The notes under the pieces: generated by a model
The model's database searches: none
What the model was told of the DNA's origin: nothing
What the model saw: the letters and a program-made list of their open reading frames with translations, nothing else
Shown here: one piece after another, positions 1-64,000 of the stretch
Numbering within the stretch: position 1 is the first letter of the stretch
Layout: the number at the start of each line of letters is the position of its first letter
Assembly (NCBI RefSeq): GCF_006334915.2
Contig: NZ_VDMA02000025.1
Location: forward strand, 1 to 64,000
Length of the DNA: 64,000 nt
Reading direction: 5' to 3'
Source of the DNA: Microbispora catharanthi
Lineage (GTDB): Bacteria > Actinomycetota > Actinomycetes > Streptosporangiales > Streptosporangiaceae
Program-made: the position numbers and the translations under genes

Positions 1-183
1 GGTCACCCCATCCCTGGTGAACCCCGCATGGCCGAGGAGTTCGGCATCGCCAAGGGCACCGCACGCCGCGTCATCAACGAACTGCTCAAAGCCGGAGACG
101 TCTACACCGTGCTCGGCAAGGGAACCTTCGTCGCCGACCCCGAGACCGGCGGCCCGCCCCGGAGAGACACCGAAGACGAGTGA
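1..183 (+). CDS. GntR-family regulator, C-terminal end only
   Basis: The gene enters from outside the window; 60 codons are present and end in TGA. The translation carries the second half of a GntR winged helix: the G-x-P-I-P-G-E turn, the recognition helix (AEEFGIAKGTARRV) and the wing ending in GKGTFVAD. No effector-binding domain follows, only about 11 charged residues, so the full protein is short, like the KorSA-type GntR repressors of actinomycete integrative elements. It is transcribed towards the convergent replication gene, with a strong hairpin between them. Family assignment is firm; the KorSA-like role is inferred from the neighbouring rep and integrase. Confidence 0.8.
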   Translation, partial: GHPIPGEPRMAEEFGIAKGTARRVINELLKAGDVYTVLGKGTFVADPETGGPPRRDTEDE

Positions 184-210
184 AGGCCCCCGAACGAACC
201 CGGGGGCCTT
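183..210 (+). terminator. Intrinsic hairpin after the GntR gene
   Basis: A perfect 10-bp stem (AAGGCCCCCG / CGGGGGCCTT) with an 8-nt loop starts at the GntR stop codon. There is no long U tract, as is common in high-GC actinomycetes. The stem is symmetric and could also stop transcription arriving from the minus-strand rep gene. Bases 211-381 hold no gene. Confidence 0.8.
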
Positions 211-381
211 CAGCCTTCTATCGGTTGTCAGCGAGACGACGGAAGGCGCACCAAGCGTAGAGCCCACGGGCCGAGGGCAGTAGCGTTCCGCCGTGGCGCC
301 GCCGGCCCAACCGCTTCGCGGCCCTTCGGGTGCCTACGGCATTGCGCCGGCCGCGCCACTCCCGCCCACACATCCCGCCGG

Positions 382-1779
382 TCAGGCAGACTGTCCCCGT
401 TCACGGGCGATCCGGCGCGCGGTGGCGATGCGTTGCCGGATCAGCTCGGCCCACAGGTGTTCGCCGTTCCGGTAACCGCTCCCAGCGAAACGCCACTGAC
501 CGACCGTCACCGTCTCCCGCTCCTCACGAGGAGGCAGGCCCCGCCGTTCCCGCGCCCGCTCGGCCTGGTGATCGGCCCGCACCTGACGCAGCGCGCCGAG
601 AGTGGTCGAGTAGTGGCGGCTCTTGGTCGAGAAGTGGCCCCGATACCCGAGCATGTGCGCCCACTGCCGCAACGGGATCAGCCGAAAGGCCGGATCGTTC
701 ACCAGGGCGAAGCAGGTGTAGATCATGCGCCGGGCATGCTCGGTCACGTCGAGCCGCGCAACGTCGGACACCTCCCGGATCGGCCGGTCCACGGTCCCGG
801 CGGACTCGGCCCCCTTCGTCGCGTACTTGGCGATGTAGGCCGCCACCCGCTGATCCGCGATGCCCTCAAGCGAGGTCGCGACATAGATGGGATCCACGTC
901 GAGCTGCGTCCCCCACCGGCCGACGAACACAGGGTCATCGTCCGGCACAGGGACCGAGACCGCAGCCGCGGTCTCCCGAATCGCCTCCTGGAGCACGGGC
1001 ACGGTCGCCCAGCCCGGCGGACGATCGGACGGACCATCCGGTCCATCGAGACGGATCACCGCGTGAAAGTGGACCAGGCCCCGCACCTGATACTCGGCCA
1101 CCTTGGCGTACGACAGCCGAAGCCGCCGCCGAAGCTCGGCCCGAGAGACGCCGAGATGCCGGGCGAAGGCCGCCGGTAGTGCCTGGGTGAAGCGCCGCCA
1201 CAGCTCACCGGCATGGGCGTTCCACAGGACCGCGTCCCGGTAGTCGTAGCAGTCCACGCAGATCGGTTGCCCGACCTGGGGATCGTCGTCTCTGTGCCGG
1301 ACCCCGCAGCCTTCCGGCCTGCCGTGCTCGCATACCGGGTTGTCCCGCCGGGGACGGCACGGCAGCACCTTGTCCCCCTTCACCCGGCGCGCGTGGACCG
1401 CACCGAACGAGGGGGCCGTGAACGTGGCGAACACGCGGGGATGGGCGCTCACGTCCTCGGGGACGCCCTTGCCACCGCGCAGGCCGGACAGGATCAGGTG
1501 ATAGGTGTCGTCCCGGTAGACCTCCGAGCAGGCCGGGCACCGCGACGCGCGCCGGTTGCCGCACGCGGTCAGCAGGTAGCCGGTCGGCTCGTCGGCCGTC
1601 TGGTAGACGTCCAGCACCTCCAACCCTGAGTCGAAGGTGATCCGGCGTCCCTGTAGCCGGATCGGCTGGGCGCAGCCGCCCGTCGCGCGCACCATCTCCT
1701 GCCACCGGGCGAAGTCCGGCATGGCGGCGCGCTGGGCGGCGGCCAGCACATCGGGGGAGAGGGGAGGGAGTTCGCTCAC
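382..1779 (-). CDS. Replication initiator, RepSA/pSAM2 type
   Basis: A 465-residue protein resembling the replication initiators of actinomycete integrative elements such as pSAM2 RepSA. Two cysteine clusters (CGNRRASRCPAC at about 73-84 and CVDC at about 174) look like zinc-binding sites. A hydrophobic strand with HFH at about 237-239 and tyrosines in AAYIAKYATK at about 313-322 fit the HUH metal site and catalytic tyrosines of rolling-circle nicking enzymes. The GTG start overlaps the stop of the upstream small ORF as GTGA, implying translational coupling; the frame stays open further upstream, but that stretch is antisense-like in composition. It would nick the element's origin when the element is excised. 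Confidence 0.85.
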   Translation of the reverse strand: MSELPPLSPDVLAAAQRAAMPDFARWQEMVRATGGCAQPIRLQGRRITFDSGLEVLDVYQTADEPTGYLLTACGNRRASRCPACSEVYRDDTYHLILSGLRGGKGVPEDVSAHPRVFATFTAPSFGAVHARRVKGDKVLPCRPRRDNPVCEHGRPEGCGVRHRDDDPQVGQPICVDCYDYRDAVLWNAHAGELWRRFTQALPAAFARHLGVSRAELRRRLRLSYAKVAEYQVRGLVHFHAVIRLDGPDGPSDRPPGWATVPVLQEAIRETAAAVSVPVPDDDPVFVGRWGTQLDVDPIYVATSLEGIADQRVAAYIAKYATKGAESAGTVDRPIREVSDVARLDVTEHARRMIYTCFALVNDPAFRLIPLRQWAHMLGYRGHFSTKSRHYSTTLGALRQVRADHQAERARERRGLPPREERETVTVGQWRFAGSGYRNGEHLWAELIRQRIATARRIARERGQSA

Positions 1780-1931
1780 GCGGCGTCCCTCCCGCTGTCG
1801 GAGGCGGTGTCGTGCGCGTCGCCGACGTACTCGGCACCGTGGATGGCGGCCAGCCGCCGCCACTTGTTGACGCCCCACCGGGGTGAGCGTTCGAGCTGCC
1901 GCTTGCACCACTCCTCAGCCAGCGCAGCCAT
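1776..1931 (-). CDS. Small hypothetical protein coupled to rep
   Basis: A 51-residue basic and tryptophan-containing protein whose stop overlaps the rep start (GTGA). The ATG at 1931 has a modest GAGG about 11 nt upstream. A far stronger ribosome binding site, AAAGGAGGT at 1961-1969, is followed 6 nt later by an in-frame CTG at 1955, so translation may begin at CTG and give 59 residues. The frame remains open to an ATG at 2009. No family is recognised. Its place just upstream of rep suggests a replication accessory or a leader that sets rep translation. Confidence 0.5.
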   Translation of the reverse strand: MAALAEEWCKRQLERSPRWGVNKWRRLAAIHGAEYVGDAHDTASDSGRDAA

Positions 1932-2340
1932 TGGACCCAGTTCCTCGGGTACCAGCGGAGACCTCCTTTCCTCGTAGGAAGCCCCCTCGCGCGAACCCGG
2001 GAAAGACAAAGCACCAGCGCAGAGCAGACCGAAGGCAGGTCTGTAGTGCGGTGGTGCTTTCAGCGAGGCGATATGTGGAGTGTTTTATGCGACGGTGAAC
2101 CGGTGAGCACGTCCAGGGGGCCTACCGCTGGGCCGGGTCCCTCCAGCGGAACGGCTTATCTGTTTCGTTGTTTGCCCGGTGGTTCCCCTGTGCTCGAATC
2201 TGTCGCGGCCGGTAGCTCGCTGTTGTGAACGTCTTTCCGCCCTGTCGGGGACGGAGCCCTTGCCCTTTCAGATGTACCACTCGGAGAACGTACCTATCCA
2301 GGTCAGCGTTCCGCGCATGGCCCTTCTCGGGACTGTCCAC

Positions 2341-2390
2341 CGTTGTTCGCTGGCGTTCACTGGCGTCCATTGGCGTTCGCTGGCGTATGT
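2341..2390. repeat. 10-bp tandem repeats (iteron-like)
   Basis: Four consecutive 10-bp units (TGGCGTTCAC, TGGCGTCCAT, TGGCGTTCGC, TGGCGTATGT) occupy 2351-2390, preceded by a partial unit ending GTTCGC. A 10-bp period puts every copy on the same face of the helix. They lie in the 506-bp gap between the integrase stop and the small ORF, a gap that holds no gene I can support. Candidate roles are a replication origin, a transfer locus or a binding site for an excision factor. Confidence 0.6.
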
Positions 2391-2437
2391 CTGCGTAGGG
2401 AGCGGGGGAAGGCAGATGTCCCGCTGAGGTAAGGACG

Positions 2438-3949
2438 TCAGTCCTCCCGCCAGACGGGTTCGAGCGCGTTCGGGTCGAAGTTGCCCCACGACCCCATGCC
2501 CTTGCCCACGGGATGGACGATCACGGCGTGGAACGCCTCCATGACCATCGCGCGCTTCGTGCCCATGGAGAGGCCGCCCTGGTCCTCGGGGAGGTACCAG
2601 CGCCGCCGTATGTCGGCTCCGTCAACGATGCGCCGAGCCCGCTTGCGTTCCTTGGCCGCCGTGTACGCCTGGCCCTCCCGCCGCAACTCGTTGATTCGCT
2701 GCTCAAGCGACGGGACGAGCATGAAGAACAGCTCATTGCTGATCGTGCGCGCGTTCCACTGCCGGGTGAGTTCGGCAAGCTGCTCCTTCGTGTCTTTCAG
2801 CTCTTGCTCACCGGCCCACGGGACGTCCTCCGCGTCCGCGTCGGGGGACTCGTCGAGCTTCGCCAGGACCAGCTCGGATATGAACACGTCCACCCGGTCA
2901 CCGCGCCGTCCGACGCCCCCGCATCCGCCGTCACTCGGTGCGGGACATACGTAGAGGTGAACCCCTCCGCGCGCCGGCCGAACCCGCAGGGGCGCGTTGC
3001 AGATGCCGGTCCCATCGCCCTTGGGCTTGCCGCACCGGAGGATGCCCGACAGGAGGTAGCGGTGCTCGCGCTGATCGAAGCGCATCCCCAGGGCCGCGTA
3101 CTGATCGGCCTTCTCCCGCGAGGTGCGCTCGAAGGCGGCCCGCACGGCAAGTAGCTCGTCGGGGGTGATCAGGGCTTCCCACTTGCCCAGCACCGGATTG
3201 CCGTCCGCGTCACGAACCAGCTCACCGTTGATCTCCCGCCATCCGCAGAGCCGAGGACTGGACAGGGTGGCCCGCAGGGAACGGCGTGACCACTCGTTCC
3301 CCCGTGTCGTACGCACCCCGAGCTGCTGCCATTTCATGACGATCGCGCGCAGAGAGCCCCCGGCGATGATGGCGTCCACCGCCTCACGCAGCAGTGGCCC
3401 CTCTTCGGGATGGATGGTGACGCGATCGGCGAGCCAGCCGAAGGGACGAGGGCCACCCACCGGTACGCCCTGCTCGGCCCGCGCCCGGTGAGAGCGGCGC
3501 ATGCGCCGCTGCATCTTCCGTACTTCCATCTTCGAGATCACGGCCCCGAACAGGCCCATGCTCTCGGTGTCCTCGCTGTAGAGGTCTTTCGGCCCGCGAG
3601 CGTCGGCGAAGACCCGCCCGTCGCGATAGGTGAAGGCTTCCACGAAGCGTTCGTAGTCGCCGGGACGGCGTGCCAGCCGATCCTCGGCGACGATCACCAC
3701 ACCTTCTATAGGTGCCCCGTCCGCGAGGCGTCCGGCGCGCAGCGCCTTGACCATGGCCTCGAAGGCGTCGCGTACGACGTTGGCCTTGGCGGCGGACTTG
3801 TCGTTGTCGGTGAACTCGTGGACGATCGTCCAGCCGAGCCGCCCGGCGGTCTCCCGGTTGACCTTGTGCTGATCCTGTACGCCGTGCTCGTCTCCCCGTC
3901 CGTCTGACGAGATGCGCGCGTACGAGACGACAGGTACAACCTCTGCCAT
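2438..3949 (-). CDS. Large serine recombinase (integrase)
   Basis: A 503-residue large serine integrase. The N-terminal resolvase fold has Y10-A-R12-I-S14, with S14 the likely nucleophile, and the ARRPGDYERF stretch of the catalytic domain. A recombinase domain follows at about 150-270, then a zinc ribbon (LRCGKP, CNAP, YVCP, GCGG) and a charged helical region at about 375-440 with coiled-coil character. This is the usual order for phiC31-like integrases. Its start lies beside the junction with a truncated chitinase gene, as expected for an element integrated by this enzyme. Most characterised AICEs use tyrosine integrases, so a serine enzyme beside a RepSA-type initiator is the less common arrangement. 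Confidence 0.93.
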   Translation of the reverse strand: MAEVVPVVSYARISSDGRGDEHGVQDQHKVNRETAGRLGWTIVHEFTDNDKSAAKANVVRDAFEAMVKALRAGRLADGAPIEGVVIVAEDRLARRPGDYERFVEAFTYRDGRVFADARGPKDLYSEDTESMGLFGAVISKMEVRKMQRRMRRSHRARAEQGVPVGGPRPFGWLADRVTIHPEEGPLLREAVDAIIAGGSLRAIVMKWQQLGVRTTRGNEWSRRSLRATLSSPRLCGWREINGELVRDADGNPVLGKWEALITPDELLAVRAAFERTSREKADQYAALGMRFDQREHRYLLSGILRCGKPKGDGTGICNAPLRVRPARGGVHLYVCPAPSDGGCGGVGRRGDRVDVFISELVLAKLDESPDADAEDVPWAGEQELKDTKEQLAELTRQWNARTISNELFFMLVPSLEQRINELRREGQAYTAAKERKRARRIVDGADIRRRWYLPEDQGGLSMGTKRAMVMEAFHAVIVHPVGKGMGSWGNFDPNALEPVWRED

Positions 3950-3954
3950 GGGGG

Positions 3955-4005
3955 CCTCCTTGAAGTTTGCACTCCAAGGAAGGTTCTAACCATAGATCCC
4001 CCACT
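3955..4005. other. Probable attachment-site junction of the integrated element
   Basis: Between the integrase start and the first TAG of the truncated chitinase frame, element sequence gives way to chromosomal sequence. Chitinase homology runs down to the codons for WGIYG (about 3989-4002) and then ends in TAG at 3986-3988. The crossover dinucleotide of a serine integrase should therefore lie within or next to GATCTATGG on the minus strand. The exact core cannot be fixed without the other end of the element, which lies left of the window. Confidence 0.6.
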
Positions 4006-4126
4006 GAATGAAGTAGGCGACCCGCTTGTAGCGGTCCCCGCCGGTGGTGGCCTGGGCCGCCGCCGCCGCCGGCGCCAGCCCGGCCGCCAGGGTGGCGGCG
4101 ACCGCCACGGCGAAGGTCCTTCTCAT
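3986..4126 (-). pseudogene. GH18 chitinase, N-terminal fragment cut by integration
   Basis: Forty-six codons from an ATG at 4126 encode a signal peptide (MRRTFAVAVAATLAAG with an alanine-rich cleavage region) followed by DRYKRVAYFIQWGIYG. RVAYF..WGIYG is the first beta strand of glycosyl hydrolase family 18 chitinases. The frame then hits TAG just beyond the motif, where homology stops. The remainder of the gene should lie at the other end of the integrated element. The inverted repeat at 4156-4168 would be its promoter-proximal operator. The fragment is too short for the enzyme to work as it stands. Confidence 0.8.
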
Positions 4127-4155
4127 GAGCACGCCGGCCTCCGAGCGCCACTTAT

Positions 4156-4168
4156 AGGAAAGTTTCCT
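4156..4168 (-). promoter_or_regulatory. AGGAAA-G-TTTCCT inverted repeat upstream of the chitinase fragment
   Basis: A 6-bp perfect inverted repeat with a 1-nt spacer lies 30 bp upstream of the chitinase ATG in an AT-rich patch. From memory, similar AGGAAA/TTTCCT palindromes occur before secreted chitosanase and chitinase genes of actinomycetes and bind ROK-type repressors such as CsnR. Assignment to a particular regulator is inference. Confidence 0.45.
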
Positions 4169-4334
4169 GTAAATTGTCGCGATCGTAGACCCCGGTGATC
4201 AGGGCGTCAATGGGCAGCGCCCGTGTGACGGCGGACCGGAGACCGGGCCGGGGGCCGGCGCCGCGCGGCGCGACCACGCGGCCAAGGCCTCCATCCGCAC
4301 CCCGCTCGGGCGCTGCCGGGCGAACGGTGACGGG

Positions 4335-5225
4335 TCAAGGATGCATGAGGAGCAGCGGGTCGCAGGTGTCGGTTCCGGCCAGCTGGGGGTTGTTCGGGTC
4401 CTTCAAGCCCTTCTCGCTGTTGATGATGTAATAGCCTCCGGCGGCCCGGGGTATCACGATCAGCGTTTGATACTGCATGAGCGCCTGAGCCTGGGCGGTG
4501 GTCCCTCCATGTCCAAGAGAGCGCTTCAGCATGGTCCTGAGCATGGCGAAGAGATTGTCGTGGTGGAATCCCGGCCAGATGAGCACTCGGTAGGTGTGTG
4601 GGATGATCCCGAGATTCTGGCTGAGGCCGCGGATCGACACGCGCGAGTTCGCCCAATTTGCCACGGTTCTGGCGGCCAAGTTGTCCTGGGCGGCGAGGTC
4701 ATGCCAGGACTCCCATCGCGCCCGTGCCATATGAATGTGCAGCTGGTTGAAACCTCGGGCCTGCTTTGAATTGATTCCCAATCCCACGGGGGCGGGAACT
4801 ACGGTGGGAGGCTTGGTGGCATAATAGTTCGCGGCACTCCAATAATTCGGCGCACTGCTGCCGCAGATCCAGGAACACTCGATGCCGCTGATCCGCTGAG
4901 TGGGGACGAGAATGTAGTTGGCGTACTTCTTCTTGCTCTTGGTGCCGCCCATCACCACGTAGTCGGCATGGTTCTGCCGGCAGGTGTTGTTACTGTGGCA
5001 CTTCTGGCTGAGCCGCCAGAGAGAGTCCGAGTCGCCGATCTTGCCGCACTCCTTGGGGTCGGGCCCTTTGGCGAGTTCCAAAGAAGGCGCGGCCAACGCG
5101 TGCTCGGCACCGGAAAGAATGCCTACACCCGCGAGCACGCTGGTGCCCGCCAGGCTGGAGAACTGGATGAACCGGCGTCGCGTCAGCTCGCTCGCCTCGT
5201 CGTTCGCCCGGTCGCTGTCACGCAT
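4335..5225 (-). CDS. CDP-diacylglycerol pyrophosphatase-like protein, Tat-exported
   Basis: A 296-residue protein with a twin-arginine signal (TRRRFIQFSSLAG, residues 15-27, then a hydrophobic run and an A-x-A site near 45). The mature part matches the Cdh family of the HIT superfamily: YILVPTQRISGIE at about 104-116, PNYW at 126-129, the GINSKQARGFNQLHIH core at about 150-165, with H163 and H165 as catalytic-type histidines. Cdh hydrolyses CDP-diacylglycerol to CMP and phosphatidate. Several cysteine pairs (C60, C76, C82, C117, C121) suggest disulfides after folded export. The gene stands alone between the element junction and hemW. Substrate is inferred from the family only. Confidence 0.8.
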   Translation of the reverse strand: MRDSDRANDEASELTRRRFIQFSSLAGTSVLAGVGILSGAEHALAAPSLELAKGPDPKECGKIGDSDSLWRLSQKCHSNNTCRQNHADYVVMGGTKSKKKYANYILVPTQRISGIECSWICGSSAPNYWSAANYYATKPPTVVPAPVGLGINSKQARGFNQLHIHMARARWESWHDLAAQDNLAARTVANWANSRVSIRGLSQNLGIIPHTYRVLIWPGFHHDNLFAMLRTMLKRSLGHGGTTAQAQALMQYQTLIVIPRAAGGYYIINSEKGLKDPNNPQLAGTDTCDPLLLMHP

Positions 5226-5671
5226 GATTACCCCCGATAACCCGCACCCTGAAGCCGCCTGTCACGATCTGTGCATGCACTGCGGCTCCGGTCGTCTGTG
5301 AGACCGGATTCAAAGATCGGCGCACTCGGCCGGGTTGATCCCCTTTCTGGCGGCCGGTAAAAGCCGCTGGCGTAGCCTTGAATTTCTCCTGGAAAGATCG
5401 AAACACTGCCCCCGGGTGCTTCGGGAATCGCCGGATGTTCCGCTCCCGGGCGTGCACGGCGACTGACCTCGAAGAAGGCAGTCATTTGTCATGGAGTTGC
5501 GCGGCGGCCGGGCGGACGCGCATTAGAATAATCGGCCACGACAAACTCTGTGATATTCGGATGAGTGCGACAAAGGTGGATAGGGTGGCGATTTACTGAT
5601 GGGGATTGGTCTGGGATCCGAGTGACCGGGGGCGTCGGGGGCAGGGCGCGAGTGGCGGCAGACTGGAGAGC
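5226..5671. other. Intergenic region without a supported gene
   Basis: These 446 bases separate the divergent Cdh-like gene and hemW and are less GC-rich than their surroundings. A 73-codon plus-strand frame at 5378-5599 lacks actinomycete codon bias and any recognisable motif. Promoters for both flanking genes must lie here, but no clear -35/-10 pair or operator stands out. Confidence 0.5.
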
Positions 5672-6892
5672 GTGCCTTCAGTACTTCCCGACGGCGATCC
5701 CGTCCCCGTGAGCGGCGAGCTGCCGTCCGAGGCTCTCGACGGGCTCGGCTCCCGTCCGTTCGGCTTCTACGTCCACGTGCCGTTCTGCGCGACGCGCTGC
5801 GGCTACTGCGACTTCAACACCTACACGGCGGCCGAGCTGGGCCCCGGCGCCGCGCAGCGCGACTACGCCGCCACCGCGGTCGAGGAGATACGGCTCGCCC
5901 GGCGCGTGCTGGGAGACGCCGCGCCGCCCGTGGAGACCGTCTTCTTCGGCGGAGGCACTCCGACCCTGCTGCCCGCCGCCGACCTCGTACTGATCCTCGA
6001 CGCGATCGGCGAGGAGTTCGGCCTACGGCCGGACGCCGAGGTGACGACCGAGGCCAACCCCGAGTCGGTGGACCCGACCTACTTGAAGGAGCTGCGGGCG
6101 GGCGGGTTCACCCGCGTGAGCTTCGGCATGCAGAGCGCGGGCGAGCACGTCCTCGCCGTACTCGACCGGCGGCACACCCCCGGCCGGCCCGCCGAGGCCG
6201 TACGGGAGGCCCGAGCGGCCGGGTTCGAGCACGTCAACCTCGATCTGATCTACGGCACGCCGGGGGAGAGCGACGACGACTGGCGGGCCTCGCTGGAGGC
6301 CGCGCTGGCCGCCGGGCCCGACCACGTCTCGGCGTACTCCCTGATCGTCGAGGACGGCACCCGGCTCGCCGCCCGGATCCGACGCGGCGAGCTGCCGATG
6401 CCGGACGACGACGTGGCGGCCGACCGCTACCTGATCGCCGAGGAGCTGCTGACGGCCGCGGGCCTGAGCTGGTACGAGATCTCCAACTGGGCGGCGGGAG
6501 ACGAGGCCCGCTGCCGCCACAACCTGCTGTACTGGACCGGCGGCGACTGGTGGGGGGCCGGACCGGGGGCGCACAGTCACGTCGGCGGCACCCGCTGGTG
6601 GAACGTCAAGCACCCCGCGGCGTACGCCGCCCGCCTCGCGGCCGGGACCTCGCCCGCGCACGCCCGTGAGGTGCTGCCGGCGGAGGACAGGGCCGTCGAG
6701 CGGGTAATGCTGGAGCTGCGCCTCGCCTCGGGCTTCCCGCTCGCCGACCTCGCCCCCCAGGCGCGTACGGCGTGCGCGCGGGCGCTGGCGGACGGGCTGC
6801 TGGAGGTGGAGGCGTTCAAGGCGGGCCTCGCCGTGCTCACGCTGCGCGGCAGGCTGCTCGCCGACGCCGTGGTGCGGGACCTGACCGTCTAA
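5672..6892 (+). CDS. hemW: HemW, radical SAM heme chaperone
   Basis: A 406-residue radical SAM protein of the HemW (formerly HemN-like) family. The 4Fe-4S ligands are C39, C43 and C46 in FCATRCGYCDF, followed by the FFGGGTPTLL strand and the FGMQSAGE segment of the barrel. The extended CxxxCxxCxF signature with the preceding HVPF marks HemW rather than true coproporphyrinogen dehydrogenase; HemW delivers heme to respiratory proteins. The GTG at 5672 is chosen because GGAG precedes it and the 22 residues upstream are low-complexity. Its 3' end overlaps the convergent DUF3097 gene by 4 bp. In actinomycetes it usually sits just before hrcA-dnaJ, as here. Confidence 0.92.
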   Translation: MPSVLPDGDPVPVSGELPSEALDGLGSRPFGFYVHVPFCATRCGYCDFNTYTAAELGPGAAQRDYAATAVEEIRLARRVLGDAAPPVETVFFGGGTPTLLPAADLVLILDAIGEEFGLRPDAEVTTEANPESVDPTYLKELRAGGFTRVSFGMQSAGEHVLAVLDRRHTPGRPAEAVREARAAGFEHVNLDLIYGTPGESDDDWRASLEAALAAGPDHVSAYSLIVEDGTRLAARIRRGELPMPDDDVAADRYLIAEELLTAAGLSWYEISNWAAGDEARCRHNLLYWTGGDWWGAGPGAHSHVGGTRWWNVKHPAAYAARLAAGTSPAHAREVLPAEDRAVERVMLELRLASGFPLADLAPQARTACARALADGLLEVEAFKAGLAVLTLRGRLLADAVVRDLTV

Positions 6893-7695
6893 GCCGGAGC
6901 CGTGACGAAGTCGATCAGTTCCTCCACGCGGCCGAGCAGTTCGGGCTCCAGGTCGGCGTAGGTCGTGACCCGGCCCAGGATGTGCCGCCACGCCTCCTGG
7001 GGGTCCATCCGCCAGCCGAGGGCCGCGATCACGCCCTCCTTCCAGGGCACCCCGCGTGGCACGTCCGGCCAGGCGGGGATGCCGAGCACCCGGGGCTTGA
7101 CCGCCTGCCAGATGTCCACGAACGGATGCCCGACGACGAGCACGTCGTCGCCGGACACCCGGGCGGCGATGCGGCTCTCCTTCGAGCCGGGCACCAGGTG
7201 GTCCACGAGCACGCCGAGCCGCCTGCCCGGCTCGGGGCCGAACTCCTCGACGATGGCCGGGAGGTCGTCCACGCCCTCCAGGTATTCGACGACGACCCCC
7301 TCCACCCGCAGGTCGTGTCCCCAGATCCGCTCCACCAGCGAGGCGTCGTGGACGCCCTCGACGTAGATGCGGCTCTCCCTGGCGACCTGCGCGCGCAGGC
7401 CCCCGACCGCGATCGACCCCGAGGCGCTCCGCAGCGGCCCCTTCGGACCGGCCTGGGGGCGCACCAGCGTCACCGGTTCGCCGTCGAGGAGGAATCCGGC
7501 GGGCGTCAGCGGGAACACCCGCCGCCGGCCGAACCGGTCCTCCAGCGTCACGGCCTCCTTGTCGCAGGCCACCACCGCGCCGCAGAAGCGGCCCTCGGCG
7601 TCCTCGACCACGAGGTCGGGCTCGGCCGGGATCTCGGGGATCTGCCCCCGCCGTGGCCGCCGCCAGTCTCCGGAAAGCACGTCCCGCCCGTACAT
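6889..7695 (-). CDS. DUF3097 family protein
   Basis: A 268-residue soluble protein matching the actinobacterial DUF3097 family: N-terminal YGRDVLSGDWRRPRRG, central SRIYVEGVHDASLVERIWGHDLR, and GVLVDHLVPGSKESRIA. The VEGVHDA and LVDHL segments resemble Toprim-like folds, which is my impression and not an established function. It is encoded convergently to hemW with a 4-bp overlap of stop codons. Conservation next to hemW and hrcA across actinomycetes is known to me only as a general pattern. No reaction can be assigned. Confidence 0.8.
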   Translation of the reverse strand: MYGRDVLSGDWRRPRRGQIPEIPAEPDLVVEDAEGRFCGAVVACDKEAVTLEDRFGRRRVFPLTPAGFLLDGEPVTLVRPQAGPKGPLRSASGSIAVGGLRAQVARESRIYVEGVHDASLVERIWGHDLRVEGVVVEYLEGVDDLPAIVEEFGPEPGRRLGVLVDHLVPGSKESRIAARVSGDDVLVVGHPFVDIWQAVKPRVLGIPAWPDVPRGVPWKEGVIAALGWRMDPQEAWRHILGRVTTYADLEPELLGRVEELIDFVTAPA

Positions 7696-7713
7696 GCGGG
7701 GAACGCTAGCAAA

Positions 7714-8376
7714 TCACGCCAGGCGACGGCGGGCCGCGGAGCGCCGCGCGAGCACGACGATCGTCACGATCAGCGCGGCCAGGAAGCCGACGGTGGGCAG
7801 CGCCAGCAGCGCGACGGCGCCGCCCACCAGCATGCCGACCGCGCCGGTGAGCTGCTTGCCGACGCCGAACCGCACCCCGTCGCCCTCGCAGGCGAGCTGG
7901 TAGGTGCCCGCCTCGGGGACGCCGGCCTCGAACATCAGCTCCCAGGTCGTGCCGTTCAGCGTGACGGTCTGCGAGACGGCCGGCCGGGTCAGCCGCACCC
8001 GCGGGTCGGCGCCGTCGCCGAGCTGACAGCGGACGTCGGTGGGCTGGTCGACGGCCGCGTAGATCGCCGGCTTGTCCGCGGGATCGAGCGCGACGTTCAC
8101 CGACTGCCCACCGGAGAAGATCGTGGCGGGCGCGGCGTCGCCGAGCGTGGAGAACAGGCCGCCGGCGAACCCGCCGACGCCCGCCACCACCAGGACGACG
8201 AAGAGCGCCCAGGAGAGGAAGATCCACAGCAGCCGGGGCCGGATCGGCCGGGGGGCGGCGTACACCGGGGGAAAGGGGTGCGGCATCCGCAAGGTCGCGT
8301 CAGCCGGTGCCGAGGGCATGGGGCGGGGCACCCGCATGGTCACGTCGGCCGGCGTGGAGGTCTGATTCTCGTGCAT
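7714..8376 (-). CDS. Membrane protein with two hydrophobic segments
   Basis: A 220-residue protein with a proline-rich cytoplasmic N-terminus, a first membrane span (LLWIFLSWALFVVLVVAGVG, about 51-72), an extracellular domain of about 90 residues containing two cysteines (RCQLGDG and LACEGDG), and a C-terminal hydrophobic hairpin ending in a basic tail. No family is recognised. The start is uncertain: ATG at 8376 and ATG at 8394 are both in frame and neither has a good ribosome binding site. It is divergent from hrcA, sharing the region with the CIRCE operator. Confidence 0.7.
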   Translation of the reverse strand: MHENQTSTPADVTMRVPRPMPSAPADATLRMPHPFPPVYAAPRPIRPRLLWIFLSWALFVVLVVAGVGGFAGGLFSTLGDAAPATIFSGGQSVNVALDPADKPAIYAAVDQPTDVRCQLGDGADPRVRLTRPAVSQTVTLNGTTWELMFEAGVPEAGTYQLACEGDGVRFGVGKQLTGAVGMLVGGAVALLALPTVGFLAALIVTIVVLARRSAARRRLA

Positions 8377-8491
8377 GGGTGAAGAGTCGACCATGCGGCT
8401 TGTGGTCGATTTGCAGCTCGCTTGTCCTGGTGCCCTGCGTCGTCTTGGTGCCCCCTGCGTTATCGCACCACGTGGGGTGGTAGCCGTACAC

Positions 8492-8518
8492 TTGGCACTC
8501 GGGAACACAGAGTGCCAG
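8492..8518 (+). promoter_or_regulatory. CIRCE operator (HrcA binding site)
   Basis: TTGGCACTC, nine bases, then GAGTGCCAG closely matches the CIRCE consensus TTAGCACTC-N9-GAGTGCTAA. It lies 32 bp upstream of the hrcA start, so HrcA should repress its own operon and induce hrcA-dnaJ after heat stress. The outer T-A pair of the consensus is replaced by G-C on both arms, keeping the symmetry. Confidence 0.93.
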
Positions 8519-8550
8519 AGTCGGTGTTTCCACGCACAGGGAGGTGACGA

Positions 8551-9564
8551 TTGCTCGACGACCGCAAGCTCGCCGTCCTGCGCGCCATCGTCGAGGACTA
8601 CGTGTCCACCAACGAGCCGGTGGGATCCAAGGCCCTGGTGGACAGGCACAACCTCGGCGTCTCCCCGGCGACGATCCGCAACGACATGGCGGCGCTGGAG
8701 GAGCAGGGATACATCACCCAGCCGCACACCAGTGCCGGCAGGGTGCCGACCGACAAGGGATATCGCCTGTTCGTCGATCGGCTGTCGCAGATCAAGCCAC
8801 TGTCCGGCGCGGAGCGCAGGGCCATCGAGACCTTTCTCGCCGGGGCCGTGGACCTCGACGAGATCGTCATGCGCACGGTGCGGCTGCTCGCGCAGCTCAC
8901 CCGGCAGGTCGCGGTGGTCCAGTACCCCTCGCTCACCAGGTCGTCGGTCCGTCACGTGGAGATCGTCCCGCTCGCGGAGCGCCGGGTCATGCTGGTGCTG
9001 ATCACGAACACCGGACGGGTCGAGCAGCGGGTGGTCGACCTGCCGGAGGCCATCGGCGACGACCGGATCGCGAACCTGCGCGCCGTGCTCAACGCGTGCC
9101 TGGACGGCTGCGGCCTGTCCCAGGTGCCGGAGACCGTGGCCGACATTCCCGAACGCCTGCCTCCCGAGGACAGGCCGGTGGCGGCCACGATCCTGTCCGT
9201 GCTGCTCGAGACGCTCGTCGAACGGCACGAGGAGAAGATCGTTTTTGGTGGGACGGCCAACCTCGCCGCCGCCGACCTCAGCATCGGCCTGCGGGACGTG
9301 CTGGAGGCGCTGGAGGAGCAGGTCGTCCTCATTCGCCTGCTGGGGGAAACCGGCGGGCTGTCCGAACTGACCGTCCGCATCGGATCCGAGAACCCCTACA
9401 GCGGGCTGCGCGGCACATCTATCGTGGCCGCGGGATACGGTTCGGGCGACAGAGAACTGGCCCGGCTCGGAGTGCTGGGCCCGACACGAATGGACTATCC
9501 GGTGACGATGGGTGCGGTGCGCGCGGTGGCGCGTTACGTCGGCCAGATCCTGGCGGGGTCATAA
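8551..9564 (+). CDS. hrcA: HrcA heat-inducible repressor
   Basis: A 337-residue repressor. The N-terminal winged helix ([55 protein letters not shown]) is typical of HrcA, followed by the GAF-like core with the [16 protein letters not shown] segment near the C-terminus. Start is TTG at 8551, preceded by GGGAGG at a good distance. It represses heat-shock genes through the CIRCE box just upstream and normally needs GroEL to stay folded. The stop abuts the dnaJ GTG start without spacing (TAAGTG), so the two genes are one operon, continuing into rsmE. Confidence 0.96.
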
Positions 9565-10701
9565 GTGTCCAACGACTACTACGCGACCCTTGGCGTACGG
9601 CGCGACGCCAGCCAGGAAGAGATCAAGAAGGCATATCGCCGTCTCGCCCGTGAGCTGCACCCGGACGTCAACCCCGATCCGGAGACCCAGGAGCGGTTCA
9701 AGGAGATCAACCAGGCGTACGAGGTGCTGTCCGACGCGGGCAAGCGCCGCATGTACGACATGGGCGCCGACCCGTTCGGCGGCGGCGGCGCGGGGCCGGG
9801 GGCCGGCGGTTTCGGCGCGGGCTTCCCGTTCAGCGACATCATGGACGCCTTCTTCGGCTCGGCGGGCGCCGCGCGGGGGCCCCGCTCCCGCGCCCGCCGT
9901 GGCCGCAACGCCACCATCAGGGTCGAGCTCGACCTGTCGGAGACGGCCTTCGGCACGACCCGCGAGATCGTGGTCGACACGGCCGTGGTCTGCGAGGTCT
10001 GCCAGGGCTCCGGGGCGGCGTCCGGCACCCACCCCGACACCTGCGACATGTGCCACGGGCGCGGCGAGGTCTCGCAGGTGACCCGTTCGTTCCTCGGCCA
10101 GGTCATGACCTCCCGTCCCTGCCCCCAATGCGGCGGGTACGGCAGCGTCATCCGGCACCCCTGCATGGAGTGCTCGGGCGAGGGACGGGTCAGGACCCGG
10201 CGCACGATCAAGGTCAGGATCCCGGCCGGCGTCGAGGACGGCACGCACATCCAGCTCGCGGGCGAGGGCGAGGTCGGCCCCGGCGGCGGGCCTCCCGGCG
10301 ACCTGTTCCTGGAGATCGTCGAGCGGCCGCACCAGATCTTCGAGCGACGCGGCGACGACCTGCACTGCACGGTCCACATCCCGATGACCGCCGCCGCGCT
10401 CGGCACCTCGATCGCGATCGAGACGCTCGACGGGGCCGAGGACATCGACGTGCGGCCCGGCACCCAGGCCGGCCAGGTCATCCCCCTGTACGGCAAGGGC
10501 GTCCAGCGGCTCAACGAGACCGGCAGGGGCGACCTGCTGATCCACGTGAACGTCGAGACGCCGACCAAGCTCGACCCGCAGCAGGAGGAACTGCTGCGCG
10601 AGCTGTCGAAACTGCGTGGAGAGGAACGGCCGCCAGGCAAGTTCTCGCCGGGCCAGCAGGGCTTCTTCTCCCGCCTGCGGGACGCCTTCAACGGCCGCTG
10701 A
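9565..10701 (+). CDS. dnaJ: DnaJ chaperone (second actinobacterial type)
   Basis: A 378-residue type-I J protein. The J domain ([22 protein letters not shown], then HPD) occupies about 1-70, a glycine-rich linker about 70-115, and four zinc-finger repeats [24 protein letters not shown] and CMECSGEG about 148-212, followed by the C-terminal substrate domains. It stimulates DnaK ATP hydrolysis and binds unfolded clients. Translation is coupled to hrcA and it is controlled by the same CIRCE box. In actinomycetes this hrcA-linked copy is usually separate from the dnaK-grpE-dnaJ operon. Confidence 0.96.
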
Positions 10702-10710
10702 GCTGATCGC

Positions 10711-11445
10711 ATGAGTGTTCCCGTGTTCCTGTCGGACGCGGCCGGCCAGGCGGCGGACACGATCGTCCTCGACGGGCCGGAGGGGCGGCACGCCGCCGCC
10801 GTACGCCGCCTGCGGCCGGGGGAGCGGATCGACCTGACCGACGGCGCGGGGCGGGTGGCCGAGTGCACGGTCACAGCGGCCGGCAAGGACTCGCTGACCG
10901 CCGAGGTGCTGCGCCGGTTCGAGGTCCCGCCGCCCCGCCCGAGGCTGGTGGTCGTCCAGGGCCTGCCCAAGGGCGACCGGGGCGAGCTCGCGGTCGAGAT
11001 GATGACCGAGGCGGGGGTCGACGTGATCGTCCCCTGGGCCGCCTCCCGCTGCGTGACCCAGTGGAAGGGCGACCGGTCCGCCAAGGCCCTCGCCCGCTGG
11101 CGCGGCACGGCACGCGAGGCGGCCAAGCAGGCCCGGCGCTTCCACCTGCCCGAGGTGACCGAGCAGGCCACGACCGCGGCGGTCGGCTCGCTCGTCTCGG
11201 CGGCGGCGCTCGCGGTCGTCCTGCACGAGGAGGCCGCCGAGCCGCTGAGCCGCCTGCCCCTGCCGGAGGAGCCGGGCGACATCGTGATGGTCGTCGGCCC
11301 GGAGGGCGGCGTCACCGACGAGGAGATCGCCACGTTGCGGGCCGCGGGAGCCACGCCGGCCCTGCTGGGGCCGACGGTGCTGCGGACCTCGACGGCGGGC
11401 GTGGCCGCGGCGGCCGTCCTGCTGTCCCGCTGCGGCCGCTGGTGA
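10711..11445 (+). CDS. rsmE: RsmE, 16S rRNA m3U1498 methyltransferase
   Basis: A 244-residue SPOUT-class methyltransferase. The N-terminal PUA-like domain is followed by the knotted SAM-binding domain with VMVVGPEGGVTDEEI at about 192-206 and LLGPTVLRTSTAG near the end, the two signatures of RsmE. It methylates U1498 of 16S rRNA. It lies 9 bp after dnaJ on the same strand, an arrangement seen in many actinomycetes. The ATG at 10711 is supported by the position of the first conserved strand (VPVFLSD). Confidence 0.95.
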   Translation: MSVPVFLSDAAGQAADTIVLDGPEGRHAAAVRRLRPGERIDLTDGAGRVAECTVTAAGKDSLTAEVLRRFEVPPPRPRLVVVQGLPKGDRGELAVEMMTEAGVDVIVPWAASRCVTQWKGDRSAKALARWRGTAREAAKQARRFHLPEVTEQATTAAVGSLVSAAALAVVLHEEAAEPLSRLPLPEEPGDIVMVVGPEGGVTDEEIATLRAAGATPALLGPTVLRTSTAGVAAAAVLLSRCGRW

Positions 11446-11462
11446 GAGCTAGCCGAGGAAGC

Positions 11463-11946
11463 TCACCTCGGGGAACGCGTGATCACGTCGAGGACGAACC
11501 GCAGGTCCGCCACCCTGACGTCGAGGGCCTTCATCGCGTCGTCCATGCTGTCCGCCCGCACCCTGGCGCGCTCCAGCCGTCCGCGGGGGAACTCGACGGC
11601 GGACGCCTCGTAGGTGTGATCGACCGTGACGACCACGTAGCCGCGCGAGGCCAGGTCCTCCGCCGCGAGCGTGCCCAGCGAGCGCGGCACCATGTAGCCG
11701 GGGGAGTAGAGCACCACCGGGTAGCCGCCGGCTCTCGGCCGTACGGGCGCGTCCAGGCGGGCGTGCGTGCGGGTCGCCGCCCAGTCCACCTGGCCTGGCC
11801 GGACGCCGAGGAGGGCGGGCGCCGACGTGGCGTCGAGGTCGGCGGCGACCAGCGGCGGCCGATTCCAACGAGGAGGCGCGACGCCCTCCGGCCGTGTGAC
11901 GATCTCCCGGTGCGACCCCCGGTGATCGGGCGAGCACCGGTCATAC
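11463..11946 (-). pseudogene. Truncated alpha/beta hydrolase (PAF-acetylhydrolase-like)
   Basis: The minus frame contains YPVVLYSPGY, EDLASRGYVVVTVDHTYEAS and AVEFPRGR, the strand-and-oxyanion region of platelet-activating-factor acetylhydrolase-like lipases. The frame ends soon after (VLDVITRSPR, stop), before the GHSFGG-type nucleophile elbow that an intact enzyme needs. Upstream the frame stays open (YDRCSPDHRG...) but offers no plausible start or signal peptide. The piece is probably a relic lacking both ends. A GTG at 11789 could still make 108 residues, but they would have no catalytic serine. Confidence 0.6.
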
Positions 11947-11969
11947 CTCAGGATGACCGGCGGGCCGGG

Positions 11970-12635
11970 TCAGGGTGAGGGCGTCTCGGTCGCCGAGTCG
12001 AGCGTGGCCGTCTCCGTGGGCGTCGCGCTCGGGGTGACCGTGGGCGCGGACGTCGTGGGCGGAGCCGTCGAGGGACGGCGCGAGGCCGAGGGCTTCACCG
12101 TGGGCGGCTGCGTCACCGACGTCGGCGAGCACGTCGGGGAGAGGGCCCCGTCGGGCTCGATCACCCCGGGCTGGGGGGTGGGCGTGACGCAGGGATCGGA
12201 CGGCGAGGGCGACGGCCGGGTGGTCACGCCCACCTTGTGGGTCGGGGACGGGGCGGGCCGTCCGCGGGACGGGCTCGGGGTGACGGGCACGATCACGACC
12301 GGATGCGAGGGCGCCGGGTTGGGCGGCCGGTTCACCGACGAGGTGTCCCTCTCGTCCTCGCGCTCGTCGCCGGCGGGGGCGATGCCCGTGGACTGGGCCA
12401 CCTGGTCGCGCAGGCCGGGGACGACCATCACGACCGTGCCCGCTACGAGCACGGCCCCTGCGGCGGCCGCTCCGACACGCCACCACAGCATGTTCCGCAG
12501 GCCGCGCAGACCGCGCTGGTCGATCCGCCCGCGGATGATTTCGAGTCCTTCGGGAGACGGCACGACCGAGTCCGCCTCCGCGCGCAGGGCACGGCGGAGC
12601 AACTCGCCGTACTCGTCGTCGGGAGGGAAGGTCAT
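11970..12635 (-). CDS. Membrane-anchored Pro/Ser/Thr-rich protein paired with the ECF sigma factor
   Basis: A 221-residue protein with a cytoplasmic N-terminal segment (about 1-50, LLRRALRAEADSVVPSPEGLEIIRGRI), one membrane span (about 55-75, VGAAAAGAVLVAGTVVMVV) and a 145-residue outer part made of proline, serine and threonine repeats with one cysteine pair. Its ATG overlaps the sigma gene stop as ATGA, so the pair is co-translated. The layout fits an anti-sigma or sigma-associated sensor, but the HxxxCxxC zinc motif of ZAS anti-sigmas is absent. Function is inferred from context. Confidence 0.75.
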   Translation of the reverse strand: MTFPPDDEYGELLRRALRAEADSVVPSPEGLEIIRGRIDQRGLRGLRNMLWWRVGAAAAGAVLVAGTVVMVVPGLRDQVAQSTGIAPAGDEREDERDTSSVNRPPNPAPSHPVVIVPVTPSPSRGRPAPSPTHKVGVTTRPSPSPSDPCVTPTPQPGVIEPDGALSPTCSPTSVTQPPTVKPSASRRPSTAPPTTSAPTVTPSATPTETATLDSATETPSP

Positions 12636-13237
12636 GAGAACTGCTCCAGTGCCATCCGTAGTGCGGCCATGCCGCGGGCCGTGTGACTCTTCACGGCGCC
12701 CTTGCTGATCCCCATCGCGTGTGCGATCTCGGCCTCCGACAGGTCGCCGTAGTAGCGCAGCACCAGCGCCTCGCGCTGGCGGGTCGGTAAGCCGCGGAGC
12801 GCCTCGATGACGGCCGAACGCTCCAGTTCACCGATCGCGCCGTTCTCCGCGCTCGGCGCGTCCGGCAGCCCCTTGGGCGCGTACTTCTCGACGACCGCGC
12901 GGTGCCGCAGCACGGAACGCGATCGGTTCACGACCGATTGACGAAGGTAGGCCAGTGCCTTGTCGGTGTCTCTCAGCCTGCGCCAGGCGCCATGAAGGGC
13001 GACGAACGCGTCCTGAACGACCTCTTCCGCGCTGGCCACGTCACGCACCAGCAGCACGGCGAGACGCACCAGTGACCGATAGTGAGCGCTGTAGAGCGCC
13101 GTAACGGCCATGTCGGCATCCCACCCGACGGGCACCGTCCCCAACGACCTGTCGGCCACGAGGGTCTCGGTGGTCACATCAATAGGACGCTCGTCATCCC
13201 CGGGGGGTTTACGTTCTTCCGAATCATGAGGGGGCAT
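12632..13237 (-). CDS. ECF RNA polymerase sigma factor, SigE-like family
   Basis: A 201-residue extracytoplasmic-function sigma factor. Region 2 (YSAHYRSLVRLAVLLVRD...EEVVQDAFVALH) spans about 48-82 and region 4 (LPTRQREALVLRYYGDLSEAEIAHAMGIS...VKSHTARGMAAL) about 150-194. It has a 40-residue hydrophilic N-terminal extension rich in Glu and Asp. Region 2 is of the SigE-family kind widespread in actinomycetes. It is first in a two-gene operon with the membrane protein above, its likely regulator. Confidence 0.9.
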   Translation of the reverse strand: MPPHDSEERKPPGDDERPIDVTTETLVADRSLGTVPVGWDADMAVTALYSAHYRSLVRLAVLLVRDVASAEEVVQDAFVALHGAWRRLRDTDKALAYLRQSVVNRSRSVLRHRAVVEKYAPKGLPDAPSAENGAIGELERSAVIEALRGLPTRQREALVLRYYGDLSEAEIAHAMGISKGAVKSHTARGMAALRMALEQFS

Positions 13238-13356
13238 GGCCCAGCGGTGTCCTCGCCCGACACTAGGGGGGGTTTTCTGGTGCAGTCTCGCACACTCACA
13301 CTAGCCGGGGGGATCATTGCAGTCATCAACTACCGCCAACGGCTAGGCTTTCGCGC

Positions 13357-13701
13357 GTGAGCGACTGCCTCTTCTGCAAGATCGTGGCCAAGGAGGTCCC
13401 GGCGGACATCGTCCTGGAGGCCGGGCGGGCGCTGGCCTTCCGCGACGTCAACCCGCAGGCCCCCACCCACGTCCTCGTCGTGCCCAAGGCCCACCACGAG
13501 AACGCCGCCGTGCTGGCGGCGGCCGACGACGGCCTGGCCGACGACCTGCTCAAGGCCTGCCACGCGGTGGCCGTGCAGGAGGGTGTGGCCGAGACCGGTT
13601 ACCGGATCGTGTTCAACACCGGGCCGGGGGCCGGGCAGACGGTCTTCCACGTCCACGCGCACGTCCTCGGCGGCCGAGGCCTCACCTGGCCCCCCGGCTG
13701 A
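13357..13701 (+). CDS. HIT family (histidine triad) hydrolase
   Basis: A 114-residue HINT-like protein: DCLFCKIVAKEVPADIV at the N-terminus with the zinc-site cysteines, THVLVVPKAHHEN in the middle, and the triad HVHAHVLGG at about 97-105. Such proteins hydrolyse purine nucleoside phosphoramidates. Start is GTG at 13357. It lies 54 bp upstream of the phoH-like gene and is probably co-transcribed with it, a conserved actinobacterial order. Confidence 0.93.
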   Translation: MSDCLFCKIVAKEVPADIVLEAGRALAFRDVNPQAPTHVLVVPKAHHENAAVLAAADDGLADDLLKACHAVAVQEGVAETGYRIVFNTGPGAGQTVFHVHAHVLGGRGLTWPPG

Positions 13702-13755
13702 GCGGCTAAAGTGGGGAGGGAACTAGGGAGGCGATCAGGGCCGCAAGGGCCGCCC

Positions 13756-14778
13756 ATGTCCGAGTCACAGCACATCCACAAGACCCAGGCCAAGGTAGTC
13801 ATCCCCGAGGGGCAGCCGATGGTCAGCCTCCTCGGGTCGGGTGACGAGCTGCTGCGGGTCATCGAGGGCGCCTTCAGCGCCGACATTCACGTGCGGGGCA
13901 ACGAGATCACGATCACCGGCAGTCCCGAGGAGAGCGGCGTCGTCGTCCGCCTCTTCGAGGAGCTGGTGGAGTTGGTCGGCTCGGGTGCCGAGCTGTCCCC
14001 CGACGCGGTCGAGCGCAGCATCCACATGCTGCGGCAGGCCACCGACCGTCCGGCCGAGGTCCTGTCCCTGGACATTCTGTCCTCGCGGGGCCGCACCATC
14101 CGCCCGAAGACGGTCAACCAGAAGCGGTACGTCGACGCGATCGACAGGCACACCATCGTCTTCGGTATCGGCCCCGCCGGCACCGGCAAGACGTACCTGG
14201 CGATGGCGAAGGCCGTGAAGGCCCTGCAGAACAAGCGGGTCAACCGGATCATCCTCACCCGCCCCGCCGTCGAGGCGGGGGAGCGGCTCGGCTTCCTGCC
14301 CGGCACGCTCTACGAGAAGATCGATCCGTACCTGCGGCCGCTGTACGACGCGCTGCACGACATGCTCGACCCCGATTCGATCCCCCGCCTGATGTCGGCC
14401 GGGACGATCGAGGTCGCGCCGCTCGCCTACATGCGCGGCCGGACGCTCAACGACGCCTTCATCATCCTGGACGAGGCGCAGAACACCTCGCCCGAGCAGA
14501 TGAAGATGTTCCTGACCAGGCTCGGGTTCAACTCGAAGATCGTGGTCACCGGCGACGTGACCCAGATCGACCTGCCCGGCGGCCAGGACAGCGGCCTGAA
14601 GGTCGTGCAGCACATCCTCGAAGGCATCGAGGACATCCATTTCAGCAGGCTGACCAGCGCCGACGTCGTACGGCACAAGCTGGTGAGCGACATCGTCGAC
14701 GCCTACGGCCGTTACGACGCCGCGATGGCGTCGGAGCCGCGCGCGATCAACAAGCGGCCGCGGAACAACCGGCGGTGA
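13756..14778 (+). CDS. PhoH-like ATPase
   Basis: A 340-residue PhoH family protein. Walker A is [16 protein letters not shown] and Walker [10 protein letters not shown], followed by the GDVTQIDLP segment. The N-terminal 110 residues include the small KH-like region that precedes the ATPase core in PhoH proteins. The ATG at 13756 places the conserved region near the start; an in-frame GTG at 13711 would add 15 residues. It is in line with ybeY, the CNNM protein and era, the order known from mycobacteria and streptomycetes, which links it to RNA metabolism. Confidence 0.92.
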
Positions 14779-14806
14779 GCGCGACCATGACGGGTGAGGA
14801 GACCCC

Positions 14807-15280
14807 GTGAGCATCGAGGTGGCCAACGAGTCCGGCGTCGAGGTCGACGAGTCGGCGCTGGTCGAGCTGGCCGGGCACGTCCTCGGCCGGATGGGGATCA
14901 ACCCGCTGGCCGAGCTGTCGATCCTGGTGATCGACGAGGCGGCGATGGCCGAGCTGCATGAGCAGTGGATGGGGGAGCCGGGCCCGACCGACGTGCTGGC
15001 CTTCCCCATGGACGAGTTGCGGCCCAACGTCGGCGGCCGGGACGAGGACGCGTCCCCCGACCCGGCGCTGCTCGGCGACGTGGTGCTGTGCCCCCAGGTG
15101 GCGGCCAAGCAGGCCGCCGAGGCCGGGCACAGCGCGCAGGACGAGCTGGAGCTGCTGTGCACGCACGGCATCCTGCACCTGCTCGGCTACGACCACGCCG
15201 AGCCCGAGGAGCACGCCGAGATGTTCGGGCTGCAGGACGAACTGCTCGGCGCCTGGCGGGAGGTGCGGCGTAAGCCGTGA
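14807..15280 (+). CDS. ybeY: YbeY endoribonuclease (rRNA maturation)
   Basis: A 157-residue zinc metalloprotein with the signature [11 protein letters not shown] (about 121-131), giving three metal-binding histidines, and [10 protein letters not shown] upstream. YbeY acts in 16S rRNA 3' maturation and ribosome quality control. GTG start at 14807. Its stop overlaps the next gene (GTGA at 15277-15280), so translation is coupled. Confidence 0.95.
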
Positions 15281-16572
15281 ACAACGGCTGGCTGCTCTCC
15301 GCCGTCTTCCTGATCGTGGCCGGCGGCCTGCTGGCGAGCGCGGAGACGGCGCTGACCCGCATCTCCAGGGTGCGCGCGGAGGAGTTCGTCAAGGAGGGCC
15401 GGCGCGGCGCGGTGCGGCTGCAGGCGATCGTCGCCGACCCGCCGCGCTACCTCAACCTGGTGCTCCTGCTGCGTCTGAGCTGTGAGCTCGTCGCGACGGT
15501 GATCACGACGCTGCTGTTCATCGACTGGCTCGGCGACCGCGGGCAGGCGTACGCCCTGGCGGCCGTGGTGATGATCCTGGTGAGCTACGTCATCGTCGGG
15601 GTCATGCCGCGTACGCTCGGCCGCCAGCACGCCGAGCCGGTGGCGCTGGCGAGCGCGCCCATCGTGTACGGCCTGACCCGGATCTTCGGCCCGCTGCCCG
15701 AACTGCTGATCCTGCTGGGCAACGCGCTCACCCCGGGCAAGGGCTTCCGCGAGGGCCCGTTCACCTCCGAGGCCGAGCTGCGCGACCTGGTCGACCTGGC
15801 CGAGCAGCGCCGGGTCATCGAGCCCGACGAGCGGGAGATGATCCACTCGGTCTTCGAGCTCGGCGACACGCTGGTGCGCGAGGTCATGGTGCCGCGCACC
15901 GACATGGTCTTCATCGAGCGCGGCAAGACGCTGAGCCAGGCGCTCTCGCTGGCCCTGCGCAGCGGGTTCTCCCGCATCCCGGTGGTGGGTGAGAACGAGG
16001 ACGACGTGGTGGGCATCGCCTACCTCAAGGACATCGTCCGCCGCATCCAGGACACCGGCGACGGCGGCGTGCGGGTGGACGAGCTCATGCGCCCCGCGAC
16101 GTACGTGCCGGAGAGCAAGCCGATCGACGAGCTGCTGCGCGAGATGCAGGCGCGGCAGATCCACCTCGCCATCGTCATCGACGAGTACGGCGGCACCGCC
16201 GGCCTCGTCACCATCGAGGACGTCATCGAGGAGATCGTCGGCGAGATCGCCGACGAGTACGACCAGGAGGCCCCGCGGGTCGAATGGCTGGACGACGGGG
16301 CGGTCCGGGTGACCGCACGGCTCCCGGTCGACGAGCTCGGCGAGCTGTTCGACGCCGAGATCGAGGTCGAGGACGTCGACACGGTCGGCGGCCTGCTGGC
16401 GCACGCCCTGGGCCGGGTGCCGATCGCGGGCTCGGAGGCGGTGGTCGGCGGCCTGCGCCTGACGGCCGAGAACCTGGCGGGACGCCGCAACCGCATCAGC
16501 ACGGTCGTCGTGCGCCGCGAGGAGCCCGCGACGGGCGACGAGGTCGTGGCCGCCGGCGCCGACCACGAGTGA
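15277..16572 (+). CDS. CNNM/hemolysin-C-like membrane protein with CBS domains
   Basis: A 431-residue protein: CNNM transmembrane domain (about 1-190, with [17 protein letters not shown]), a pair of CBS domains (about 200-325; [12 protein letters not shown] and [29 protein letters not shown]), and a C-terminal CorC/HlyC domain (about 340-425). Family members are linked to magnesium and cobalt handling. It sits between ybeY and era, matching the Rv2366c position in mycobacteria. The GTG start overlaps the ybeY stop. Confidence 0.93.
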
Positions 16573-16742
16573 TCCGTCGCCGTCGGGGACTGCAAGCGTC
16601 TTTCAACCGAGCTGCAAGCGGGCCCGGCCACTGTTGTCCCAGGCGCTCAGAAGGGGTTCGGGGCGCCTCGTTGGGGAGTCCGGCGCGCCGAGAGGGGGTT
16701 CGCGGCGCACCGGAGCCTCCCATGGGGGATCCGTAATCGGTG

Positions 16743-16775
16743 CGGGGCTCTCACCCGGCTCGGGTGGGAGCCCCG
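16743..16775 (+). terminator. Terminator after the ybeY-CNNM operon
   Basis: A 14-bp stem (CGGGGCTCTCACCC pairing with GGGTGGGAGCCCCG, one G-U) with a 5-nt loop lies 170 bp after the CNNM stop. It separates the phoH-ybeY-CNNM group from the lipoprotein gene. Confidence 0.85.
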
Positions 16776-16864
16776 TATCGATGAGAGCTCCGTATTGATT
16801 ACGCAATGTGATTACCCGCTCGCGGTCCGGGGAAGGAAACCTCCGGCAAAGCGGGGAGGCGGGT

Positions 16865-17524
16865 ATGCGCATCGTCCACGCGGCCGTCGCGGGCTGCCTG
16901 GTCCTGGCGACCGGTGCCTGCGGCACGGGCCGGGTCACGTACGCCGCCGTCCGGGCCTCCGGCAAGGCGGCGGACGCGAACCGTCCGCGGACGGTGCTCG
17001 GCAGGATGGACGGCCTTCCCGAGGGGTTCTTCAGCCACGCGCGGGCGCCCTGGCGTCCGCCGTTCCGTCCCCGCGCCCGCGCGTGCCGCCTGCTGTTCGA
17101 CGCGGCCGCGGGCAGGCCCCCGCGTGCGGGGCTCGGCGGCACGACCGCCGCCACCTACCAGGGCGCGCACGCGGGCGAGCTCGCCGGGGTCGGCGTCGCC
17201 GTCTACGACGGCGGCGAGGCGGCCGGGCATCTCGCCGCGCTCCGCGACGCCCTCTCCCACTGCGCGACGGCCGACGGCGGCACGCCGTACGACCGCCTGA
17301 CGGCCGCGCGGACGCCGCTGCCCGGCGTCGGCGGCCCGGACGCGGCGGGCCGGGCCCTGTCCGGAAGGGTCGGCGGTTACCCCTACCGCATGCACGTGGT
17401 CGTCGCCCGCTCCGGCCACACGTTGATCGCGCTCGTGCACGCGGGCCTGACCCCGCCCGATCCGGCCCGCACGGCCGAACTGACACGGCTGCTCGTCCGC
17501 GAGGTCGGTACGCTTGACGCGTGA
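16865..17524 (+). CDS. Lipoprotein of unknown function
   Basis: A 219-residue secreted protein. The N-terminus MRIVHAAVAGCLVLATGAC is a lipoprotein signal with lipobox LATGAC; ATG 16865 is chosen for this, although the frame is open to 16808. The mature part has two more cysteines (C78 and C137 by my count) that could pair, and a layout reminiscent of PknH-type extracellular sensor domains, though I see no diagnostic motif. Its stop overlaps the next gene (GTGA). It may be a recent insertion into the CNNM-to-era block, because mycobacteria lack it there. Confidence 0.7.
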   Translation: MRIVHAAVAGCLVLATGACGTGRVTYAAVRASGKAADANRPRTVLGRMDGLPEGFFSHARAPWRPPFRPRARACRLLFDAAAGRPPRAGLGGTTAATYQGAHAGELAGVGVAVYDGGEAAGHLAALRDALSHCATADGGTPYDRLTAARTPLPGVGGPDAAGRALSGRVGGYPYRMHVVVARSGHTLIALVHAGLTPPDPARTAELTRLLVREVGTLDA

Positions 17525-17856
17525 CACAGACGCTGGACCCCGAGGACAACAAGATCATCACGCTGGCCAGGTCGGCGCGGGCGCGCGGCGGCACCCCCGA
17601 GGGCGCCGCCGTGCGCGACGAGACCGGCCGGACGTACGCCGCGACCACGGTGGCGCTGCCCTCGCTCCGGCTCTCGGCCCTCCAGGCGGCCGTGGCCACG
17701 GCCGTGTCCAGCGGGGCGAAGGCCCTCGAGGCGGCGGCGATCGTCACCGAGGCCGACGACCCGGCCGAGCAGGACCTGGCCGTCATCGAGGACATGGGCA
17801 ACGGCACGCTGTTCCTGGCCGCGCCGGACGGTTCGCTGAAGGGCCGGTACATCTGA
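17521..17856 (+). CDS. Cytidine-deaminase-like protein lacking zinc ligands
   Basis: A 111-residue protein in the position of the small deaminase-fold gene found between the CNNM protein and era in actinobacteria (Rv2365c in M. tuberculosis, from memory). The fold pattern is visible: RDETGRTYAATTVALPSLRLSALQAAVATAVSSGAK lines up with the strand and helix holding the catalytic H/C-A-E of cytidine deaminases. Here the motif is S-A-L-Q, and the later PCxxC motif is absent, so it cannot bind the catalytic zinc. It is probably a structural or regulatory protein. GTG start overlaps the lipoprotein stop. Confidence 0.7.
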   Translation: MTQTLDPEDNKIITLARSARARGGTPEGAAVRDETGRTYAATTVALPSLRLSALQAAVATAVSSGAKALEAAAIVTEADDPAEQDLAVIEDMGNGTLFLAAPDGSLKGRYI

Positions 17857-17857
17857 C

Positions 17858-18769
17858 GTGGACGCCGAATCGAGCGGTTTCCGTGCGGGCTTCGCCTGCT
17901 TCGTCGGCAGGCCCAACGTCGGCAAGTCCACGCTGATGAACGCCCTGGTCGGCACCAAGGTGGCGATCACCTCGTCCAAGCCGCAGACCACGCGGCGGGC
18001 CATCCGCGGCATCGTCCACCGGCCGGACGCCCAGCTGGTGATCGTGGACACCCCCGGGTTCCACCGTCCCCGCACGCTCCTGGGGGAGCGGCTGGACAGC
18101 CTGGTGCTGTCCACGCTCACCGAGGTCGACGTGATCGGGTTCTGCGTCCCGGCGAACGAGCCGATCGGCAAGGGCGACCGGTTCATCGTCGACAAGCTCG
18201 CCGCCGTCAAGAAGACCCCGGTGGTGGCGGTCGTCACCAAGTGCGACCTGGCCACCCGCGAGCAGGTCGCGCACCAGCTTCTCGCGGTGTCCGCGCTGGC
18301 CGAGTTCGCGGAGATCGTCCCGGTGTCCGCGCAGGGCGGCGAGCAGCTCGACGTCCTCGCCGACGTGCTCGTCAAGCGGCTGCCGGAGTCGCCCCCGCTG
18401 TACGCCGGCGGGGAGCTGACCGACGAGCCGGAGCAGGTGCTGGTCGCCGAGCTGATCCGGGAGGCGGCGCTGGAGGGCGTGCGCGACGAGCTGCCCCACT
18501 CGATCGCGGTGGTCGTGGAGGAGATGCACCCCCGGGAGGGCCGCGACGACCTCCTCGACGTGTACGCCCACATGTTCGTCGAGCGCCCCTCGCAGAAGGC
18601 GATCGTGATCGGCCCGGGCGGCACGAGGCTCAAGGACGTGGGCACCCGCGCCCGGCAGCAGATCGAGGGGCTGCTCGGCACCCGCGTCTACCTCGACCTG
18701 CGGGTCAAGGTCGCCAAGGAGTGGCAGCGCGATCCCAAGCAACTGCGGCGTCTCGGCTTCTACGACTGA
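17858..18769 (+). CDS. era: Era GTPase
   Basis: A 303-residue protein with G1 GRPNVGKST (about 12-20), the effector segment SKPQTTRRAIRG, G3 DTPGFHRP (about 64-71), G4 TKCD (about 126-129) and a C-terminal KH domain with IVIGPGGTRLKDVGTRAR. Era binds 16S rRNA and assists 30S assembly. GTG start follows the deaminase-like stop by 1 base. It is the last gene of the plus-strand block; a minus-strand membrane gene converges on it. Confidence 0.96.
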   Translation: MDAESSGFRAGFACFVGRPNVGKSTLMNALVGTKVAITSSKPQTTRRAIRGIVHRPDAQLVIVDTPGFHRPRTLLGERLDSLVLSTLTEVDVIGFCVPANEPIGKGDRFIVDKLAAVKKTPVVAVVTKCDLATREQVAHQLLAVSALAEFAEIVPVSAQGGEQLDVLADVLVKRLPESPPLYAGGELTDEPEQVLVAELIREAALEGVRDELPHSIAVVVEEMHPREGRDDLLDVYAHMFVERPSQKAIVIGPGGTRLKDVGTRARQQIEGLLGTRVYLDLRVKVAKEWQRDPKQLRRLGFYD

Positions 18770-18775
18770 CGGCCG

Positions 18776-19258
18776 TCACCGGCGGCGCAGCAGCGCGGCG
18801 GCGGCCAGGACGGCCAGCGCGACCGAGGCCAGCAGGCCGGCGAACCAGCCATACTGGATCGTCGGGTGCACCCGCAGCAGCCCGGAGATCTGGAAGTCGA
18901 GCCGGCCCACGAGGTCGCGCGGGTCGGCGAGGAACATGGCCAGCGCGAAGGCGGCCACCGCGCCGGGCAGGATCGCCAGCCCGGTGAACAGCCAGTTTCG
19001 CGTCGCGCCGAGCACGCCGAGCAGCATCGCCGTGATCCCGGCGCCCAGCACGAACCAGCCGGGGCCCGCGTCCACGCCCCGCACGGCGTGCGTGAGCGAC
19101 GCGTCGAGGATGCCGAACTCGGCGGTGAGGCCCGCCCACGGGAGCAGCGCGGTCACGGCCAGCGCGAACCCCGCGACGAACACGCCGGCGGCCCGCAGGA
19201 CGCCGGCCACGCTGGTGCCTCGCCGCGGCCTGCCGGGATGCTGCGTGGGTTCCGACAC
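18776..19258 (-). CDS. Small integral membrane protein
   Basis: A 160-residue protein with a short polar N-terminus and about four membrane segments (AAGVFVAGFALAVTALLPWAG; GPGWFVLGAGITAMLLGVLGA; WLFTGLAILPGAVAAFALAMFL; YGWFAGLLASVALAVLAAAAL) and a terminal RRR. The layout resembles the small Trp-rich membrane proteins common in actinomycetes, with no assigned role. GTG at 19258 is the most plausible start; the frame extends upstream into GC-rich antisense-like sequence. It ends 7 bp from era, convergently. Confidence 0.7.
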   Translation of the reverse strand: MSEPTQHPGRPRRGTSVAGVLRAAGVFVAGFALAVTALLPWAGLTAEFGILDASLTHAVRGVDAGPGWFVLGAGITAMLLGVLGATRNWLFTGLAILPGAVAAFALAMFLADPRDLVGRLDFQISGLLRVHPTIQYGWFAGLLASVALAVLAAAALLRRR

Positions 19259-19383
19259 GATCACCAGGCTACGGCCCGAGGCGGCCGGTTTCAGCCCTTG
19301 CGTGCCTCGGAGCCGCTCAGGGCCGGTCGGCGGGGCGTCGGGCACCTGGGCGGCACCAGTGGTGGCACCAGTGGTGGCAGGGT

Positions 19384-20181
19384 TCAGCCATCGGGAGCCG
19401 AGGTGGCAGGTGGGGTGGTCGGTGGGGAGGTGGCCGCGGCCTCCTCGCCGCGCCGCAGCCGCTCCCTGAGCTGGACCGCGTCCGCGCCGAGCGCGCAGAC
19501 CTGCACGCCCGGACCGGCCAGCGGCAGCGCCGCCCAGCCGTCCCCCAGGGCGGCCCGCCGCTCGCGTTTGACGTCCGGCACGGCGGGCGGGGCCCAGGCG
19601 GGTCCCGCGATCAGGGTCGAGCCGACGCACCGGGCGTCCCCGTAGACGGCCGGGCTGCCGTCCACCGCCTCCTCGCCCACCAGGAGGTCCTGGCGGAGCA
19701 GGGGCCGTCCGGCCACCGTCGCGTCGAACCGCGCGCGGCCGCGTCCCGGCCGTTCGCCGTGCCGCCCGAAGACGATCTCCTCCCGCCAGAAGACCGTGGC
19801 GTCCTCGGCGAGCGAGAGCCGTACGACGAGGCGGTGGACACATCCGGCGGCGAGGACGGTCGGTTCGGGGGAGAAGTGCAGGGTGGCGCCCGCGCCGACC
19901 CGCGCCCGCACGACCATGACCGAAGGGGTGTCCGCGAGACCCGGCAGCACCAGCGTGGCGCCCACCGAGCGGACCTCCAGCGAAGTGCCGGGGGCGACGT
20001 CCACGCCGAGTTCGAGGTGGTCCCCGCGCAGCGGGCCCGCGCCCGTCGAGACGAGGTGGACCCGCCGCGGACCGGTCTGCCGCAGCGTCAGCGGCGGGTC
20101 GGACCGCAGCGTCTCCAGCCGGGTCCGGCCTCCGCCTGCGGCCTCCGTCCTGATCAGCGCACGCGCGGTGACGGCCGTCAT
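19384..20181 (-). CDS. ureD: Urease accessory protein UreD
   Basis: A 265-residue UreD/UreH family protein: TGPRRVHLVSTGAGPLRGDHLELGVDVAPG and SVGATLVLPG are the typical beta-strand motifs. With UreF and UreG it delivers nickel to the urease active site. ATG at 20181 lies 5 bp after the ureG stop, making it the last gene of ureABCFGD. The C-terminal 20 residues are a Thr/Pro-rich tail. The frame is open upstream into ureG, so only the internal ATG is sensible. Confidence 0.92.
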   Translation of the reverse strand: MTAVTARALIRTEAAGGGRTRLETLRSDPPLTLRQTGPRRVHLVSTGAGPLRGDHLELGVDVAPGTSLEVRSVGATLVLPGLADTPSVMVVRARVGAGATLHFSPEPTVLAAGCVHRLVVRLSLAEDATVFWREEIVFGRHGERPGRGRARFDATVAGRPLLRQDLLVGEEAVDGSPAVYGDARCVGSTLIAGPAWAPPAVPDVKRERRAALGDGWAALPLAGPGVQVCALGADAVQLRERLRRGEEAAATSPPTTPPATSAPDG

Positions 20182-20186
20182 GCCGG

Positions 20187-20912
20187 TCAGGACGCCGGAG
20201 CCTGCCGGGCGGCGCTCTGGACGGCGCTCTGGACGGCGTGGTGGTGCGGCTCGCCGTGCTCGCGCCGCCAGGCGTCGACCATGTGCGTCACCCACTCCGC
20301 CACGCTGTGCGCGCCTCTGTCTTCTCTGATCGACGTGAACAGCACCGGTTTGCCGTCCCGCACGGCCGCGGCGTCGCGGGACATGACGGTCAGGTCGGCG
20401 CCCACCATCGGCGCGAGGTCGGTCTTGTTGACGACGAGCAGGTCGGCCGAGGTCACCCCCGGCCCGCCCTTGCGCGGCACCTTGTCGCCCCCCGACACGT
20501 CGAGCACGAAGATCTGCCGGTCGGCCAGGCCCCGGCTGAACGTGGCGGTGAGGTTGTCGCCGCCGCTCTCGACGATCACGAGATCGAGCGGCCCGAACCG
20601 CTCCTCCAGCGTTTCGACGGCGTCCAGGTTGGCCGCGATGTCGTCGCGGATGGCGGTGTGCGGGCAGCAGCCGGTCTGCACGGCGAGGATCCGCTCGGGG
20701 TCGACGACCCCCGCGCGGCGCAGGAAGTCGGCGTCCTCGGTGGTGTAGATGTCGTTGGTCACGACCCCGAGCCGCAGCGACGGCCCGAGACTGCGGCACA
20801 GCGCCGCCACCAGGGCGGTCTTGCCGCTGCCGACCGGCCCGCCGATGCCGAGACGGAGCGCCCGCCCGTGTGGTTCGGCCGCGTCGTGGAGGTCGTCGTG
20901 GTGAGCGCCCAT
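20187..20912 (-). CDS. ureG: Urease accessory GTPase UreG
   Basis: A 241-residue SIMIBI GTPase: P-loop GGPVGSGKT (24-32), [13 protein letters not shown], the metal-binding CPH of [26 protein letters not shown], and NKTDLAP. It couples GTP hydrolysis to nickel insertion into urease. Both ends carry histidine-rich segments (HHDDLH near the start, HGEPHHH near 220) that may store nickel. It lies between ureF and ureD on the same strand. Confidence 0.97.
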
Positions 20913-20955
20913 GCGGGTACCTGCTCTTTCTCGTGCGGTGGCCGGTGCGGAAACG

Positions 20956-21816
20956 TCAGGAGACGAAAAGCTTCATCGGGTTGGTCAGGTGTCCCTCCGC
21001 CAGGAGGTCGAGCGCGGGCGCGCTGTGCCCCGGCAGCGCGTGCCATCGCGCCGCCTGCCAGGCCGCTTGCCGCTCAGGGTGGCGTCCAGGCTGCCGTCCC
21101 TGGTGATGCCCCGCCCCGCACCCGTCCGGCTCGTCGTCCGCCGGGACCGCGTCGTCGAGCGACGCGCAGGCGACGTGGGCCGTGTCCTCGAGTGCGGGGG
21201 CGAGATCGGCGAGCAGGCGGTGCACGGTGACCGGGTCGAGGCCGAGGAGCCGCACGGCCGCCGTGGCCGGGCCGGTGACCGAGGTGTAGGCGGCGGCCAG
21301 CGCGGCCTGGCGGGGCGCGCAGCCCGCCGAGGCCGCCGCCGCGCCGAGCGCGACGGGGTGGTGCGGGCCCTCCGGCACGGCCCGCGCGAGCGCGTCCAGG
21401 GCGGCCGAGGGCCACATCCGCCGGGCCGTGCGCAGCAGGAGCCGCCCCTGCGTGCGGGCGGCCCCCCGCTGGGCGGGCGAGGCGGTCCTGGCGTCGGCCT
21501 CGGCGTCCAGCCGCCGCCACAGCGGAACGCCGTCCGCGGCGTCGTCCGCGGGCGGTGGCCCCGGGTCACAGGCGGCGCGAAGTTCTCGGCCGGCACTGCC
21601 GCCGCTGTCGACGGCGGCCAGTTCGCACGCGGCGGCGGCGAGGGCGGCGGTGACGAGGCCGGCGGTGGCGAGCCTGCCGCGCAGGAACCGCGCCAGGTCG
21701 CCGGCGCCGGTGACCGTGCCCCGCCGCACGGCCTCCTCCACGCCGCCCGAGTGGGCGTGCCCGCCCGCAGGCAGCCGCGAGTCGGCCAGCAGCAGCAGCG
21801 CCGCGTCCCCGTTCAT
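20956..21816 (-). CDS. ureF: Urease accessory protein UreF
   Basis: A 286-residue all-helical UreF protein: [24 protein letters not shown] at the N-terminus and [10 protein letters not shown] at the C-terminus are family hallmarks. It acts as the activator in the UreDFG nickel-loading complex. A non-conserved Gly/Asp/His-rich insert lies at about 225-255. ATG at 21816 is 1 bp from the ureC stop, so the genes are co-translated. Confidence 0.93.
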
Positions 21817-21817
21817 C

Positions 21818-23536
21818 TCAGAAGAGGAAGTAGCGCTGCGCCATGGGCAGCGACTCGGCCGGGGCGGGTTCGATCAGCTCGCCGTCCACGTGTACGGCGA
21901 AGGTGTCGGGGTCCACCCGGATGTCCGGCAGGGCGTCGTTGAGGGGCATGGCGTCCTTGCGCCGGGCGCGTACGTCGGCCACGGGGACCAGTCGCCTGCC
22001 CACGGCCAGGCGGCCCGCCAGGCCGTCCTCCACCGCGAGCGGCGCGACGAAGTGCAGCGAGGTCGCCGCGGCGGTGGCCGGGGCCGCGCCGAACATCGGC
22101 CGGGGAAGCACGGGCTGCGGCGTCGGGATCGACGCGTTCGCGTCGCCCATCTGCGCGTACGCGATGACGCCGCCCTTGACGACGAGGTCCGGCTTGACCC
22201 CGAAGAAGGCCGGGCTCCACAGGACGAGGTCGGCGAGCTTGCCGGGCTCCACCGAGCCGATCTCCGCGTCCAGGCCGTGGGCGATCGCCGGGTTGATCGT
22301 GTACTTGGCGACGTAGCGGCGGGCGCGGAGGTTGTCGGCCGGGCCGTCGCCCGGCAGCGCGCCGCGACGCCGCTTCATCACGTGGGCCGTCTGCCAGGTA
22401 CGGATGATCGTCTCGCCGACCCGGCCCATGGCCTGGGAGTCCGAGCCGATCATCGAGATCGCGCCCATGTCGTGCAGGACGTCCTCGGCCGCCATCGTCG
22501 TCGGCCTGATCCGCGACTCGGCGAACGCCAGGTCCTCCGGGATGGAGGGGTTGAGGTGGTGGCACACCATGAGCATGTCCAGGTGCTCGTGGTGGGTGTT
22601 GACGGTGTGCGGACGGGTCGGGTTGGTGGAGGACGGCAGCACGTTGGCGTGGGAGGCCACCGTGATGATGTCCGGAGCGTGGCCGCCTCCCGCGCCCTCG
22701 GTGTGGTAGGCGTGGATCGCCCGGCCGCCGACGGCCCGCAGGGTCGACTCCACGAACCCCGCCTCGTTCAGCGTGTCGGTGTGGATGGCGACCTGCACGC
22801 CGGTGGCGTCGCACACCCGCAGGCACGCGTCGATGGCGGCCGGGGTGGTGCCCCAGTCCTCGTGCAGCTTGAAGCCCGACGCCCCGGCCCTGAGCTGTTC
22901 GAGCAGCCCCTCCTCGCTGACCGTGTTGCCCTTGCCGAGCAGGGCCACGTTGACCGGGTAGGCGTCCAGCGACTCCAGCATCCGGCCGAGATACCAGGTC
23001 CCGGTCACGGTGGTGGCCTTCGTGCCCTCGGCGGGTCCTGTGCCGCCGCCGACGATCGTGGTGACGCCCGAGGCGAGCGCCTCGTCGAGGATCTGCGGGC
23101 AGATCAGGTGGACGTGGGAGTCGACGGCGCCCGCCGTGACGATCTTTCCGTTGGCCGCGAGGATCTCGGTGGACGGGCCGATGACGAGGTCCGGGTGGAC
23201 GCCGTCCATGGTGTCGGGATTGCCGGCCTTGCCGATGGCGGCGATCCGGCCGTCGCGCACGCCGATGTCGGCCTTGACCACGCCCCAGTGGTCGAGGATC
23301 ACCGCGCCGGTGATGACGAGGTCGGCCGCACCCTCGGCCCTCGTGGTGCGCGCCTGCCCCATCGACTCGCGGATGACCTTGCCGCCGCCGAACACGGCCT
23401 CGTCGCCCGCCCCGGCGGGCCCCATCGACAGGTCCTCGGTCACCTCGACGTACAGGTCGGTGTCGGCCAGGCGCACCCGGTCGCCGGTGGTCGGGCCGTA
23501 CAGCGCGGCGTAGCGGGAGCGTTCGACGCTAGACAT
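21818..23536 (-). CDS. ureC: Urease alpha subunit
   Basis: The 572-residue catalytic subunit, of normal length. The nickel ligands are visible: H141 and H143 (HVHLICPQ), the lysine to be carbamylated K223 ([11 protein letters not shown]), H252 (IHTDTLNE), H278 ([11 protein letters not shown]) and D366 (GSDSQAMGR); the flap region is MVCHHLN (324-330). It hydrolyses urea to ammonia and carbamate. It overlaps the ureB stop by 8 bp and is followed by ureF after 1 bp. Confidence 0.98.
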
Positions 23537-23851
23537 CGGTCCTCCCGTCGAGGGGCCCGGCCCACTCGGGACGAAGGCCCGGTACGACCCGATGGCCGGC
23601 GATCGGGACCAGCGTGACGTCGCGCTCCACCCCGGGCTCGAACCTGACCGCGGTGCCCGCCGGGATGTCGAGGCGGGTGCCCCAGGCCGCCTCGCGGTCG
23701 AACTCCAGGCCGGGGTTGGCCGCGGCGAAGTGGTAGTGCGACCCGACCTGCACCGGCCGGTCGGCCGTGTTGACGACTCTCAGGGTGATCCGCTCCCTGC
23801 CGGGGTTCAGCGGCACGTCGCCGTCGCCGCACACGATCTCGCCGGGCGTGC

Positions 23852-23855
<4 letters not shown>
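23529..23855 (-). CDS. ureB: Urease beta subunit
   Basis: A 108-residue subunit with [34 protein letters not shown] and the [13 protein letters not shown] strand, all typical of UreB. It assembles with UreA and UreC into the urease trimer. ATG at 23855 overlaps the ureA stop by 4 bp and its own end overlaps ureC. Confidence 0.97.
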
Positions 23856-24154
<299 letters not shown>

Positions 24155-24336
24155 GGCGGGACGATAAGTACCCGGCGTTTCCCCCGCGTTACCCGCTGAT
24201 TTCGTCTGCGTATCCGGACGGCGGTGAGCCTTCGCTAATGAGTTGTTAACCGCCGGGATTTCGGCGGGAAATACCGCGCGCTCACCTTGACGGCAGACGG
24301 ATCGGCGTGGGGACCGTAGCGGCAAGGGAGAGGCAT

Positions 24337-25563
24337 TTGCGTAACTCATTATGGCGCACCGGAGCGGCGTTCACGCTCGCGGCCGTGACGCTCGCGGCCT
24401 GTGCCGGGCAATCGCCCACGAATGACACGGCGGCCTCGTCCGGCGGCTCCGACACCATCAAGGTGGGCATTCTTCACTCGCTCAGCGGCACGATGGCCAT
24501 CAGCGAGGTCACGGTCAGGGACGCGGAACTGCTCGCCATCGAGGAGATCAACGCGGCGGGCGGCGTGCTGGGCAAGAAGCTGGAGCCCGTCGTGGAGGAC
24601 GGCGCGTCCGACTGGCCGACCTTCGCGGAGAAGGCCACCAAGCTCATCGCCCAGGACAAGGTCGCCACCGTCTTCGGCGGCTGGACGTCGGCGAGCCGCA
24701 AGGCGATGCTCCCCGTCTTCGAAAAGCGCAAGGCGCTGCTGTGGTATCCGGTCCAGTACGAGGGACTGGAAAGCTCGCCGTACATCTTCTACACGGGCGC
24801 CACGACCAACCAGCAGATCGTCCCGGGACTCGACTATCTGAAGGAGAAGGGCAAGAAGAAGCTCTTCCTCGTGGGCAGCGACTACGTCTTCCCGAGAACC
24901 GCGAACAAAATCATCAAGGCGTACGCCGCGGCGAACGGGATGGAGGTCCTCGGCGAGGAGTACACCCCGCTCGGGCACACCGAGTACAGCACGCTCGTCA
25001 ACAAGATCGTCGAGGCGAAGCCGGACGCGGTCTTCAACACCTTGAACGGCGACAGCAACGTCGCGTTCTTCAAGCAGCTCAAGAGCACCGGGATCAGCGC
25101 CGACCAGATGCCGGTCATGTCGGTGTCCGTGGCCGAGGAGGAGGTCAGGGGCATCGGGGTCGACAACGTCGCAGGGCACCTGGTGGCCTGGAACTACTAC
25201 CAGACGACCGACACCCCGGCCAACGAGAAGTTCGTCGCCGCGTTCAAGGCGAAGTACGGCGCGGACAAGGTGACCTCCGACCCGATGGAGGCCGGATACA
25301 ACGCCGTCTACCTGTGGGCCGAGGCCGTCAAGAAGGCCGGGACCACCGACGTGGAGGCCGTCAAGAAGGCCGCCGGCGGCGTGTCCCTGGACCGCCCCGA
25401 GGGCAAGGTCACCATCGACGGCGACAACCAGCACGTCTACAAGACCGCGCGCATCGGGGTCGTCCAGCCGGACGGCCAGATCAAGGAGGTCTGGAACTCC
25501 GGCGAACCGATCAAGCCGGATCCCTACCTCAAGACGTACTCCTGGGCCGGCGGCCTGGTCTGA
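24337..25563 (+). CDS. urtA: Urea ABC transporter, substrate-binding lipoprotein UrtA
   Basis: A 408-residue periplasmic-binding-type protein of the UrtA family ([73 protein letters not shown]). The N-terminus is a lipoprotein signal ending LAAC. The TTG at 24337 is chosen because GGGAG lies 6 nt before it; the GTG at 24307 would add ten charged residues ahead of the signal. It captures urea for the importer encoded by the next four genes and is divergent from urease. Confidence 0.95.
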
Positions 25564-25571
25564 CGGCCGAC

Positions 25572-26426
25572 ATGGAGGGAGTGCTCAACCAGCTGCCGAT
25601 CGGGCTGTCGATCGGTGCGGTCCTGCTGCTGATCGCGCTCGGCCTGACGTTCACGTTCGGGCAGATGGGCGTGGTCAACATGGCCCACGGCGAGTTCATC
25701 ATGGCGGGGGCCTACACGGCCTACCTGCTCCAGGGCGTGGGCTTCCTGATCGCCCTCCCGGCCGCGTTCGTGGTCGCCGGGCTCATGGGCCTGGTCCTGG
25801 AGCGCACGCTGATCCGGCGTTTCTACGGCCGCCCGCTCGACACACTGCTGCTCACCTGGGGCGTCAGCCTGATGCTCCAGCAACTGGCCCGGGACCTGTT
25901 CGGGGCGCCCAACGTGCAGGTCTCCTCGCCCGCCTGGCTGCGCGGCGGCATCGGGATCCTGCCGTACAACCGGTTGTTCATCATGGCGCTCGCCGCGGCG
26001 TCCGTGCTCGCGATCTGGGCGTACATGAACAGGACGGGGCAGGGGCGGCGCATGCGGGCGGTGATGCAGAACAGGAGACTCGCGGCGACGAGCGGCATCG
26101 ACACCGGGCGGGTCGACCAGCGGACGTTCTTCATCGGCTCGGGGCTCGCCGGGGTCGCGGGGGTCGCCCTCACGCTGATCGGACCGGTCGGCCCGACGCT
26201 CGGGACGTACTACATCGTGGACGCGTTCCTCGTGGTCGTCGCGGGCGGCCTGGGCCAGCTTCGGGGCGCGGTGCTGGCCGCGGCCGGCCTCGGCCTGCTG
26301 AACTCCTACGCCGAGTTCTGGAGCGACGCCAGCCTCGCCAAGGTGGTGGTCTTCGTGGCGATCGTCGGCTTCCTGCAGGTCCGGCCGCAGGGGCTGTTCT
26401 TCGTCCGGTCGCGGGCACTGACATGA
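25572..26426 (+). CDS. urtB: Urea ABC transporter permease UrtB
   Basis: A 284-residue permease of the LivH class. It begins with a hydrophobic helix containing LGLTFTFGQMGVVNMAHGEFIMAGAY, the usual signature, and has about eight membrane segments. IDTGRVDQRTFFIGSGLAGVAG is the cytoplasmic coupling region. ATG at 25572 is 8 bp after urtA; the stop overlaps urtC (ATGA). It forms the membrane channel with UrtC. Confidence 0.94.
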   Translation: MEGVLNQLPIGLSIGAVLLLIALGLTFTFGQMGVVNMAHGEFIMAGAYTAYLLQGVGFLIALPAAFVVAGLMGLVLERTLIRRFYGRPLDTLLLTWGVSLMLQQLARDLFGAPNVQVSSPAWLRGGIGILPYNRLFIMALAAASVLAIWAYMNRTGQGRRMRAVMQNRRLAATSGIDTGRVDQRTFFIGSGLAGVAGVALTLIGPVGPTLGTYYIVDAFLVVVAGGLGQLRGAVLAAAGLGLLNSYAEFWSDASLAKVVVFVAIVGFLQVRPQGLFFVRSRALT

Positions 26427-27475
26427 CGGCGCCGGAGCAGTCCGCACGCCGATGGCTGGGCCCGGCGGTGTTCTCGGCCGTGGCGGTGCTCGCCCTGGTG
26501 GCGGCGCCGCTGCTGCTGGAGCCGTTCCGACTGGGCCTGCTGGCCAAGTATCTCTGCTACGCGATCGTGGCGCTGGGCATCGGCCTCGCCTGGGGACAGG
26601 GCGGCATGCTCACGCTCGGGCAGGGGGTGTTCTTCGGCCTCGGCGGCTACGCGATGGGCATGTATCTCAAGCTCAACGACGCCGCCGGGGACCTGCCCGA
26701 CTTCATGGTCTGGAGCGGGGTGGAGAAGCTGCCGGCGCTGTGGAAGCCGTTCGGCAACCCGGTCTTCGCACTGGCCATGGTCGTCGTGCTGCCTGCCGCG
26801 GTCGCGCTGCTGCTCGGCGCGCTGGTGTTCCGCCAGCGCGTACGCGGGGCGTATTTCGCGATCCTCACCCAGGCGCTGGCGGCGGCGCTGGTGATCCTGC
26901 TGGTCGGGCAGCAGGGGCTGACCGGCGGCACGAACGGCCTGACCAACTTCTTCGACTTCTTCGGCAACGACGTGGCGGCCGACGAGACCCAGCGCGGCCT
27001 CTACCTGCTCGTCGCGGTCGTGCTCGGGGCGCTCTACCTGGGCGCCAGGCAACTCGTCCGCAGCCGGTTCGGACGGCTGCTGCTGGCGGTCAGGGACGGC
27101 GAGGACCGCGTGCGCTTCCTCGGCTACAACCCGGCCACGGTGAAGACGCTGACCTTCGCCGTCTCGGCGGGCATGGCCGGCATCGCGGGGGCGCTGTTCG
27201 TGCCCGTGGTCGGCATCATCTCGCCGGCCCTGCTCGGTGTCGTCCCCTCGCTCGAACTCGTCGTCGCGGTGGCGGTCGGCGGCCGGTTCGCGCTGGCCGG
27301 CGCGGTGCTCGGCGCGGTCGTCATGGGATACGCGCGGACGTACTTCAGCGAGGAGCTTCCGGACGCCTGGCTCTACCTGCAGGGCGCCCTGTTCGTGCTC
27401 GTCATGACGCTGGCGCCCAAGGGCATCGCGGGCCTGGCCGCCAATCTCGTACGGAGAAGGGAGGTGCGGGCGTGA
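26423..27475 (+). CDS. urtC: Urea ABC transporter permease UrtC
   Basis: A 350-residue LivM-class permease: LLAKYLCYAIVALGIGLAWGQGGMLTLGQGVFFGLGGY at the N-terminus, QQGLTGGTNGLTNFF in the middle, and a second half of membrane helices with YNPATVKTLTFAVSAGMAG as the coupling loop. ATG overlaps urtB; its stop overlaps the urtD GTG. Together with UrtB it carries urea across the membrane. Confidence 0.94.
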   Translation: MTAPEQSARRWLGPAVFSAVAVLALVAAPLLLEPFRLGLLAKYLCYAIVALGIGLAWGQGGMLTLGQGVFFGLGGYAMGMYLKLNDAAGDLPDFMVWSGVEKLPALWKPFGNPVFALAMVVVLPAAVALLLGALVFRQRVRGAYFAILTQALAAALVILLVGQQGLTGGTNGLTNFFDFFGNDVAADETQRGLYLLVAVVLGALYLGARQLVRSRFGRLLLAVRDGEDRVRFLGYNPATVKTLTFAVSAGMAGIAGALFVPVVGIISPALLGVVPSLELVVAVAVGGRFALAGAVLGAVVMGYARTYFSEELPDAWLYLQGALFVLVMTLAPKGIAGLAANLVRRREVRA

Positions 27476-28278
27476 CCGAGGCGCTACCGGAGACCGCGCT
27501 ACCGGAGACCGCGCTACCGGAGACCGCGTTACTGGAAATCAGGGGTCTGGAGGTCGCCTTCGGCGGCTTCCGCGCGCTCGACGGCGTGGACCTGACCGTC
27601 GGCCGGGGTGAGCTGCGCTTCCTCATCGGGCCGAACGGCGCGGGGAAGACCACCCTCATCGACGTGATCACGGGCCTGACCAGGCCCACCGGGGGCTCGG
27701 TGCGGTTCGAGGGGCACGACCTCGTGGGCCGCAGGGAGCACGAGATCGTCCGGCTCGGCGTGGGCCGCACCTTCCAGACCTCGGTGGTCTTCGAGGAGCT
27801 CACCGTGCTGGAGAACCTCGACCTGGCCGCGTCGTTCCGCCGCCCGCTGTGGTCGCTGCTGCGCCGCAGGCGCGAGGTGTCGGAGGAGGTTACGGCGGCG
27901 CTGGAGACGACCGGCCTGGCCGGGCTGGCGGGCAGCAGAGCCGGGGTGCTGTCCCATGGGCAGCGGCAGTGGCTGGAGATCGGCATGCTGATCGTCCAGC
28001 GGCCCCGGCTGCTGCTGCTCGACGAGCCGGTCGCCGGCATGTCCTCCGGCGAGCGCGAGCGCACCGGCGAACTGCTCACCGAGGTCGCCCGCGATCACAC
28101 CGTGGTCGTGGTCGAGCACGACATGGACTTCCTACGCCGCTACGCCTCCCAGGTCACCGTGCTGCACGAGGGCAGGGTGCTGACGGAGGGCTCGGTCGAG
28201 CAGGTGCGGGCCGACCCGCGCGTACAGGAGATCTACTTGGGACGGGCGCGGGAGGGTGCCGAGGATGCTGTCCGTTGA
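27472..28278 (+). CDS. urtD: Urea ABC transporter ATPase UrtD
   Basis: A 268-residue LivG-class ATPase: Walker A GPNGAGKTT, signature LSHGQRQWLEIG, Walker B LLLLDEPVAGM, and the switch histidine in VVVVEHDM. The first 20 residues are not part of the fold: a 15-bp unit (GCGCTACCGGAGACC) is repeated three times at 27481-27525, encoding A-L-P-E-T repeats, followed by a diverged fourth copy. The GTG start overlaps the urtC stop and the gene overlaps urtE by 14 bp. Confidence 0.94.
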   Translation: MTEALPETALPETALPETALLEIRGLEVAFGGFRALDGVDLTVGRGELRFLIGPNGAGKTTLIDVITGLTRPTGGSVRFEGHDLVGRREHEIVRLGVGRTFQTSVVFEELTVLENLDLAASFRRPLWSLLRRRREVSEEVTAALETTGLAGLAGSRAGVLSHGQRQWLEIGMLIVQRPRLLLLDEPVAGMSSGERERTGELLTEVARDHTVVVVEHDMDFLRRYASQVTVLHEGRVLTEGSVEQVRADPRVQEIYLGRAREGAEDAVR

Positions 28279-28957
28279 GGGACTGGAATCGGGGTACGGC
28301 CGGGCCCGGGTGCTCTTCGGCGTCTCGCTGGAGGTGCCGGCCGGTCGCCTCGTCTGCGTGATGGGCCGCAACGGGGTCGGCAAGACGACCCTGCTCGACA
28401 CCGTCATGGGCGTGCTCCCGGCGACCGGCGGGAGGGTGACGTTCGAGGGCAGGGACGTCACCCGGCTGCGCCCGGACCAGCGCGTACGGCTCGGCATGGG
28501 CTACGTGCCGCAGGGTCACGACACGTTCCCCCAGCTCAGCGTGATGGACAACCTCCTGGTCACGCTGGAGGCGTCCGCGCACGGGGACCGGGCGGCGCTG
28601 GAGGAGGCCCTGGAGGTCTTCCCCCGGCTCAAGCCGCTGCTCAAACGGCCGGCGGGCTTCCTGTCCGGCGGCCAGCAGCAGCAGCTCGCGATGGCCCGGG
28701 CCCTGGTCACCCGGCCGAAGCTGCTGATCCTGGACGAGCCGACCGAGGGCATCCAGCCGTCGATCATCCTGGAGATCGAGGAGGCCGTCGAACGCCTGCA
28801 CGCGACCGGTCTCGCGATCCTGCTGGTGGAGCAGTACCTGGACCTCGCGCTGCGACTGGCCGACGGGTTCGTGATCCTCGACGCCGGGCGGGTCGTCAGG
28901 TCCGGCCCCGCGCGAGAGCTCCAGGACGAGGAGGTCCACCGGCTTTTGTCCGTCTGA
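28265..28957 (+). CDS. urtE: Urea ABC transporter ATPase UrtE
   Basis: A 230-residue LivF-class ATPase: Walker A GRNGVGKTT, Q-loop YVPQGHDTFPQLSV, signature LSGGQQQQLAMARAL, Walker B LLILDEPTEGIQPS, and LLVEQYLD with the variant switch region. ATG at 28265 has GGAGG about 9 nt upstream; an in-frame GTG at 28256 directly abuts that site. It is the last gene of urtABCDE. About 260 bp of gene-free sequence follows. Confidence 0.95.
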   Translation: MLSVEGLESGYGRARVLFGVSLEVPAGRLVCVMGRNGVGKTTLLDTVMGVLPATGGRVTFEGRDVTRLRPDQRVRLGMGYVPQGHDTFPQLSVMDNLLVTLEASAHGDRAALEEALEVFPRLKPLLKRPAGFLSGGQQQQLAMARALVTRPKLLILDEPTEGIQPSIILEIEEAVERLHATGLAILLVEQYLDLALRLADGFVILDAGRVVRSGPARELQDEEVHRLLSV

Positions 28958-29217
28958 CCTCGGCGCCTACCCTGGAAGGGAGGAAGCGATCGCACGTGTG
29001 AACGCCTTTGGCCGCGCCGGAGGCTCCGCACCGCGGGAGCGGTGGGGGCCGTCCGGACCCGGCACTGCGCACGGCCCGACCGCTTCCTCCGTCGTCTCCG
29101 GCGACGCCGCCGTGAGGCGGGGCAGGATGGGCGAACACCGTCGAGCCGCCACGGCAGATCAACCGTGGAATCAACGGCCTCAAGCAGATGTCAATCAATG
29201 ACGAGCGAAAAGGGCAG

Positions 29218-30270
29218 TCAGATGTCGAGCTGCCACTGGTGCCAGGTGTCGAAGACCTCGAAGCCCATCGCCTCGTTGATCGCCAGCATGTGCGGGTTCG
29301 CGACGGAGTTCCACGTGATCACACGCTCGGCGAACGGCTCGCACGCACGGAACCAGGTGATGTTGGCGAGCTTGAGCACCAGGCCGAGCCGCCGGCCGCG
29401 GTGCGGCGCGAGGACGGTGGTCGAGCTCTGACGGGCCCATCCCTCCGGCCGCTCGGCGTCCACCACGAGCTGGGTGAACCCCGCCGGCTCTCCGCTGGCC
29501 GTATGCCGGGCGATCATCGTGTACGTCCGCTGGCCCGCCCGCGCGAGCATCTCCTCGCGGGCGCGCACGCGGTCGGCGGTCCACCGCTGGTCCTCCATCG
29601 CGAGGTCGCCCAGCGGCTCGTCGTTCATGCCCTCCGCCAGGCAGGCCATGTCGCCGAGCAGGTCGTCGGGAGTCGGCCCGGCCCACCGTTCGAGCGAGTA
29701 GCCCGTGGCGTGCCGTACGGCCCGGGCGCGGAGGAGTTCGAGGCCGGACCAGTCGGCCGTGCGCAGGTCGAGCACCAGCCGGGTCTCGGTGGAGGCGGGG
29801 GAGAATCCGCGGGCCTTGGCGAACGCCGCGCCAGGACCGTCCGCCGTGGCCTCGGCGATCAGGACGCGCCTGCCCTCGTCGCGCGCCCGGCCGATCGCGT
29901 GGTCGAGCAGCGCGACGCCGATTCCCTCGCGCCTGCGGCCCGGATGCGTCATCAGCCGGAGCAGGGCGAGATGAGTGTTGTCGTCCTGAGGGAAATGGAG
30001 AATGTGGCCGCCGACGACCTGGTCACCGGTGATTTGGCTGCCGTTGGTTCGGCTGCCGTCGCACGCCACCCACGCCTCGGCCCGCTCGCCGCCGGACCCG
30101 CTCCGGACGCTCGCCGTGAAGTGCCGCCACGACATCGCCGGACCCGGATGGTCGCACGCGCGCGCGATGCCGTACAGACCGGCCAGAGGGGAGTGCCCCG
30201 CCGGGCCGTCCGGGTCGTCTTCCCCCTGCTCGGCGTCGTTCTCGATGGGGGCGACGCGCTTCATTTGCAT
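29218..30270 (-). CDS. Double-GNAT N-acetyltransferase
   Basis: About 350 residues holding two GNAT folds in tandem. The first has the acetyl-CoA loop LMTHPGRRREGIGVALLDHAI, the second VLAPHRGRRLGLVLKLANITWF followed by NSVANPHMLAINEAMGFEVFDTWHQWQ. This double layout with the closing NxxxN..MLAINEAMGF is common in actinomycete GNAT proteins related to mycothiol synthase, but the mycothiol synthase role is not supported here. ATG at 30270 is preferred to a GTG at 30318 because homology-like sequence begins at MKRVAPI. Confidence 0.8.
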   Translation of the reverse strand: MQMKRVAPIENDAEQGEDDPDGPAGHSPLAGLYGIARACDHPGPAMSWRHFTASVRSGSGGERAEAWVACDGSRTNGSQITGDQVVGGHILHFPQDDNTHLALLRLMTHPGRRREGIGVALLDHAIGRARDEGRRVLIAEATADGPGAAFAKARGFSPASTETRLVLDLRTADWSGLELLRARAVRHATGYSLERWAGPTPDDLLGDMACLAEGMNDEPLGDLAMEDQRWTADRVRAREEMLARAGQRTYTMIARHTASGEPAGFTQLVVDAERPEGWARQSSTTVLAPHRGRRLGLVLKLANITWFRACEPFAERVITWNSVANPHMLAINEAMGFEVFDTWHQWQLDI

Positions 30271-30344
30271 GCCGACAAGAATTCCGCACCCCTTGTCAGG
30301 GGCGCGACTGATTTTCACATCGTGGAACGGCGGTGGGTGAGGGG

Positions 30345-30590
30345 CTATTGCATGTAGTTCTCGACCTCGTTGACCGGGCGGGGGGAGGCGAAGTCGGGGT
30401 CCTCGCCCACGTCGCGCCGGGCGCGGCGCTGGCGCAGCAGGTCCCAGCAGCGGTCGAGCTGCTCCTCCAGCGAGGCGATCCTGTTGTGCTCCTCGTCCGA
30501 GGTCAGCTCACCCGCGACCAGTCGTTCGCGCAGGGAGTGCTCCTCGTCGACCAGGTCGCTGATCCGCTTCAGGATCTCGTCGTCCTTCAT
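30345..30590 (-). CDS. DUF2630 family protein
   Basis: An 81-residue, highly charged helical protein: DDEILKRISDLVDEEHSLRERL...EEHNRIASLEEQLDRCWDLLRQRRARRD matches the small DUF2630 family, likely a coiled-coil hairpin. ATG at 30590 has a near-perfect ribosome binding site (AAGGAGG) 5 nt upstream. It is encoded between the GNAT gene and the leuA leader, divergent from the latter. Function unknown. Confidence 0.8.
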   Translation of the reverse strand: MKDDEILKRISDLVDEEHSLRERLVAGELTSDEEHNRIASLEEQLDRCWDLLRQRRARRDVGEDPDFASPRPVNEVENYMQ

Positions 30591-30688
30591 GTGGCCTCCT
30601 TCGTCACGAGTCACCCTAACCTGGAGCTCCGTCTCGGAATGTGATCGGGTGTCTCGTCCGGCTGAGGGCGTCTGCTAGTCTGCTTGGC

Positions 30689-30714
30689 ATGCTGCGCGGA
30701 CTCCTTCTTATCCG

Positions 30715-30733
<19 letters not shown>
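30689..30733 (+). CDS. Leucine-rich leader peptide of leuA
   Basis: A 14-codon ORF, MLRGLLLIRRGEGL, ends in TAA at 30731. Five of 14 residues are leucine, including three in a row (CTC CTT CTT at 30701-30709), with CTT codons that are rare in this genome. It lies 135 bp upstream of leuA and its second half overlaps one arm of a perfect 12-bp hairpin. This is the classic plan of ribosome-mediated attenuation by leucine supply, as described for leuA of other actinobacteria. Confidence 0.85.
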
Positions 30734-32593
<1,860 letters not shown>

Positions 32594-32705
32594 CAGCCCT
32601 CTGAATCTCGCAGTGATGCGGCAGGACCTGCGGTCTCACTGTCCGTGACCTTGCACAAAAGCGCAAGCGTATGACCTGACCGGCCCAAAAGGCTGTCGGA
32701 AACAC

Positions 32706-32748
32706 GCGAAAGGCGGCAACCGGGAGATCCCCGACTGCCGCCTTTCGC
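32706..32748. terminator. Terminator downstream of leuA
   Basis: A perfect 13-bp stem (GCGAAAGGCGGCA / TGCCGCCTTTCGC) with a 17-nt loop lies 113 bp after leuA. The surrounding 400 bases (32594-32993) hold no other gene that I can support. Confidence 0.8.
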
Positions 32749-32993
32749 ATGTCTCATGATCGACACGGTGTCGGTGCCGTGCTGTCGGCGGCGAGGTGGC
32801 GACAGCCGTCCTGATCGGCCGCGATCGTCGTGCCGACAGCATCGAATCGATCCCCACGGTCGCGCCACTCCTGTGTGGTCCGCTTGGCGCGGGTAAGGCG
32901 CCGGTGCCGACGTTCGACAGAGGACAGCCTTTCGGGGTGCTTCCCATTCGCCGGCGCTTGCCTCTGGTTGATCTCGCGTAGCACGATCTGTTC

Positions 32994-33161
32994 ATGATTG
33001 CCCTGATCACGTTGATCCTGCTGCTGGGGGGATTCATCTGCCTGGCCCTGGCGGTCTTCAAGGAAGACGACCGGCTCAGGCTGGTGGCCGCAGGCCTCGC
33101 GTGCTGGCTCCTTGCTGAACTGGTCCAACGCGTCTACGAGCTTCTAATACTCCAGCCGTAG
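32994..33161 (+). CDS. Possible small membrane protein
   Basis: A 55-residue ORF starting ATG ATT GCC: a long hydrophobic helix (residues 2-21), a charged loop KEDDRLR, and a second helix (residues 29-52). The two-helix pattern with a basic/acidic hairpin looks like a genuine small membrane protein. Against it, no ribosome binding site precedes the ATG and codon use is less biased than in neighbouring genes. Confidence 0.4.
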   Translation: MIALITLILLLGGFICLALAVFKEDDRLRLVAAGLACWLLAELVQRVYELLILQP

Positions 33162-33291
33162 ATTCGTTGACGGCGTCGCCGCCAGTGGGACCAGGGCGCA
33201 GGCCGTACGGGCTCGCTCTCCCCGGATTGTCTGAACTGTGCTCTCCACGGAGCCCGAGGCGGCGGGGTCGCGGCGCTTGGCGGCCTAATAA

Positions 33292-33318
33292 CTTTCACGA
33301 GTAAAACACTCGCGAAAG
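33292..33318 (+). promoter_or_regulatory. Inverted repeat upstream of the FUSC/MarR relic
   Basis: CTTTCACGAGT, five bases, then ACTCGCGAAAG: 10 of 11 arm positions are complementary. It lies 12 bp before the ATG of the relic, in an AT-rich patch. Such an element fits a MarR-type operator, and the relic keeps the end of a MarR gene. Confidence 0.55.
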
Positions 33319-33329
33319 AACGAGGGATC

Positions 33330-33721
33330 ATGAGGCCGGCGATGCGAGGGCGGCTGCCGTTGCGGGGAGTGTTCCGGATCGGCGGGCTGGGGGACGTCTG
33401 GCACAAGCACGCGCTCAGCGCGGTCATCGCCCTCGCCGTGCCGGACACGGTCCTGCTGCTGCTGGACCGCCTGGACCTGGCCGTCTACACCTCCGCCGGA
33501 GCCATTGCGCCCTCTACGCGCACGGCCTGCCGTACCGGCCCCGGGCCCTGGAGGAGCGCGGGCTGGTGAGCCGCCGCCCCGACGACCGCGACCGGCGGGT
33601 CTCCCACCTCACGCTCACCGACGAGGGCCGCGCGCTCACCGACCGGCGGCGGGAGCTGGGAGACCTGCTCGGCGAGCTGCTCCTCCTCCTGGAAGGACGC
33701 CTCGGCGCCCGCCAGCTCTGA
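33330..33721 (+). pseudogene. Chimeric relic: FUSC-type transporter start joined to MarR regulator end
   Basis: The frame from ATG 33330 resembles the start of a FUSC (fusaric-acid-resistance-like) membrane protein: RLDLAVYTSAGAI. After a one-base loss near 33506-33511 the reading continues in another frame as LYAHGLPYRPRA, which completes the FUSC motif. It then runs directly, in that frame, into LEERGLVSRRPDDRDRRVSHLTLTDEGRALTDRR, the wing and last helix of a MarR regulator, up to TGA at 33719. A deletion seems to have joined two neighbouring genes, and a frameshift then disabled the product. Confidence 0.65.
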
Positions 33722-33778
33722 CCGCGATCCGGCCCGCCGAGCCGTGATCGCCTACTCGCGCAAGCCGAGCCGTGTCGC

Positions 33779-34477
33779 CTACTCGGGCAAGCCGAGAAGC
33801 CGGCCCAGACAGGTCATGTTGTGCTCGAACAGCTCGGTTCGGTGGGCGATCGTGTTGTTGAACTGGCCGAAGAGCTCGAAGCTGACCATCCCGAACAGGC
33901 CCGTCCAGACGACGATCGCCCGCGTGACCACGTCGTCCGGCACGTCCGGCATCAGCGACCGTACGATCTCCGCGTCCTCCGCCAGGATCGCGGGTGGCGG
34001 CGGGCAGATCGGGGGAGGGGCGAGCCTGCCCGCGCGGTGGGCCTCTGCGACGATCCGCCCGTACACGGCCGTGTCCCGCACCGCCGGCGCGACGGTGTCC
34101 TGCGGCGCGGCGTAGCCCGGCACGGGTGAGCCGTACAGCAGGGCGTACTCGTGCGGATGGGCCAGGGCCCACTCGCGGACGGCCCGGCAGGCGGCGAGCC
34201 ATCGTCCGGTGAAGTCGTCGCGCGCGCAGGCGGCGTCGGCGCGTTCCACGGCCTCTCCGAGGGCGTTGTATCCGTCTATGATCAGCGCGGTCAGCAGGTC
34301 GTCGCGGCTGGGGAAGTAGCGGTAGATCGCCGAGGAGACCATCCCCATCTCGCGGGCCACCGCCCGCAGGGACAGGCCCGTGGCTCCCTCCGTCGCCAGA
34401 TGTCGCCGGGCGATGTCCGTGATTTCCCTGATCAGCTCCGCTCTCACCCGCTCGCGCGCGGTCCTGCTCGCATTCAT
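33779..34477 (-). CDS. TetR-family regulator
   Basis: A 232-residue repressor. The N-terminal helix-turn-helix (ITDIARRHLATEGATGLSLRAVAREMGMVSSAIYRYFPSRDDLLTALI) spans about 18-66. The C-terminal part, with EWALAHPHEYALLYGSPVPGY and a final GLFGMVSFELFGQF segment, belongs to the WHG-type ligand domain. It is divergent from yrdB-like and epimerase genes, with two matching palindromes between them. A short duplicated stretch (CGCCTACTCG-CAAGCCGAG twice) lies at its 3' end. Confidence 0.9.
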   Translation of the reverse strand: MNASRTARERVRAELIREITDIARRHLATEGATGLSLRAVAREMGMVSSAIYRYFPSRDDLLTALIIDGYNALGEAVERADAACARDDFTGRWLAACRAVREWALAHPHEYALLYGSPVPGYAAPQDTVAPAVRDTAVYGRIVAEAHRAGRLAPPPICPPPPAILAEDAEIVRSLMPDVPDDVVTRAIVVWTGLFGMVSFELFGQFNNTIAHRTELFEHNMTCLGRLLGLPE

Positions 34478-34510
34478 GTGGCAAGGTTAACAGAGCACCA
34501 GAGCGATTAG

Positions 34511-34560
34511 AGAGCGGTGCTCTTGACGAAATCCGCTCCAATGGGAGAGCATTGCTCTCG
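34511..34560. promoter_or_regulatory. Pair of TetR-type operators GAGAGC-N3-GCTCTY
   Basis: GAGAGCGGTGCTCTT at 34511-34525 and GAGAGCATTGCTCTC at 34546-34560 share the same arms and 3-nt spacer. They sit in the 113-bp gap between the divergent TetR gene and the YrdB-like gene, and the first overlaps a TTGACG that could be a -35 box. The TetR regulator is the obvious candidate to bind both. Confidence 0.65.
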
Positions 34561-34590
34561 AAACGGAGCAATGAAAGTCAAGGAGTGCCG

Positions 34591-34938
34591 ATGCTTACCG
34601 TGGCCAAGGGAACGATCTCCGCACTGATGTTCTTCCTGGAGCTGGGCGTGCTGATCTCGCTGGCCTACTGGGGGTTCACCCGGGAGGCCAACATCCTGGT
34701 GAAGATCCTTCTGGGACTCGGTGGGCCGGCCGTGTTCGCGACGCTCTGGGGGTTGTTCATGGCGGGCGGCAAGGCGCCGCACCAGCTGCACGGGATCGCC
34801 CGGGCGGCCTTCGAGGTCGTGTGGTTCGGCGCGGGGGCGGCCGCACTGGTGGCCTCCGGGCTCGTCACCGCGGGTGTGGTGTTCGCGGTCGTGTACGTCG
34901 TGGACGGCGTGCTGCGGCTGCTGACGGATCAGGTCTGA
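34591..34938 (+). CDS. YrdB-like small membrane protein (DUF2568)
   Basis: A 115-residue protein with four predicted membrane helices and the family motifs ELGVLISLAYWGF and GGPAVFATLWGLFMAGGKAP. ATG at 34591 is preceded by AAGGAG at 6 nt. It is the first gene of a TetR-controlled group with the epimerase 10 bp downstream. Function unknown. Confidence 0.85.
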   Translation: MLTVAKGTISALMFFLELGVLISLAYWGFTREANILVKILLGLGGPAVFATLWGLFMAGGKAPHQLHGIARAAFEVVWFGAGAAALVASGLVTAGVVFAVVYVVDGVLRLLTDQV

Positions 34939-34948
34939 AGGAGAAGTG

Positions 34949-35878
34949 ATGGGCAGGCATGTGATCGTCGGATCGGGACAGGTCGGCGGCGGCCTCGCCG
35001 AGACGCTGGCGGAGCGCGGGCACGAGGTGACCCTCGTCACCCGCTCGGGCTCCGGCCCGGAGCGTCCGGGGATCTCGCGGGTCGCCGCGGACGCGGCCGA
35101 CGCCGCCGTGATGCGGCGGCTCACCGAGGGGGCCGACGCGCTCTACAACTGCGCCAACCCGCGCTATCACCGGTGGCCCCTGGACTGGCCGCCGATCGCG
35201 GCCTCGCTGCTGGCCGCCGCCGAGTCGTCCGGGGCCGTCCTGGTCACCCTGGGCAACCTGTACGGATACGGGCCGGTGGACGGACCGATGACCGAGGATC
35301 TGCCGCTCGCCGCGACGGGCACCAAGGGCATGGTCCGGGCGCGGATGTGGGAGGAGATGCGGGCCGCCCACGAGGCCGGCCGGGTGCGGGTCACCGAGGT
35401 GCGCGGCTCGGACTACTACGGGCCGCGGTCGTCCGACCAGTCGTACGTGGGGCCGCGGCTCCTGGAGCCCCTGCTCGCGGGCAAGCCCGCCACCGTCGTG
35501 AGCGACCCCGACATCCCGCACAGCTGGACGTACCTGCCCGACGTCGTGCGGGCGCTGGCGGCGGCCGCGGGGGAGGAGCGCGCGTGGGGGCGGCCCTGGC
35601 ATGTCCCGACCGCGCCGCCCTTCACCATGCGGCAGTTCGCCGAGATGGTGTGCGAGGCCGCGGGCGCCCCGGCGCCGCGCCTGCGGCGGCTGCCGTCGTG
35701 GACGCTGAAGGCGGGGGGCCTCGTATCGCCGTTCCTGCGCGAGCTGGGGGAGACCCGTTATCAGTTCGACCGGCCGTACGTGCTCGACTCCTCCGCCTCC
35801 CAGGCGGTCCTCGGGTTCGGGCCGACGCCGGTCGAGGACGGGGTGAAGGAGACGGTGGCGTGGTGGCGGGGGCGCTGA
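34949..35878 (+). CDS. NAD-dependent epimerase/dehydratase-like protein
   Basis: A 309-residue extended short-chain dehydrogenase. The nucleotide loop is VIVGSGQVGGGLAETLAERGHEV (G-x-G-x-x-G), followed by YNCANPRYHRWP and a GSDYYGPRSS segment. The usual YxxxK is not obvious; the TKGMVRARMWEEM stretch occupies that position, so it may be atypical or bind the nucleotide without the standard catalysis. ATG at 34949 has AAGGAG 5 nt upstream. It is co-transcribed with the YrdB-like gene and probably the oxidoreductase 34 bp downstream. Confidence 0.85.
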   Translation: MGRHVIVGSGQVGGGLAETLAERGHEVTLVTRSGSGPERPGISRVAADAADAAVMRRLTEGADALYNCANPRYHRWPLDWPPIAASLLAAAESSGAVLVTLGNLYGYGPVDGPMTEDLPLAATGTKGMVRARMWEEMRAAHEAGRVRVTEVRGSDYYGPRSSDQSYVGPRLLEPLLAGKPATVVSDPDIPHSWTYLPDVVRALAAAAGEERAWGRPWHVPTAPPFTMRQFAEMVCEAAGAPAPRLRRLPSWTLKAGGLVSPFLRELGETRYQFDRPYVLDSSASQAVLGFGPTPVEDGVKETVAWWRGR

Positions 35879-35912
35879 AAAGCGCCGGAAGGACGGCGAT
35901 AGTCTCCCCGGC

Positions 35913-36818
35913 ATGAGAGTTGGGATCATCGGCCTGGGAGACATCGCGGAGAAGGCGTACCTGCCCGTGCTGGCCGCGACGCCGGGCATCGAGCCGCTGC
36001 TGTGCACCCGCGACCGGGCGGCTCTCGACCGGCTCGGCGACGCGTACCGGATCGGCGCGCGTTTCACCTCCGTGGACGGCCTCGCCGAGGCCGGGATCGA
36101 CGCGGCGTTCGTGCACGCGGCCACCAGCGCGCACGTCCCGATCGTGACCACGCTGCTGGAGGCGGGCGTGCACGTCTACGTGGACAAGCCGCTCGCCTAC
36201 GACGCCGCCGCCTCCGCCGGGCTCGTACGGCTGGCACGCGAGCGGAACAGGTCGCTGATGGTCGGGTTCAACCGCAGGCGCGCCCCCGCGTACGCGGCCC
36301 TGCGCGGCCTGCCGCGCGACGTGATCGTGATGCAGAAGAACCGGCGTGACCTGCCCGGTGATCCGCGGACCATGATCTTCGACGACTTCGTCCACGTGGC
36401 CGACACGCTGCGCTTCCTCGCCCCCGGGCCGGTCACCGACACCACGATCAGAACCAGGGTGCGGGACGGCCTGCTCGAACACGTGGTGCTGACGCTCGGC
36501 GGCGACGGGTTCACCGCCGTCGGCGTGATGAGCCGCACCAGCGGAGCGGCCGAGGAGACCTGCGAGGTCATGGGCGGCGGCGGCAAGCGGCGGGTCGTCA
36601 ACCTCGGCGACGTGGTGGACCTCGCCGGGGACGAGGTCCTCACGAGGCGTGGCGACTGGGTCCCGGCGACCCGGCAGCGCGGCATCGAGCAGATCTGCCG
36701 GGAGTTCCTCGCCGCGGTCCGGGAGGGCCGGATCCTCACGGCCGACGACGCCCTGGAGACCCACGAGCTGTGCGAGCAGATCGTGCTGGCCGCCACGGAC
36801 ACGGCGGCGACGGCCTGA
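35913..36818 (+). CDS. Gfo/Idh/MocA-family oxidoreductase
   Basis: A 301-residue protein with an N-terminal Rossmann fold (VGIIGLGDIAEKAYLPVLA) and the EKP-like motif as VYVDKPLAYD, which holds the catalytic lysine. The C-terminal half is the alpha/beta domain of the family, ending in ETHELCEQIVLAA. These enzymes oxidise or reduce sugars, inositols or related alcohols with NAD(P); the substrate cannot be read from sequence. A strong terminator overlaps its stop codon. Confidence 0.88.
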   Translation: MRVGIIGLGDIAEKAYLPVLAATPGIEPLLCTRDRAALDRLGDAYRIGARFTSVDGLAEAGIDAAFVHAATSAHVPIVTTLLEAGVHVYVDKPLAYDAAASAGLVRLARERNRSLMVGFNRRRAPAYAALRGLPRDVIVMQKNRRDLPGDPRTMIFDDFVHVADTLRFLAPGPVTDTTIRTRVRDGLLEHVVLTLGGDGFTAVGVMSRTSGAAEETCEVMGGGGKRRVVNLGDVVDLAGDEVLTRRGDWVPATRQRGIEQICREFLAAVREGRILTADDALETHELCEQIVLAATDTAATA

Positions 36819-36855
36819 CCGCCTCCCGGAAGCCGCATATTCCCGGGAGGCGGTC
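36817..36855. terminator. Bidirectional terminator between oxidoreductase and gdhA
   Basis: GACCGCCTCCCGG pairs perfectly with CCGGGAGGCGGTC over 13 bp with a 13-nt loop. It begins within the oxidoreductase stop codon and lies 34 bp from the gdhA stop on the opposite strand, so it can end both transcripts. Confidence 0.85.
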
Positions 36856-36888
36856 GTCGTCGCCGTCTTCAGAAGGGCGTCAGGGGCG

Positions 36889-38211
<1,323 letters not shown>

Positions 38212-38462
38212 TCTGTTGTTCTCCTGTCGGAAGGGTGGCCGTTCCCCGGGCCCCGCGTGCCGTCGTCGTTGACGGCCGCGAAAGGCGGACCGGGAGGAGC
38301 GACATCTGGATCAAATCGTGGACCGGGCGATCGCGATATAGGCCAATACGGAGATCGCCGGGCGGTATTTCGCCGTTCCGGCGCATAGGTGGCGCACGCC
38401 GTGAACGGCGGTGGACGGATGGGCGCAAGTCGCGCTTTGCCGTCCTTTTGCAGTAGACAGGG

Positions 38463-40049
38463 GTGGTGCCGGAACTTGTGCTGGGCCCGCTGCTGCGCCA
38501 CGTGGACGCGGCCGCCGCGACCGTCTGGGTGGAGACCTCCGAGCCCTGCACGGTCCGCGTGCGGGCCGGCGACGCCTGCTCGGAGGAGCGCACCTTCACC
38601 GTGCACGGCCACCACTACGCCCTGCTCGACGTCGGCATCGAGGGCCCGGTGGCCTACGAGGTGGAGCTCGACGACCGGCGGGTGTGGCCGGAAGAGGGCC
38701 TGCCGCCCAGCGTGATCCACCCGCTGACCCGCCTCGACCGGCTGATCTTCGGCTCCTGCCGCACCAGCGTCCCGCACGAGGAGCCGTACGTCCGCACGCA
38801 CGGCCCGGACGTCCTGCGGGCGTACGGCCTGCGCCTGATGGAGTCGCCGGACGCGCGGCCCGACCTGATCCTGCTGCTGGGCGACCAGGTGTACGCCGAC
38901 GAGCTCACGCCGGACATGAAGGAGTTCATCGCCGGGCGCAGGGACGAAGGGCCCGAGGAGGTCGTCGACTTCGAGGAGTACGCCGAGCTGTACCGGCAGG
39001 CGTGGTCCGACCCTCCGGTCCGCTGGCTGATGGCCACGGTGCCCACCCTGATGATCTTCGATGACCACGACGTCAGGGACGACTGGAACACCTCGAACGT
39101 CTGGCGCGAGCAGATGGCCGAGGTGCCCTGGTGGGAGCGGCGCATCGTCTCCGCGCTCGGCTCGTACTACGTCTACCAGCACCTGGGCAACCTGCCCCCG
39201 GCCGAGCGGGCGGCCGATCCCGTGCTCGCCGCGCTGCGGGCGGGCGGCGGCGACGAGGCGCTGGACACCTTCGCCCGGCGGGCCGACAAGGAGCCCGACT
39301 CGGTGCGCTGGAGCTACCACAGGGACCTGGGCGGCACCCGGCTGATCGTGCTGGACAGCCGCAGCGCCCGGGTGCTGGAGCCGGGACGCCGGCGGATGCT
39401 CGACCCCGGGGAGTGGGACTGGTTCGACAAGCACGCCACCGGCGACTTCGACCACCTGCTCGTCGGGTCCTCGCTGCCGATCCTGCTGCCCGCGGGGATC
39501 CACCACGTGGAGAGCTGGAACGAGGCGGTCTGCGACGGCATCTGGGGCCGCAGGGCGGCGCGGTGGGGCGAGCGGGTGCGGCAGTTTCTCGACCTGGAGC
39601 ACTGGGGGGCCTTCCGCCGGTCGTTCGAGGAACTCGCGCAGGTGGTGCTGGAGGTCGCCTCGGGCGGCCGGGGGAGGCCGCCCGCGACCGTCCTGCTGCT
39701 GTCGGGCGACGTCCACTACTCCTACATGGCGTCCGTGCGGCGCCGGGGCGGCGGGCGCGTCCACCAGGTCGTCTGCTCGCCGATCCGCAACCCGCTGAGC
39801 CGCACGCTGCGCTTCGCCAACATCGTGGCGTCGTTCGGGCTCGCGGGCGTGCTCGGCGGGGTGCTGGCCAGGGCCGGGGGCCTTCCCCGGCCGCCGTTGC
39901 GGTGGCGCATCAGCAAGGGACCCTGGTTCCCCAACATGATGACCGCCATCGACCTGGCGCCCGGGGAGGCCACGGTGACGTGGTTCACCGACACCGGCGA
40001 TCAGGACGCGGTGCGGATCAGGCCCGAGCCTCCCGCAGCACCGCGCTGA
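38463..40049 (+). CDS. PhoD-like phosphatase
   Basis: A 528-residue metallophosphatase. After an N-terminal beta domain (about 1-85) come GSCRTSVPHE, LLGDQVYADE, FDDHDVRDDWN and LLLSGDVHYSYMA, which carry the PhoD metal ligands. No signal peptide is visible, unlike classical secreted PhoD, so it is probably cytoplasmic and a phosphatase of unknown substrate. Adjacent GTG codons at 38463 and 38466 are candidate starts. Its last 32 bp overlap rocD convergently. Confidence 0.85.
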   Translation: MVPELVLGPLLRHVDAAAATVWVETSEPCTVRVRAGDACSEERTFTVHGHHYALLDVGIEGPVAYEVELDDRRVWPEEGLPPSVIHPLTRLDRLIFGSCRTSVPHEEPYVRTHGPDVLRAYGLRLMESPDARPDLILLLGDQVYADELTPDMKEFIAGRRDEGPEEVVDFEEYAELYRQAWSDPPVRWLMATVPTLMIFDDHDVRDDWNTSNVWREQMAEVPWWERRIVSALGSYYVYQHLGNLPPAERAADPVLAALRAGGGDEALDTFARRADKEPDSVRWSYHRDLGGTRLIVLDSRSARVLEPGRRRMLDPGEWDWFDKHATGDFDHLLVGSSLPILLPAGIHHVESWNEAVCDGIWGRRAARWGERVRQFLDLEHWGAFRRSFEELAQVVLEVASGGRGRPPATVLLLSGDVHYSYMASVRRRGGGRVHQVVCSPIRNPLSRTLRFANIVASFGLAGVLGGVLARAGGLPRPPLRWRISKGPWFPNMMTAIDLAPGEATVTWFTDTGDQDAVRIRPEPPAAPR

Positions 40050-41223
40050 GCTGGTCCACCGCCCAGGCCAGGTCGTCCCGGGAGACGACGAGGGGCGGCG
40101 CGAGGCGGATCGTCGAGCCGTGCGTGTCCTTGACGAGCACGCCGCGCCGCATGAGCGCCTCGCTGATCTCCCGTCCGGTGCCGAGCGAGGGGTCGATGTC
40201 GATGCCCGCCCACAGCCCGCGCCCGCGCACCGCCACCACGCCGGGGCCGAGGTCCGCCAGGCGGGCGTGCAGGAACGCGCCGAGCTCGCGGGCCCTGGCC
40301 TGGTACTCGCCGGTCCGCAGCAGCCCGACCACCGCGTCGCCGACGGCGCACGCCAGCGGGTTGCCGCCGAAGGTGGAGCCGTGCTGGCCGGGCCCGATCA
40401 CGCCCATGACGTCGCTGTTCGCGACGACCGCGGAGACCGGGACCACGCCGCCGCCGAGGGCTTTGCCCAGGACGTACAGGTCGGGGACGACGCGCTCGTG
40501 GTCGCAGGCGAACGTGTCCCCGGTGCGGCCGAGGCCCGACTGGATCTCGTCGGCGACGAACAGCACGTTGTTGTCGGTGCAGATCTCCCGGACCGCGGCC
40601 AGGTAGCCGTCCGGCGGGACCAGCACGCCGGCCTCGCCCTGGACGGGCTCGAGCAGCACGGCCACCGTGTTCTCGTCGATCGCCTCCCTGACCGCCTCGG
40701 CGGAGCCGTACTTGACGATCCGGAAGCCGGGGGAGAAGGGGCCGAAGCCGTCCCGGGACTCGGGGTCGGTGGAGAAGCCCACGATGGTCGTGGTGCGGCC
40801 GTGGAAGTTGTCCTCCATCACGACGATGTTGGCCTGGTCGGGGGCGACGCCCTTGACCTCGTAGCCCCACTTGCGGGCGACCTTGACGGCGGTCTCGACG
40901 GCCTCCGCGCCGGTGTTCATCGGCAGGACCATGTCCTTGCCGCACAGCTCGGAAAGGCCGGTCACGAACGCGGCGAACCGATCGTGGTAGAACGCGCGGC
41001 TGGTCAGGGTCAGCCGGTCGAGCTGCTCGCGGGCCGCCGCGAGGATCGCGGGGTTGCCGTGGCCGAAGTTCAGCGAGGAGTAGCCGGCGAGGCAGTCGAG
41101 ATACCGCTTGCCCTCCACATCGGTGACCCAGGCGCCCTCGGCCGAGCTGATCACGACGGGCAGCGGGTGGTAGTTGTGCGCGCTGTGGCTCTCGCTGAGC
41201 CGGATCAGTTCCTCGCTGTTCAT
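40018..41223 (-). CDS. rocD: Ornithine--oxo-acid aminotransferase
   Basis: A 401-residue class-III aminotransferase: PMNTGAEAVETAVKVARKWGY, NFHGRTTTIVGFS, EPVQGEAGV, FVADEIQSGLGRTG, and VLGKALGGG with the PLP lysine. The whole resembles RocD, which turns ornithine into glutamate semialdehyde. ATG at 41223 overlaps the upstream stop (ATGA). With the dimethylargininase-like gene and the Lrp gene it forms an arginine/ornithine catabolic operon; I know this trio from other actinomycetes. Confidence 0.93.
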   Translation of the reverse strand: MNSEELIRLSESHSAHNYHPLPVVISSAEGAWVTDVEGKRYLDCLAGYSSLNFGHGNPAILAAAREQLDRLTLTSRAFYHDRFAAFVTGLSELCGKDMVLPMNTGAEAVETAVKVARKWGYEVKGVAPDQANIVVMEDNFHGRTTTIVGFSTDPESRDGFGPFSPGFRIVKYGSAEAVREAIDENTVAVLLEPVQGEAGVLVPPDGYLAAVREICTDNNVLFVADEIQSGLGRTGDTFACDHERVVPDLYVLGKALGGGVVPVSAVVANSDVMGVIGPGQHGSTFGGNPLACAVGDAVVGLLRTGEYQARARELGAFLHARLADLGPGVVAVRGRGLWAGIDIDPSLGTGREISEALMRRGVLVKDTHGSTIRLAPPLVVSRDDLAWAVDQLSAVLREARA

Positions 41224-42074
41224 CGAATCTCCCTGTTCGGCCGGATCTCGAGGGTGCAGCACTTGGGCCCGCCGCCGGCCTTGCGCAGCTCGCCGAGGTC
41301 CACCGGGACGACCTCGAAGCCACGGCGCTTGAGTTCCAGGATCAGCCCGGTCGCCTCGGCGTTGACGACGACGTTGCGGCCGTCGCTCACCGCGTTGAGG
41401 CCCAGCACCTCCGCGTCCGCGGACGTGGCGATCACGGCGTCGGGGAACAGCCGCCGCAGCACCTTCCTGCTGCCCTCGCTGAACGCCTCCGGATAGTACG
41501 CCACGTTGTGGCCGTCCAGCGGAAACAGGGCGGTGTCGAGGTGGTAGTACCTCGGGTCGACCAGGCGCAGCGTGACGACCGGCCGGCCGAGGAACTCCTG
41601 GGCCTCCATGTGCGCCGCCACGTCGGTGCGGAAGCCCGTCCCGGCCAGGATCATCTCGTCGAGCGTCAGGTAGTCGCCCTCGCCCTCGTTGGTGAAGGAC
41701 GCCTCCAGTGTCTCGTATCCCCGTTCGAGGAACCACCGCAGGTAGGCGGGGCCCTCGGCGGCGCGTTCCGGGTGGGCGAACCTCGCTCCGTAGACCCGCC
41801 CGTCCACGACGAGCGCGCCGTTCGCGGCGAACACCATGTCCGGCAGGCCCTCGATCGGGTCGATCAGGCTGACGCGGTGGCCGAGCCCCTCGTACGCCTG
41901 CCGGAGGCTGTCCCACTGCCGCAACGCCCTGGCCGTGTCGGCGCCCTTCTCGGGATGCATCCACGGATTGATGGAATACGAGACCGTGAAGAACTCGGGC
42001 CGGCACATCAGGAAATGCCGGGCCGTACCCGTACGACCACTGTCCGTGGTCTCGGTGGCTGGCGCGAGTGTCAT
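41220..42074 (-). CDS. Dimethylargininase / arginine-deiminase-family protein
   Basis: A 284-residue guanidine-modifying enzyme: FLMCRPEFFTVSYSINPWM, DMVFAANGALVV, the GEGDYLTLDEMILAGTGFRTD segment, the catalytic histidine region YYHLDTALFPLDG, and the cysteine near the end in GGGPKCCTLEI. Family members hydrolyse methylated arginine or arginine to citrulline, or act as arginine dihydrolases yielding ornithine. The pairing with rocD favours a product feeding ornithine. ATG 42074 is chosen because GGAG lies 6 nt upstream; ATG 42086 is also in frame. Confidence 0.85.
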   Translation of the reverse strand: MTLAPATETTDSGRTGTARHFLMCRPEFFTVSYSINPWMHPEKGADTARALRQWDSLRQAYEGLGHRVSLIDPIEGLPDMVFAANGALVVDGRVYGARFAHPERAAEGPAYLRWFLERGYETLEASFTNEGEGDYLTLDEMILAGTGFRTDVAAHMEAQEFLGRPVVTLRLVDPRYYHLDTALFPLDGHNVAYYPEAFSEGSRKVLRRLFPDAVIATSADAEVLGLNAVSDGRNVVVNAEATGLILELKRRGFEVVPVDLGELRKAGGGPKCCTLEIRPNREIR

Positions 42075-42181
42075 CGTCGACTCCAAGCGGGAAACCGGGT
42101 GAACGGGACTTCAGCGTAGGAATCGGAAGGCGACAATCCAATGCGCCCGCGTTGCGATCACCTGTGGATCGGTTGCGTCCT

Positions 42182-42631
42182 TCACCCGTTTTGCAGCGAT
42201 CCGTTAATCAGCCGCGACAGCACGATCGAACTCTTGGTGCGCACCACGAACGGCTCGGCCGCCAGGCGTTCGATCACCCGCTCGACGTGCCGCACGTCGG
42301 TCGCGCGGATGTGCAGCAACGCGTCGGCCTCGCCGGTGACCGTGCAGGCGGAGACGACCTCCGGGTGCCGGGACACGGCCATGCCGATCTCCGCCGGTGA
42401 GGTCTTGCCCCGGCAGTACAGCTCGACGTACGCCTCGGTGGTCCAGCCGAGGGCCGACGGCTCCACCCGGGCGCTGAAGCCGGTGATCGCGCCGCTGGCG
42501 ATGAGCCGGTCGACCCGCCTCTTCACGGCCGGAGCCGACAGCCCCACTTGAGCGCCTATCTCGGCGTACGTCGCCCGGGCGTCCTCGACAAGGGCCCGGA
42601 TTATGGCGCGATCAAGCTCGTCCAACCTCAC
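42182..42631 (-). CDS. Lrp/AsnC-family regulator
   Basis: A 149-residue feast/famine regulator. The helix-turn-helix is LDELDRAIIRALVEDARATYAEIGAQVGLSAPAVKRRVDRLIASG, and the C-terminal RAM domain runs through VVSACTVTGEADALLHIRATDV. GTG at 42631 is the sensible start. It lies 107 bp upstream of the dimethylargininase-like gene on the same strand and probably senses arginine or ornithine for that operon. It is also the next gene downstream of the azomycin-like cluster. Confidence 0.9.
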   Translation of the reverse strand: MRLDELDRAIIRALVEDARATYAEIGAQVGLSAPAVKRRVDRLIASGAITGFSARVEPSALGWTTEAYVELYCRGKTSPAEIGMAVSRHPEVVSACTVTGEADALLHIRATDVRHVERVIERLAAEPFVVRTKSSIVLSRLINGSLQNG

Positions 42632-42702
42632 GTGGACCTGTATACAGCCGCCGGGCCCGGCATGCCCCGCCCCGGGCATGTGCCTGCGCCGCACCGGGCG
42701 TG

Positions 42703-42770
42703 CAGAGGGCGCGGGCACCCAGAGGGCGCGGGCACGCGGAGGACGCGGGCACGCGGAGGGCGCGAGCCCC
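42703..42770. repeat. Four 17-bp tandem repeats
   Basis: CAGAGGGCGCGGGCACC, CAGAGGGCGCGGGCACG, CGGAGGACGCGGGCACG and CGGAGGGCGCGAGCCCC follow one another without gaps between the Lrp start and the DsbA-like stop. AGAGGGCGCGGG can also pair with CCCGCGCCCTCT just downstream at about 42779-42792, so the region may fold into a terminator for the minus-strand cluster. Confidence 0.7.
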
Positions 42771-42807
42771 CTCGCCGGGCCCGCGCCCTCTCTTCGACGG
42801 CGGGTCG

Positions 42808-43524
42808 TCAGGCCGCCGTCTCGCAGATCAGCTCGGCCGCCCTGGCCAGCAGATCCGTGTAGACGGTCGGGTCGTCGGCCTCGATGACCGGGAAGCCCAC
42901 GCCGAAGTCGCCGTTGACCCAGCGTGCCCGCACGCCGGGATTGGCGACGTCGGTCCCGTCGTACAGGAACACGTGGGGGCTGCAGTCGACCCGGCCGTGC
43001 CGGGCCGTCTCGAACTGATCCATCACCGCCCGCCGGGCGCGGCCGTCGTCGAGCGCCTCGGCCAGCGCCTCGACGTCGACCGCCCCGGTGGAGGCCGCGA
43101 CGTCGAGGATCTCGTGCCGCAGCGAGATGCACCGGCCCTCGGCCCAGAAGGCCCGGCGCAGCGCCAGATCGAGCTGTTCCGAGGCGTGCAGGCTCTGCGC
43201 CTTGGCCGCCTGCACGGCCTCCAGGGGCGGCAGCATCGTGACCGGGTAGGTCCAGTCGGGCCCCTGCCACAGCCGCCAGCCGGCGCCGGGGTCGAGCGCG
43301 CCGACCACCGACACCTCCGAGTCCACCCCGGGGCGCTCGTTCACCGTCCGGTTGAACAGCTCCAACGGGAAGCAGCGGTGGTCGAACCACAGCCGTCCCT
43401 CCAGGCCGAGCCGCCGGCGCGCCTCGTGCAGGCGGTAAACGGCCAGGTGGGCGAAGGAGCAGTTGAGGTCGGAGAAGACCACGATCGTGTCGGGCGAGTC
43501 GGGCAGCCGCGGATCTCTGTTCAT
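42808..43524 (-). CDS. DsbA-family protein with a single N-terminal cysteine (first paralogue)
   Basis: A 238-residue thioredoxin-fold protein of the DsbA/FrnE/2-hydroxychromene-carboxylate-isomerase class: IVVFSDLNCSFAHLAVYRLHEARRRLGL, WFDHRCFPLELFN, and ASTGAVDVEALAEALDDGRARRAV. The usual CPWC is reduced to C22-S-F, so it cannot form the active-site disulfide and is likely an isomerase, transferase or thiol-binding protein. It is the last gene of the azomycin-like operon, with an ATGA overlap to the permease, and has a paralogue at 49125-49811. Confidence 0.8.
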   Translation of the reverse strand: MNRDPRLPDSPDTIVVFSDLNCSFAHLAVYRLHEARRRLGLEGRLWFDHRCFPLELFNRTVNERPGVDSEVSVVGALDPGAGWRLWQGPDWTYPVTMLPPLEAVQAAKAQSLHASEQLDLALRRAFWAEGRCISLRHEILDVAASTGAVDVEALAEALDDGRARRAVMDQFETARHGRVDCSPHVFLYDGTDVANPGVRARWVNGDFGVGFPVIEADDPTVYTDLLARAAELICETAA

Positions 43525-44984
43525 CTCGAATCACCTCCGGTCGGTACGGCCGTCCGCTCGGGGAACAGCCGGCACAGCGCGGCGTAGAGCAGCGCCGCCG
43601 TGCAGAACGGCACCAGGCAGCTCAGGTCCACCCCGCCCGCCAGGCGGGCGAACGGGCCGGTGTAGATCGTGTTGTCCACGAACAGCAGCCCCAGGACCAC
43701 CGCGGGGACGAACGCCCCCAGGGCCCGGAGGTTGAACCCGCCGGTGAACCAGTAGCCGCCCCGGTGGCCGGGCCGGGCGAAGCCGTACAGGTCCTCGGGG
43801 TGGTACCGGCCCCGCCGCAGGGCGAACCCGACCAGCATGATCGCGGTCCACGGCGAGACGAGGACGAGCAGGATCAGCACGAACGTCGAGATCGACTCGA
43901 TGGCGTCGAAGACGATCGCCCCGACGTAGAGGGTGGCGACGCCGAGTGCCCACATCAGCCACGTCGCGGCGGCGCGGGGGATCCGCCACAGGATGGAATT
44001 GGCCGACAGCCCCGCCGCGTACAGGCACAGTGCCGCCTGCGGCAGCGTGCCGGCGAACCCGAAGGCGATCACCACGACCGTGAACCAACGGGGCACGGCG
44101 TCGGCCACCCCGAGGATCCAGGGCGCCGAGCCGTTCTTCAGCATCGTGGTGACGTAGGCGCCGCCGACGAGCGCGAGCGCGTTGCTCACGTACATCGCCG
44201 CGCCGTTGTACGCCACCGCCGCCCGGTCGCGGACCCCGGGCGACAGGTAGCGGCTGTAGTCGCCCTGGAACGTCGAGTACGACACCGGGAGCGTGGCGCT
44301 GAAGGACACGGCCAGCAGCCAGGTCCGCCAGAAGTCGCCCAGCGCGTACGGCCCGCCCGCGTACGCCGGGTCGAAACCGGGCAGCAGCACCACGACCAGC
44401 GCCAGCAGCACCAGCCCGCCGATCACCGTCATGACCTTGTACGTCGCCAGCAGCGCGCCGTATCCGTACACCGCGACCACCACGACGGCCAGTGCCATCA
44501 GCGGCATCGTGACGGCGAGCCCCGCCGGGCCGGCCGGGGTGCCGAGCACCCGCTGGCCGGCCGCGAGGATGGCCGTCGCGCCCGTCCACACCGCGATCGA
44601 GAAGAACCCGATCGCGACCACGATCGTGATGACGTTGGCGACGACCCGGCCGCGCACGCCGAAGTGGGCGCCGCTGGACACCGCGTCGTTCGCGCCGGTG
44701 CGCTTGCCGAACAGCACGAGCGGTGCGAACACCGCCGTGCCGATCAGCAGCCCCACCAGGATCGCGGTGACGGAGGCCGTCCAGCTCAGGCCGAAGCTCA
44801 CCGGCACCGAGCCGAGCACCACCGTGCCGAACGAGAACTGGGCCGAGTGCCAGATCCACAGGAACTCGCGGGGCGAGGCGGTGCGCTCCCCGTCCGGGAT
44901 CCGGTCGACGCCGTGCGCCTCCACCCGCGTGCTCTGCCCGCTGACCTGCCCGGTGACCTGGGCGGGCAGCTCGCGGGTGGTCAC
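43521..44984 (-). CDS. NCS1-family permease (cytosine/purine/hydantoin type)
   Basis: A 487-residue transporter with about 12 membrane helices. REFLWIWHSAQFSFGTVVLGS at the N-terminus and SYSTFQGDYSRYLSPGVRDRAAVAYNGAAMYVSN in the middle are NCS1 signatures. NCS1 proteins carry flat nitrogen heterocycles such as cytosine, allantoin or hydantoin, so an imidazole would suit. GTG at 44984 overlaps the Rieske stop (GTGA), and the stop overlaps the DsbA-like gene (ATGA), placing it firmly in the cluster. Direction of transport is unknown. Confidence 0.88.
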   Translation of the reverse strand: MTTRELPAQVTGQVSGQSTRVEAHGVDRIPDGERTASPREFLWIWHSAQFSFGTVVLGSVPVSFGLSWTASVTAILVGLLIGTAVFAPLVLFGKRTGANDAVSSGAHFGVRGRVVANVITIVVAIGFFSIAVWTGATAILAAGQRVLGTPAGPAGLAVTMPLMALAVVVVAVYGYGALLATYKVMTVIGGLVLLALVVVLLPGFDPAYAGGPYALGDFWRTWLLAVSFSATLPVSYSTFQGDYSRYLSPGVRDRAAVAYNGAAMYVSNALALVGGAYVTTMLKNGSAPWILGVADAVPRWFTVVVIAFGFAGTLPQAALCLYAAGLSANSILWRIPRAAATWLMWALGVATLYVGAIVFDAIESISTFVLILLVLVSPWTAIMLVGFALRRGRYHPEDLYGFARPGHRGGYWFTGGFNLRALGAFVPAVVLGLLFVDNTIYTGPFARLAGGVDLSCLVPFCTAALLYAALCRLFPERTAVPTGGDSR

Positions 44985-45313
44985 GGAGCACCCGCCTCGG
45001 GCCGGACGGCCTCGGCGTACGCCGCCGCCTCCGCCGCCGACCGAGGAGACGCGGCGTCCTCGGGCAGCAGCGTGACGCGCAGCGACCCGCACGGCGGGCC
45101 GGCCACCTGCCGGCCGGTGAGCAGGTCGAACGTGGAGTGGTGCAGCGGGCAGGTGATCCGCAGCGTCCGCCCGTTGAGGTAGCCGTAGCGCAGCCGCCCC
45201 CTGCGGTGGGGACACTCCGCCTGGGTCAGCACCCGCCTGCCCGCCACCTCGATGAGCAGGAGGTCGGGCGCGATCTGGCGCAGCGAGACAGACCCACCCG
45301 GGTTGTCGGTCAT
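44981..45313 (-). CDS. Rieske [2Fe-2S] ferredoxin (RohT-like)
   Basis: A 110-residue stand-alone Rieske protein: C34-P-H36 and C55-P-L-H58 bind the cluster, in the order CPHRRGRLRYG...CPLHHSTFDLLTG. No oxygenase domain is attached, so it is an electron carrier. Its ATG overlaps the stop of the diiron oxygenase gene (ATGA), which makes it the probable electron donor. In the azomycin pathway, as I recall it, RohT is the Rieske partner of the N-oxygenase RohS. Confidence 0.85.
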   Translation of the reverse strand: MTDNPGGSVSLRQIAPDLLLIEVAGRRVLTQAECPHRRGRLRYGYLNGRTLRITCPLHHSTFDLLTGRQVAGPPCGSLRVTLLPEDAASPRSAAEAAAYAEAVRPEAGAP

Positions 45314-46158
45314 GCGGGCACCTTCCTCGCCCTGTCCACCGCCGCCTCCGTGGCCTCCGCGATGACGGCGCTGGTCAGCGTGACGCCGGCCCACACCTTC
45401 GCCAGGTCGACCTCGCGGTGCTCGCCCAGCGCCCGTATCGCGGTCTGCATCTGCTTGGAGTGGAAGCTGTCGATGTACAAATGTTCTGTGTAGTACCGGT
45501 CGTTGCTGATGCCGAGCCGTTTCGCCGCGGCCGCGAAGGGCTTGAAGGCGTACAGCACGCTGGCCTCGAAGTAGGCGTACGCGCCGAGGAAGTACTCCGG
45601 CGCCGGCGCCCGGTCGGCCAGCCAGTGGAACAGGTTGACGTACGCGAAGCTGGCGTCCCCGGCCAGGTCCACGTAGTGCTCCAGGTCGGCGGGCATGCCC
45701 AGCTCGGTCACCAGGTCGCGGTAGAGCCGCGAGTGCTCCATGTCGTCGTTGCCGCAGCCGAACTCGTCGATGAGCACGCGCAGCACGGCCATGCGCGCCT
45801 TCGACGGCAGGCGCCGCAGGATCCCGAGGTGGGACTGCGACTCCACCAGGCCGTCGACGGCGAACTCCGCGACCACCGTCTTGAACTGGTCGAGGGTGGC
45901 CTCCTCCGCGAGGAACCGCTCGTCGCCGGAGGGGTTGGCCTGTTCCTTGGCCAGCAGGTCGTGGAGCGCGTCGATCAGCTCGATGCGGAACCCGAAGCGG
46001 GGAGCGCGCTCCTCGTGCTCGGCGGCGAGACGCACCACCCAGTCGCGCTCGATCTCGCACAGCTCGGCGTACCTCTCGGGAGTGAGGACCGAGCGGTTGT
46101 AGACGTAGAGCCGCTTCTGGGCGGAGTCTCCGGGCCGGACCTCCAACATCCCGCTCAC
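45310..46158 (-). CDS. Heme-oxygenase-like diiron N-oxygenase (RohS-like)
   Basis: A 282-residue all-helical protein of the iron-containing redox enzyme (HDO) family. Candidate diiron ligands are visible in order: E106 and H110 (VESQSH), D131/E132 and H142 (IDEFGCGNDDMEHSRLY), E198 (YFEAS), and D230 with H233 (HLYIDSFH). The family includes the N-oxygenase domain of SznF and RohS, which oxidises 2-aminoimidazole to 2-nitroimidazole. The GTG start overlaps the aldolase stop, and the stop overlaps the Rieske gene. Substrate is inferred from the cluster. Confidence 0.85.
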   Translation of the reverse strand: MSGMLEVRPGDSAQKRLYVYNRSVLTPERYAELCEIERDWVVRLAAEHEERAPRFGFRIELIDALHDLLAKEQANPSGDERFLAEEATLDQFKTVVAEFAVDGLVESQSHLGILRRLPSKARMAVLRVLIDEFGCGNDDMEHSRLYRDLVTELGMPADLEHYVDLAGDASFAYVNLFHWLADRAPAPEYFLGAYAYFEASVLYAFKPFAAAAKRLGISNDRYYTEHLYIDSFHSKQMQTAIRALGEHREVDLAKVWAGVTLTSAVIAEATEAAVDRARKVPA

Positions 46159-46964
46159 CCCGCTTCCTCGACGACCGCGTCGGTGTCGATGACCCCGCGG
46201 CGGTGCAGTTCCTTCTTCAGGTGCCGGTACCAGTCGTCGTTGAACAGGCCGTACCGCTCACAGGTCGCGTCGATCTCGCGCTGCCGTCGCTCGGACGGCT
46301 GGGCGAGCATGGCGTTGGCGAGGCCGGGCTCCAGGTTGGCCAGGGGACCGATGAACCCGGCGACCCCGCCGGGCCCCGTCACCTCGTGCAGGAGGTTCTC
46401 CCAGCCCTCGAACACCGGGATCTCGGGGACCGCGGCGACGAGCTTCCTGGTGAACTCTGCCGACCCGCTGGACTCCTTGATGCCGACGACGCCGGGCAGG
46501 GCGCAGACGCGCACCAGGGTGTCCAGTTCGATCTGGTTGCCCGACAGGGCCTTCTCGTTGTAGACGAACAGCGGGACCGGCACGGCCTCCCGGATCGCCC
46601 GGTAGTGCTCGTAGATCTCCTCCTGCGTGAGGTCCGGTGAGAAGGGGGTGGTGACGGCGATCGCCGCCACGCCGAGGGCCTGGGCCTCCTTCGCTCTGGC
46701 GATCACCTCCTCGGTGGTCGGCGACTGCACGCCGGCCAGGACGGGCAGCCCGTCCGCGTGGCGGACGGTGTACGCGACCACCTCGTGCCACTGCCGATCC
46801 GACAGCTTCCATCCCTCGCCGGTGGACAGGGCGGGCATCAGCCCGGTGACCTCGCTCCTGAGGGACTCGACGAGCCGTCGTACGCTCGGCTCGGACACCT
46901 CGCCCGCCTCGGTCAGGGGCGTGACCATGGGGACGATCGTCCCCGAGTGCTTTGCTGGATACAC
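46155..46964 (-). CDS. DapA-family aldolase (RohR-like retro-aldolase)
   Basis: A 269-residue class-I aldolase of the dihydrodipicolinate synthase/N-acetylneuraminate lyase superfamily. The Schiff-base lysine is K163 (VVGIKESSG), the catalytic tyrosine Y135 (LFVYNEKAL), and ALSTGEGWKLS replaces the usual GTTGE-like substrate loop. In this cluster the expected reaction is retro-aldol cleavage of 4-hydroxy-2-oxo-5-guanidinovalerate to pyruvate and guanidinoacetaldehyde, the step I recall for RohR. GTG start at 46964; the gene follows the small PIN-like gene by 8 bp. Confidence 0.87.
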   Translation of the reverse strand: MYPAKHSGTIVPMVTPLTEAGEVSEPSVRRLVESLRSEVTGLMPALSTGEGWKLSDRQWHEVVAYTVRHADGLPVLAGVQSPTTEEVIARAKEAQALGVAAIAVTTPFSPDLTQEEIYEHYRAIREAVPVPLFVYNEKALSGNQIELDTLVRVCALPGVVGIKESSGSAEFTRKLVAAVPEIPVFEGWENLLHEVTGPGGVAGFIGPLANLEPGLANAMLAQPSERRQREIDATCERYGLFNDDWYRHLKKELHRRGVIDTDAVVEEAG

Positions 46965-46972
46965 GGGTCACC

Positions 46973-47479
46973 TCACAGGTCGTCGACGTCGACTCGCAGG
47001 GCCAAGGACCGCTCGTAGAGCCGCTCCAGCGGCGCCGGGAACACCGGTTCGTCATCGGCCGGCTTCGCCGGCTCCACCGGCCGGACCGGGAGGTCGGGGC
47101 GCAGGCTCAGCCGGGGGCTGGCCGTGACCACGACCGTGTCGCGGCGCATCGCCATCGCCACGAGCAGCCGCTCGTGCAGCGGAAGGTCCGACAGCGCCCC
47201 GGCCTCGAGGGCGAGGCGCAGGTCCTGCTCGTCGTAGCCGATGCGGTCGATGGCCATGTCGGAGTGGAGGTTGTCCATGAACGGGTAGTACTCGTCCTGC
47301 GCCTCGCGGGGGTATCGCCAGACCAGGTCGTCGCACCGCCCGACGTGCTCCAGGCTCATCAGGACGTGGCCGCCGGACAGGCGCTCGGTGAAGAAGCGCT
47401 TGCACCCCCGCCGGACGTCGTCGTCGCGGCTGTGCATGCCCATGAACAGGGCGGCGTCGAGGAAGGGCTTATCGCTCAT
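46973..47479 (-). CDS. PIN-like small protein within the cluster (DUF6190-like)
   Basis: A 168-residue protein. [25 protein letters not shown] near the start, an internal SLEHVG, and [26 protein letters not shown] near residue 110 follow the strand-helix pattern of PIN domains, with acidic residues at two of the expected sites. I believe such proteins are annotated DUF6190. It overlaps the end of the arginine oxidase gene by 11 bp and precedes the aldolase. By position it could be the cyclase/dehydratase that closes guanidinoacetaldehyde to 2-aminoimidazole (RohQ role), but nothing in its sequence proves that. Confidence 0.7.
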
Positions 47480-48680
47480 AGCCGAGCAGCACCTCACGCA
47501 TCCGGTGCATGGCGCAGGCGAAGGTGCCGGGCCGGCGGGCGAGGGCTACGCGGATGTAGCGCTCGCCCTTCGCCGGGTCGTTCCAGTAGAAGTACGTGCC
47601 GGGCAGCACGTAGATCTCGTCCTCCAGCAGCCGCTGCTGCAGCTCGCTCGCGGTGAGGTCCTCCGGCTTGATGCGGAACCACGCGACGCTCGTGTTCACC
47701 ACGGGCTCGACGTACTCGAGGATCGTGCCCTCGACGGCCTTGACGGCCATCGCCCGGTTGTCGGTGATGACGTCGCGCACCGAGGCGAAGTTGTCCTCGA
47801 TGGAGTCCTCGACGTACTGGGTGAGGAAGTTGAGGACGAACGGCGAGACGTTCAGCAGGACGGCCGTCTGGATGTTGTAGACCTCCTCCTTGATGTCGTC
47901 GCTGACTGTCAGCATCGCGCACTTGGCGTCCTGCACCGGCCAGGTCTTGCCGGTGTCCTCCAGCGCCATGTACGAGACGCCCGACTCCTCCAGCAGCTCG
48001 TAGATGTCGATGCGCCCGATCTTCTCGTCGCACAGCGCGAACGACGCGAAGCACAGGTCGAGCATCAGCAGCTTGCCGTGGTCCTTGCAGTAGCGGATGA
48101 CCTCGCGGAATCCGTCCATCCCGTACTGCAGGAGGCTGAACCCGGTCGGATTGTTTGGGTCGACCAGATAGAGCGCGTCTGTTTCCAGCGTGCTCAGGTT
48201 CGCGTAAATGCGGGCCGGATCGGCGAGCGACTCCTCCGGCAGCGCGGTGAGTTCGACCTGCATGTGCTTGAGCAGGTCGACGAGATTGTCGAAGCACGGC
48301 TCGATGAGACCGACCGACATGTTCCGCTGCATCAGGTACATGGCGGCGACCATTGTGGAGACGCTGGCCGAATACGACAGCCAGGTTTTGCCGGCGGCCG
48401 CCGCGGTGGGCTGCCTGTGCAGCCGGAAGAAGGCGTCGATGAATCGGCGCTCGAAATACGCCTGCTGGTTTTCCTCGGCCTCGTACCACAGGTCGGGGAG
48501 CCGGGAGACGATCTTGTCCTGGCCGGCGGACTGACGCTGGTGGGTGTGTGCGTCGGCGAGGTTCCACCGGGTCTTCAGGGCCTGGATCTCGTGCTGGGTG
48601 AGGTCGACGAACCCGGTCACGTCCGGCGTTCCGGACGCGCTGAGCGGCGTCTCTTCGATTTCCGAACCGACATTGTTCAT
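47469..48680 (-). CDS. PLP-dependent L-arginine oxidase/hydroxylase (MppP/RohP-like)
   Basis: A 403-residue fold-type-I PLP enzyme. Features shared with MppP of the enduracididine pathway are [19 protein letters not shown], the [15 protein letters not shown] stretch, [27 protein letters not shown] (175-180), D208, and the PLP lysine K245 in [13 protein letters not shown]. These enzymes use oxygen to convert L-arginine to a 4-hydroxy-2-oxo acid rather than transaminate it. ATG at 48680 has an AGGGA site upstream. It is the first gene of a seven-gene overlapping operon and preceded by a 444-bp gene-free region. Confidence 0.88.
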
Positions 48681-49124
48681 GACAGATCCCTTCACTGGTG
48701 CGGAACATGGAGTAGCGCAAGAGTGGTGCGGGAAGACATGCGTCGGAGGCGGCGGTTTCGCCGCGAGCTCCTTCTTACGGAGAAGCAGGGAGGAACGTCA
48801 CTCCCGTTTTGCCCGCGATGGGCGATGCAATAAAAGGTACGTCTCACTTACGGCGGAGTCAACGGGTGAGACGGGAAATGCTTCTTTCCGGATTTCCGGA
48901 ATGGTCCGGCTTTCGCGTCACCGGACGCTGACCCTGGGTAATCAAAATTCGCATCGATTATCCCAGGAATGGGGATCGTCCATAAAGAATCGGCGCGCGT
49001 CGACGTCCCGGCGCGCGCCGATGAAAGAGCCGGTCGCGTGCTGCGCCGGCGGGCCACGCGGGTCCGCCGGCGTTCTGTGCCCCTGGGAAAGGGCTGTTCT
49101 GTGTTACCGGGGGGAGGGCTTCGG
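48681..49124 (-). promoter_or_regulatory. Promoter region of the azomycin-like operon
   Basis: This 444-bp stretch holds no convincing gene and is lower in GC than its flanks, so it should contain the operon promoter. An imperfect inverted repeat CTGGGTAATC (48934-48943) / GATTATCCCAG (48956-48966), with one bulged base, lies about 260 bp upstream of the first start codon and is a candidate regulator site. No regulator gene is embedded in the operon itself. Confidence 0.4.
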
Positions 49125-49811
49125 TCAGGCGGCGGCGCGCTTGAGGATGTCCTCGAACACGCTCGGATCGTCGGAGGAGACGACGGGCCAGCCGATGCCG
49201 TACGAACCCACCCAGCCGACCTCGATTCCGGGGTTGGCGTGGTCGGTGCCGTCCGGCAGGAACAGGTGCGGGCTGCAGTTCACCCGGTCGGTCGCCGCGA
49301 TGGCGGCCTGTTCGGACAGCGTCCTGCGGGCCCGGCCGTCGTCGAGTGCGGCCGCCAGGGCGTCCACGTCCACCACGCCGGTGGACGCGGCGGCGTCCAG
49401 GATGACCTTGCGATGGCTGATGCACCGCGACTCGGCCCAGAATGCCTTCCGCAGCGCCAGGTCGAGCTGTTCCGACGCCGCGAACCCCTGCTCCTTGGCC
49501 GCCTGGACGGCCTCCAGCGCGGGCAGCGTGGTGGACGGGTAGAGCCAGTCCTTCGCCTGCCACAGCTGCCACCCCGCGTCGGGCTCCAGCGCGGCCATCC
49601 GGCCCACCTCGCTGTCGGTCCCCGGCCGGGGACTGGGCGCGTCGTTGAGCAGTTCCAGGGGGAAGGCGCGGTGGTCGAACCGGACCCGGTCGGTCAGGCC
49701 CAGCCGTTCCCGGGTCCTGTGGAGCCGGTGCACGGCTATGTGCGCGAAGGAGCACCAGATATCCGAGAAGATGATGATGGTGCCGGGCTCCGGGGTCAGT
49801 GTCGTCGTCAT
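49125..49811 (-). CDS. DsbA-family protein with a single N-terminal cysteine (second paralogue)
   Basis: A 228-residue thioredoxin-fold protein close to the one at 42808-43524: IIIFSDIWCSFAHIAVHRLHRTRERLGL, RFDHRAFPLELLND, EAVQAAKEQGFAASEQLDLALRKAFWAESRCIS and ASTGVVDVDALAAALDDGRARRTL. C20 is kept while the second redox cysteine is replaced by phenylalanine (WCSF). It belongs to the TetR-controlled operon with the MBL-fold gene 32 bp upstream. Its ribosome binding site is AAGGAG. The two paralogues flank the azomycin-like operon. Confidence 0.8.
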   Translation of the reverse strand: MTTTLTPEPGTIIIFSDIWCSFAHIAVHRLHRTRERLGLTDRVRFDHRAFPLELLNDAPSPRPGTDSEVGRMAALEPDAGWQLWQAKDWLYPSTTLPALEAVQAAKEQGFAASEQLDLALRKAFWAESRCISHRKVILDAAASTGVVDVDALAAALDDGRARRTLSEQAAIAATDRVNCSPHLFLPDGTDHANPGIEVGWVGSYGIGWPVVSSDDPSVFEDILKRAAA

Positions 49812-49843
49812 CGACGTTCTCCTTGTGTCGTGCCTCGTATCGC

Positions 49844-50668
49844 TCAGGCCGCGCCGGCGCTGAGCGTGGCCCCCTCGTGCTTGGCGAGCACGGCCTCCAC
49901 CAGCACGTCCTCGTCCGGCAGCCACGGCGTCATGGAGGGCACCTCGCGCAGCGTCTTCACGAGCGTCTCGGTGCCCTCCACGACGGTGGCGCCGTGTGAG
50001 CTGAGGATGTGCCGGGGGGCGAGCCGGAGCAGGTCGTCCAGCACGGTGTCGAACTTGGCCGGGTCGGCCAGTGCGGTCCAGGGGGCGTTGGCCCTGGTGA
50101 ACAGGGCCATCCCGGCGAGGTAGTCGCTCTCCGGGATGTCCTGGGCGTCCTCCGCCAGTGTCGGCAGGATCGCGCCGAAGCTGTCCGCGCTGAACAGCGA
50201 ACGGGTGGCGTGATCATAGAGGGCCAGCGTCGAAGGGGAGTCGTAGGCGGGCGGGCGCAGCAGGGAGACGATCCTGCCCCCGAGGTCGAGCGTGCGGCCG
50301 GGGTTCACCTGCAGGACACGGTTCGGGGGCACGTCCCACTCCTCGCCGAGCCGCGCGACGGCCAGGCCGTTCGTGATGACCTTGGCCTGCGGCGCCGCCA
50401 TGAGGACTTCCTTGAGGTTGCCCGCGTGGTCCCTGTCGTCGTGCGTGAGCACAATCCAGCGCAGGTCGGCCGGGTCGACCAGGGACCACAGGGCCTGTTC
50501 GAAGTAGCCGCGGTCGATCGCCATGCCGGTGTCGACGAGGATCGGCTGCGGGCCGCGGATCAGGTAGGCGTTCACCGGCAGCAGGCCGGCGCCGGTGATG
50601 GGGAGGGACGACGGCAGCGTGGTGACGCCGGGTGTCGCCTCGTAGGGGCTGCGCAGATAGGAGGTCAT
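49844..50668 (-). CDS. Metallo-beta-lactamase-fold hydrolase
   Basis: A 274-residue MBL-fold protein. The metal motif is LTHDDRDHAGN (H76-x-D78-x-D80-H81), where the usual second histidine is aspartate; this H-x-D/E-x-D-H variant also occurs in flavodiiron-type ODP domains. Further ligands are likely in SADSFG and SSHGATVVEG. The N-terminus LPVNAYLIRGPQPILVDTGM is typical. No flavodoxin domain follows. It could hydrolyse an ester, amide or thioester, or act on a nitroheterocycle. It lies between a transporter and a DsbA-like gene in one operon. Confidence 0.8.
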   Translation of the reverse strand: MTSYLRSPYEATPGVTTLPSSLPITGAGLLPVNAYLIRGPQPILVDTGMAIDRGYFEQALWSLVDPADLRWIVLTHDDRDHAGNLKEVLMAAPQAKVITNGLAVARLGEEWDVPPNRVLQVNPGRTLDLGGRIVSLLRPPAYDSPSTLALYDHATRSLFSADSFGAILPTLAEDAQDIPESDYLAGMALFTRANAPWTALADPAKFDTVLDDLLRLAPRHILSSHGATVVEGTETLVKTLREVPSMTPWLPDEDVLVEAVLAKHEGATLSAGAA

Positions 50669-50698
50669 GGAGGGGGGTCCTTTCCGCGGTGGGTTGAC

Positions 50699-51727
50699 TC
50701 AGGTGAGCTGGACGAGCACCGAGCCGACGATGAGCAGGGCGAGACCGGACAGGCGCGGCGCGGTGAGCGGGCGGCGGGGCAGCCGGAGGAAGCCGTAGTT
50801 GTCGATCACGGCCGAGGCGACCTGCTGGCCGGTCACGGTCAGCGCCACGGTGGTGGCGGCGCCGATCGTGGGGATGAGCGTGAAGGTCGCGGTGACGTAC
50901 GCCGCGGCGCAGGCGCCGCCGAGCCAGCCCCACCAGGGCATCGTGCGCAGCCCGCCGAGCTGCGGCCGGGGGGTGCGGCGCGTCGCCAGCAGGACGAGCA
51001 GAACCACGGCGATGGTGATCGTGGCCACGATGAAGCTGATCATCGCGGTGGTCACCGGCTCGTGGATGTCCTTGCGCAGCGCGGCGTTGACCGCCCCCTG
51101 CACCGGCAGGACGGCGCCGGCCACGATGCCCAGCAGGATCCAGCCGCCCTGGCCGAGGCCGCCGCTCCGGCGTACGGCCGCCGCCGTCGCGGCCGGGGCG
51201 GTGACGGTGGCCGTCCCGCCACGGGCGGGAGTGCCGGGAGCGCCGCCGGGCGCCGGTCCCGCCGCGGGCGGCGACTGCGCCGGGCGCTGTCCCCGGATGA
51301 TGACCGTGATGCCGGCGAGGACCGCGAGCGCGCCGAGCGCGATGCCGACGCTGAGCGGCTTGCGCGCGATGCCGAACAGGCCGAACAGGTCCAGCCCCAG
51401 CGACGCGAACATCTGACCGGTCACGAACAGGCCCGCCGCGGCCAGCGCGCCGAGGCGGGGGAAGAGCAGGATCCCGCTGGTGATGTAGAGCGGGCTGGCC
51501 AGACCCCCGAGCAGGTGCCAGAAGGGCACGCCGGGCACGAGGCGGACGGCGCCGATCGCTCCGACCGCGACCGCGAGGAGCGCCAGCAGGGCCGTCGCCA
51601 CGCCCAGTTGCAGGGTCGAGGCGCCGTACGGCGTCCCCACGGCCTTGTTGAGCTGGAGATTCACCGAGGCTTGCACTGCCAGTAAGCAGCCGACCAGCAG
51701 TGCCGAGGCGAGGAACAGGGCATGCAT
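50699..51727 (-). CDS. DMT-superfamily transporter, tandem YdcZ (DUF606) type
   Basis: A 342-residue membrane protein made of two homologous halves of about five helices each. The first starts ALFLASALLVGCLLAVQASVNLQLNKAVGTPYGAST and the second WILLGIVAGAVLPVQGAVNAALRKDIHEPV. They are joined by a proline/alanine-rich linker of about 50 residues (about 150-200). This is a fused YdcZ pair. ATG at 51727. It is the first gene of the DMT-MBL-DsbA operon and is divergent from a TetR gene, which suggests regulated export of a small toxic compound. Confidence 0.85.
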   Translation of the reverse strand: MHALFLASALLVGCLLAVQASVNLQLNKAVGTPYGASTLQLGVATALLALLAVAVGAIGAVRLVPGVPFWHLLGGLASPLYITSGILLFPRLGALAAAGLFVTGQMFASLGLDLFGLFGIARKPLSVGIALGALAVLAGITVIIRGQRPAQSPPAAGPAPGGAPGTPARGGTATVTAPAATAAAVRRSGGLGQGGWILLGIVAGAVLPVQGAVNAALRKDIHEPVTTAMISFIVATITIAVVLLVLLATRRTPRPQLGGLRTMPWWGWLGGACAAAYVTATFTLIPTIGAATTVALTVTGQQVASAVIDNYGFLRLPRRPLTAPRLSGLALLIVGSVLVQLT

Positions 51728-51775
51728 CGCGATCCCTCTTCTAGAGAACCGGATTTCCGAGAAGCCGGACCAGAA

Positions 51776-51825
51776 CCGGACATGGTGTCCGGATGAGCGT
51801 AAGGCAAAAGTGGACGCTCTGTCCA
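51776..51825. promoter_or_regulatory. Two GGAC-N5-GTCC operators between the DMT operon and tetR
   Basis: CCGGACATGGTGTCCGG at 51776-51792 and TGGACGCTCTGTCCA at 51811-51825 share a GGAC-N5-GTCC core, with centres 34 bp apart, about three helical turns. They fill the space between the two divergent start codons. The adjacent TetR regulator should bind both and control the transporter operon and itself. Confidence 0.7.
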
Positions 51826-51922
51826 CATCGTTCCGCCGGGGGGCTACCATGTCCTCATGAACAACGGGTTTATGGATCCCGGCGGGAACCGGAGGAACGG
51901 CCGCGTTCCGTCGGAGGGGACC

Positions 51923-52543
51923 ATGTCGGCCGGCATCGGCCGGGAACTGCCCGTGCTCGACCTCGAACCGGGCCGCCCGGCGCCGGTGCGGGAACGGGCG
52001 GACGCCGCGCGCAACCGCATGCGCGTACTGAAGGCGGCCGAACAGCTCTTCGCGACGAGGGACGCGCGGCACGTCACCATGGACGAGATCGCCAAGGCGG
52101 CGGGAGTGGGGCGGGCCACGCTCTACCGGCGCTATCCGGACCCCGCCTCGATCGCGACGGCCCTCCTGGACGAGCACGAGCGGCAGGTGCAGGGACACAT
52201 CCTGAACGGCCCGCCGCCGCTCGGGCCGGGGGCCTCACCGGCCGACCGGCTGGCCGCGTTCCACATCGCCATGATCGACCTGCTGGAGCGTCACCTGCAC
52301 CTCGTGCTGGGAGCCGAGACCGGGAGCGCGCGTTTCGGCACCGGCGCCTACCGCTTCTGGCGCGCGCACGTGCGGATGCTGCTGACCGAGGCGCGAGTGC
52401 CGGACCCGGAGGGAGTGGCGGACGCCGTGCTGGCGCCGCTCGCGCCCGAGGTCTACCAGTTCCAGCGGCACACCCTGGGCCTGTCGCAGGCCCGCGTCAC
52501 CGAGGCGTTGGTGTGGAGCGCTCGCCGGCTCGCGGGCGGCTGA
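51923..52543 (+). CDS. TetR-family regulator of the DMT/MBL/DsbA operon
   Basis: A 206-residue repressor: helix-turn-helix LKAAEQLFATRDARHVTMDEIAKAAGVGRATLYRRYPDPASIATALL at about 40-86, then a helical ligand domain. ATG at 51923 is preferred, with GGAGGGG just upstream; an ATG at 51857 would add 22 residues that look non-coding and lie close to the operators. It is divergent from the DMT transporter and its 3' end overlaps the next, convergent TetR gene by 47 bp. Confidence 0.87.
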   Translation: MSAGIGRELPVLDLEPGRPAPVRERADAARNRMRVLKAAEQLFATRDARHVTMDEIAKAAGVGRATLYRRYPDPASIATALLDEHERQVQGHILNGPPPLGPGASPADRLAAFHIAMIDLLERHLHLVLGAETGSARFGTGAYRFWRAHVRMLLTEARVPDPEGVADAVLAPLAPEVYQFQRHTLGLSQARVTEALVWSARRLAGG

Positions 52544-53189
52544 GCGATCCGGGCTCGGGGCGCGGGCAGTAGCCGCCCACTCCGCGCTCCAGCAGGTCGA
52601 AGGCGCGCTCGGCGTGCTCCCTGATGTCCGCCCTGATCGGCGCCGGATCCTCGCCGGCCATCTGCCGGATCGCGAAGTGGCGAGTCAGCGCGCGGACGGC
52701 GGCGCAGATCTGCGCCGACACCAGCCAGGGGGTCAGGTCGTCGGGATCGGCGTCGGTCTCCTCGGCGAGCGTGCGGGCGAGCCGATCCTCCCGGTTGACG
52801 TCCAGCATGCGCACCCGCGACTGGAGTGCCACGCTCTCCCTGACCCGCTGCACGAACAGGTCCGCGCCCTCGTTCATCCCGTAACGCCAGTCGCCGGCGT
52901 CGAGGGCCTCGAAGAAGTCGCGGCGCACCGCCTCGACCGCACTCTCGCCCGCGCGGCGCTCGCGCACGACCCGGGCCAGCAGGTCCTCGGTCTCCTCGCT
53001 GCGGTCGAGGAACAGGTCCTCCTTGGTGCGGAAGTAGTTGAAGACGGTGTTGACCGACACGTCGGCGGCTCTGGCCACCTCGGCCACCGTGACGTTGTCG
53101 AACCCCCGTTGCAGGAACAACCCCATCGCGATGTCGGCGATGCGCTGCCGGGTCTCCCGCTTCTTCCGCTCCCGCAGGCCCTCTTCCAC
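52497..53189 (-). CDS. TetR-family regulator, divergent from an ABC exporter
   Basis: A 230-residue repressor with RKKRETRQRIADIAMGLFLQRGFDNVTVAEVARAADVSVNTVFNYFRTKEDLFLDR at about 8-63. The ligand domain is helical and ends in a poorly conserved Pro/Arg tail. GTG at 53189 places the DNA-binding domain near the start; the frame extends to an ATG at 53255, which overlaps the ABC gene. It most likely controls the two-gene ABC exporter on the other strand through the palindrome at 53221-53244. Confidence 0.88.
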   Translation of the reverse strand: MEEGLRERKKRETRQRIADIAMGLFLQRGFDNVTVAEVARAADVSVNTVFNYFRTKEDLFLDRSEETEDLLARVVRERRAGESAVEAVRRDFFEALDAGDWRYGMNEGADLFVQRVRESVALQSRVRMLDVNREDRLARTLAEETDADPDDLTPWLVSAQICAAVRALTRHFAIRQMAGEDPAPIRADIREHAERAFDLLERGVGGYCPRPEPGSLSRPRAGERSTPTPR

Positions 53190-53220
53190 GCTCCGATTGT
53201 AAGGGCGAGCACAATCTTTA

Positions 53221-53244
53221 AGTGACTCCAAATTTGGTGTTACT
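53221..53244. promoter_or_regulatory. 24-bp imperfect palindrome between tetR and the ABC exporter
   Basis: AGTGACTCCAAA is followed directly by TTTGGTGTTACT; 10 of 12 arm positions are complementary. It ends 9 bp before the ATPase start and lies 31 bp from the TetR start, in the only AT-rich patch nearby, so it probably overlaps both promoters. Confidence 0.65.
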
Positions 53245-53253
53245 CTACTCGCC

Positions 53254-53997
53254 ATGATTCACGCCAGAGGGCTCACCAAGACCTTCGGCCCGACCGAGGC
53301 CGTGCGGGGGATCGACCTCGACGTCTCCGCAGGGGAGATCGTCGGCTTCCTCGGACCGAACGGCGCGGGCAAGACCACCACGCTGCGCATGCTGACCACG
53401 CTGCTGCGCCCGACCTCCGGGACCGCCACGGTCGCGGGCGCCGACCTGTTCGCCGACCCCGCGGGCGTACGCCGCCGCATCGGCTACGTCGCCCAGGGCG
53501 GCGCGTTCGCCCCGTTCTCCCCCGTGGGGGAGGAGCTCGTGCTCCAGGCCCGCCTGTACGGCATGGGCAGGGCCCAGGCCCGCGAGCGGGTGACCACCCT
53601 GCTCGCCGAGCTGGACCTGCCCGGAGTCGAGGAGCGTACGAGCGTGTCGCTGTCGGGCGGCCAGAAGCGCCGTCTCGACATCGCGATGGGCCTGCTCCAC
53701 CGGCCCGAGCTGCTCTTCCTCGACGAGCCGACGACCGGGCTCGACCCGCAGAGCCGCGCCAACCTGTGGGACCACGTGCGCCGGCTGCGCGAGCAGGAGG
53801 GACTGACGGTCTTCCTCACGACCCACTACCTGGAAGAGGCCGACGCGCTCTGCGACCGCATCCTGATCATCGACCACGGCCGGCTCGTCGCCCAGAGGAC
53901 TCCGGACGAGCTGAAGTCCGAGCACGGCGCGCGGACGCTCGACGAGGTCTTCCTCGCCGTCACCGGCCGCGAGCTGCGCGAGGGGGCCGCCGCATGA
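53254..53997 (+). CDS. ABC exporter ATP-binding protein (DrrA-like)
   Basis: A 247-residue ATPase: Walker A GPNGAGKTT, signature LSGGQKRRLDIAMGL, Walker B LLFLDEPTTGLDPQ, and the switch histidine in FLTTHYLEEAD. The family exports drugs or lipids with an ABC-2 permease. The C-terminal extension (GARTLDEVFLAVTGRELRE) is the usual DrrA tail. The stop overlaps the permease start (ATGA). Confidence 0.94.
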   Translation: MIHARGLTKTFGPTEAVRGIDLDVSAGEIVGFLGPNGAGKTTTLRMLTTLLRPTSGTATVAGADLFADPAGVRRRIGYVAQGGAFAPFSPVGEELVLQARLYGMGRAQARERVTTLLAELDLPGVEERTSVSLSGGQKRRLDIAMGLLHRPELLFLDEPTTGLDPQSRANLWDHVRRLREQEGLTVFLTTHYLEEADALCDRILIIDHGRLVAQRTPDELKSEHGARTLDEVFLAVTGRELREGAAA

Positions 53998-54722
53998 CCG
54001 CTCTCGCCGTCCTGACCGGCCACTACCTGCGTGTTTCCTTCGGCAACAAGTTCAGCCTGGTCTTCAGCGCCCTGCAGCCGTTCCTCTACCTCGTGCTGTT
54101 CGGCCCGCTGTTCGACCGCAGCGGCGTGGGTTCCTGGGCCGTCCTCGTGCCCGGCCTGCTGGTGCAGCTCGGATTGACGAGCGCGGGAATGGCGGGCTTC
54201 ACCATCGTTTTCGACCAGCGGTTCGGCGTGCTCGAACGGCTGCGGGTCACGCCGGTGAGCCGGGTGACGCTGCTGCTCGGCCGGGTGCTCAGGGACAGCG
54301 TCGTGCTGCTGGTGCAGGCGACGGCGATCATCGTGGCCGCGTACGCGCTGGGCCTGCGGGCGCCGGTCGCGGGGGTGCTGGCGGCGCTGCTGCTGACCAC
54401 CGTGCTGTCGGTCGGCATGGCGTCGCTGTCGTACACGGCGGCGCTCACGATGCGGCAGGAGCTGTTCGCGCCCGTGATGTCCACCGTGGTGGTCCCGCTG
54501 ATGCTGCTGTCGGGCGCGCTGCTGCCGATGTCGCTCGCCCCCGCATGGCTCGACGTGGTGTCGCGGCTCACGCCGTTCCGGTACGCGGTCGAGGGGTTGC
54601 GCGCGCTTTTCGCCGGTTCCTACGCGTCGTCCGCATTGTTGTGGGGGGTCGTCGTGTCCCTGGCCTTCGCCGTCCTGGGCGTTACCCTGGGCACCAGGCG
54701 TTTCCAAAGGGAAAACGCCTGA
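53994..54722 (+). CDS. ABC-2 type permease (DrrB-like)
   Basis: A 242-residue membrane protein with six helices. It has the N-terminal amphipathic segment, FDQRFGVLERLRVTPVSRVTLLLGRVLRD (the coupling region), and LSGALLPMSLAPAWLDVVSRLTPFRYAVEGLRALF, the ABC-2 signature near the C-terminus. It pairs with the ATPase just upstream. Substrate unknown; the nearby TetR suggests induction by the exported compound. Confidence 0.92.
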   Translation: MTALAVLTGHYLRVSFGNKFSLVFSALQPFLYLVLFGPLFDRSGVGSWAVLVPGLLVQLGLTSAGMAGFTIVFDQRFGVLERLRVTPVSRVTLLLGRVLRDSVVLLVQATAIIVAAYALGLRAPVAGVLAALLLTTVLSVGMASLSYTAALTMRQELFAPVMSTVVVPLMLLSGALLPMSLAPAWLDVVSRLTPFRYAVEGLRALFAGSYASSALLWGVVVSLAFAVLGVTLGTRRFQRENA

Positions 54723-54792
54723 TCAGGGCTAGGAAAAGGCATTCGAAGTTGATACCGGTTTGCGGGCGCCGCCGGGCACGGAGACGGTCACA

Positions 54793-55701
54793 ATGGGTGG
54801 CGTGGCGGACGTCAACTTCACCCTCGTCCAGCTGCGTTACTTCGTAACCGCGGCCGAGCTCGGCAGCATGACCGCGGCCAGCAGAGAACTCATGGTGGCG
54901 CAGTCGGCGATCTCGGCCGCCATCGCCCAAGTGGAGCGGGAGCTGGGCGTCCAGCTCCTGATCCGCCACCACGCCCGCGGCCTGTCGCTGACCCGCGCGG
55001 GCGAGCGCTTCCTCGTCGAGGCCAGGGAGTTCCTGTCCCACGCCGCGGCGCTCGCCCAGTCGGCGCGCGGCCTCGCGGGATCGCTGACCGGTGAGCTCGC
55101 CGTCGGCTGCCTGACCACGCTCGCGCCGTTCTACCTGTCCCGGCTGCTGCGCGAGTTCGCCGAGAAGTACCCCGGGGTGCGGGTCAGCGTCGCGGAGGGC
55201 GAGATCTCCGCCATGGAGTCGGCCCTGCTCGACGGGCGATGCGAGGTCGCCCTCGTCTACGCCATCGACCTCGCCCTCGACCTCGACATCCGGACGCTCA
55301 CCCGGGCCAGGCCGTACGCGTTGCTGCCGCCGGAGCATCCCCTGGCCGGGGCGGAGACGGTGTCGCTGACGGACCTGGCGGCCGAGCCGATGATCCTGCT
55401 GGACCTGCCGCGCAGCCGCGACTACTTCCGGGCCATCTACCCCACCGAGCCGCGCGTGCGGTTCCGCACGTCGAGCTACGAGACGGCGCGCTCGCTGGTG
55501 GCGGGCGGGCACGGCTACTCGATACTCAACCAGCGGGCCGACAACGACCAGACCTACGACGGCGGCCGGGTCGCGTGCGTCCCGATCAGCGACGACGTGC
55601 CCGCGCTCGACGTCGTGCTCGCCTCGGTGCGCGGTGTGCGGCCCACCGCCCGGGCGGTCGCCTTCGCCGAGACCTGCCAGGCGTTCTTCTCCAGGAGGTA
55701 G
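54793..55701 (+). CDS. LysR-family transcriptional regulator
   Basis: A 302-residue regulator: LVQLRYFVTAAELGSMTAASRELMVAQSAISAAIAQVERELGVQLLIRHHARGLSLTRAG is the DNA-binding domain, followed by a periplasmic-binding-like effector domain from about residue 90. ATG at 54793 is chosen over an in-frame start at 54760. No divergent metabolic gene accompanies it, so the target is not evident. Its 3' end converges on the XRE gene with a 1-bp gap. Confidence 0.9.
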   Translation: MGGVADVNFTLVQLRYFVTAAELGSMTAASRELMVAQSAISAAIAQVERELGVQLLIRHHARGLSLTRAGERFLVEAREFLSHAAALAQSARGLAGSLTGELAVGCLTTLAPFYLSRLLREFAEKYPGVRVSVAEGEISAMESALLDGRCEVALVYAIDLALDLDIRTLTRARPYALLPPEHPLAGAETVSLTDLAAEPMILLDLPRSRDYFRAIYPTEPRVRFRTSSYETARSLVAGGHGYSILNQRADNDQTYDGGRVACVPISDDVPALDVVLASVRGVRPTARAVAFAETCQAFFSRR

Positions 55702-55702
55702 T

Positions 55703-56602
55703 TCACCCGAGGTCGGCGAGCAACTCCTCCAGGAACGCGCCGGTCTGCGTGGCCGGCCGGGCGTCCACACAAACCGCGTTCATCACCTGCGTGTACGCCT
55801 CGGTGTCCTCGGGCTTGTCCAGATAGAGCGCGCTGGTGAGCTGCTCCAGGTAGACGACGTCGGGCAGTTCGGGCGCTTCGAAGCGCAGGATCGTGAAAGG
55901 CCCCCCGCACGCGGCGTGCCCGCCGTGGTCGAACGGCACGATCTGCAGCGTGATGTTCGGCTGCTTCGTCACCTCGATGAGGTGTTCCAGCTGGGCCCGC
56001 ATCACCTTCCGGCCGCCGATAGGGCGGCGCAGCGCCCCCTCGTCCATCACGGCCCACAGGGTCGCCGCCTCGGGCCCGGTCAGCCGCTCCTGCCGGCGCA
56101 TCCGCAGGTCCACACGCCGGTCGACGTCGTCGGCGGCCCGCCCCGCTGTGCTCCGCAGGACGAGGGCCCGCGCGTACTCGGGCGTCTGCAGCAGCGTCGG
56201 CACGAACTGCAGCTCGTAGCAGCGGATGACGGACGCCGCCTCCTCCAGCCCGACGTAGAACTCGAACCAGCCCGGCAGCACGTCGCTGTACTTGTGCCAC
56301 CAGCCGGGGATGTTCGCCTGCCGCGCCAGGTCGAGCAGCACGGCCCGGTCGTCGGCGTCGGTGATGCCGTAGAGGGTGAGCAGGTCGGCGACGTCCCGCT
56401 CCTTGAAGCCGACCCGGCCGAGCTCGAGCCTGCTGATCTTGGCGTGCGACCCGCGGATGGCACGGGCCGCCTTCTCGGGGGTGATGCCGCTCTCCCGGCG
56501 CAGCCGCCTGAGCTGGGCCCCGAGCAGAAGCCGCAGGGCCGTCGGGCCGCCGCGGGCGGTCCCGACCGGTACGGGGGCGGTGTGGCCCGCCTGTGCGTTC
56601 AC
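55703..56602 (-). CDS. XRE-family regulator with DUF5753 domain
   Basis: A 299-residue protein: helix-turn-helix at about 25-80 (LLLGAQLRRLRRESGITPEKAARAIRGSHAKISRLELGRVGFKERDV), then a DUF5753 domain (about 105-290, IRCYELQFVPTLLQTPEYARAL; ITLQIVPFDHGGHAACGGPFTILRFEAPELPDVVYLEQLTSALYLD). Such proteins are very common in filamentous actinomycetes and usually sit beside a small RsbW-like ATPase, as here. GTG start at 56602. DUF397-type partner is not seen. Confidence 0.92.
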   Translation of the reverse strand: MNAQAGHTAPVPVGTARGGPTALRLLLGAQLRRLRRESGITPEKAARAIRGSHAKISRLELGRVGFKERDVADLLTLYGITDADDRAVLLDLARQANIPGWWHKYSDVLPGWFEFYVGLEEAASVIRCYELQFVPTLLQTPEYARALVLRSTAGRAADDVDRRVDLRMRRQERLTGPEAATLWAVMDEGALRRPIGGRKVMRAQLEHLIEVTKQPNITLQIVPFDHGGHAACGGPFTILRFEAPELPDVVYLEQLTSALYLDKPEDTEAYTQVMNAVCVDARPATQTGAFLEELLADLG

Positions 56603-56828
56603 GATCGCTCCATCGGCGGCGCTCCCGGAAGAATTCCTGGTGAACCAATCGGATTGATCATCCTACCGGACCGTGGTGAGGCCGTCTTTTCTGGGAACTT
56701 CCACGGAAAGTCGGGGGACGCGCGACATTTGCACGTGCACGCGTGCTTGCATCCGCAAGGCACAGGGCAAGATACACGACGGCAGGGAAATTCACATCAT
56801 GTAATGAGTGAGACCTGAGGGATCGGCG

Positions 56829-57323
56829 ATGACAGCAGACCTGGCGGGCCCGGGAGCCGCGACAGCGCCTCCGTGGTTGACCTCGATGTTCGAGCGCGAC
56901 GACGTCGCCGGCTTGTCCCTGCCTCCGTCGGCCACGTGTACCTTTCATGGGCGCACCACGTCCGCCGCCGCGGCACGTGATTTCACCGCCAGGACGTTGT
57001 GCGGCTGGGGCGTCCCCGGCCTCGTGCCGGACGCGCAGATCGTGGTGTCCGAGTTGGTGACCAACGCGCTGCGGCACGTTCCCGGCGACCCCGCGGACGC
57101 TCCGCCGATCCGCCTGAGGCTGGTGAAGCACCGGTTTCATATCGGCTGCGGCGTGAGCGACGCCAGCGAGAGGGTGCCCGCGGTCTCGCCCGGGAACGAC
57201 CTGTCGGAGTCGGGCCGGGGGCTGCATCTGGTCGAGGCGCTGACCGCGGCGTGGGGATGGATCCTCACCCGCGGCGGAGGCAAGGTGGTCTGGGCGCTGT
57301 TCGACGCCTCGCCCGCCTCCTGA
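56829..57323 (+). CDS. RsbW-like anti-sigma/ATP-binding protein
   Basis: A 164-residue GHKL ATPase. N-box VVSELVTNALRH (about 74-85), G1 box GVSDASERVP where the usual D-x-G is altered, and G2 SGRGLHLVEALTAAWGW. It belongs to the group of actinomycete ATP-binding proteins related to RsbW/SpoIIAB kinases. It is divergent from the XRE/DUF5753 gene; the 226-bp gap between them is AT-rich and should hold both promoters. Confidence 0.87.
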   Translation: MTADLAGPGAATAPPWLTSMFERDDVAGLSLPPSATCTFHGRTTSAAAARDFTARTLCGWGVPGLVPDAQIVVSELVTNALRHVPGDPADAPPIRLRLVKHRFHIGCGVSDASERVPAVSPGNDLSESGRGLHLVEALTAAWGWILTRGGGKVVWALFDASPAS

Positions 57324-57353
57324 CGGCCCGCCTTTCGGGGTCGGCTTTCGTGG

Positions 57354-57569
57354 TCAGCCGAGCCGCGACAGGGCGGCGCGGGAGGGCGCCGAGGGCAGGA
57401 GACAGCGGGTGACCGGCTCCAGGTCCGTACGGCACGGCGGCCGGGTGAGCGACTCGACCGTGCGGCCGTCCACCGTGCCGTAAGGACGGATGTGCCAGGG
57501 TGTCTCGCCTCGGTTCAGGACGTGAAGGCCCGAGGAACTCGCCGGGCGGGCCGGAGACGTGGGGCTCGG
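57354..57569 (-). pseudogene. Possible gene fragment with coding bias
   Basis: One minus frame is open from just inside a TGA near the next gene's end to TGA at 57354-57356 and shows the strong GC3 bias of real genes (TPWHIRPYGTVDGRT, ESLTRPPCRTDLEPVTRCLL). It has no ATG or GTG start in its first half and no family I recognise. It may be the tail of a decayed gene. Confidence 0.25.
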
Positions 57570-58280
57570 TCAGCCCTGCTCGGCCTCGCCGGTGACCTGC
57601 TCGGCGGCCTCCTCGGGCGACTGCTCCAGATCCTGCTCGGCCTGGGCCTGCGCGGAGGCCTTGTCCAGCCGGACCCAGCTCGTGATGCTCTCGACCGCGA
57701 ACAGCACGAGCAGGTACGCCGTGAGGACGGCCGCCACGGGGGTCAGCCATCCGGCGGCGGCGGCCACGCCCAGGACCAGCAGGCGGACCTCCCAGCCCAG
57801 CCCCGCCTGGTACAGCCAGGCGGGCGGCCAGATGCCCTGCCGGGTGCGGTAGACGGTGTCGTACGTGTGGTAGCCGATCACGTAGATCAGCACGAACAGC
57901 AGCCACTTGGGCGTGTCCTCGGCCAGCCCGAGCAGGATGATCGTCAGGAACTCGGCCGCACGCAGCAGCGGGGGAGTGAGCCAGTCGAAGCGGCCCAGGT
58001 GGTCGCGGCCGGCGGTGGGCAGGACCAGCACGAGCAGCACGGCGACGGGCACGAGCAGGACCGGGCCGTCGGTGAGGGCGCCGGCGACGGCCAGCGCCAC
58101 GATCGCGATCAGCGCCACCACGGTCGCGGGCACGGGCGGCAGCAGCCGGCCCAGGGAGCCCTTCAGCGCGGTGGCGAGCGGGCCGTCGTCGCGGTAGGCG
58201 AGCAGGCGCGCGGTCTGGACCCGGCGGCGCTCCTCGTCCGGGTCGGGAAGCGGCGTGATGGTCTGCGGCTGGGTGATCAT
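57570..58280 (-). CDS. Multi-spanning membrane protein (DUF5941-like)
   Basis: A 236-residue protein with about six membrane helices, a conserved polar segment GRFDWLTPPLLRAAEF and WLLFVLIYVIGYHTYDTVYRTRQG, and an acidic Glu/Gln-rich C-terminal tail (about 205-236). Its ATG overlaps the stop of the CDP-alcohol phosphotransferase gene (ATGA). In related actinomycetes, as I recall, a DUF5941 region is fused to that enzyme; here it seems to be a separate polypeptide. Function unknown, probably a partner in envelope lipid or glycan synthesis. Confidence 0.75.
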   Translation of the reverse strand: MITQPQTITPLPDPDEERRRVQTARLLAYRDDGPLATALKGSLGRLLPPVPATVVALIAIVALAVAGALTDGPVLLVPVAVLLVLVLPTAGRDHLGRFDWLTPPLLRAAEFLTIILLGLAEDTPKWLLFVLIYVIGYHTYDTVYRTRQGIWPPAWLYQAGLGWEVRLLVLGVAAAAGWLTPVAAVLTAYLLVLFAVESITSWVRLDKASAQAQAEQDLEQSPEEAAEQVTGEAEQG

Positions 58281-59875
58281 GCGAGCGACCTCAGGAGACG
58301 TCCGGTGAGGGTGTAGGTGGCCGCGATGCCGCCCCAGACGATCAGCGTGAGGAACGTCACCCGGGGGTTGAAGAACGCGGCGGTGATCGCGATCGCGGCG
58401 AAACGCTCGCCGATGGGGAACACGATCATCTTGCGGGCCCAGTGGACCGGGCGGAACTTGCCGGCCTTGGTCCACAGCTTCAGCAGCCCGCGCACGCCGG
58501 TGCTCCGGCTCGCCCTGCGCTGCTCCAGCGCCTCCCGCAGCGGACGGTCGTCGGCGACCGTCAGGTCCAGCGTGGGCAGCGGCACGGGCGCCTTGCGCCG
58601 GTTGGCCGCACCGAACGAGAAGTCCAGCAGATGCTTGACCGACTGGAGGGCCAGCGCGACCAGCGCCAGCGTCCACACGCCCTCGCCGTCGCCGAACTGC
58701 CCGGACACCGTCGCGCCGACCGCCAGGCCGACGAAGACGGCGTACTCCTTGAACCGGTCGAACGTGGCGTCCAGCCAGGCGCCGAGCACGCCGAACTTGC
58801 GCGCGTAGCGGGCGACCTGGCCGTCCACGCAGTCGAAGACGAACGCGAAGTAGATGAGCACCCCGCCGGCCACCGCCCCCCAGCGGGTGCCGGTGGCGAA
58901 CGCGCCGGCCGACAGCAGGCCGAGGGCGATGGAGATCAGCGTCACCTGGTTGGGCGTGAGCCCGCGGCGGGCCGCCCAGCGGGCGATGAAGCGCGAGTAG
59001 GTGCTGACGAAGAACGTGGTGAAGAAGCCGTCGGCGCCCTTCACGGCGTTGTCCAGCCGGGCCCGGTCCTCGTTGTACCCAGCCATCTCCGCCAGCGCCT
59101 CGTCGGCCTCGGCCTGGCTGCGGACGCGGCGGAAGAACAGGTCGCGGCGGCCCCGCCGGCCCACCGACACGCCGCGCCGGACCAGGCCGAGCACGAGAAG
59201 CTCGGTCACGTCGTCCTCGGGGCCGAACAGGTGGGCCATGTCCGCCAGCTCGCGGGCGACCTCGGCGAGGGTCTGCAGGTGCCGCTGGTGGAGGTGGAGC
59301 GGGCCGAGCAGCGCCGCGTTCGGCCGGGTCACCGCGTGGTAGGCGGTGCCGACCGAGATGATCCGGCTCCGGCCGATGCGGGTGCGCTGGGGGAGCCCCT
59401 CGATGACCTTGTCGCCGATCTCGGGCTCCGCCTCCTCGATCGGCACCTCCTCCTCCGGAGGCTCGTTCTCGTCCTGCTCCTGCCGCTCCTGCCGGACGAC
59501 CAGTGCGATGGCCCCCCGTTTGGCCTTGGTGATCTGGTAGATCAGCTCGTCGTGCACCAGCGAGTCGGCCGGCAGGATCAGCAGGTTCTCCTCGGCGCCC
59601 TCGACCGCGTCGGCCAGCGCGCGCAGGTCGCCGGCGACGTCACGGCTCTCCACCACCCGGCCGTACGGCCTGTGGTAGGCGGCGGCGTCCCCCGGCCGGG
59701 CGATGGTCGTCGGCTCGGGGTCCAGAGCGGCGGCCTGCGCGAGCAGCCTGTCGTACGCGGAGGGGGCCCCCGGCAGCGATCTCAGCGTGATGGCCGCGGG
59801 CAGGGCGGGCTGACCGCCGTGCGGCGGGGGACTGATCGGGCCGGGCGGGGCGCCCAGCAGGACCACGCGGGTCAT
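58277..59875 (-). CDS. CDP-alcohol phosphatidyltransferase with N-terminal nucleotidyltransferase-like domain
   Basis: A 532-residue protein. The C-terminal half (about 290-532) is a CDP-alcohol phosphotransferase with the full signature: DCVDGQVAR, eight residues, G-x3-D-x3-D (ARKFGVLGAWLDATFDRFKEY). The N-terminal 230 residues resemble a degenerate sugar-nucleotidyltransferase (LLILPADSLVHDELIY), separated by an acidic linker EQDENEPPEEEVPIEEAEPE. The plan recalls bifunctional cytidylyltransferase/phosphoinositol-phosphate synthases, but the N-terminal G-x-G-T-R-x-x-P-x-T/S loop is missing. It may make an unusual phospholipid or dialkyl phosphodiester. Confidence 0.82.
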   Translation of the reverse strand: MTRVVLLGAPPGPISPPPHGGQPALPAAITLRSLPGAPSAYDRLLAQAAALDPEPTTIARPGDAAAYHRPYGRVVESRDVAGDLRALADAVEGAEENLLILPADSLVHDELIYQITKAKRGAIALVVRQERQEQDENEPPEEEVPIEEAEPEIGDKVIEGLPQRTRIGRSRIISVGTAYHAVTRPNAALLGPLHLHQRHLQTLAEVARELADMAHLFGPEDDVTELLVLGLVRRGVSVGRRGRRDLFFRRVRSQAEADEALAEMAGYNEDRARLDNAVKGADGFFTTFFVSTYSRFIARWAARRGLTPNQVTLISIALGLLSAGAFATGTRWGAVAGGVLIYFAFVFDCVDGQVARYARKFGVLGAWLDATFDRFKEYAVFVGLAVGATVSGQFGDGEGVWTLALVALALQSVKHLLDFSFGAANRRKAPVPLPTLDLTVADDRPLREALEQRRASRSTGVRGLLKLWTKAGKFRPVHWARKMIVFPIGERFAAIAITAAFFNPRVTFLTLIVWGGIAATYTLTGRLLRSLA

Positions 59876-60141
59876 GGCAACCTTTCACGCAACGGGGGGA
59901 GATCAGGCCCTCAGGCTTGACCGGCGCGGGGAAGTCCGCCGGAAGCCAAAGCTTAGTGACCTTTCGGTTGAACCGATGCACCCCAGGTTTACCGTACGGC
60001 CCCTTTATGTACAGCTTGAGAAGGGTTCGTCGCCTGGCATCGTCGCCGGATCATTACCGAATTTTCACCATTCATGCCCCTCAACGGGGCGAATGACCGT
60101 CTGCCGGGGCGGCCGCCCGCGCGCACCCATACGATGGCGGG

Positions 60142-60909
60142 GTGAGCCTCTACCGGGACGAGGGCGTCGTGCTGCGCACCCAGAAGCTGGGTGAGGCCGA
60201 CCGCATCATCACGCTCCTCACCCGGCGTACCGGCAAGGTCCGCGGCGTGGCCAAGGGCGTGCGCAGGACCATGTCGCGCTTCGGCGCGCGGCTGGAGCCG
60301 TTCTCCCACGTCGACCTGCAACTCCACAGCGGCAGGTCACTCGACGTGGTCACCCAGGTCGAGACCCTGCATCCGTACGGCGAGGCGATCGTGGCCGACT
60401 ACGCCAGGTACACCGCGGGGAGCGCGATGCTGGAGACGGCCGACCGGCTGACGGTGGGGGAGAAGGAGCCGGCGCTGCGGCAGTTCCTGCTGCTGGTCGG
60501 CGGACTGCGCACGCTCGCCGAGGGCGGTCACGAGGCCCGGCTGGTGCTCGACGCGTTCTTCCTGCGCTCGCTGGCCGTCGCGGGCTACGCCCCCGCGCTG
60601 TCGGAGTGCGCGCGGTGCGGCGCGGAGGCCGTGCGCGCCTTCGCCATCGTCGCCGGCGGCGTCGTGTGCGGCGCGTGCCGCCCGGCCGGCGCCGCGGTGC
60701 CCGCCGCGGAGACGATCGCGCTGATGATCGCCCTGCTGCGCGGCGACTGGACGGCCGCCGACGCCTCCGAGCCCCGGCACCGCGCCGAGTGCAGCGGCCT
60801 GGTCGCCGCATACCTGCAGTGGCACCTGGAGCACGGCATCCGCTCGCTGCGTCACGTGGAACGGGAGTGGCCGGGTCAGATGACCGCAAGCGAAGCGAGG
60901 ATCATCTGA
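60142..60909 (+). CDS. recO: RecO DNA repair protein
   Basis: A 255-residue protein: N-terminal OB fold (LYRDEGVVLRTQKLGEADRIITLLTRRTGKVRGVAKGVRR) and a zinc finger CARCG...CGACR at about 155-180. RecO loads RecA with RecR in gap repair. GTG start at 60142. The last eleven codons (QMTASEARII and stop) lie inside a 78-bp tandemly repeated element, so the native C-terminus seems to have been replaced or extended by that repeat. Confidence 0.94.
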   Translation: MSLYRDEGVVLRTQKLGEADRIITLLTRRTGKVRGVAKGVRRTMSRFGARLEPFSHVDLQLHSGRSLDVVTQVETLHPYGEAIVADYARYTAGSAMLETADRLTVGEKEPALRQFLLLVGGLRTLAEGGHEARLVLDAFFLRSLAVAGYAPALSECARCGAEAVRAFAIVAGGVVCGACRPAGAAVPAAETIALMIALLRGDWTAADASEPRHRAECSGLVAAYLQWHLEHGIRSLRHVEREWPGQMTASEARII

Positions 60910-61028
60910 TCGGCCTTGCGGGGGTCCGGGGGTCGTCCCCCGGTGTCGGCGGGTCAGATGACCGCAAGCGAAGCGAGGATCATCTGACCGGCCTTGCGGA
61001 GGTCCGGGGGTCGTCTCCCGGGTCAACA
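60873..61028. repeat. 78-bp tandem repeat overlapping the recO end, with hairpins
   Basis: GGGTCAGATGACCGCAAGCG begins at 60873 and again at 60951; two copies follow one another with a few differences. Each copy contains a dyad (CAGATGA...TCATCTG) and a second stem, perfect in copy one (CCGGGGG-TCGT-CCCCCGG) and damaged in copy two. The layout is like a REP/BIME element or a duplicated terminator. The first copy supplies the recO stop codon. Confidence 0.75.
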
Positions 61029-61154
61029 GGTCCGGGGGCGTTTCCGGTGGCGTCGGCGTGATGCGAGGGGACGCACGGAACGCGCACGGTATCCGCACCG
61101 GATCCGCACGTCTCCCGCGCCTGAGGACCGGTCTGGACGCAATACCCTCGGTAC

Positions 61155-61952
61155 ATGGTCCGTCCTCCCACTCCGCACCCGTCCGGTGCCACCCCGCCCG
61201 CCATCCCGCGCGACCTGCTGCCGCGACACGTGGCGATCGTCATGGACGGCAACGGCCGCTGGGCCAAGGCGCGTGGGTTGCCCAGGACCGAGGGGCACAA
61301 GATGGGCGAGGCGTCGCTGTTCGACGTCATCGAGGGCGCCGTCGAGATCGGCATCCCCTACCTGTCGGCGTACGCCTTCTCCACGGAGAACTGGAGGCGC
61401 TCGCCTGACGAGGTGCGCTTCCTCATGGGGTTCAACCGCGACGTCATCCGCCGGCGGCGCGACCAGCTCAACGCGATGGGCGTGCGGGTGCGCTGGGCCG
61501 GACGTCCCGGGCGGCTCTGGAAGAGCGTGATCAAGGAGCTTGAGGACGCCGAGCGGATGACGGTCGGCAACAGCACGCTGACCCTCCAGTTCTGCGTGAA
61601 CTACGGCGGCCGCGCGGAGATCGTGGACGCGGCCGTGCGGCTCGCCCGCGACATCGCCGCGGGCCGGGTCAAGGCCGACAAGGTCTCGGAGAAGACCTTC
61701 GCCCGCTATCTGGACGAGCCGGAGATCCCGGACGTGGACCTGTTCCTGCGATCGTCCGGCGAGCAGCGCACCTCCAACTTCCTGCTGTGGCAGTCCGCGT
61801 ACGCCGAGATGGTCTTCCTGAACCAGCTGTGGCCCGACTTCGACCGGCGCGACCTGTGGCAGGCGTGCGAGATCTACGCCAAGCGCGACCGCAGGTATGG
61901 CGGGGCCGTTCCGAACGAGGCGGCCCAGAACTCCGTCACGGCGCGGCACTGA
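61155..61952 (+). CDS. uppS: Isoprenyl (undecaprenyl) diphosphate synthase
   Basis: A 265-residue cis-prenyltransferase: [27 protein letters not shown] (catalytic D in MDGNGRWA), [15 protein letters not shown], and [23 protein letters not shown]. It elongates farnesyl diphosphate with isopentenyl units to make the polyprenyl carrier for the cell wall. The first 20 residues are a non-conserved Pro-rich extension. The usual recO-uppS order of actinomycetes is kept. Its stop lies within the first unit of a tandem repeat. Confidence 0.96.
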
Positions 61953-62034
61953 GACACGGCGCGCACTGAGACACGGCGCGCACTGAGTCACGGTGCGGCA
62001 CTGAGAACAGCGCGGCGCTGAGTCACGGCGCCGG
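61948..62034. repeat. 17-18-bp tandem repeats after uppS
   Basis: Five units of ACTGAGACACGGCGCGC type follow one another: two identical 17-mers (61948-61964 and 61965-61981), then three diverged 17-18-mers. The uppS stop codon TGA lies in the first unit. They fill the space to the convergent CGNR gene. Confidence 0.75.
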
Positions 62035-62047
62035 CGGGCCACCGGCG

Positions 62048-62596
62048 TCAGGAGGCGTCGCGGCGGCGGGCCCGGTACGCGGCGACGTGCATGCGGTTCC
62101 CACAGGTGCGGCTGTCGCAGTAGACGCGGGAGCGGTTCCTCGACTCGTCCACGAAGACGTGGGAGCAGTCGGGCGCCGCGCACGTGCGCAGGCGATCCCG
62201 CTCGTTCTCCACGAGCACGTGGGCGAGGGCGACACCGCAGTCGGCGGCCAGATGCTCGGCGACCGACGAGCCCGGCGCGAAGTAGTGGACGTGGAGGGGG
62301 TGGCCGTCGTGCTCGGCGAGGTGCGGCGTGATGCGGGTGCGTTGCAGCAGCGTGTTGAGCAGGCCGACCGCCGTCGGCTGGTCCGGCGCGGTGAACACGG
62401 CCTGGAACTCCTCGCGCAGGGCCCGGACCTCGCCGAGGTCGCGCCGGGTCACCGCCCCGACTCCGCTGACCTCCCGCCTGCGGACGAACTCCTCCAGGTC
62501 GCCGACCTCGGCCAGCCCGTCGCGCTCGCCGGCGCCGGTGTTGATGAGGTCCACCACCGTCGCCAGCGAGTACACCATGTCATGGCTGAACGGCAC
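62048..62596 (-). CDS. ABATE/CGNR zinc-finger regulator
   Basis: A 182-residue protein. The N-terminal ABATE domain (DMVYSLATVVDLINTG; RDLGEVRALREEFQAVF) is followed by the C-terminal CGNR zinc finger: C-A-x4-C...YCDSRTCGNRMHVAAYRAR. These are putative stress-linked transcription factors of actinobacteria. GTG at 62596 has GGGAG 7 nt upstream. It ends close to the repeats after uppS, convergently. Confidence 0.88.
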   Translation of the reverse strand: MPFSHDMVYSLATVVDLINTGAGERDGLAEVGDLEEFVRRREVSGVGAVTRRDLGEVRALREEFQAVFTAPDQPTAVGLLNTLLQRTRITPHLAEHDGHPLHVHYFAPGSSVAEHLAADCGVALAHVLVENERDRLRTCAAPDCSHVFVDESRNRSRVYCDSRTCGNRMHVAAYRARRRDAS

Positions 62597-62673
62597 GCCA
62601 TCTCCCTTTTGTCGCGGCGGTCCCTGTCGCGGCGCAGGCAGCGTACCTCTCAGGGAGCCCGCGCGGGGCGGGG

Positions 62674-63084
62674 TCAGCTCTTTCTCGCCGCCTCCGCGCG
62701 CGCCCCGGCCGCCTCCGCGCACGAGGAACAGGTGCCGAAGACCTCCACGGTGTGAGTGACGTCGATGAAGCCGTGCTCGGCCCCGACCACCTCGGCCCAG
62801 CGCTCCACGTCCGGCCCGGCCACCTCGATCGTGCGCCCGCACTCCCGGCACACGAGGTGATGGTGATGGGTGTCGGTCTGACATGCCCGGTAGACCGACT
62901 CGCCTTCGTCGGTGCGCAGCACGTCGACCCGGCCGGCGTCGGAGAGCGACTGGAGCGCCCGGTACACGGTCGTCAGGCCGATCTTCGAGCCGACCGCGCG
63001 CATCTCGGCGAACACGTCCTGCGCGCTGCGGAACCCCCGGCTCTGGCGGAGGATCTCGTGAACGGCGTCGCGGCTCTTCGTCAT
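62674..63084 (-). CDS. Fur-family metalloregulator, probably Zur
   Basis: A 136-residue repressor. The winged helix SAQDVFAEMRAVGSKIGLTTVYRALQSLSDAGRVD is followed by the metal segments THHHHLVCRECG and TCSSCAEA, giving the CxxC...CxxC structural zinc site. The position after uppS and the pattern of the histidines favour the zinc regulator Zur, which in actinomycetes usually lies here. The C-terminus is a short Ala/Arg tail. Confidence 0.88.
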   Translation of the reverse strand: MTKSRDAVHEILRQSRGFRSAQDVFAEMRAVGSKIGLTTVYRALQSLSDAGRVDVLRTDEGESVYRACQTDTHHHHLVCRECGRTIEVAGPDVERWAEVVGAEHGFIDVTHTVEVFGTCSSCAEAAGARAEAARKS

Positions 63085-63139
63085 CAGGACTCCTGTGTAC
63101 GGCTTCGCCCTACGACCTACCAGGTTAGGCCGGTTTGCA

Positions 63140-63583
63140 TCAGATCAGGCCGAAACGGGTGGCGGCGAGGAGGACCAGGAACGTCGCGACCGCCACGCGC
63201 AGCAACCGGCCCACCGGACGCAACGAGGGCCACGACAGGTAGGCCAGGCAGACGATGAACGCGAGCACCGGAAGCACGGCCACCCCGCCACGCCAGTCGG
63301 GCACCACCAGTCCGGCGATCAGCAGGGCCACCAGGACCAGAGGGACCAGCCAGCGGGGCAGTTGGAACAGGAAGACCAGCGGCGCGGCGCTTTTGCGCTC
63401 GACCGCCGCGCGCAGCCCGGTGGCGCCGGGCGTGAAGAACTGCTCGCCCGGCGGCAGCGGCCGCCGCACCCGCGGGGACGCCGCGTTCCCCCGGGCGGGA
63501 GGCTTCCTCGCCAGAGGATGGGACGGCACCTGACGGCGCGGCGGTTCGGTTTCGCTTCCCACGTGTTCGAGCCTAGTGCGCAT
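63140..63583 (-). CDS. Membrane protein (DUF6703-like)
   Basis: A 147-residue protein with a long basic and proline-rich N-terminal region (about 1-65) and three membrane helices: WLVPLVLVALLIAGLVV, GVAVLPVLAFIVCLAYLSW and LLRVAVATFLVLLAATRFG. I believe this actinobacterial family is named DUF6703. ATG 63583 is used; a GTG at 63562 is an alternative, neither with a strong ribosome binding site. Confidence 0.7.
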   Translation of the reverse strand: MRTRLEHVGSETEPPRRQVPSHPLARKPPARGNAASPRVRRPLPPGEQFFTPGATGLRAAVERKSAAPLVFLFQLPRWLVPLVLVALLIAGLVVPDWRGGVAVLPVLAFIVCLAYLSWPSLRPVGRLLRVAVATFLVLLAATRFGLI

Positions 63584-63683
63584 CTGCTCAATCTTCGCCC
63601 TGTCGCGCCGCCCACGGTGCTCCTTCCGTCCGGGTCGCCCCCTCCCCGGCGGGGTGTACGCGCGGGGTGGCATGCTGGGCGGC

Positions 63684-64000
63684 ATGCTCGCCGTGATCCG
63701 TTACTCGGTGCCGGGCGCCCGCGCCGACGAGTTCGCCGCCCAGGCGCGCGCCATCCTCGATCTGCTTTCCGCGCAGCCGGGATACCTGCGCGGGCAGATC
63801 GGCAGGTCGGTGGACGAGCCGGTCCTGTGGGCGGTGGTCAGCGAGTGGGAGGGCGCGGGCTACTACCGGCGCGCCCTGTCGGCGGCCCGGATGGTGATGT
63901 ATCCCCTGATGACCCTTATGATCAACGAGCCCAGCGCCTTCGAGGGCGTCTACGCGCTGCCGGGCGAGGGGGCGAGCGCGGGGACCGTGGGCAAGGCTTG
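63684..64000 (+). CDS. Antibiotic-biosynthesis-monooxygenase-like protein, runs off the window
   Basis: The frame from ATG 63684 is open to the end of the window (105 codons seen). VIRYSVPGARADEFAAQARAIL, SAQPGYLRGQIGRSVDEPVLWAVVSEWEG and YYRRALSAARM fit the dimeric ferredoxin-like ABM fold, in which small monooxygenases or heme-degrading enzymes are found. An in-frame ATG at 63672 is an alternative start. The C-terminus is not visible. Confidence 0.7.
   Translation, partial: MLAVIRYSVPGARADEFAAQARAILDLLSAQPGYLRGQIGRSVDEPVLWAVVSEWEGAGYYRRALSAARMVMYPLMTLMINEPSAFEGVYALPGEGASAGTVGKA

Follow-up and report, generated by a model that had tools for sequence, protein, structure and literature searches.

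The window, by which we mean the whole 64,000-nucleotide stretch of Microbispora catharanthi DNA analysed here, carries a packed run of seven genes on one strand (minus), encoding RohP, RohQ, RohR, RohS, RohT, an NCS1-type permease and a DsbA-fold protein (Table 1). All seven genes read through without internal stops, their start codons having been chosen among candidates. The rohP and rohQ genes overlap by 11 bases, rohQ and rohR are separated by a gap of 8 bases, and rohS, rohT, the permease gene and dsbA1 each overlap the preceding gene by 4 bases. From rohP to dsbA1, the Pfam classes are Aminotran_1_2, DUF6190, DHDPS, Haem_oxygenas_2, Rieske, Transp_cyt_pur and DSBA. Coordinates, Pfam classes and the single packed run thus bear out the initial annotation in its description of seven overlapping or nearly overlapping minus-strand genes. 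The seven-gene operon that it proposed is present in full, but the conserved unit is longer, taking in dsbA2, the MBL-fold gene and the YdcZ-type exporter gene upstream of rohP on the same strand. Likewise, its "PIN-like small protein" is indeed encoded here, but the protein is RohQ (DUF6190), matching PDB chains of that name.

Table 1. Features of the roh locus and their principal database matches (positions within the window).
Feature	Position	Strand	Product	Match
rohP	47469..48680	-	PLP-dependent arginine oxidase/hydroxylase, 403 aa	PDB 6c3a, E 4e-159
rohQ	46973..47479	-	cyclodehydratase, DUF6190, 168 aa	PF19689, E 1.6e-65; PDB 9c5w/9oq8 (named RohQ), E 8e-25
rohR	46155..46964	-	DapA-like retro-aldolase, 269 aa	PF00701 (DHDPS), E 9.7e-37
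rohS	45310..46158	-	haem-oxygenase-like diiron N-oxygenase, 282 aa	PDB 9pfx PbrRohS, E 1.5e-49
rohT	44981..45313	-	Rieske ferredoxin, 110 aa	PF00355, E 3e-9
NCS1-type permease	43521..44984	-	487 aa	PF02133, E 3.7e-44
dsbA1	42808..43524	-	single-cysteine (CSFAH) DsbA-fold protein, 238 aa	PF01323, E 1.1e-9
dsbA2	49125..49811	-	dsbA1 paralogue, CSFAH motif, 228 aa	PF01323, E 1e-11
MBL-fold gene	49844..50668	-	MBL-fold protein, putative ODP (oxygen-binding diiron) type, 274 aa	PF00753 + PF19583
YdcZ-type exporter	50699..51727	-	YdcZ-type (DMT) membrane exporter, 342 aa	PF04657, E 3.2e-61

Comparison with characterised Roh proteins, which the initial annotation had proposed as a check, gave matches to solved Roh structures for RohP, RohQ and RohS. 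The PLP enzyme groups with RohP/MppP and not with ordinary transaminases, clustering with which would, according to the annotation, have refuted its reading; in the PDB search, its best RohP match reached 533 bits as against 186 bits (E 8e-54) for MppP. It also falls below every NCBIfam cut-off, those for ordinary transaminases and for the enduracididine MppP model alike (TIGR04462, 174.3 bits against a curated cut-off of 450). RohR similarly scores below the cut-off of the model for DapA, 4-hydroxy-tetrahydrodipicolinate synthase (TIGR00674, 122.5 bits against 206). No match to RohQ was found in the plasmid collection.

To place the operon among its relatives, we used a set of 80 named loci retrieved with a RohQ alignment. 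All five genes occur together in the order P-Q-R-S-T in 71 of these, and the five-gene grouping is therefore not a matter of chance. Streptomyces cattleya, named in the initial annotation as the source of the reconstituted pathway, we take to be the source of the RohP structure only. The cluster was instead published for S. eurocidicus, with ATCC 27428 as the azomycin strain and both strain and cluster named (PMC12713392), whereas RohS was assayed from Kitasatospora azatica (KaRohS). The gene order in the window is the published azomycin order, and two loci of S. eurocidicus ATCC 27428 stand among the named roh loci. Together with the matches to solved RohP, RohQ and RohS, these observations support an azomycin-type pathway.

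Active-site residues were judged from sequence alignment with solved relatives as the reference, under residue labels that we assume to hold, including the MppP positions applied to RohP. All 71 complete loci share with the window eight of eight checked positions in RohP, PLP lysine included, the Schiff-base Lys163 and Tyr135 of RohR, six putative iron ligands of RohS, and the two Cys and two His of RohT. By sequence, the catalytic residues expected of the aldolase and of the HDO enzyme, on which the initial annotation had made its reading depend, are in place.

The named roh loci split into three groups whose neighbouring genes differ, and the window belongs to group A. Members of this group have the YdcZ exporter, the MBL protein, a DsbA-fold protein and rohPQRST in common, usually with the NCS1 permease. 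RohS identity between groups A and B is at most 52% (locus L035 left out). Group B contains both the 6c3a RohP and the RohS of A. terrae, and no tested enzyme of group A was identified among the studied Roh enzymes that could be placed. Since those enzymes belong to another group than that of the window or match proteobacterial Roh, azomycin can only be presumed as the product of group A.

On balance, we consider it quite probable that the locus is an azomycin (2-nitroimidazole) operon coupled to an uncharacterised protection and export module. The published enzyme order for the homologues runs from arginine through RohP, RohR and RohQ to RohS. By analogy, and with the intermediates named partly from general background, RohP would oxidise L-arginine, RohR would split the resulting 4-hydroxy-2-oxo acid into guanidinoacetaldehyde and pyruvate, RohQ would close the ring to give 2-aminoimidazole, and RohS would oxidise the amino to the nitro group with electrons probably supplied by RohT. 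The accessory set (YdcZ, the ODP-like MBL protein, two DsbA-fold proteins and the NCS1 permease) may then export the product and protect the cell from reactive nitroso and hydroxylamino imidazoles.

The product may, however, be an azomycin derivative or some other N-oxidised 2-aminoimidazole, with the DsbA-fold and MBL proteins acting as tailoring enzymes and not in protection. Group A is divergent from the group holding the studied enzymes and has accessory genes of its own, and a PRMT-like methyltransferase is added in other groups (21 of 22 B-labelled loci), so that products may differ between groups. We nevertheless regard this as unlikely, given that neither the five core enzymes nor their residues differ, that none of the 36 group A loci has a recognisable methyltransferase and that plain azomycin was obtained from two of three tested RohS sources. 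Much less probable still is that the operon is silent, or yields nothing beyond 2-aminoimidazole owing to an inactive RohS or RohT in the window's group. RohS homologues 78-81% identical to KaRohS did give no or only trace azomycin in one assay, and a scan of positions 42500-51900 found no standard promoter where shuffles led us to expect 0.5, a kind of scan that misses many actinobacterial promoters. Against this, the iron and Rieske ligands are kept throughout the complete loci, and five Microbispora genomes have the operon intact, its individual proteins being 75-98% identical (L020-L023 compared with the window).

The genes adjoining roh at 36889-42660, encoding an Lrp regulator, an ArgZ/DDAH-like hydrolase and glutamate dehydrogenase, could suggest that roh serves ordinary arginine catabolism, and the hydrolase (41220-42074) indeed matches the PDB chains Sll1336/Alr4995 as well as bacterial DDAH chains. 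However, the hydrolase is present in all 15 Microbispora genomes whereas roh is found in five of them, and among the 80 named loci it lies beside roh only in four Microbispora; we therefore reject this explanation as barely credible. The same gene was considered for resistance, the 2-nitroimidazole nitrohydrolase NnhA being a member of the guanidine-modifying superfamily to which the hydrolase also belongs. An NnhA chain was absent from its nine matches, and because the gene occurs in every Microbispora genome it was not taken as a resistance gene.

Among the accessory genes, both DsbA-fold copies in the window read CSFA at the active-site position and lack the CXXC of a DsbA thiol oxidoreductase; of 73 copies compared across roh loci, 72 have the single-cysteine motif C-S-F-A-H in place of CXXC. 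A dsbA-like gene lies within 10 kb of roh in 63 of the 71 complete loci. In the S. eurocidicus locus L045, a dsbA1 homologue with 76% identity is found 5 kb downstream of rohT. The PDB held no meaningful sequence relative of DsbA2 (best E 0.42). Close homologues of dsbA2 occur in 11/11 roh genomes of the window's family versus 6/330 others, and those of the MBL gene in 11/11 versus 0/330. The MBL protein scores 48.1 bits against PF19583, over the family cut-off, and its motif HDDRDH, invariant in 15 aligned sequences, has D in place of E relative to HxExDH, the diiron motif that we take to mark ODP/flavodiiron-type MBL proteins. YdcZ, MBL and dsbA2 occur together in 35 of the complete loci, MBL and YdcZ being absent from the other 36, and the NCS1 permease, possibly a transporter of product or precursor, adjoins the rohT region in 32 of 71.

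We tentatively propose that the single-cysteine DsbA-fold family of actinobacterial roh loci might act directly on azomycin or its nitroso and hydroxylamino forms, as a dedicated self-protection or maturation enzyme, in the window's group together with the putatively diiron MBL protein and the YdcZ exporter. If so, the dsbA2-YdcZ pair of roh-less Microbispora would represent a stand-alone azomycin protection unit.

Genes of the dsbA-like and YdcZ types are also found without roh, and some Microbispora without roh carry the dsbA2-YdcZ pair. In a midpoint-rooted tree of three linked genes, a genome with dsbA2 only (G072) is placed as sister to the window with a bootstrap of 92, and one with YdcZ only (G073) as sister to the roh-bearing G068 with a bootstrap of 100. 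In a comparison of three genomes, however, the block borders differed by no more than a few bases, which fits allele exchange by recombination equally well, and we therefore do not claim repeated independent losses of roh with the dsbA2-YdcZ pair retained. A natural comparison is offered by those Microbispora genomes that have the block and those that lack it.

The nitroimidazole drugs have their natural parent in the antibiotic azomycin, and the literature searched gave no account of self-tolerance to nitroimidazole in its producers. Searches on azomycin self-resistance, on nitroimidazole with the DsbA family and Streptomyces, and on Microbispora with azomycin returned nothing, within a coverage that did not reach the 2019 pathway paper. 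The DsbA-fold, MBL and YdcZ genes are concrete candidates for such tolerance. With our analysis, the azomycin-type loci are extended by an operon from Microbispora and by a sequence group in which no tested member was found; these loci have group-specific companion sets sharing one DsbA-fold protein.

Compared with known systems, the window's five genes, their order and their catalytic residues are like those of the rohPQRST azomycin clusters of S. eurocidicus, K. azatica and Pseudomonas spp., but it belongs to a different sequence group. Where S. eurocidicus L045 has a methyltransferase and a multicopper oxidase, locus L106 an FCD regulator and Pseudomonas roh luxRI, the window instead has YdcZ, MBL, dsbA2 and NCS1. 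MppP of enduracididine biosynthesis belongs to the same family of PLP arginine oxidases, and its eight checked active-site positions are kept in the window's RohP, which is nonetheless much closer to RohP by bit score. Among the haem-oxygenase-like diiron oxygenases, SznF of the streptozotocin pathway has iron-ligand positions that align with those of RohS; however, RohS is nearer to PbrRohS than to SznF (E 5e-11), whose extra domain has no counterpart in the 282-aa protein. Finally, the DsbA-fold copies share the Pfam DSBA domain of the DsbA/HCCA-isomerase/GST-kappa fold (PF01323), but with CSFAH in place of CXXC.

The initial annotation had read seven minus-strand genes at 42808-48680 as an azomycin-type (2-nitroimidazole) operon. 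The run is present, free of internal stops and tightly packed, and the operon reading was right, the identities coming from PDB and Pfam matches and the order of the five roh genes being shared. The downstream neighbours are a regulator of the Lrp type, an ArgZ/DDAH-like hydrolase and an aminotransferase (rocD, by eye), with a PhoD-like gene and glutamate dehydrogenase on their far side.

Genes of the roh operon and its upstream companions
Gene	Position	Strand	Remark
rohP	47469-48680	minus	no internal stops
rohQ	46973-47479	minus	no internal stops
rohR	46155-46964	minus	no internal stops
rohS	45310-46158	minus	start overlaps preceding gene by 4 bases
rohT	44981-45313	minus	start overlaps preceding gene by 4 bases
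NCS1 permease	43521-44984	minus	start overlaps preceding gene by 4 bases
dsbA1 (DsbA-like)	42808-43524	minus	start overlaps preceding gene by 4 bases
dsbA2 (second DsbA-like)	49125-49811	minus	upstream of rohP across 444-base gap
MBL-fold gene	49844-50668	minus	32-base gap from dsbA2
YdcZ-type exporter	50699-51727	minus	30-base gap from MBL

The proposed MppP/RohP-like PLP enzyme indeed matches RohP best (PDB 6c3a-d, E 4e-159; MppP far weaker, 8e-54) and does not reach the cut-off of any NCBIfam model touched, that for MppP included. The small protein first called PIN-like is instead DUF6190, matching two PDB chains named RohQ. An HDO-type enzyme was correctly recognised, PbrRohS (9pfx) matching at E 1.5e-49 and SznF more weakly (5e-11). 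RohR, one of six DHDPS-family genes in the genome, scores under the dapA cut-off, and RohT is a Rieske protein.

An alignment search with RohQ gave 92 confirmed loci, of which the best 80, all named, were compared; M. rosea, M. hainanensis, M. bryophytorum and M. oryzae are nearest to the window among them. The five-gene set is complete in 71 of these 80 (tblastn E<=1e-6), including two loci (L045 and L106) in S. eurocidicus ATCC 27428; PMC12713392 describes rohPQRST as the azomycin cluster, five genes long, of S. eurocidicus. The window and all 71 complete loci agree at eight RohP positions, at RohR Tyr135/Lys163/Glu50, at six putative iron ligands of RohS and at four RohT ligands; in alignments, the RohP positions correspond to active-site residues of MppP and the RohS positions to iron ligands of SznF. 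Other positions are less constant over the same 71 loci: RohS Thr88 is T in 52, RohR Ser47/Thr48 is either S or T, RohQ His22 and Asp80 are variable, and Glu50 and His78 of RohQ each deviate in one locus. As published for homologues (enzyme order in excerpts of PMC10724926), RohP, RohR and RohQ would convert arginine to 2-aminoimidazole, which RohS, probably with RohT, would convert to 2-nitroimidazole. The permease and exporter may transport product or precursor.

Nine of the 80 loci are incomplete (L068, L085, L089-L091, L095-L097, L107). L089-L091 (Nostoc/Desmonostoc; about 8.8-11.8 kb) have RohQ and RohS, with no RohP or RohR homologue in the 20 kb fetched; a PRMT-like methyltransferase adjoins RohQ, and in L089 RohS and RohT are fused into a single protein. 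Perhaps these represent another route into 2-aminoimidazole chemistry. In the Woesearchaeota loci L095 and L097 (9.0-12.3 kb), RohQ and RohR homologues are flanked on one side by a 326-aa protein, which in L095 has no Pfam match, and on the other by a glutamate-dehydrogenase-like protein, RohP, RohS and RohT not being found in the fetched stretch; L096 has RohQ on its own. In one relative, RohQ is split over two adjacent reading frames at G117:C28:63609-64092 (L017, L018), by frameshift or sequencing error.

Among the 71 complete loci, 63 have a DsbA-like gene within 10 kb either side. The eight without one (L047, L069, L070, L072, L086, L088, L103, L108) are scattered over several places of the tree; contig ends cut short L047, L070 and probably L072, the genome of L047 (G030) carries YdcZ-MBL-dsbA2 on another contig, and that of L069 has dsbA2 at its second roh locus, L038. 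PF19689 (RohQ) occurs in 11 of the 341 genomes of the window's family. With at most 7-8 candidates scored per genome, close dsbA2 (>370 bits) was found in 11/11 roh genomes and 6/330 others, and close MBL (>250 bits) in 11/11 and 0/330 (next best 199 bits), weaker MBL relatives occurring in 328/341. The motif C-S-F-A-H is present in 72/73 DsbA copies of the best 80 loci plus the window (copies covering under 80% left out), L100 dsbA2 being the exception. From roh-free stretches, 19 copies comprise seven C-S-F-A-H (one from the roh genome G030), one C-A-F-G-H and 11 C-P-[FW]-A. Both dsbA1 and dsbA2 occur in the window, the four named Microbispora, Nocardia sp. NRRL S-836, Kutzneria sp. 744 and L100 (best 80 of 92). 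Distant DsbA-fold relatives away from roh (L168 7046-9070, L173 5956-6561, L175 6426-7031) neighbour a PNPOx-like protein and MBL, or an FMN-reductase/flavodoxin-like protein.

From their linkage and motif, the single-cysteine DsbA-fold and ODP-like MBL proteins are best read as protecting the cell from reactive reduced forms or, alternatively, as tailoring enzymes. However, MBL is missing from 36/71 complete loci, DsbA is not mentioned for Pseudomonas clusters in the excerpts of PMC12713392, and dsbA2 and YdcZ are also found without roh. Excerpts of PMC11659421 assign resistance to NnhA.

Within Microbispora, 5/15 genomes carry roh; 4/15 have YdcZ and dsbA2 beside Lrp, with roh, MBL, NCS1 and dsbA1 missing there, 3/15 have YdcZ alone, 2/15 have neither, and in 1/15 the contig stops at that place. 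G072, the window's sister in the locus tree, lacks window 50697-49831 and 49115-42681 between flanks 95-96% identical; G073 lacks 50697-42678. The hydrolase beside roh is present in 15/15, and the arginine genes are therefore core neighbours.

A concatenated FastTree tree, given without branch support, and gene content concur on three groups of roh locus. Group A (YdcZ, MBL and dsbA2), into which the window falls, comprises 35/71 complete loci, 31/35 with NCS1; we found no description of this accessory set in the literature searched. Group B (dsbA1 without MBL) comprises 22/71, with a PRMT-like methyltransferase in 21/22 and a multicopper oxidase in 16/22; the methyltransferase is found in 0/36 A-labelled loci (best 80 of 92). 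L035 is labelled B, yet lies in clade A and lacks both the methyltransferase and the multicopper oxidase. Group C (divergent dsbA2 and an FCD regulator) comprises six complete loci plus L107, the regulator in 7/7. At 12.4-18.1 kb in L045, and likewise in B loci related to it, rohT is followed by the methyltransferase, a 1262-aa multicopper-oxidase protein and dsbA1. The closest PDB chains of the methyltransferase are PRMT6, and a methylated product in group B is conceivable. Five genomes have two loci (L045/L106, L078/L102, L039/L104, L038/L069, L051/L081; best 80 of 92), mostly mixing groups, e.g. B and C in S. eurocidicus, S. olivoreticuli and S. albireticuli; PMC12511057 describes an azomycin producer for which S. 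albireticuli and S. eurocidicus are the nearest relatives by 16S.

Window and L045 share 76% identity in dsbA1 and 64, 56, 51, 51 and 52% in RohP, Q, R, S and T. The 6c3a RohP belongs with group B, being 81% identical to that of L045 and 63% to that of the window, and A. terrae, source of an active RohS, is B locus L076. The RohS assays of PMC10724926 showed activity for AtRohS and SaRohS and, for two homologues with 78-81% identity to KaRohS, either no azomycin or traces of it; KaRohS is reported there to be 64% identical to A. terrae RohS. Since this exceeds the highest A-B RohS identity (52%, L035 left out), KaRohS is probably also group B. The solved PbrRohS is closest to gammaproteobacterial L108 (51%; 35% to the window). 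Among 6c3a RohP, AtRohS, KaRohS and PbrRohS, then, no experimentally tested member of group A was identified. The window's operon belongs to a divergent group within a known family; the pathway itself has been described already, and what can still be tested lies with the companion genes.
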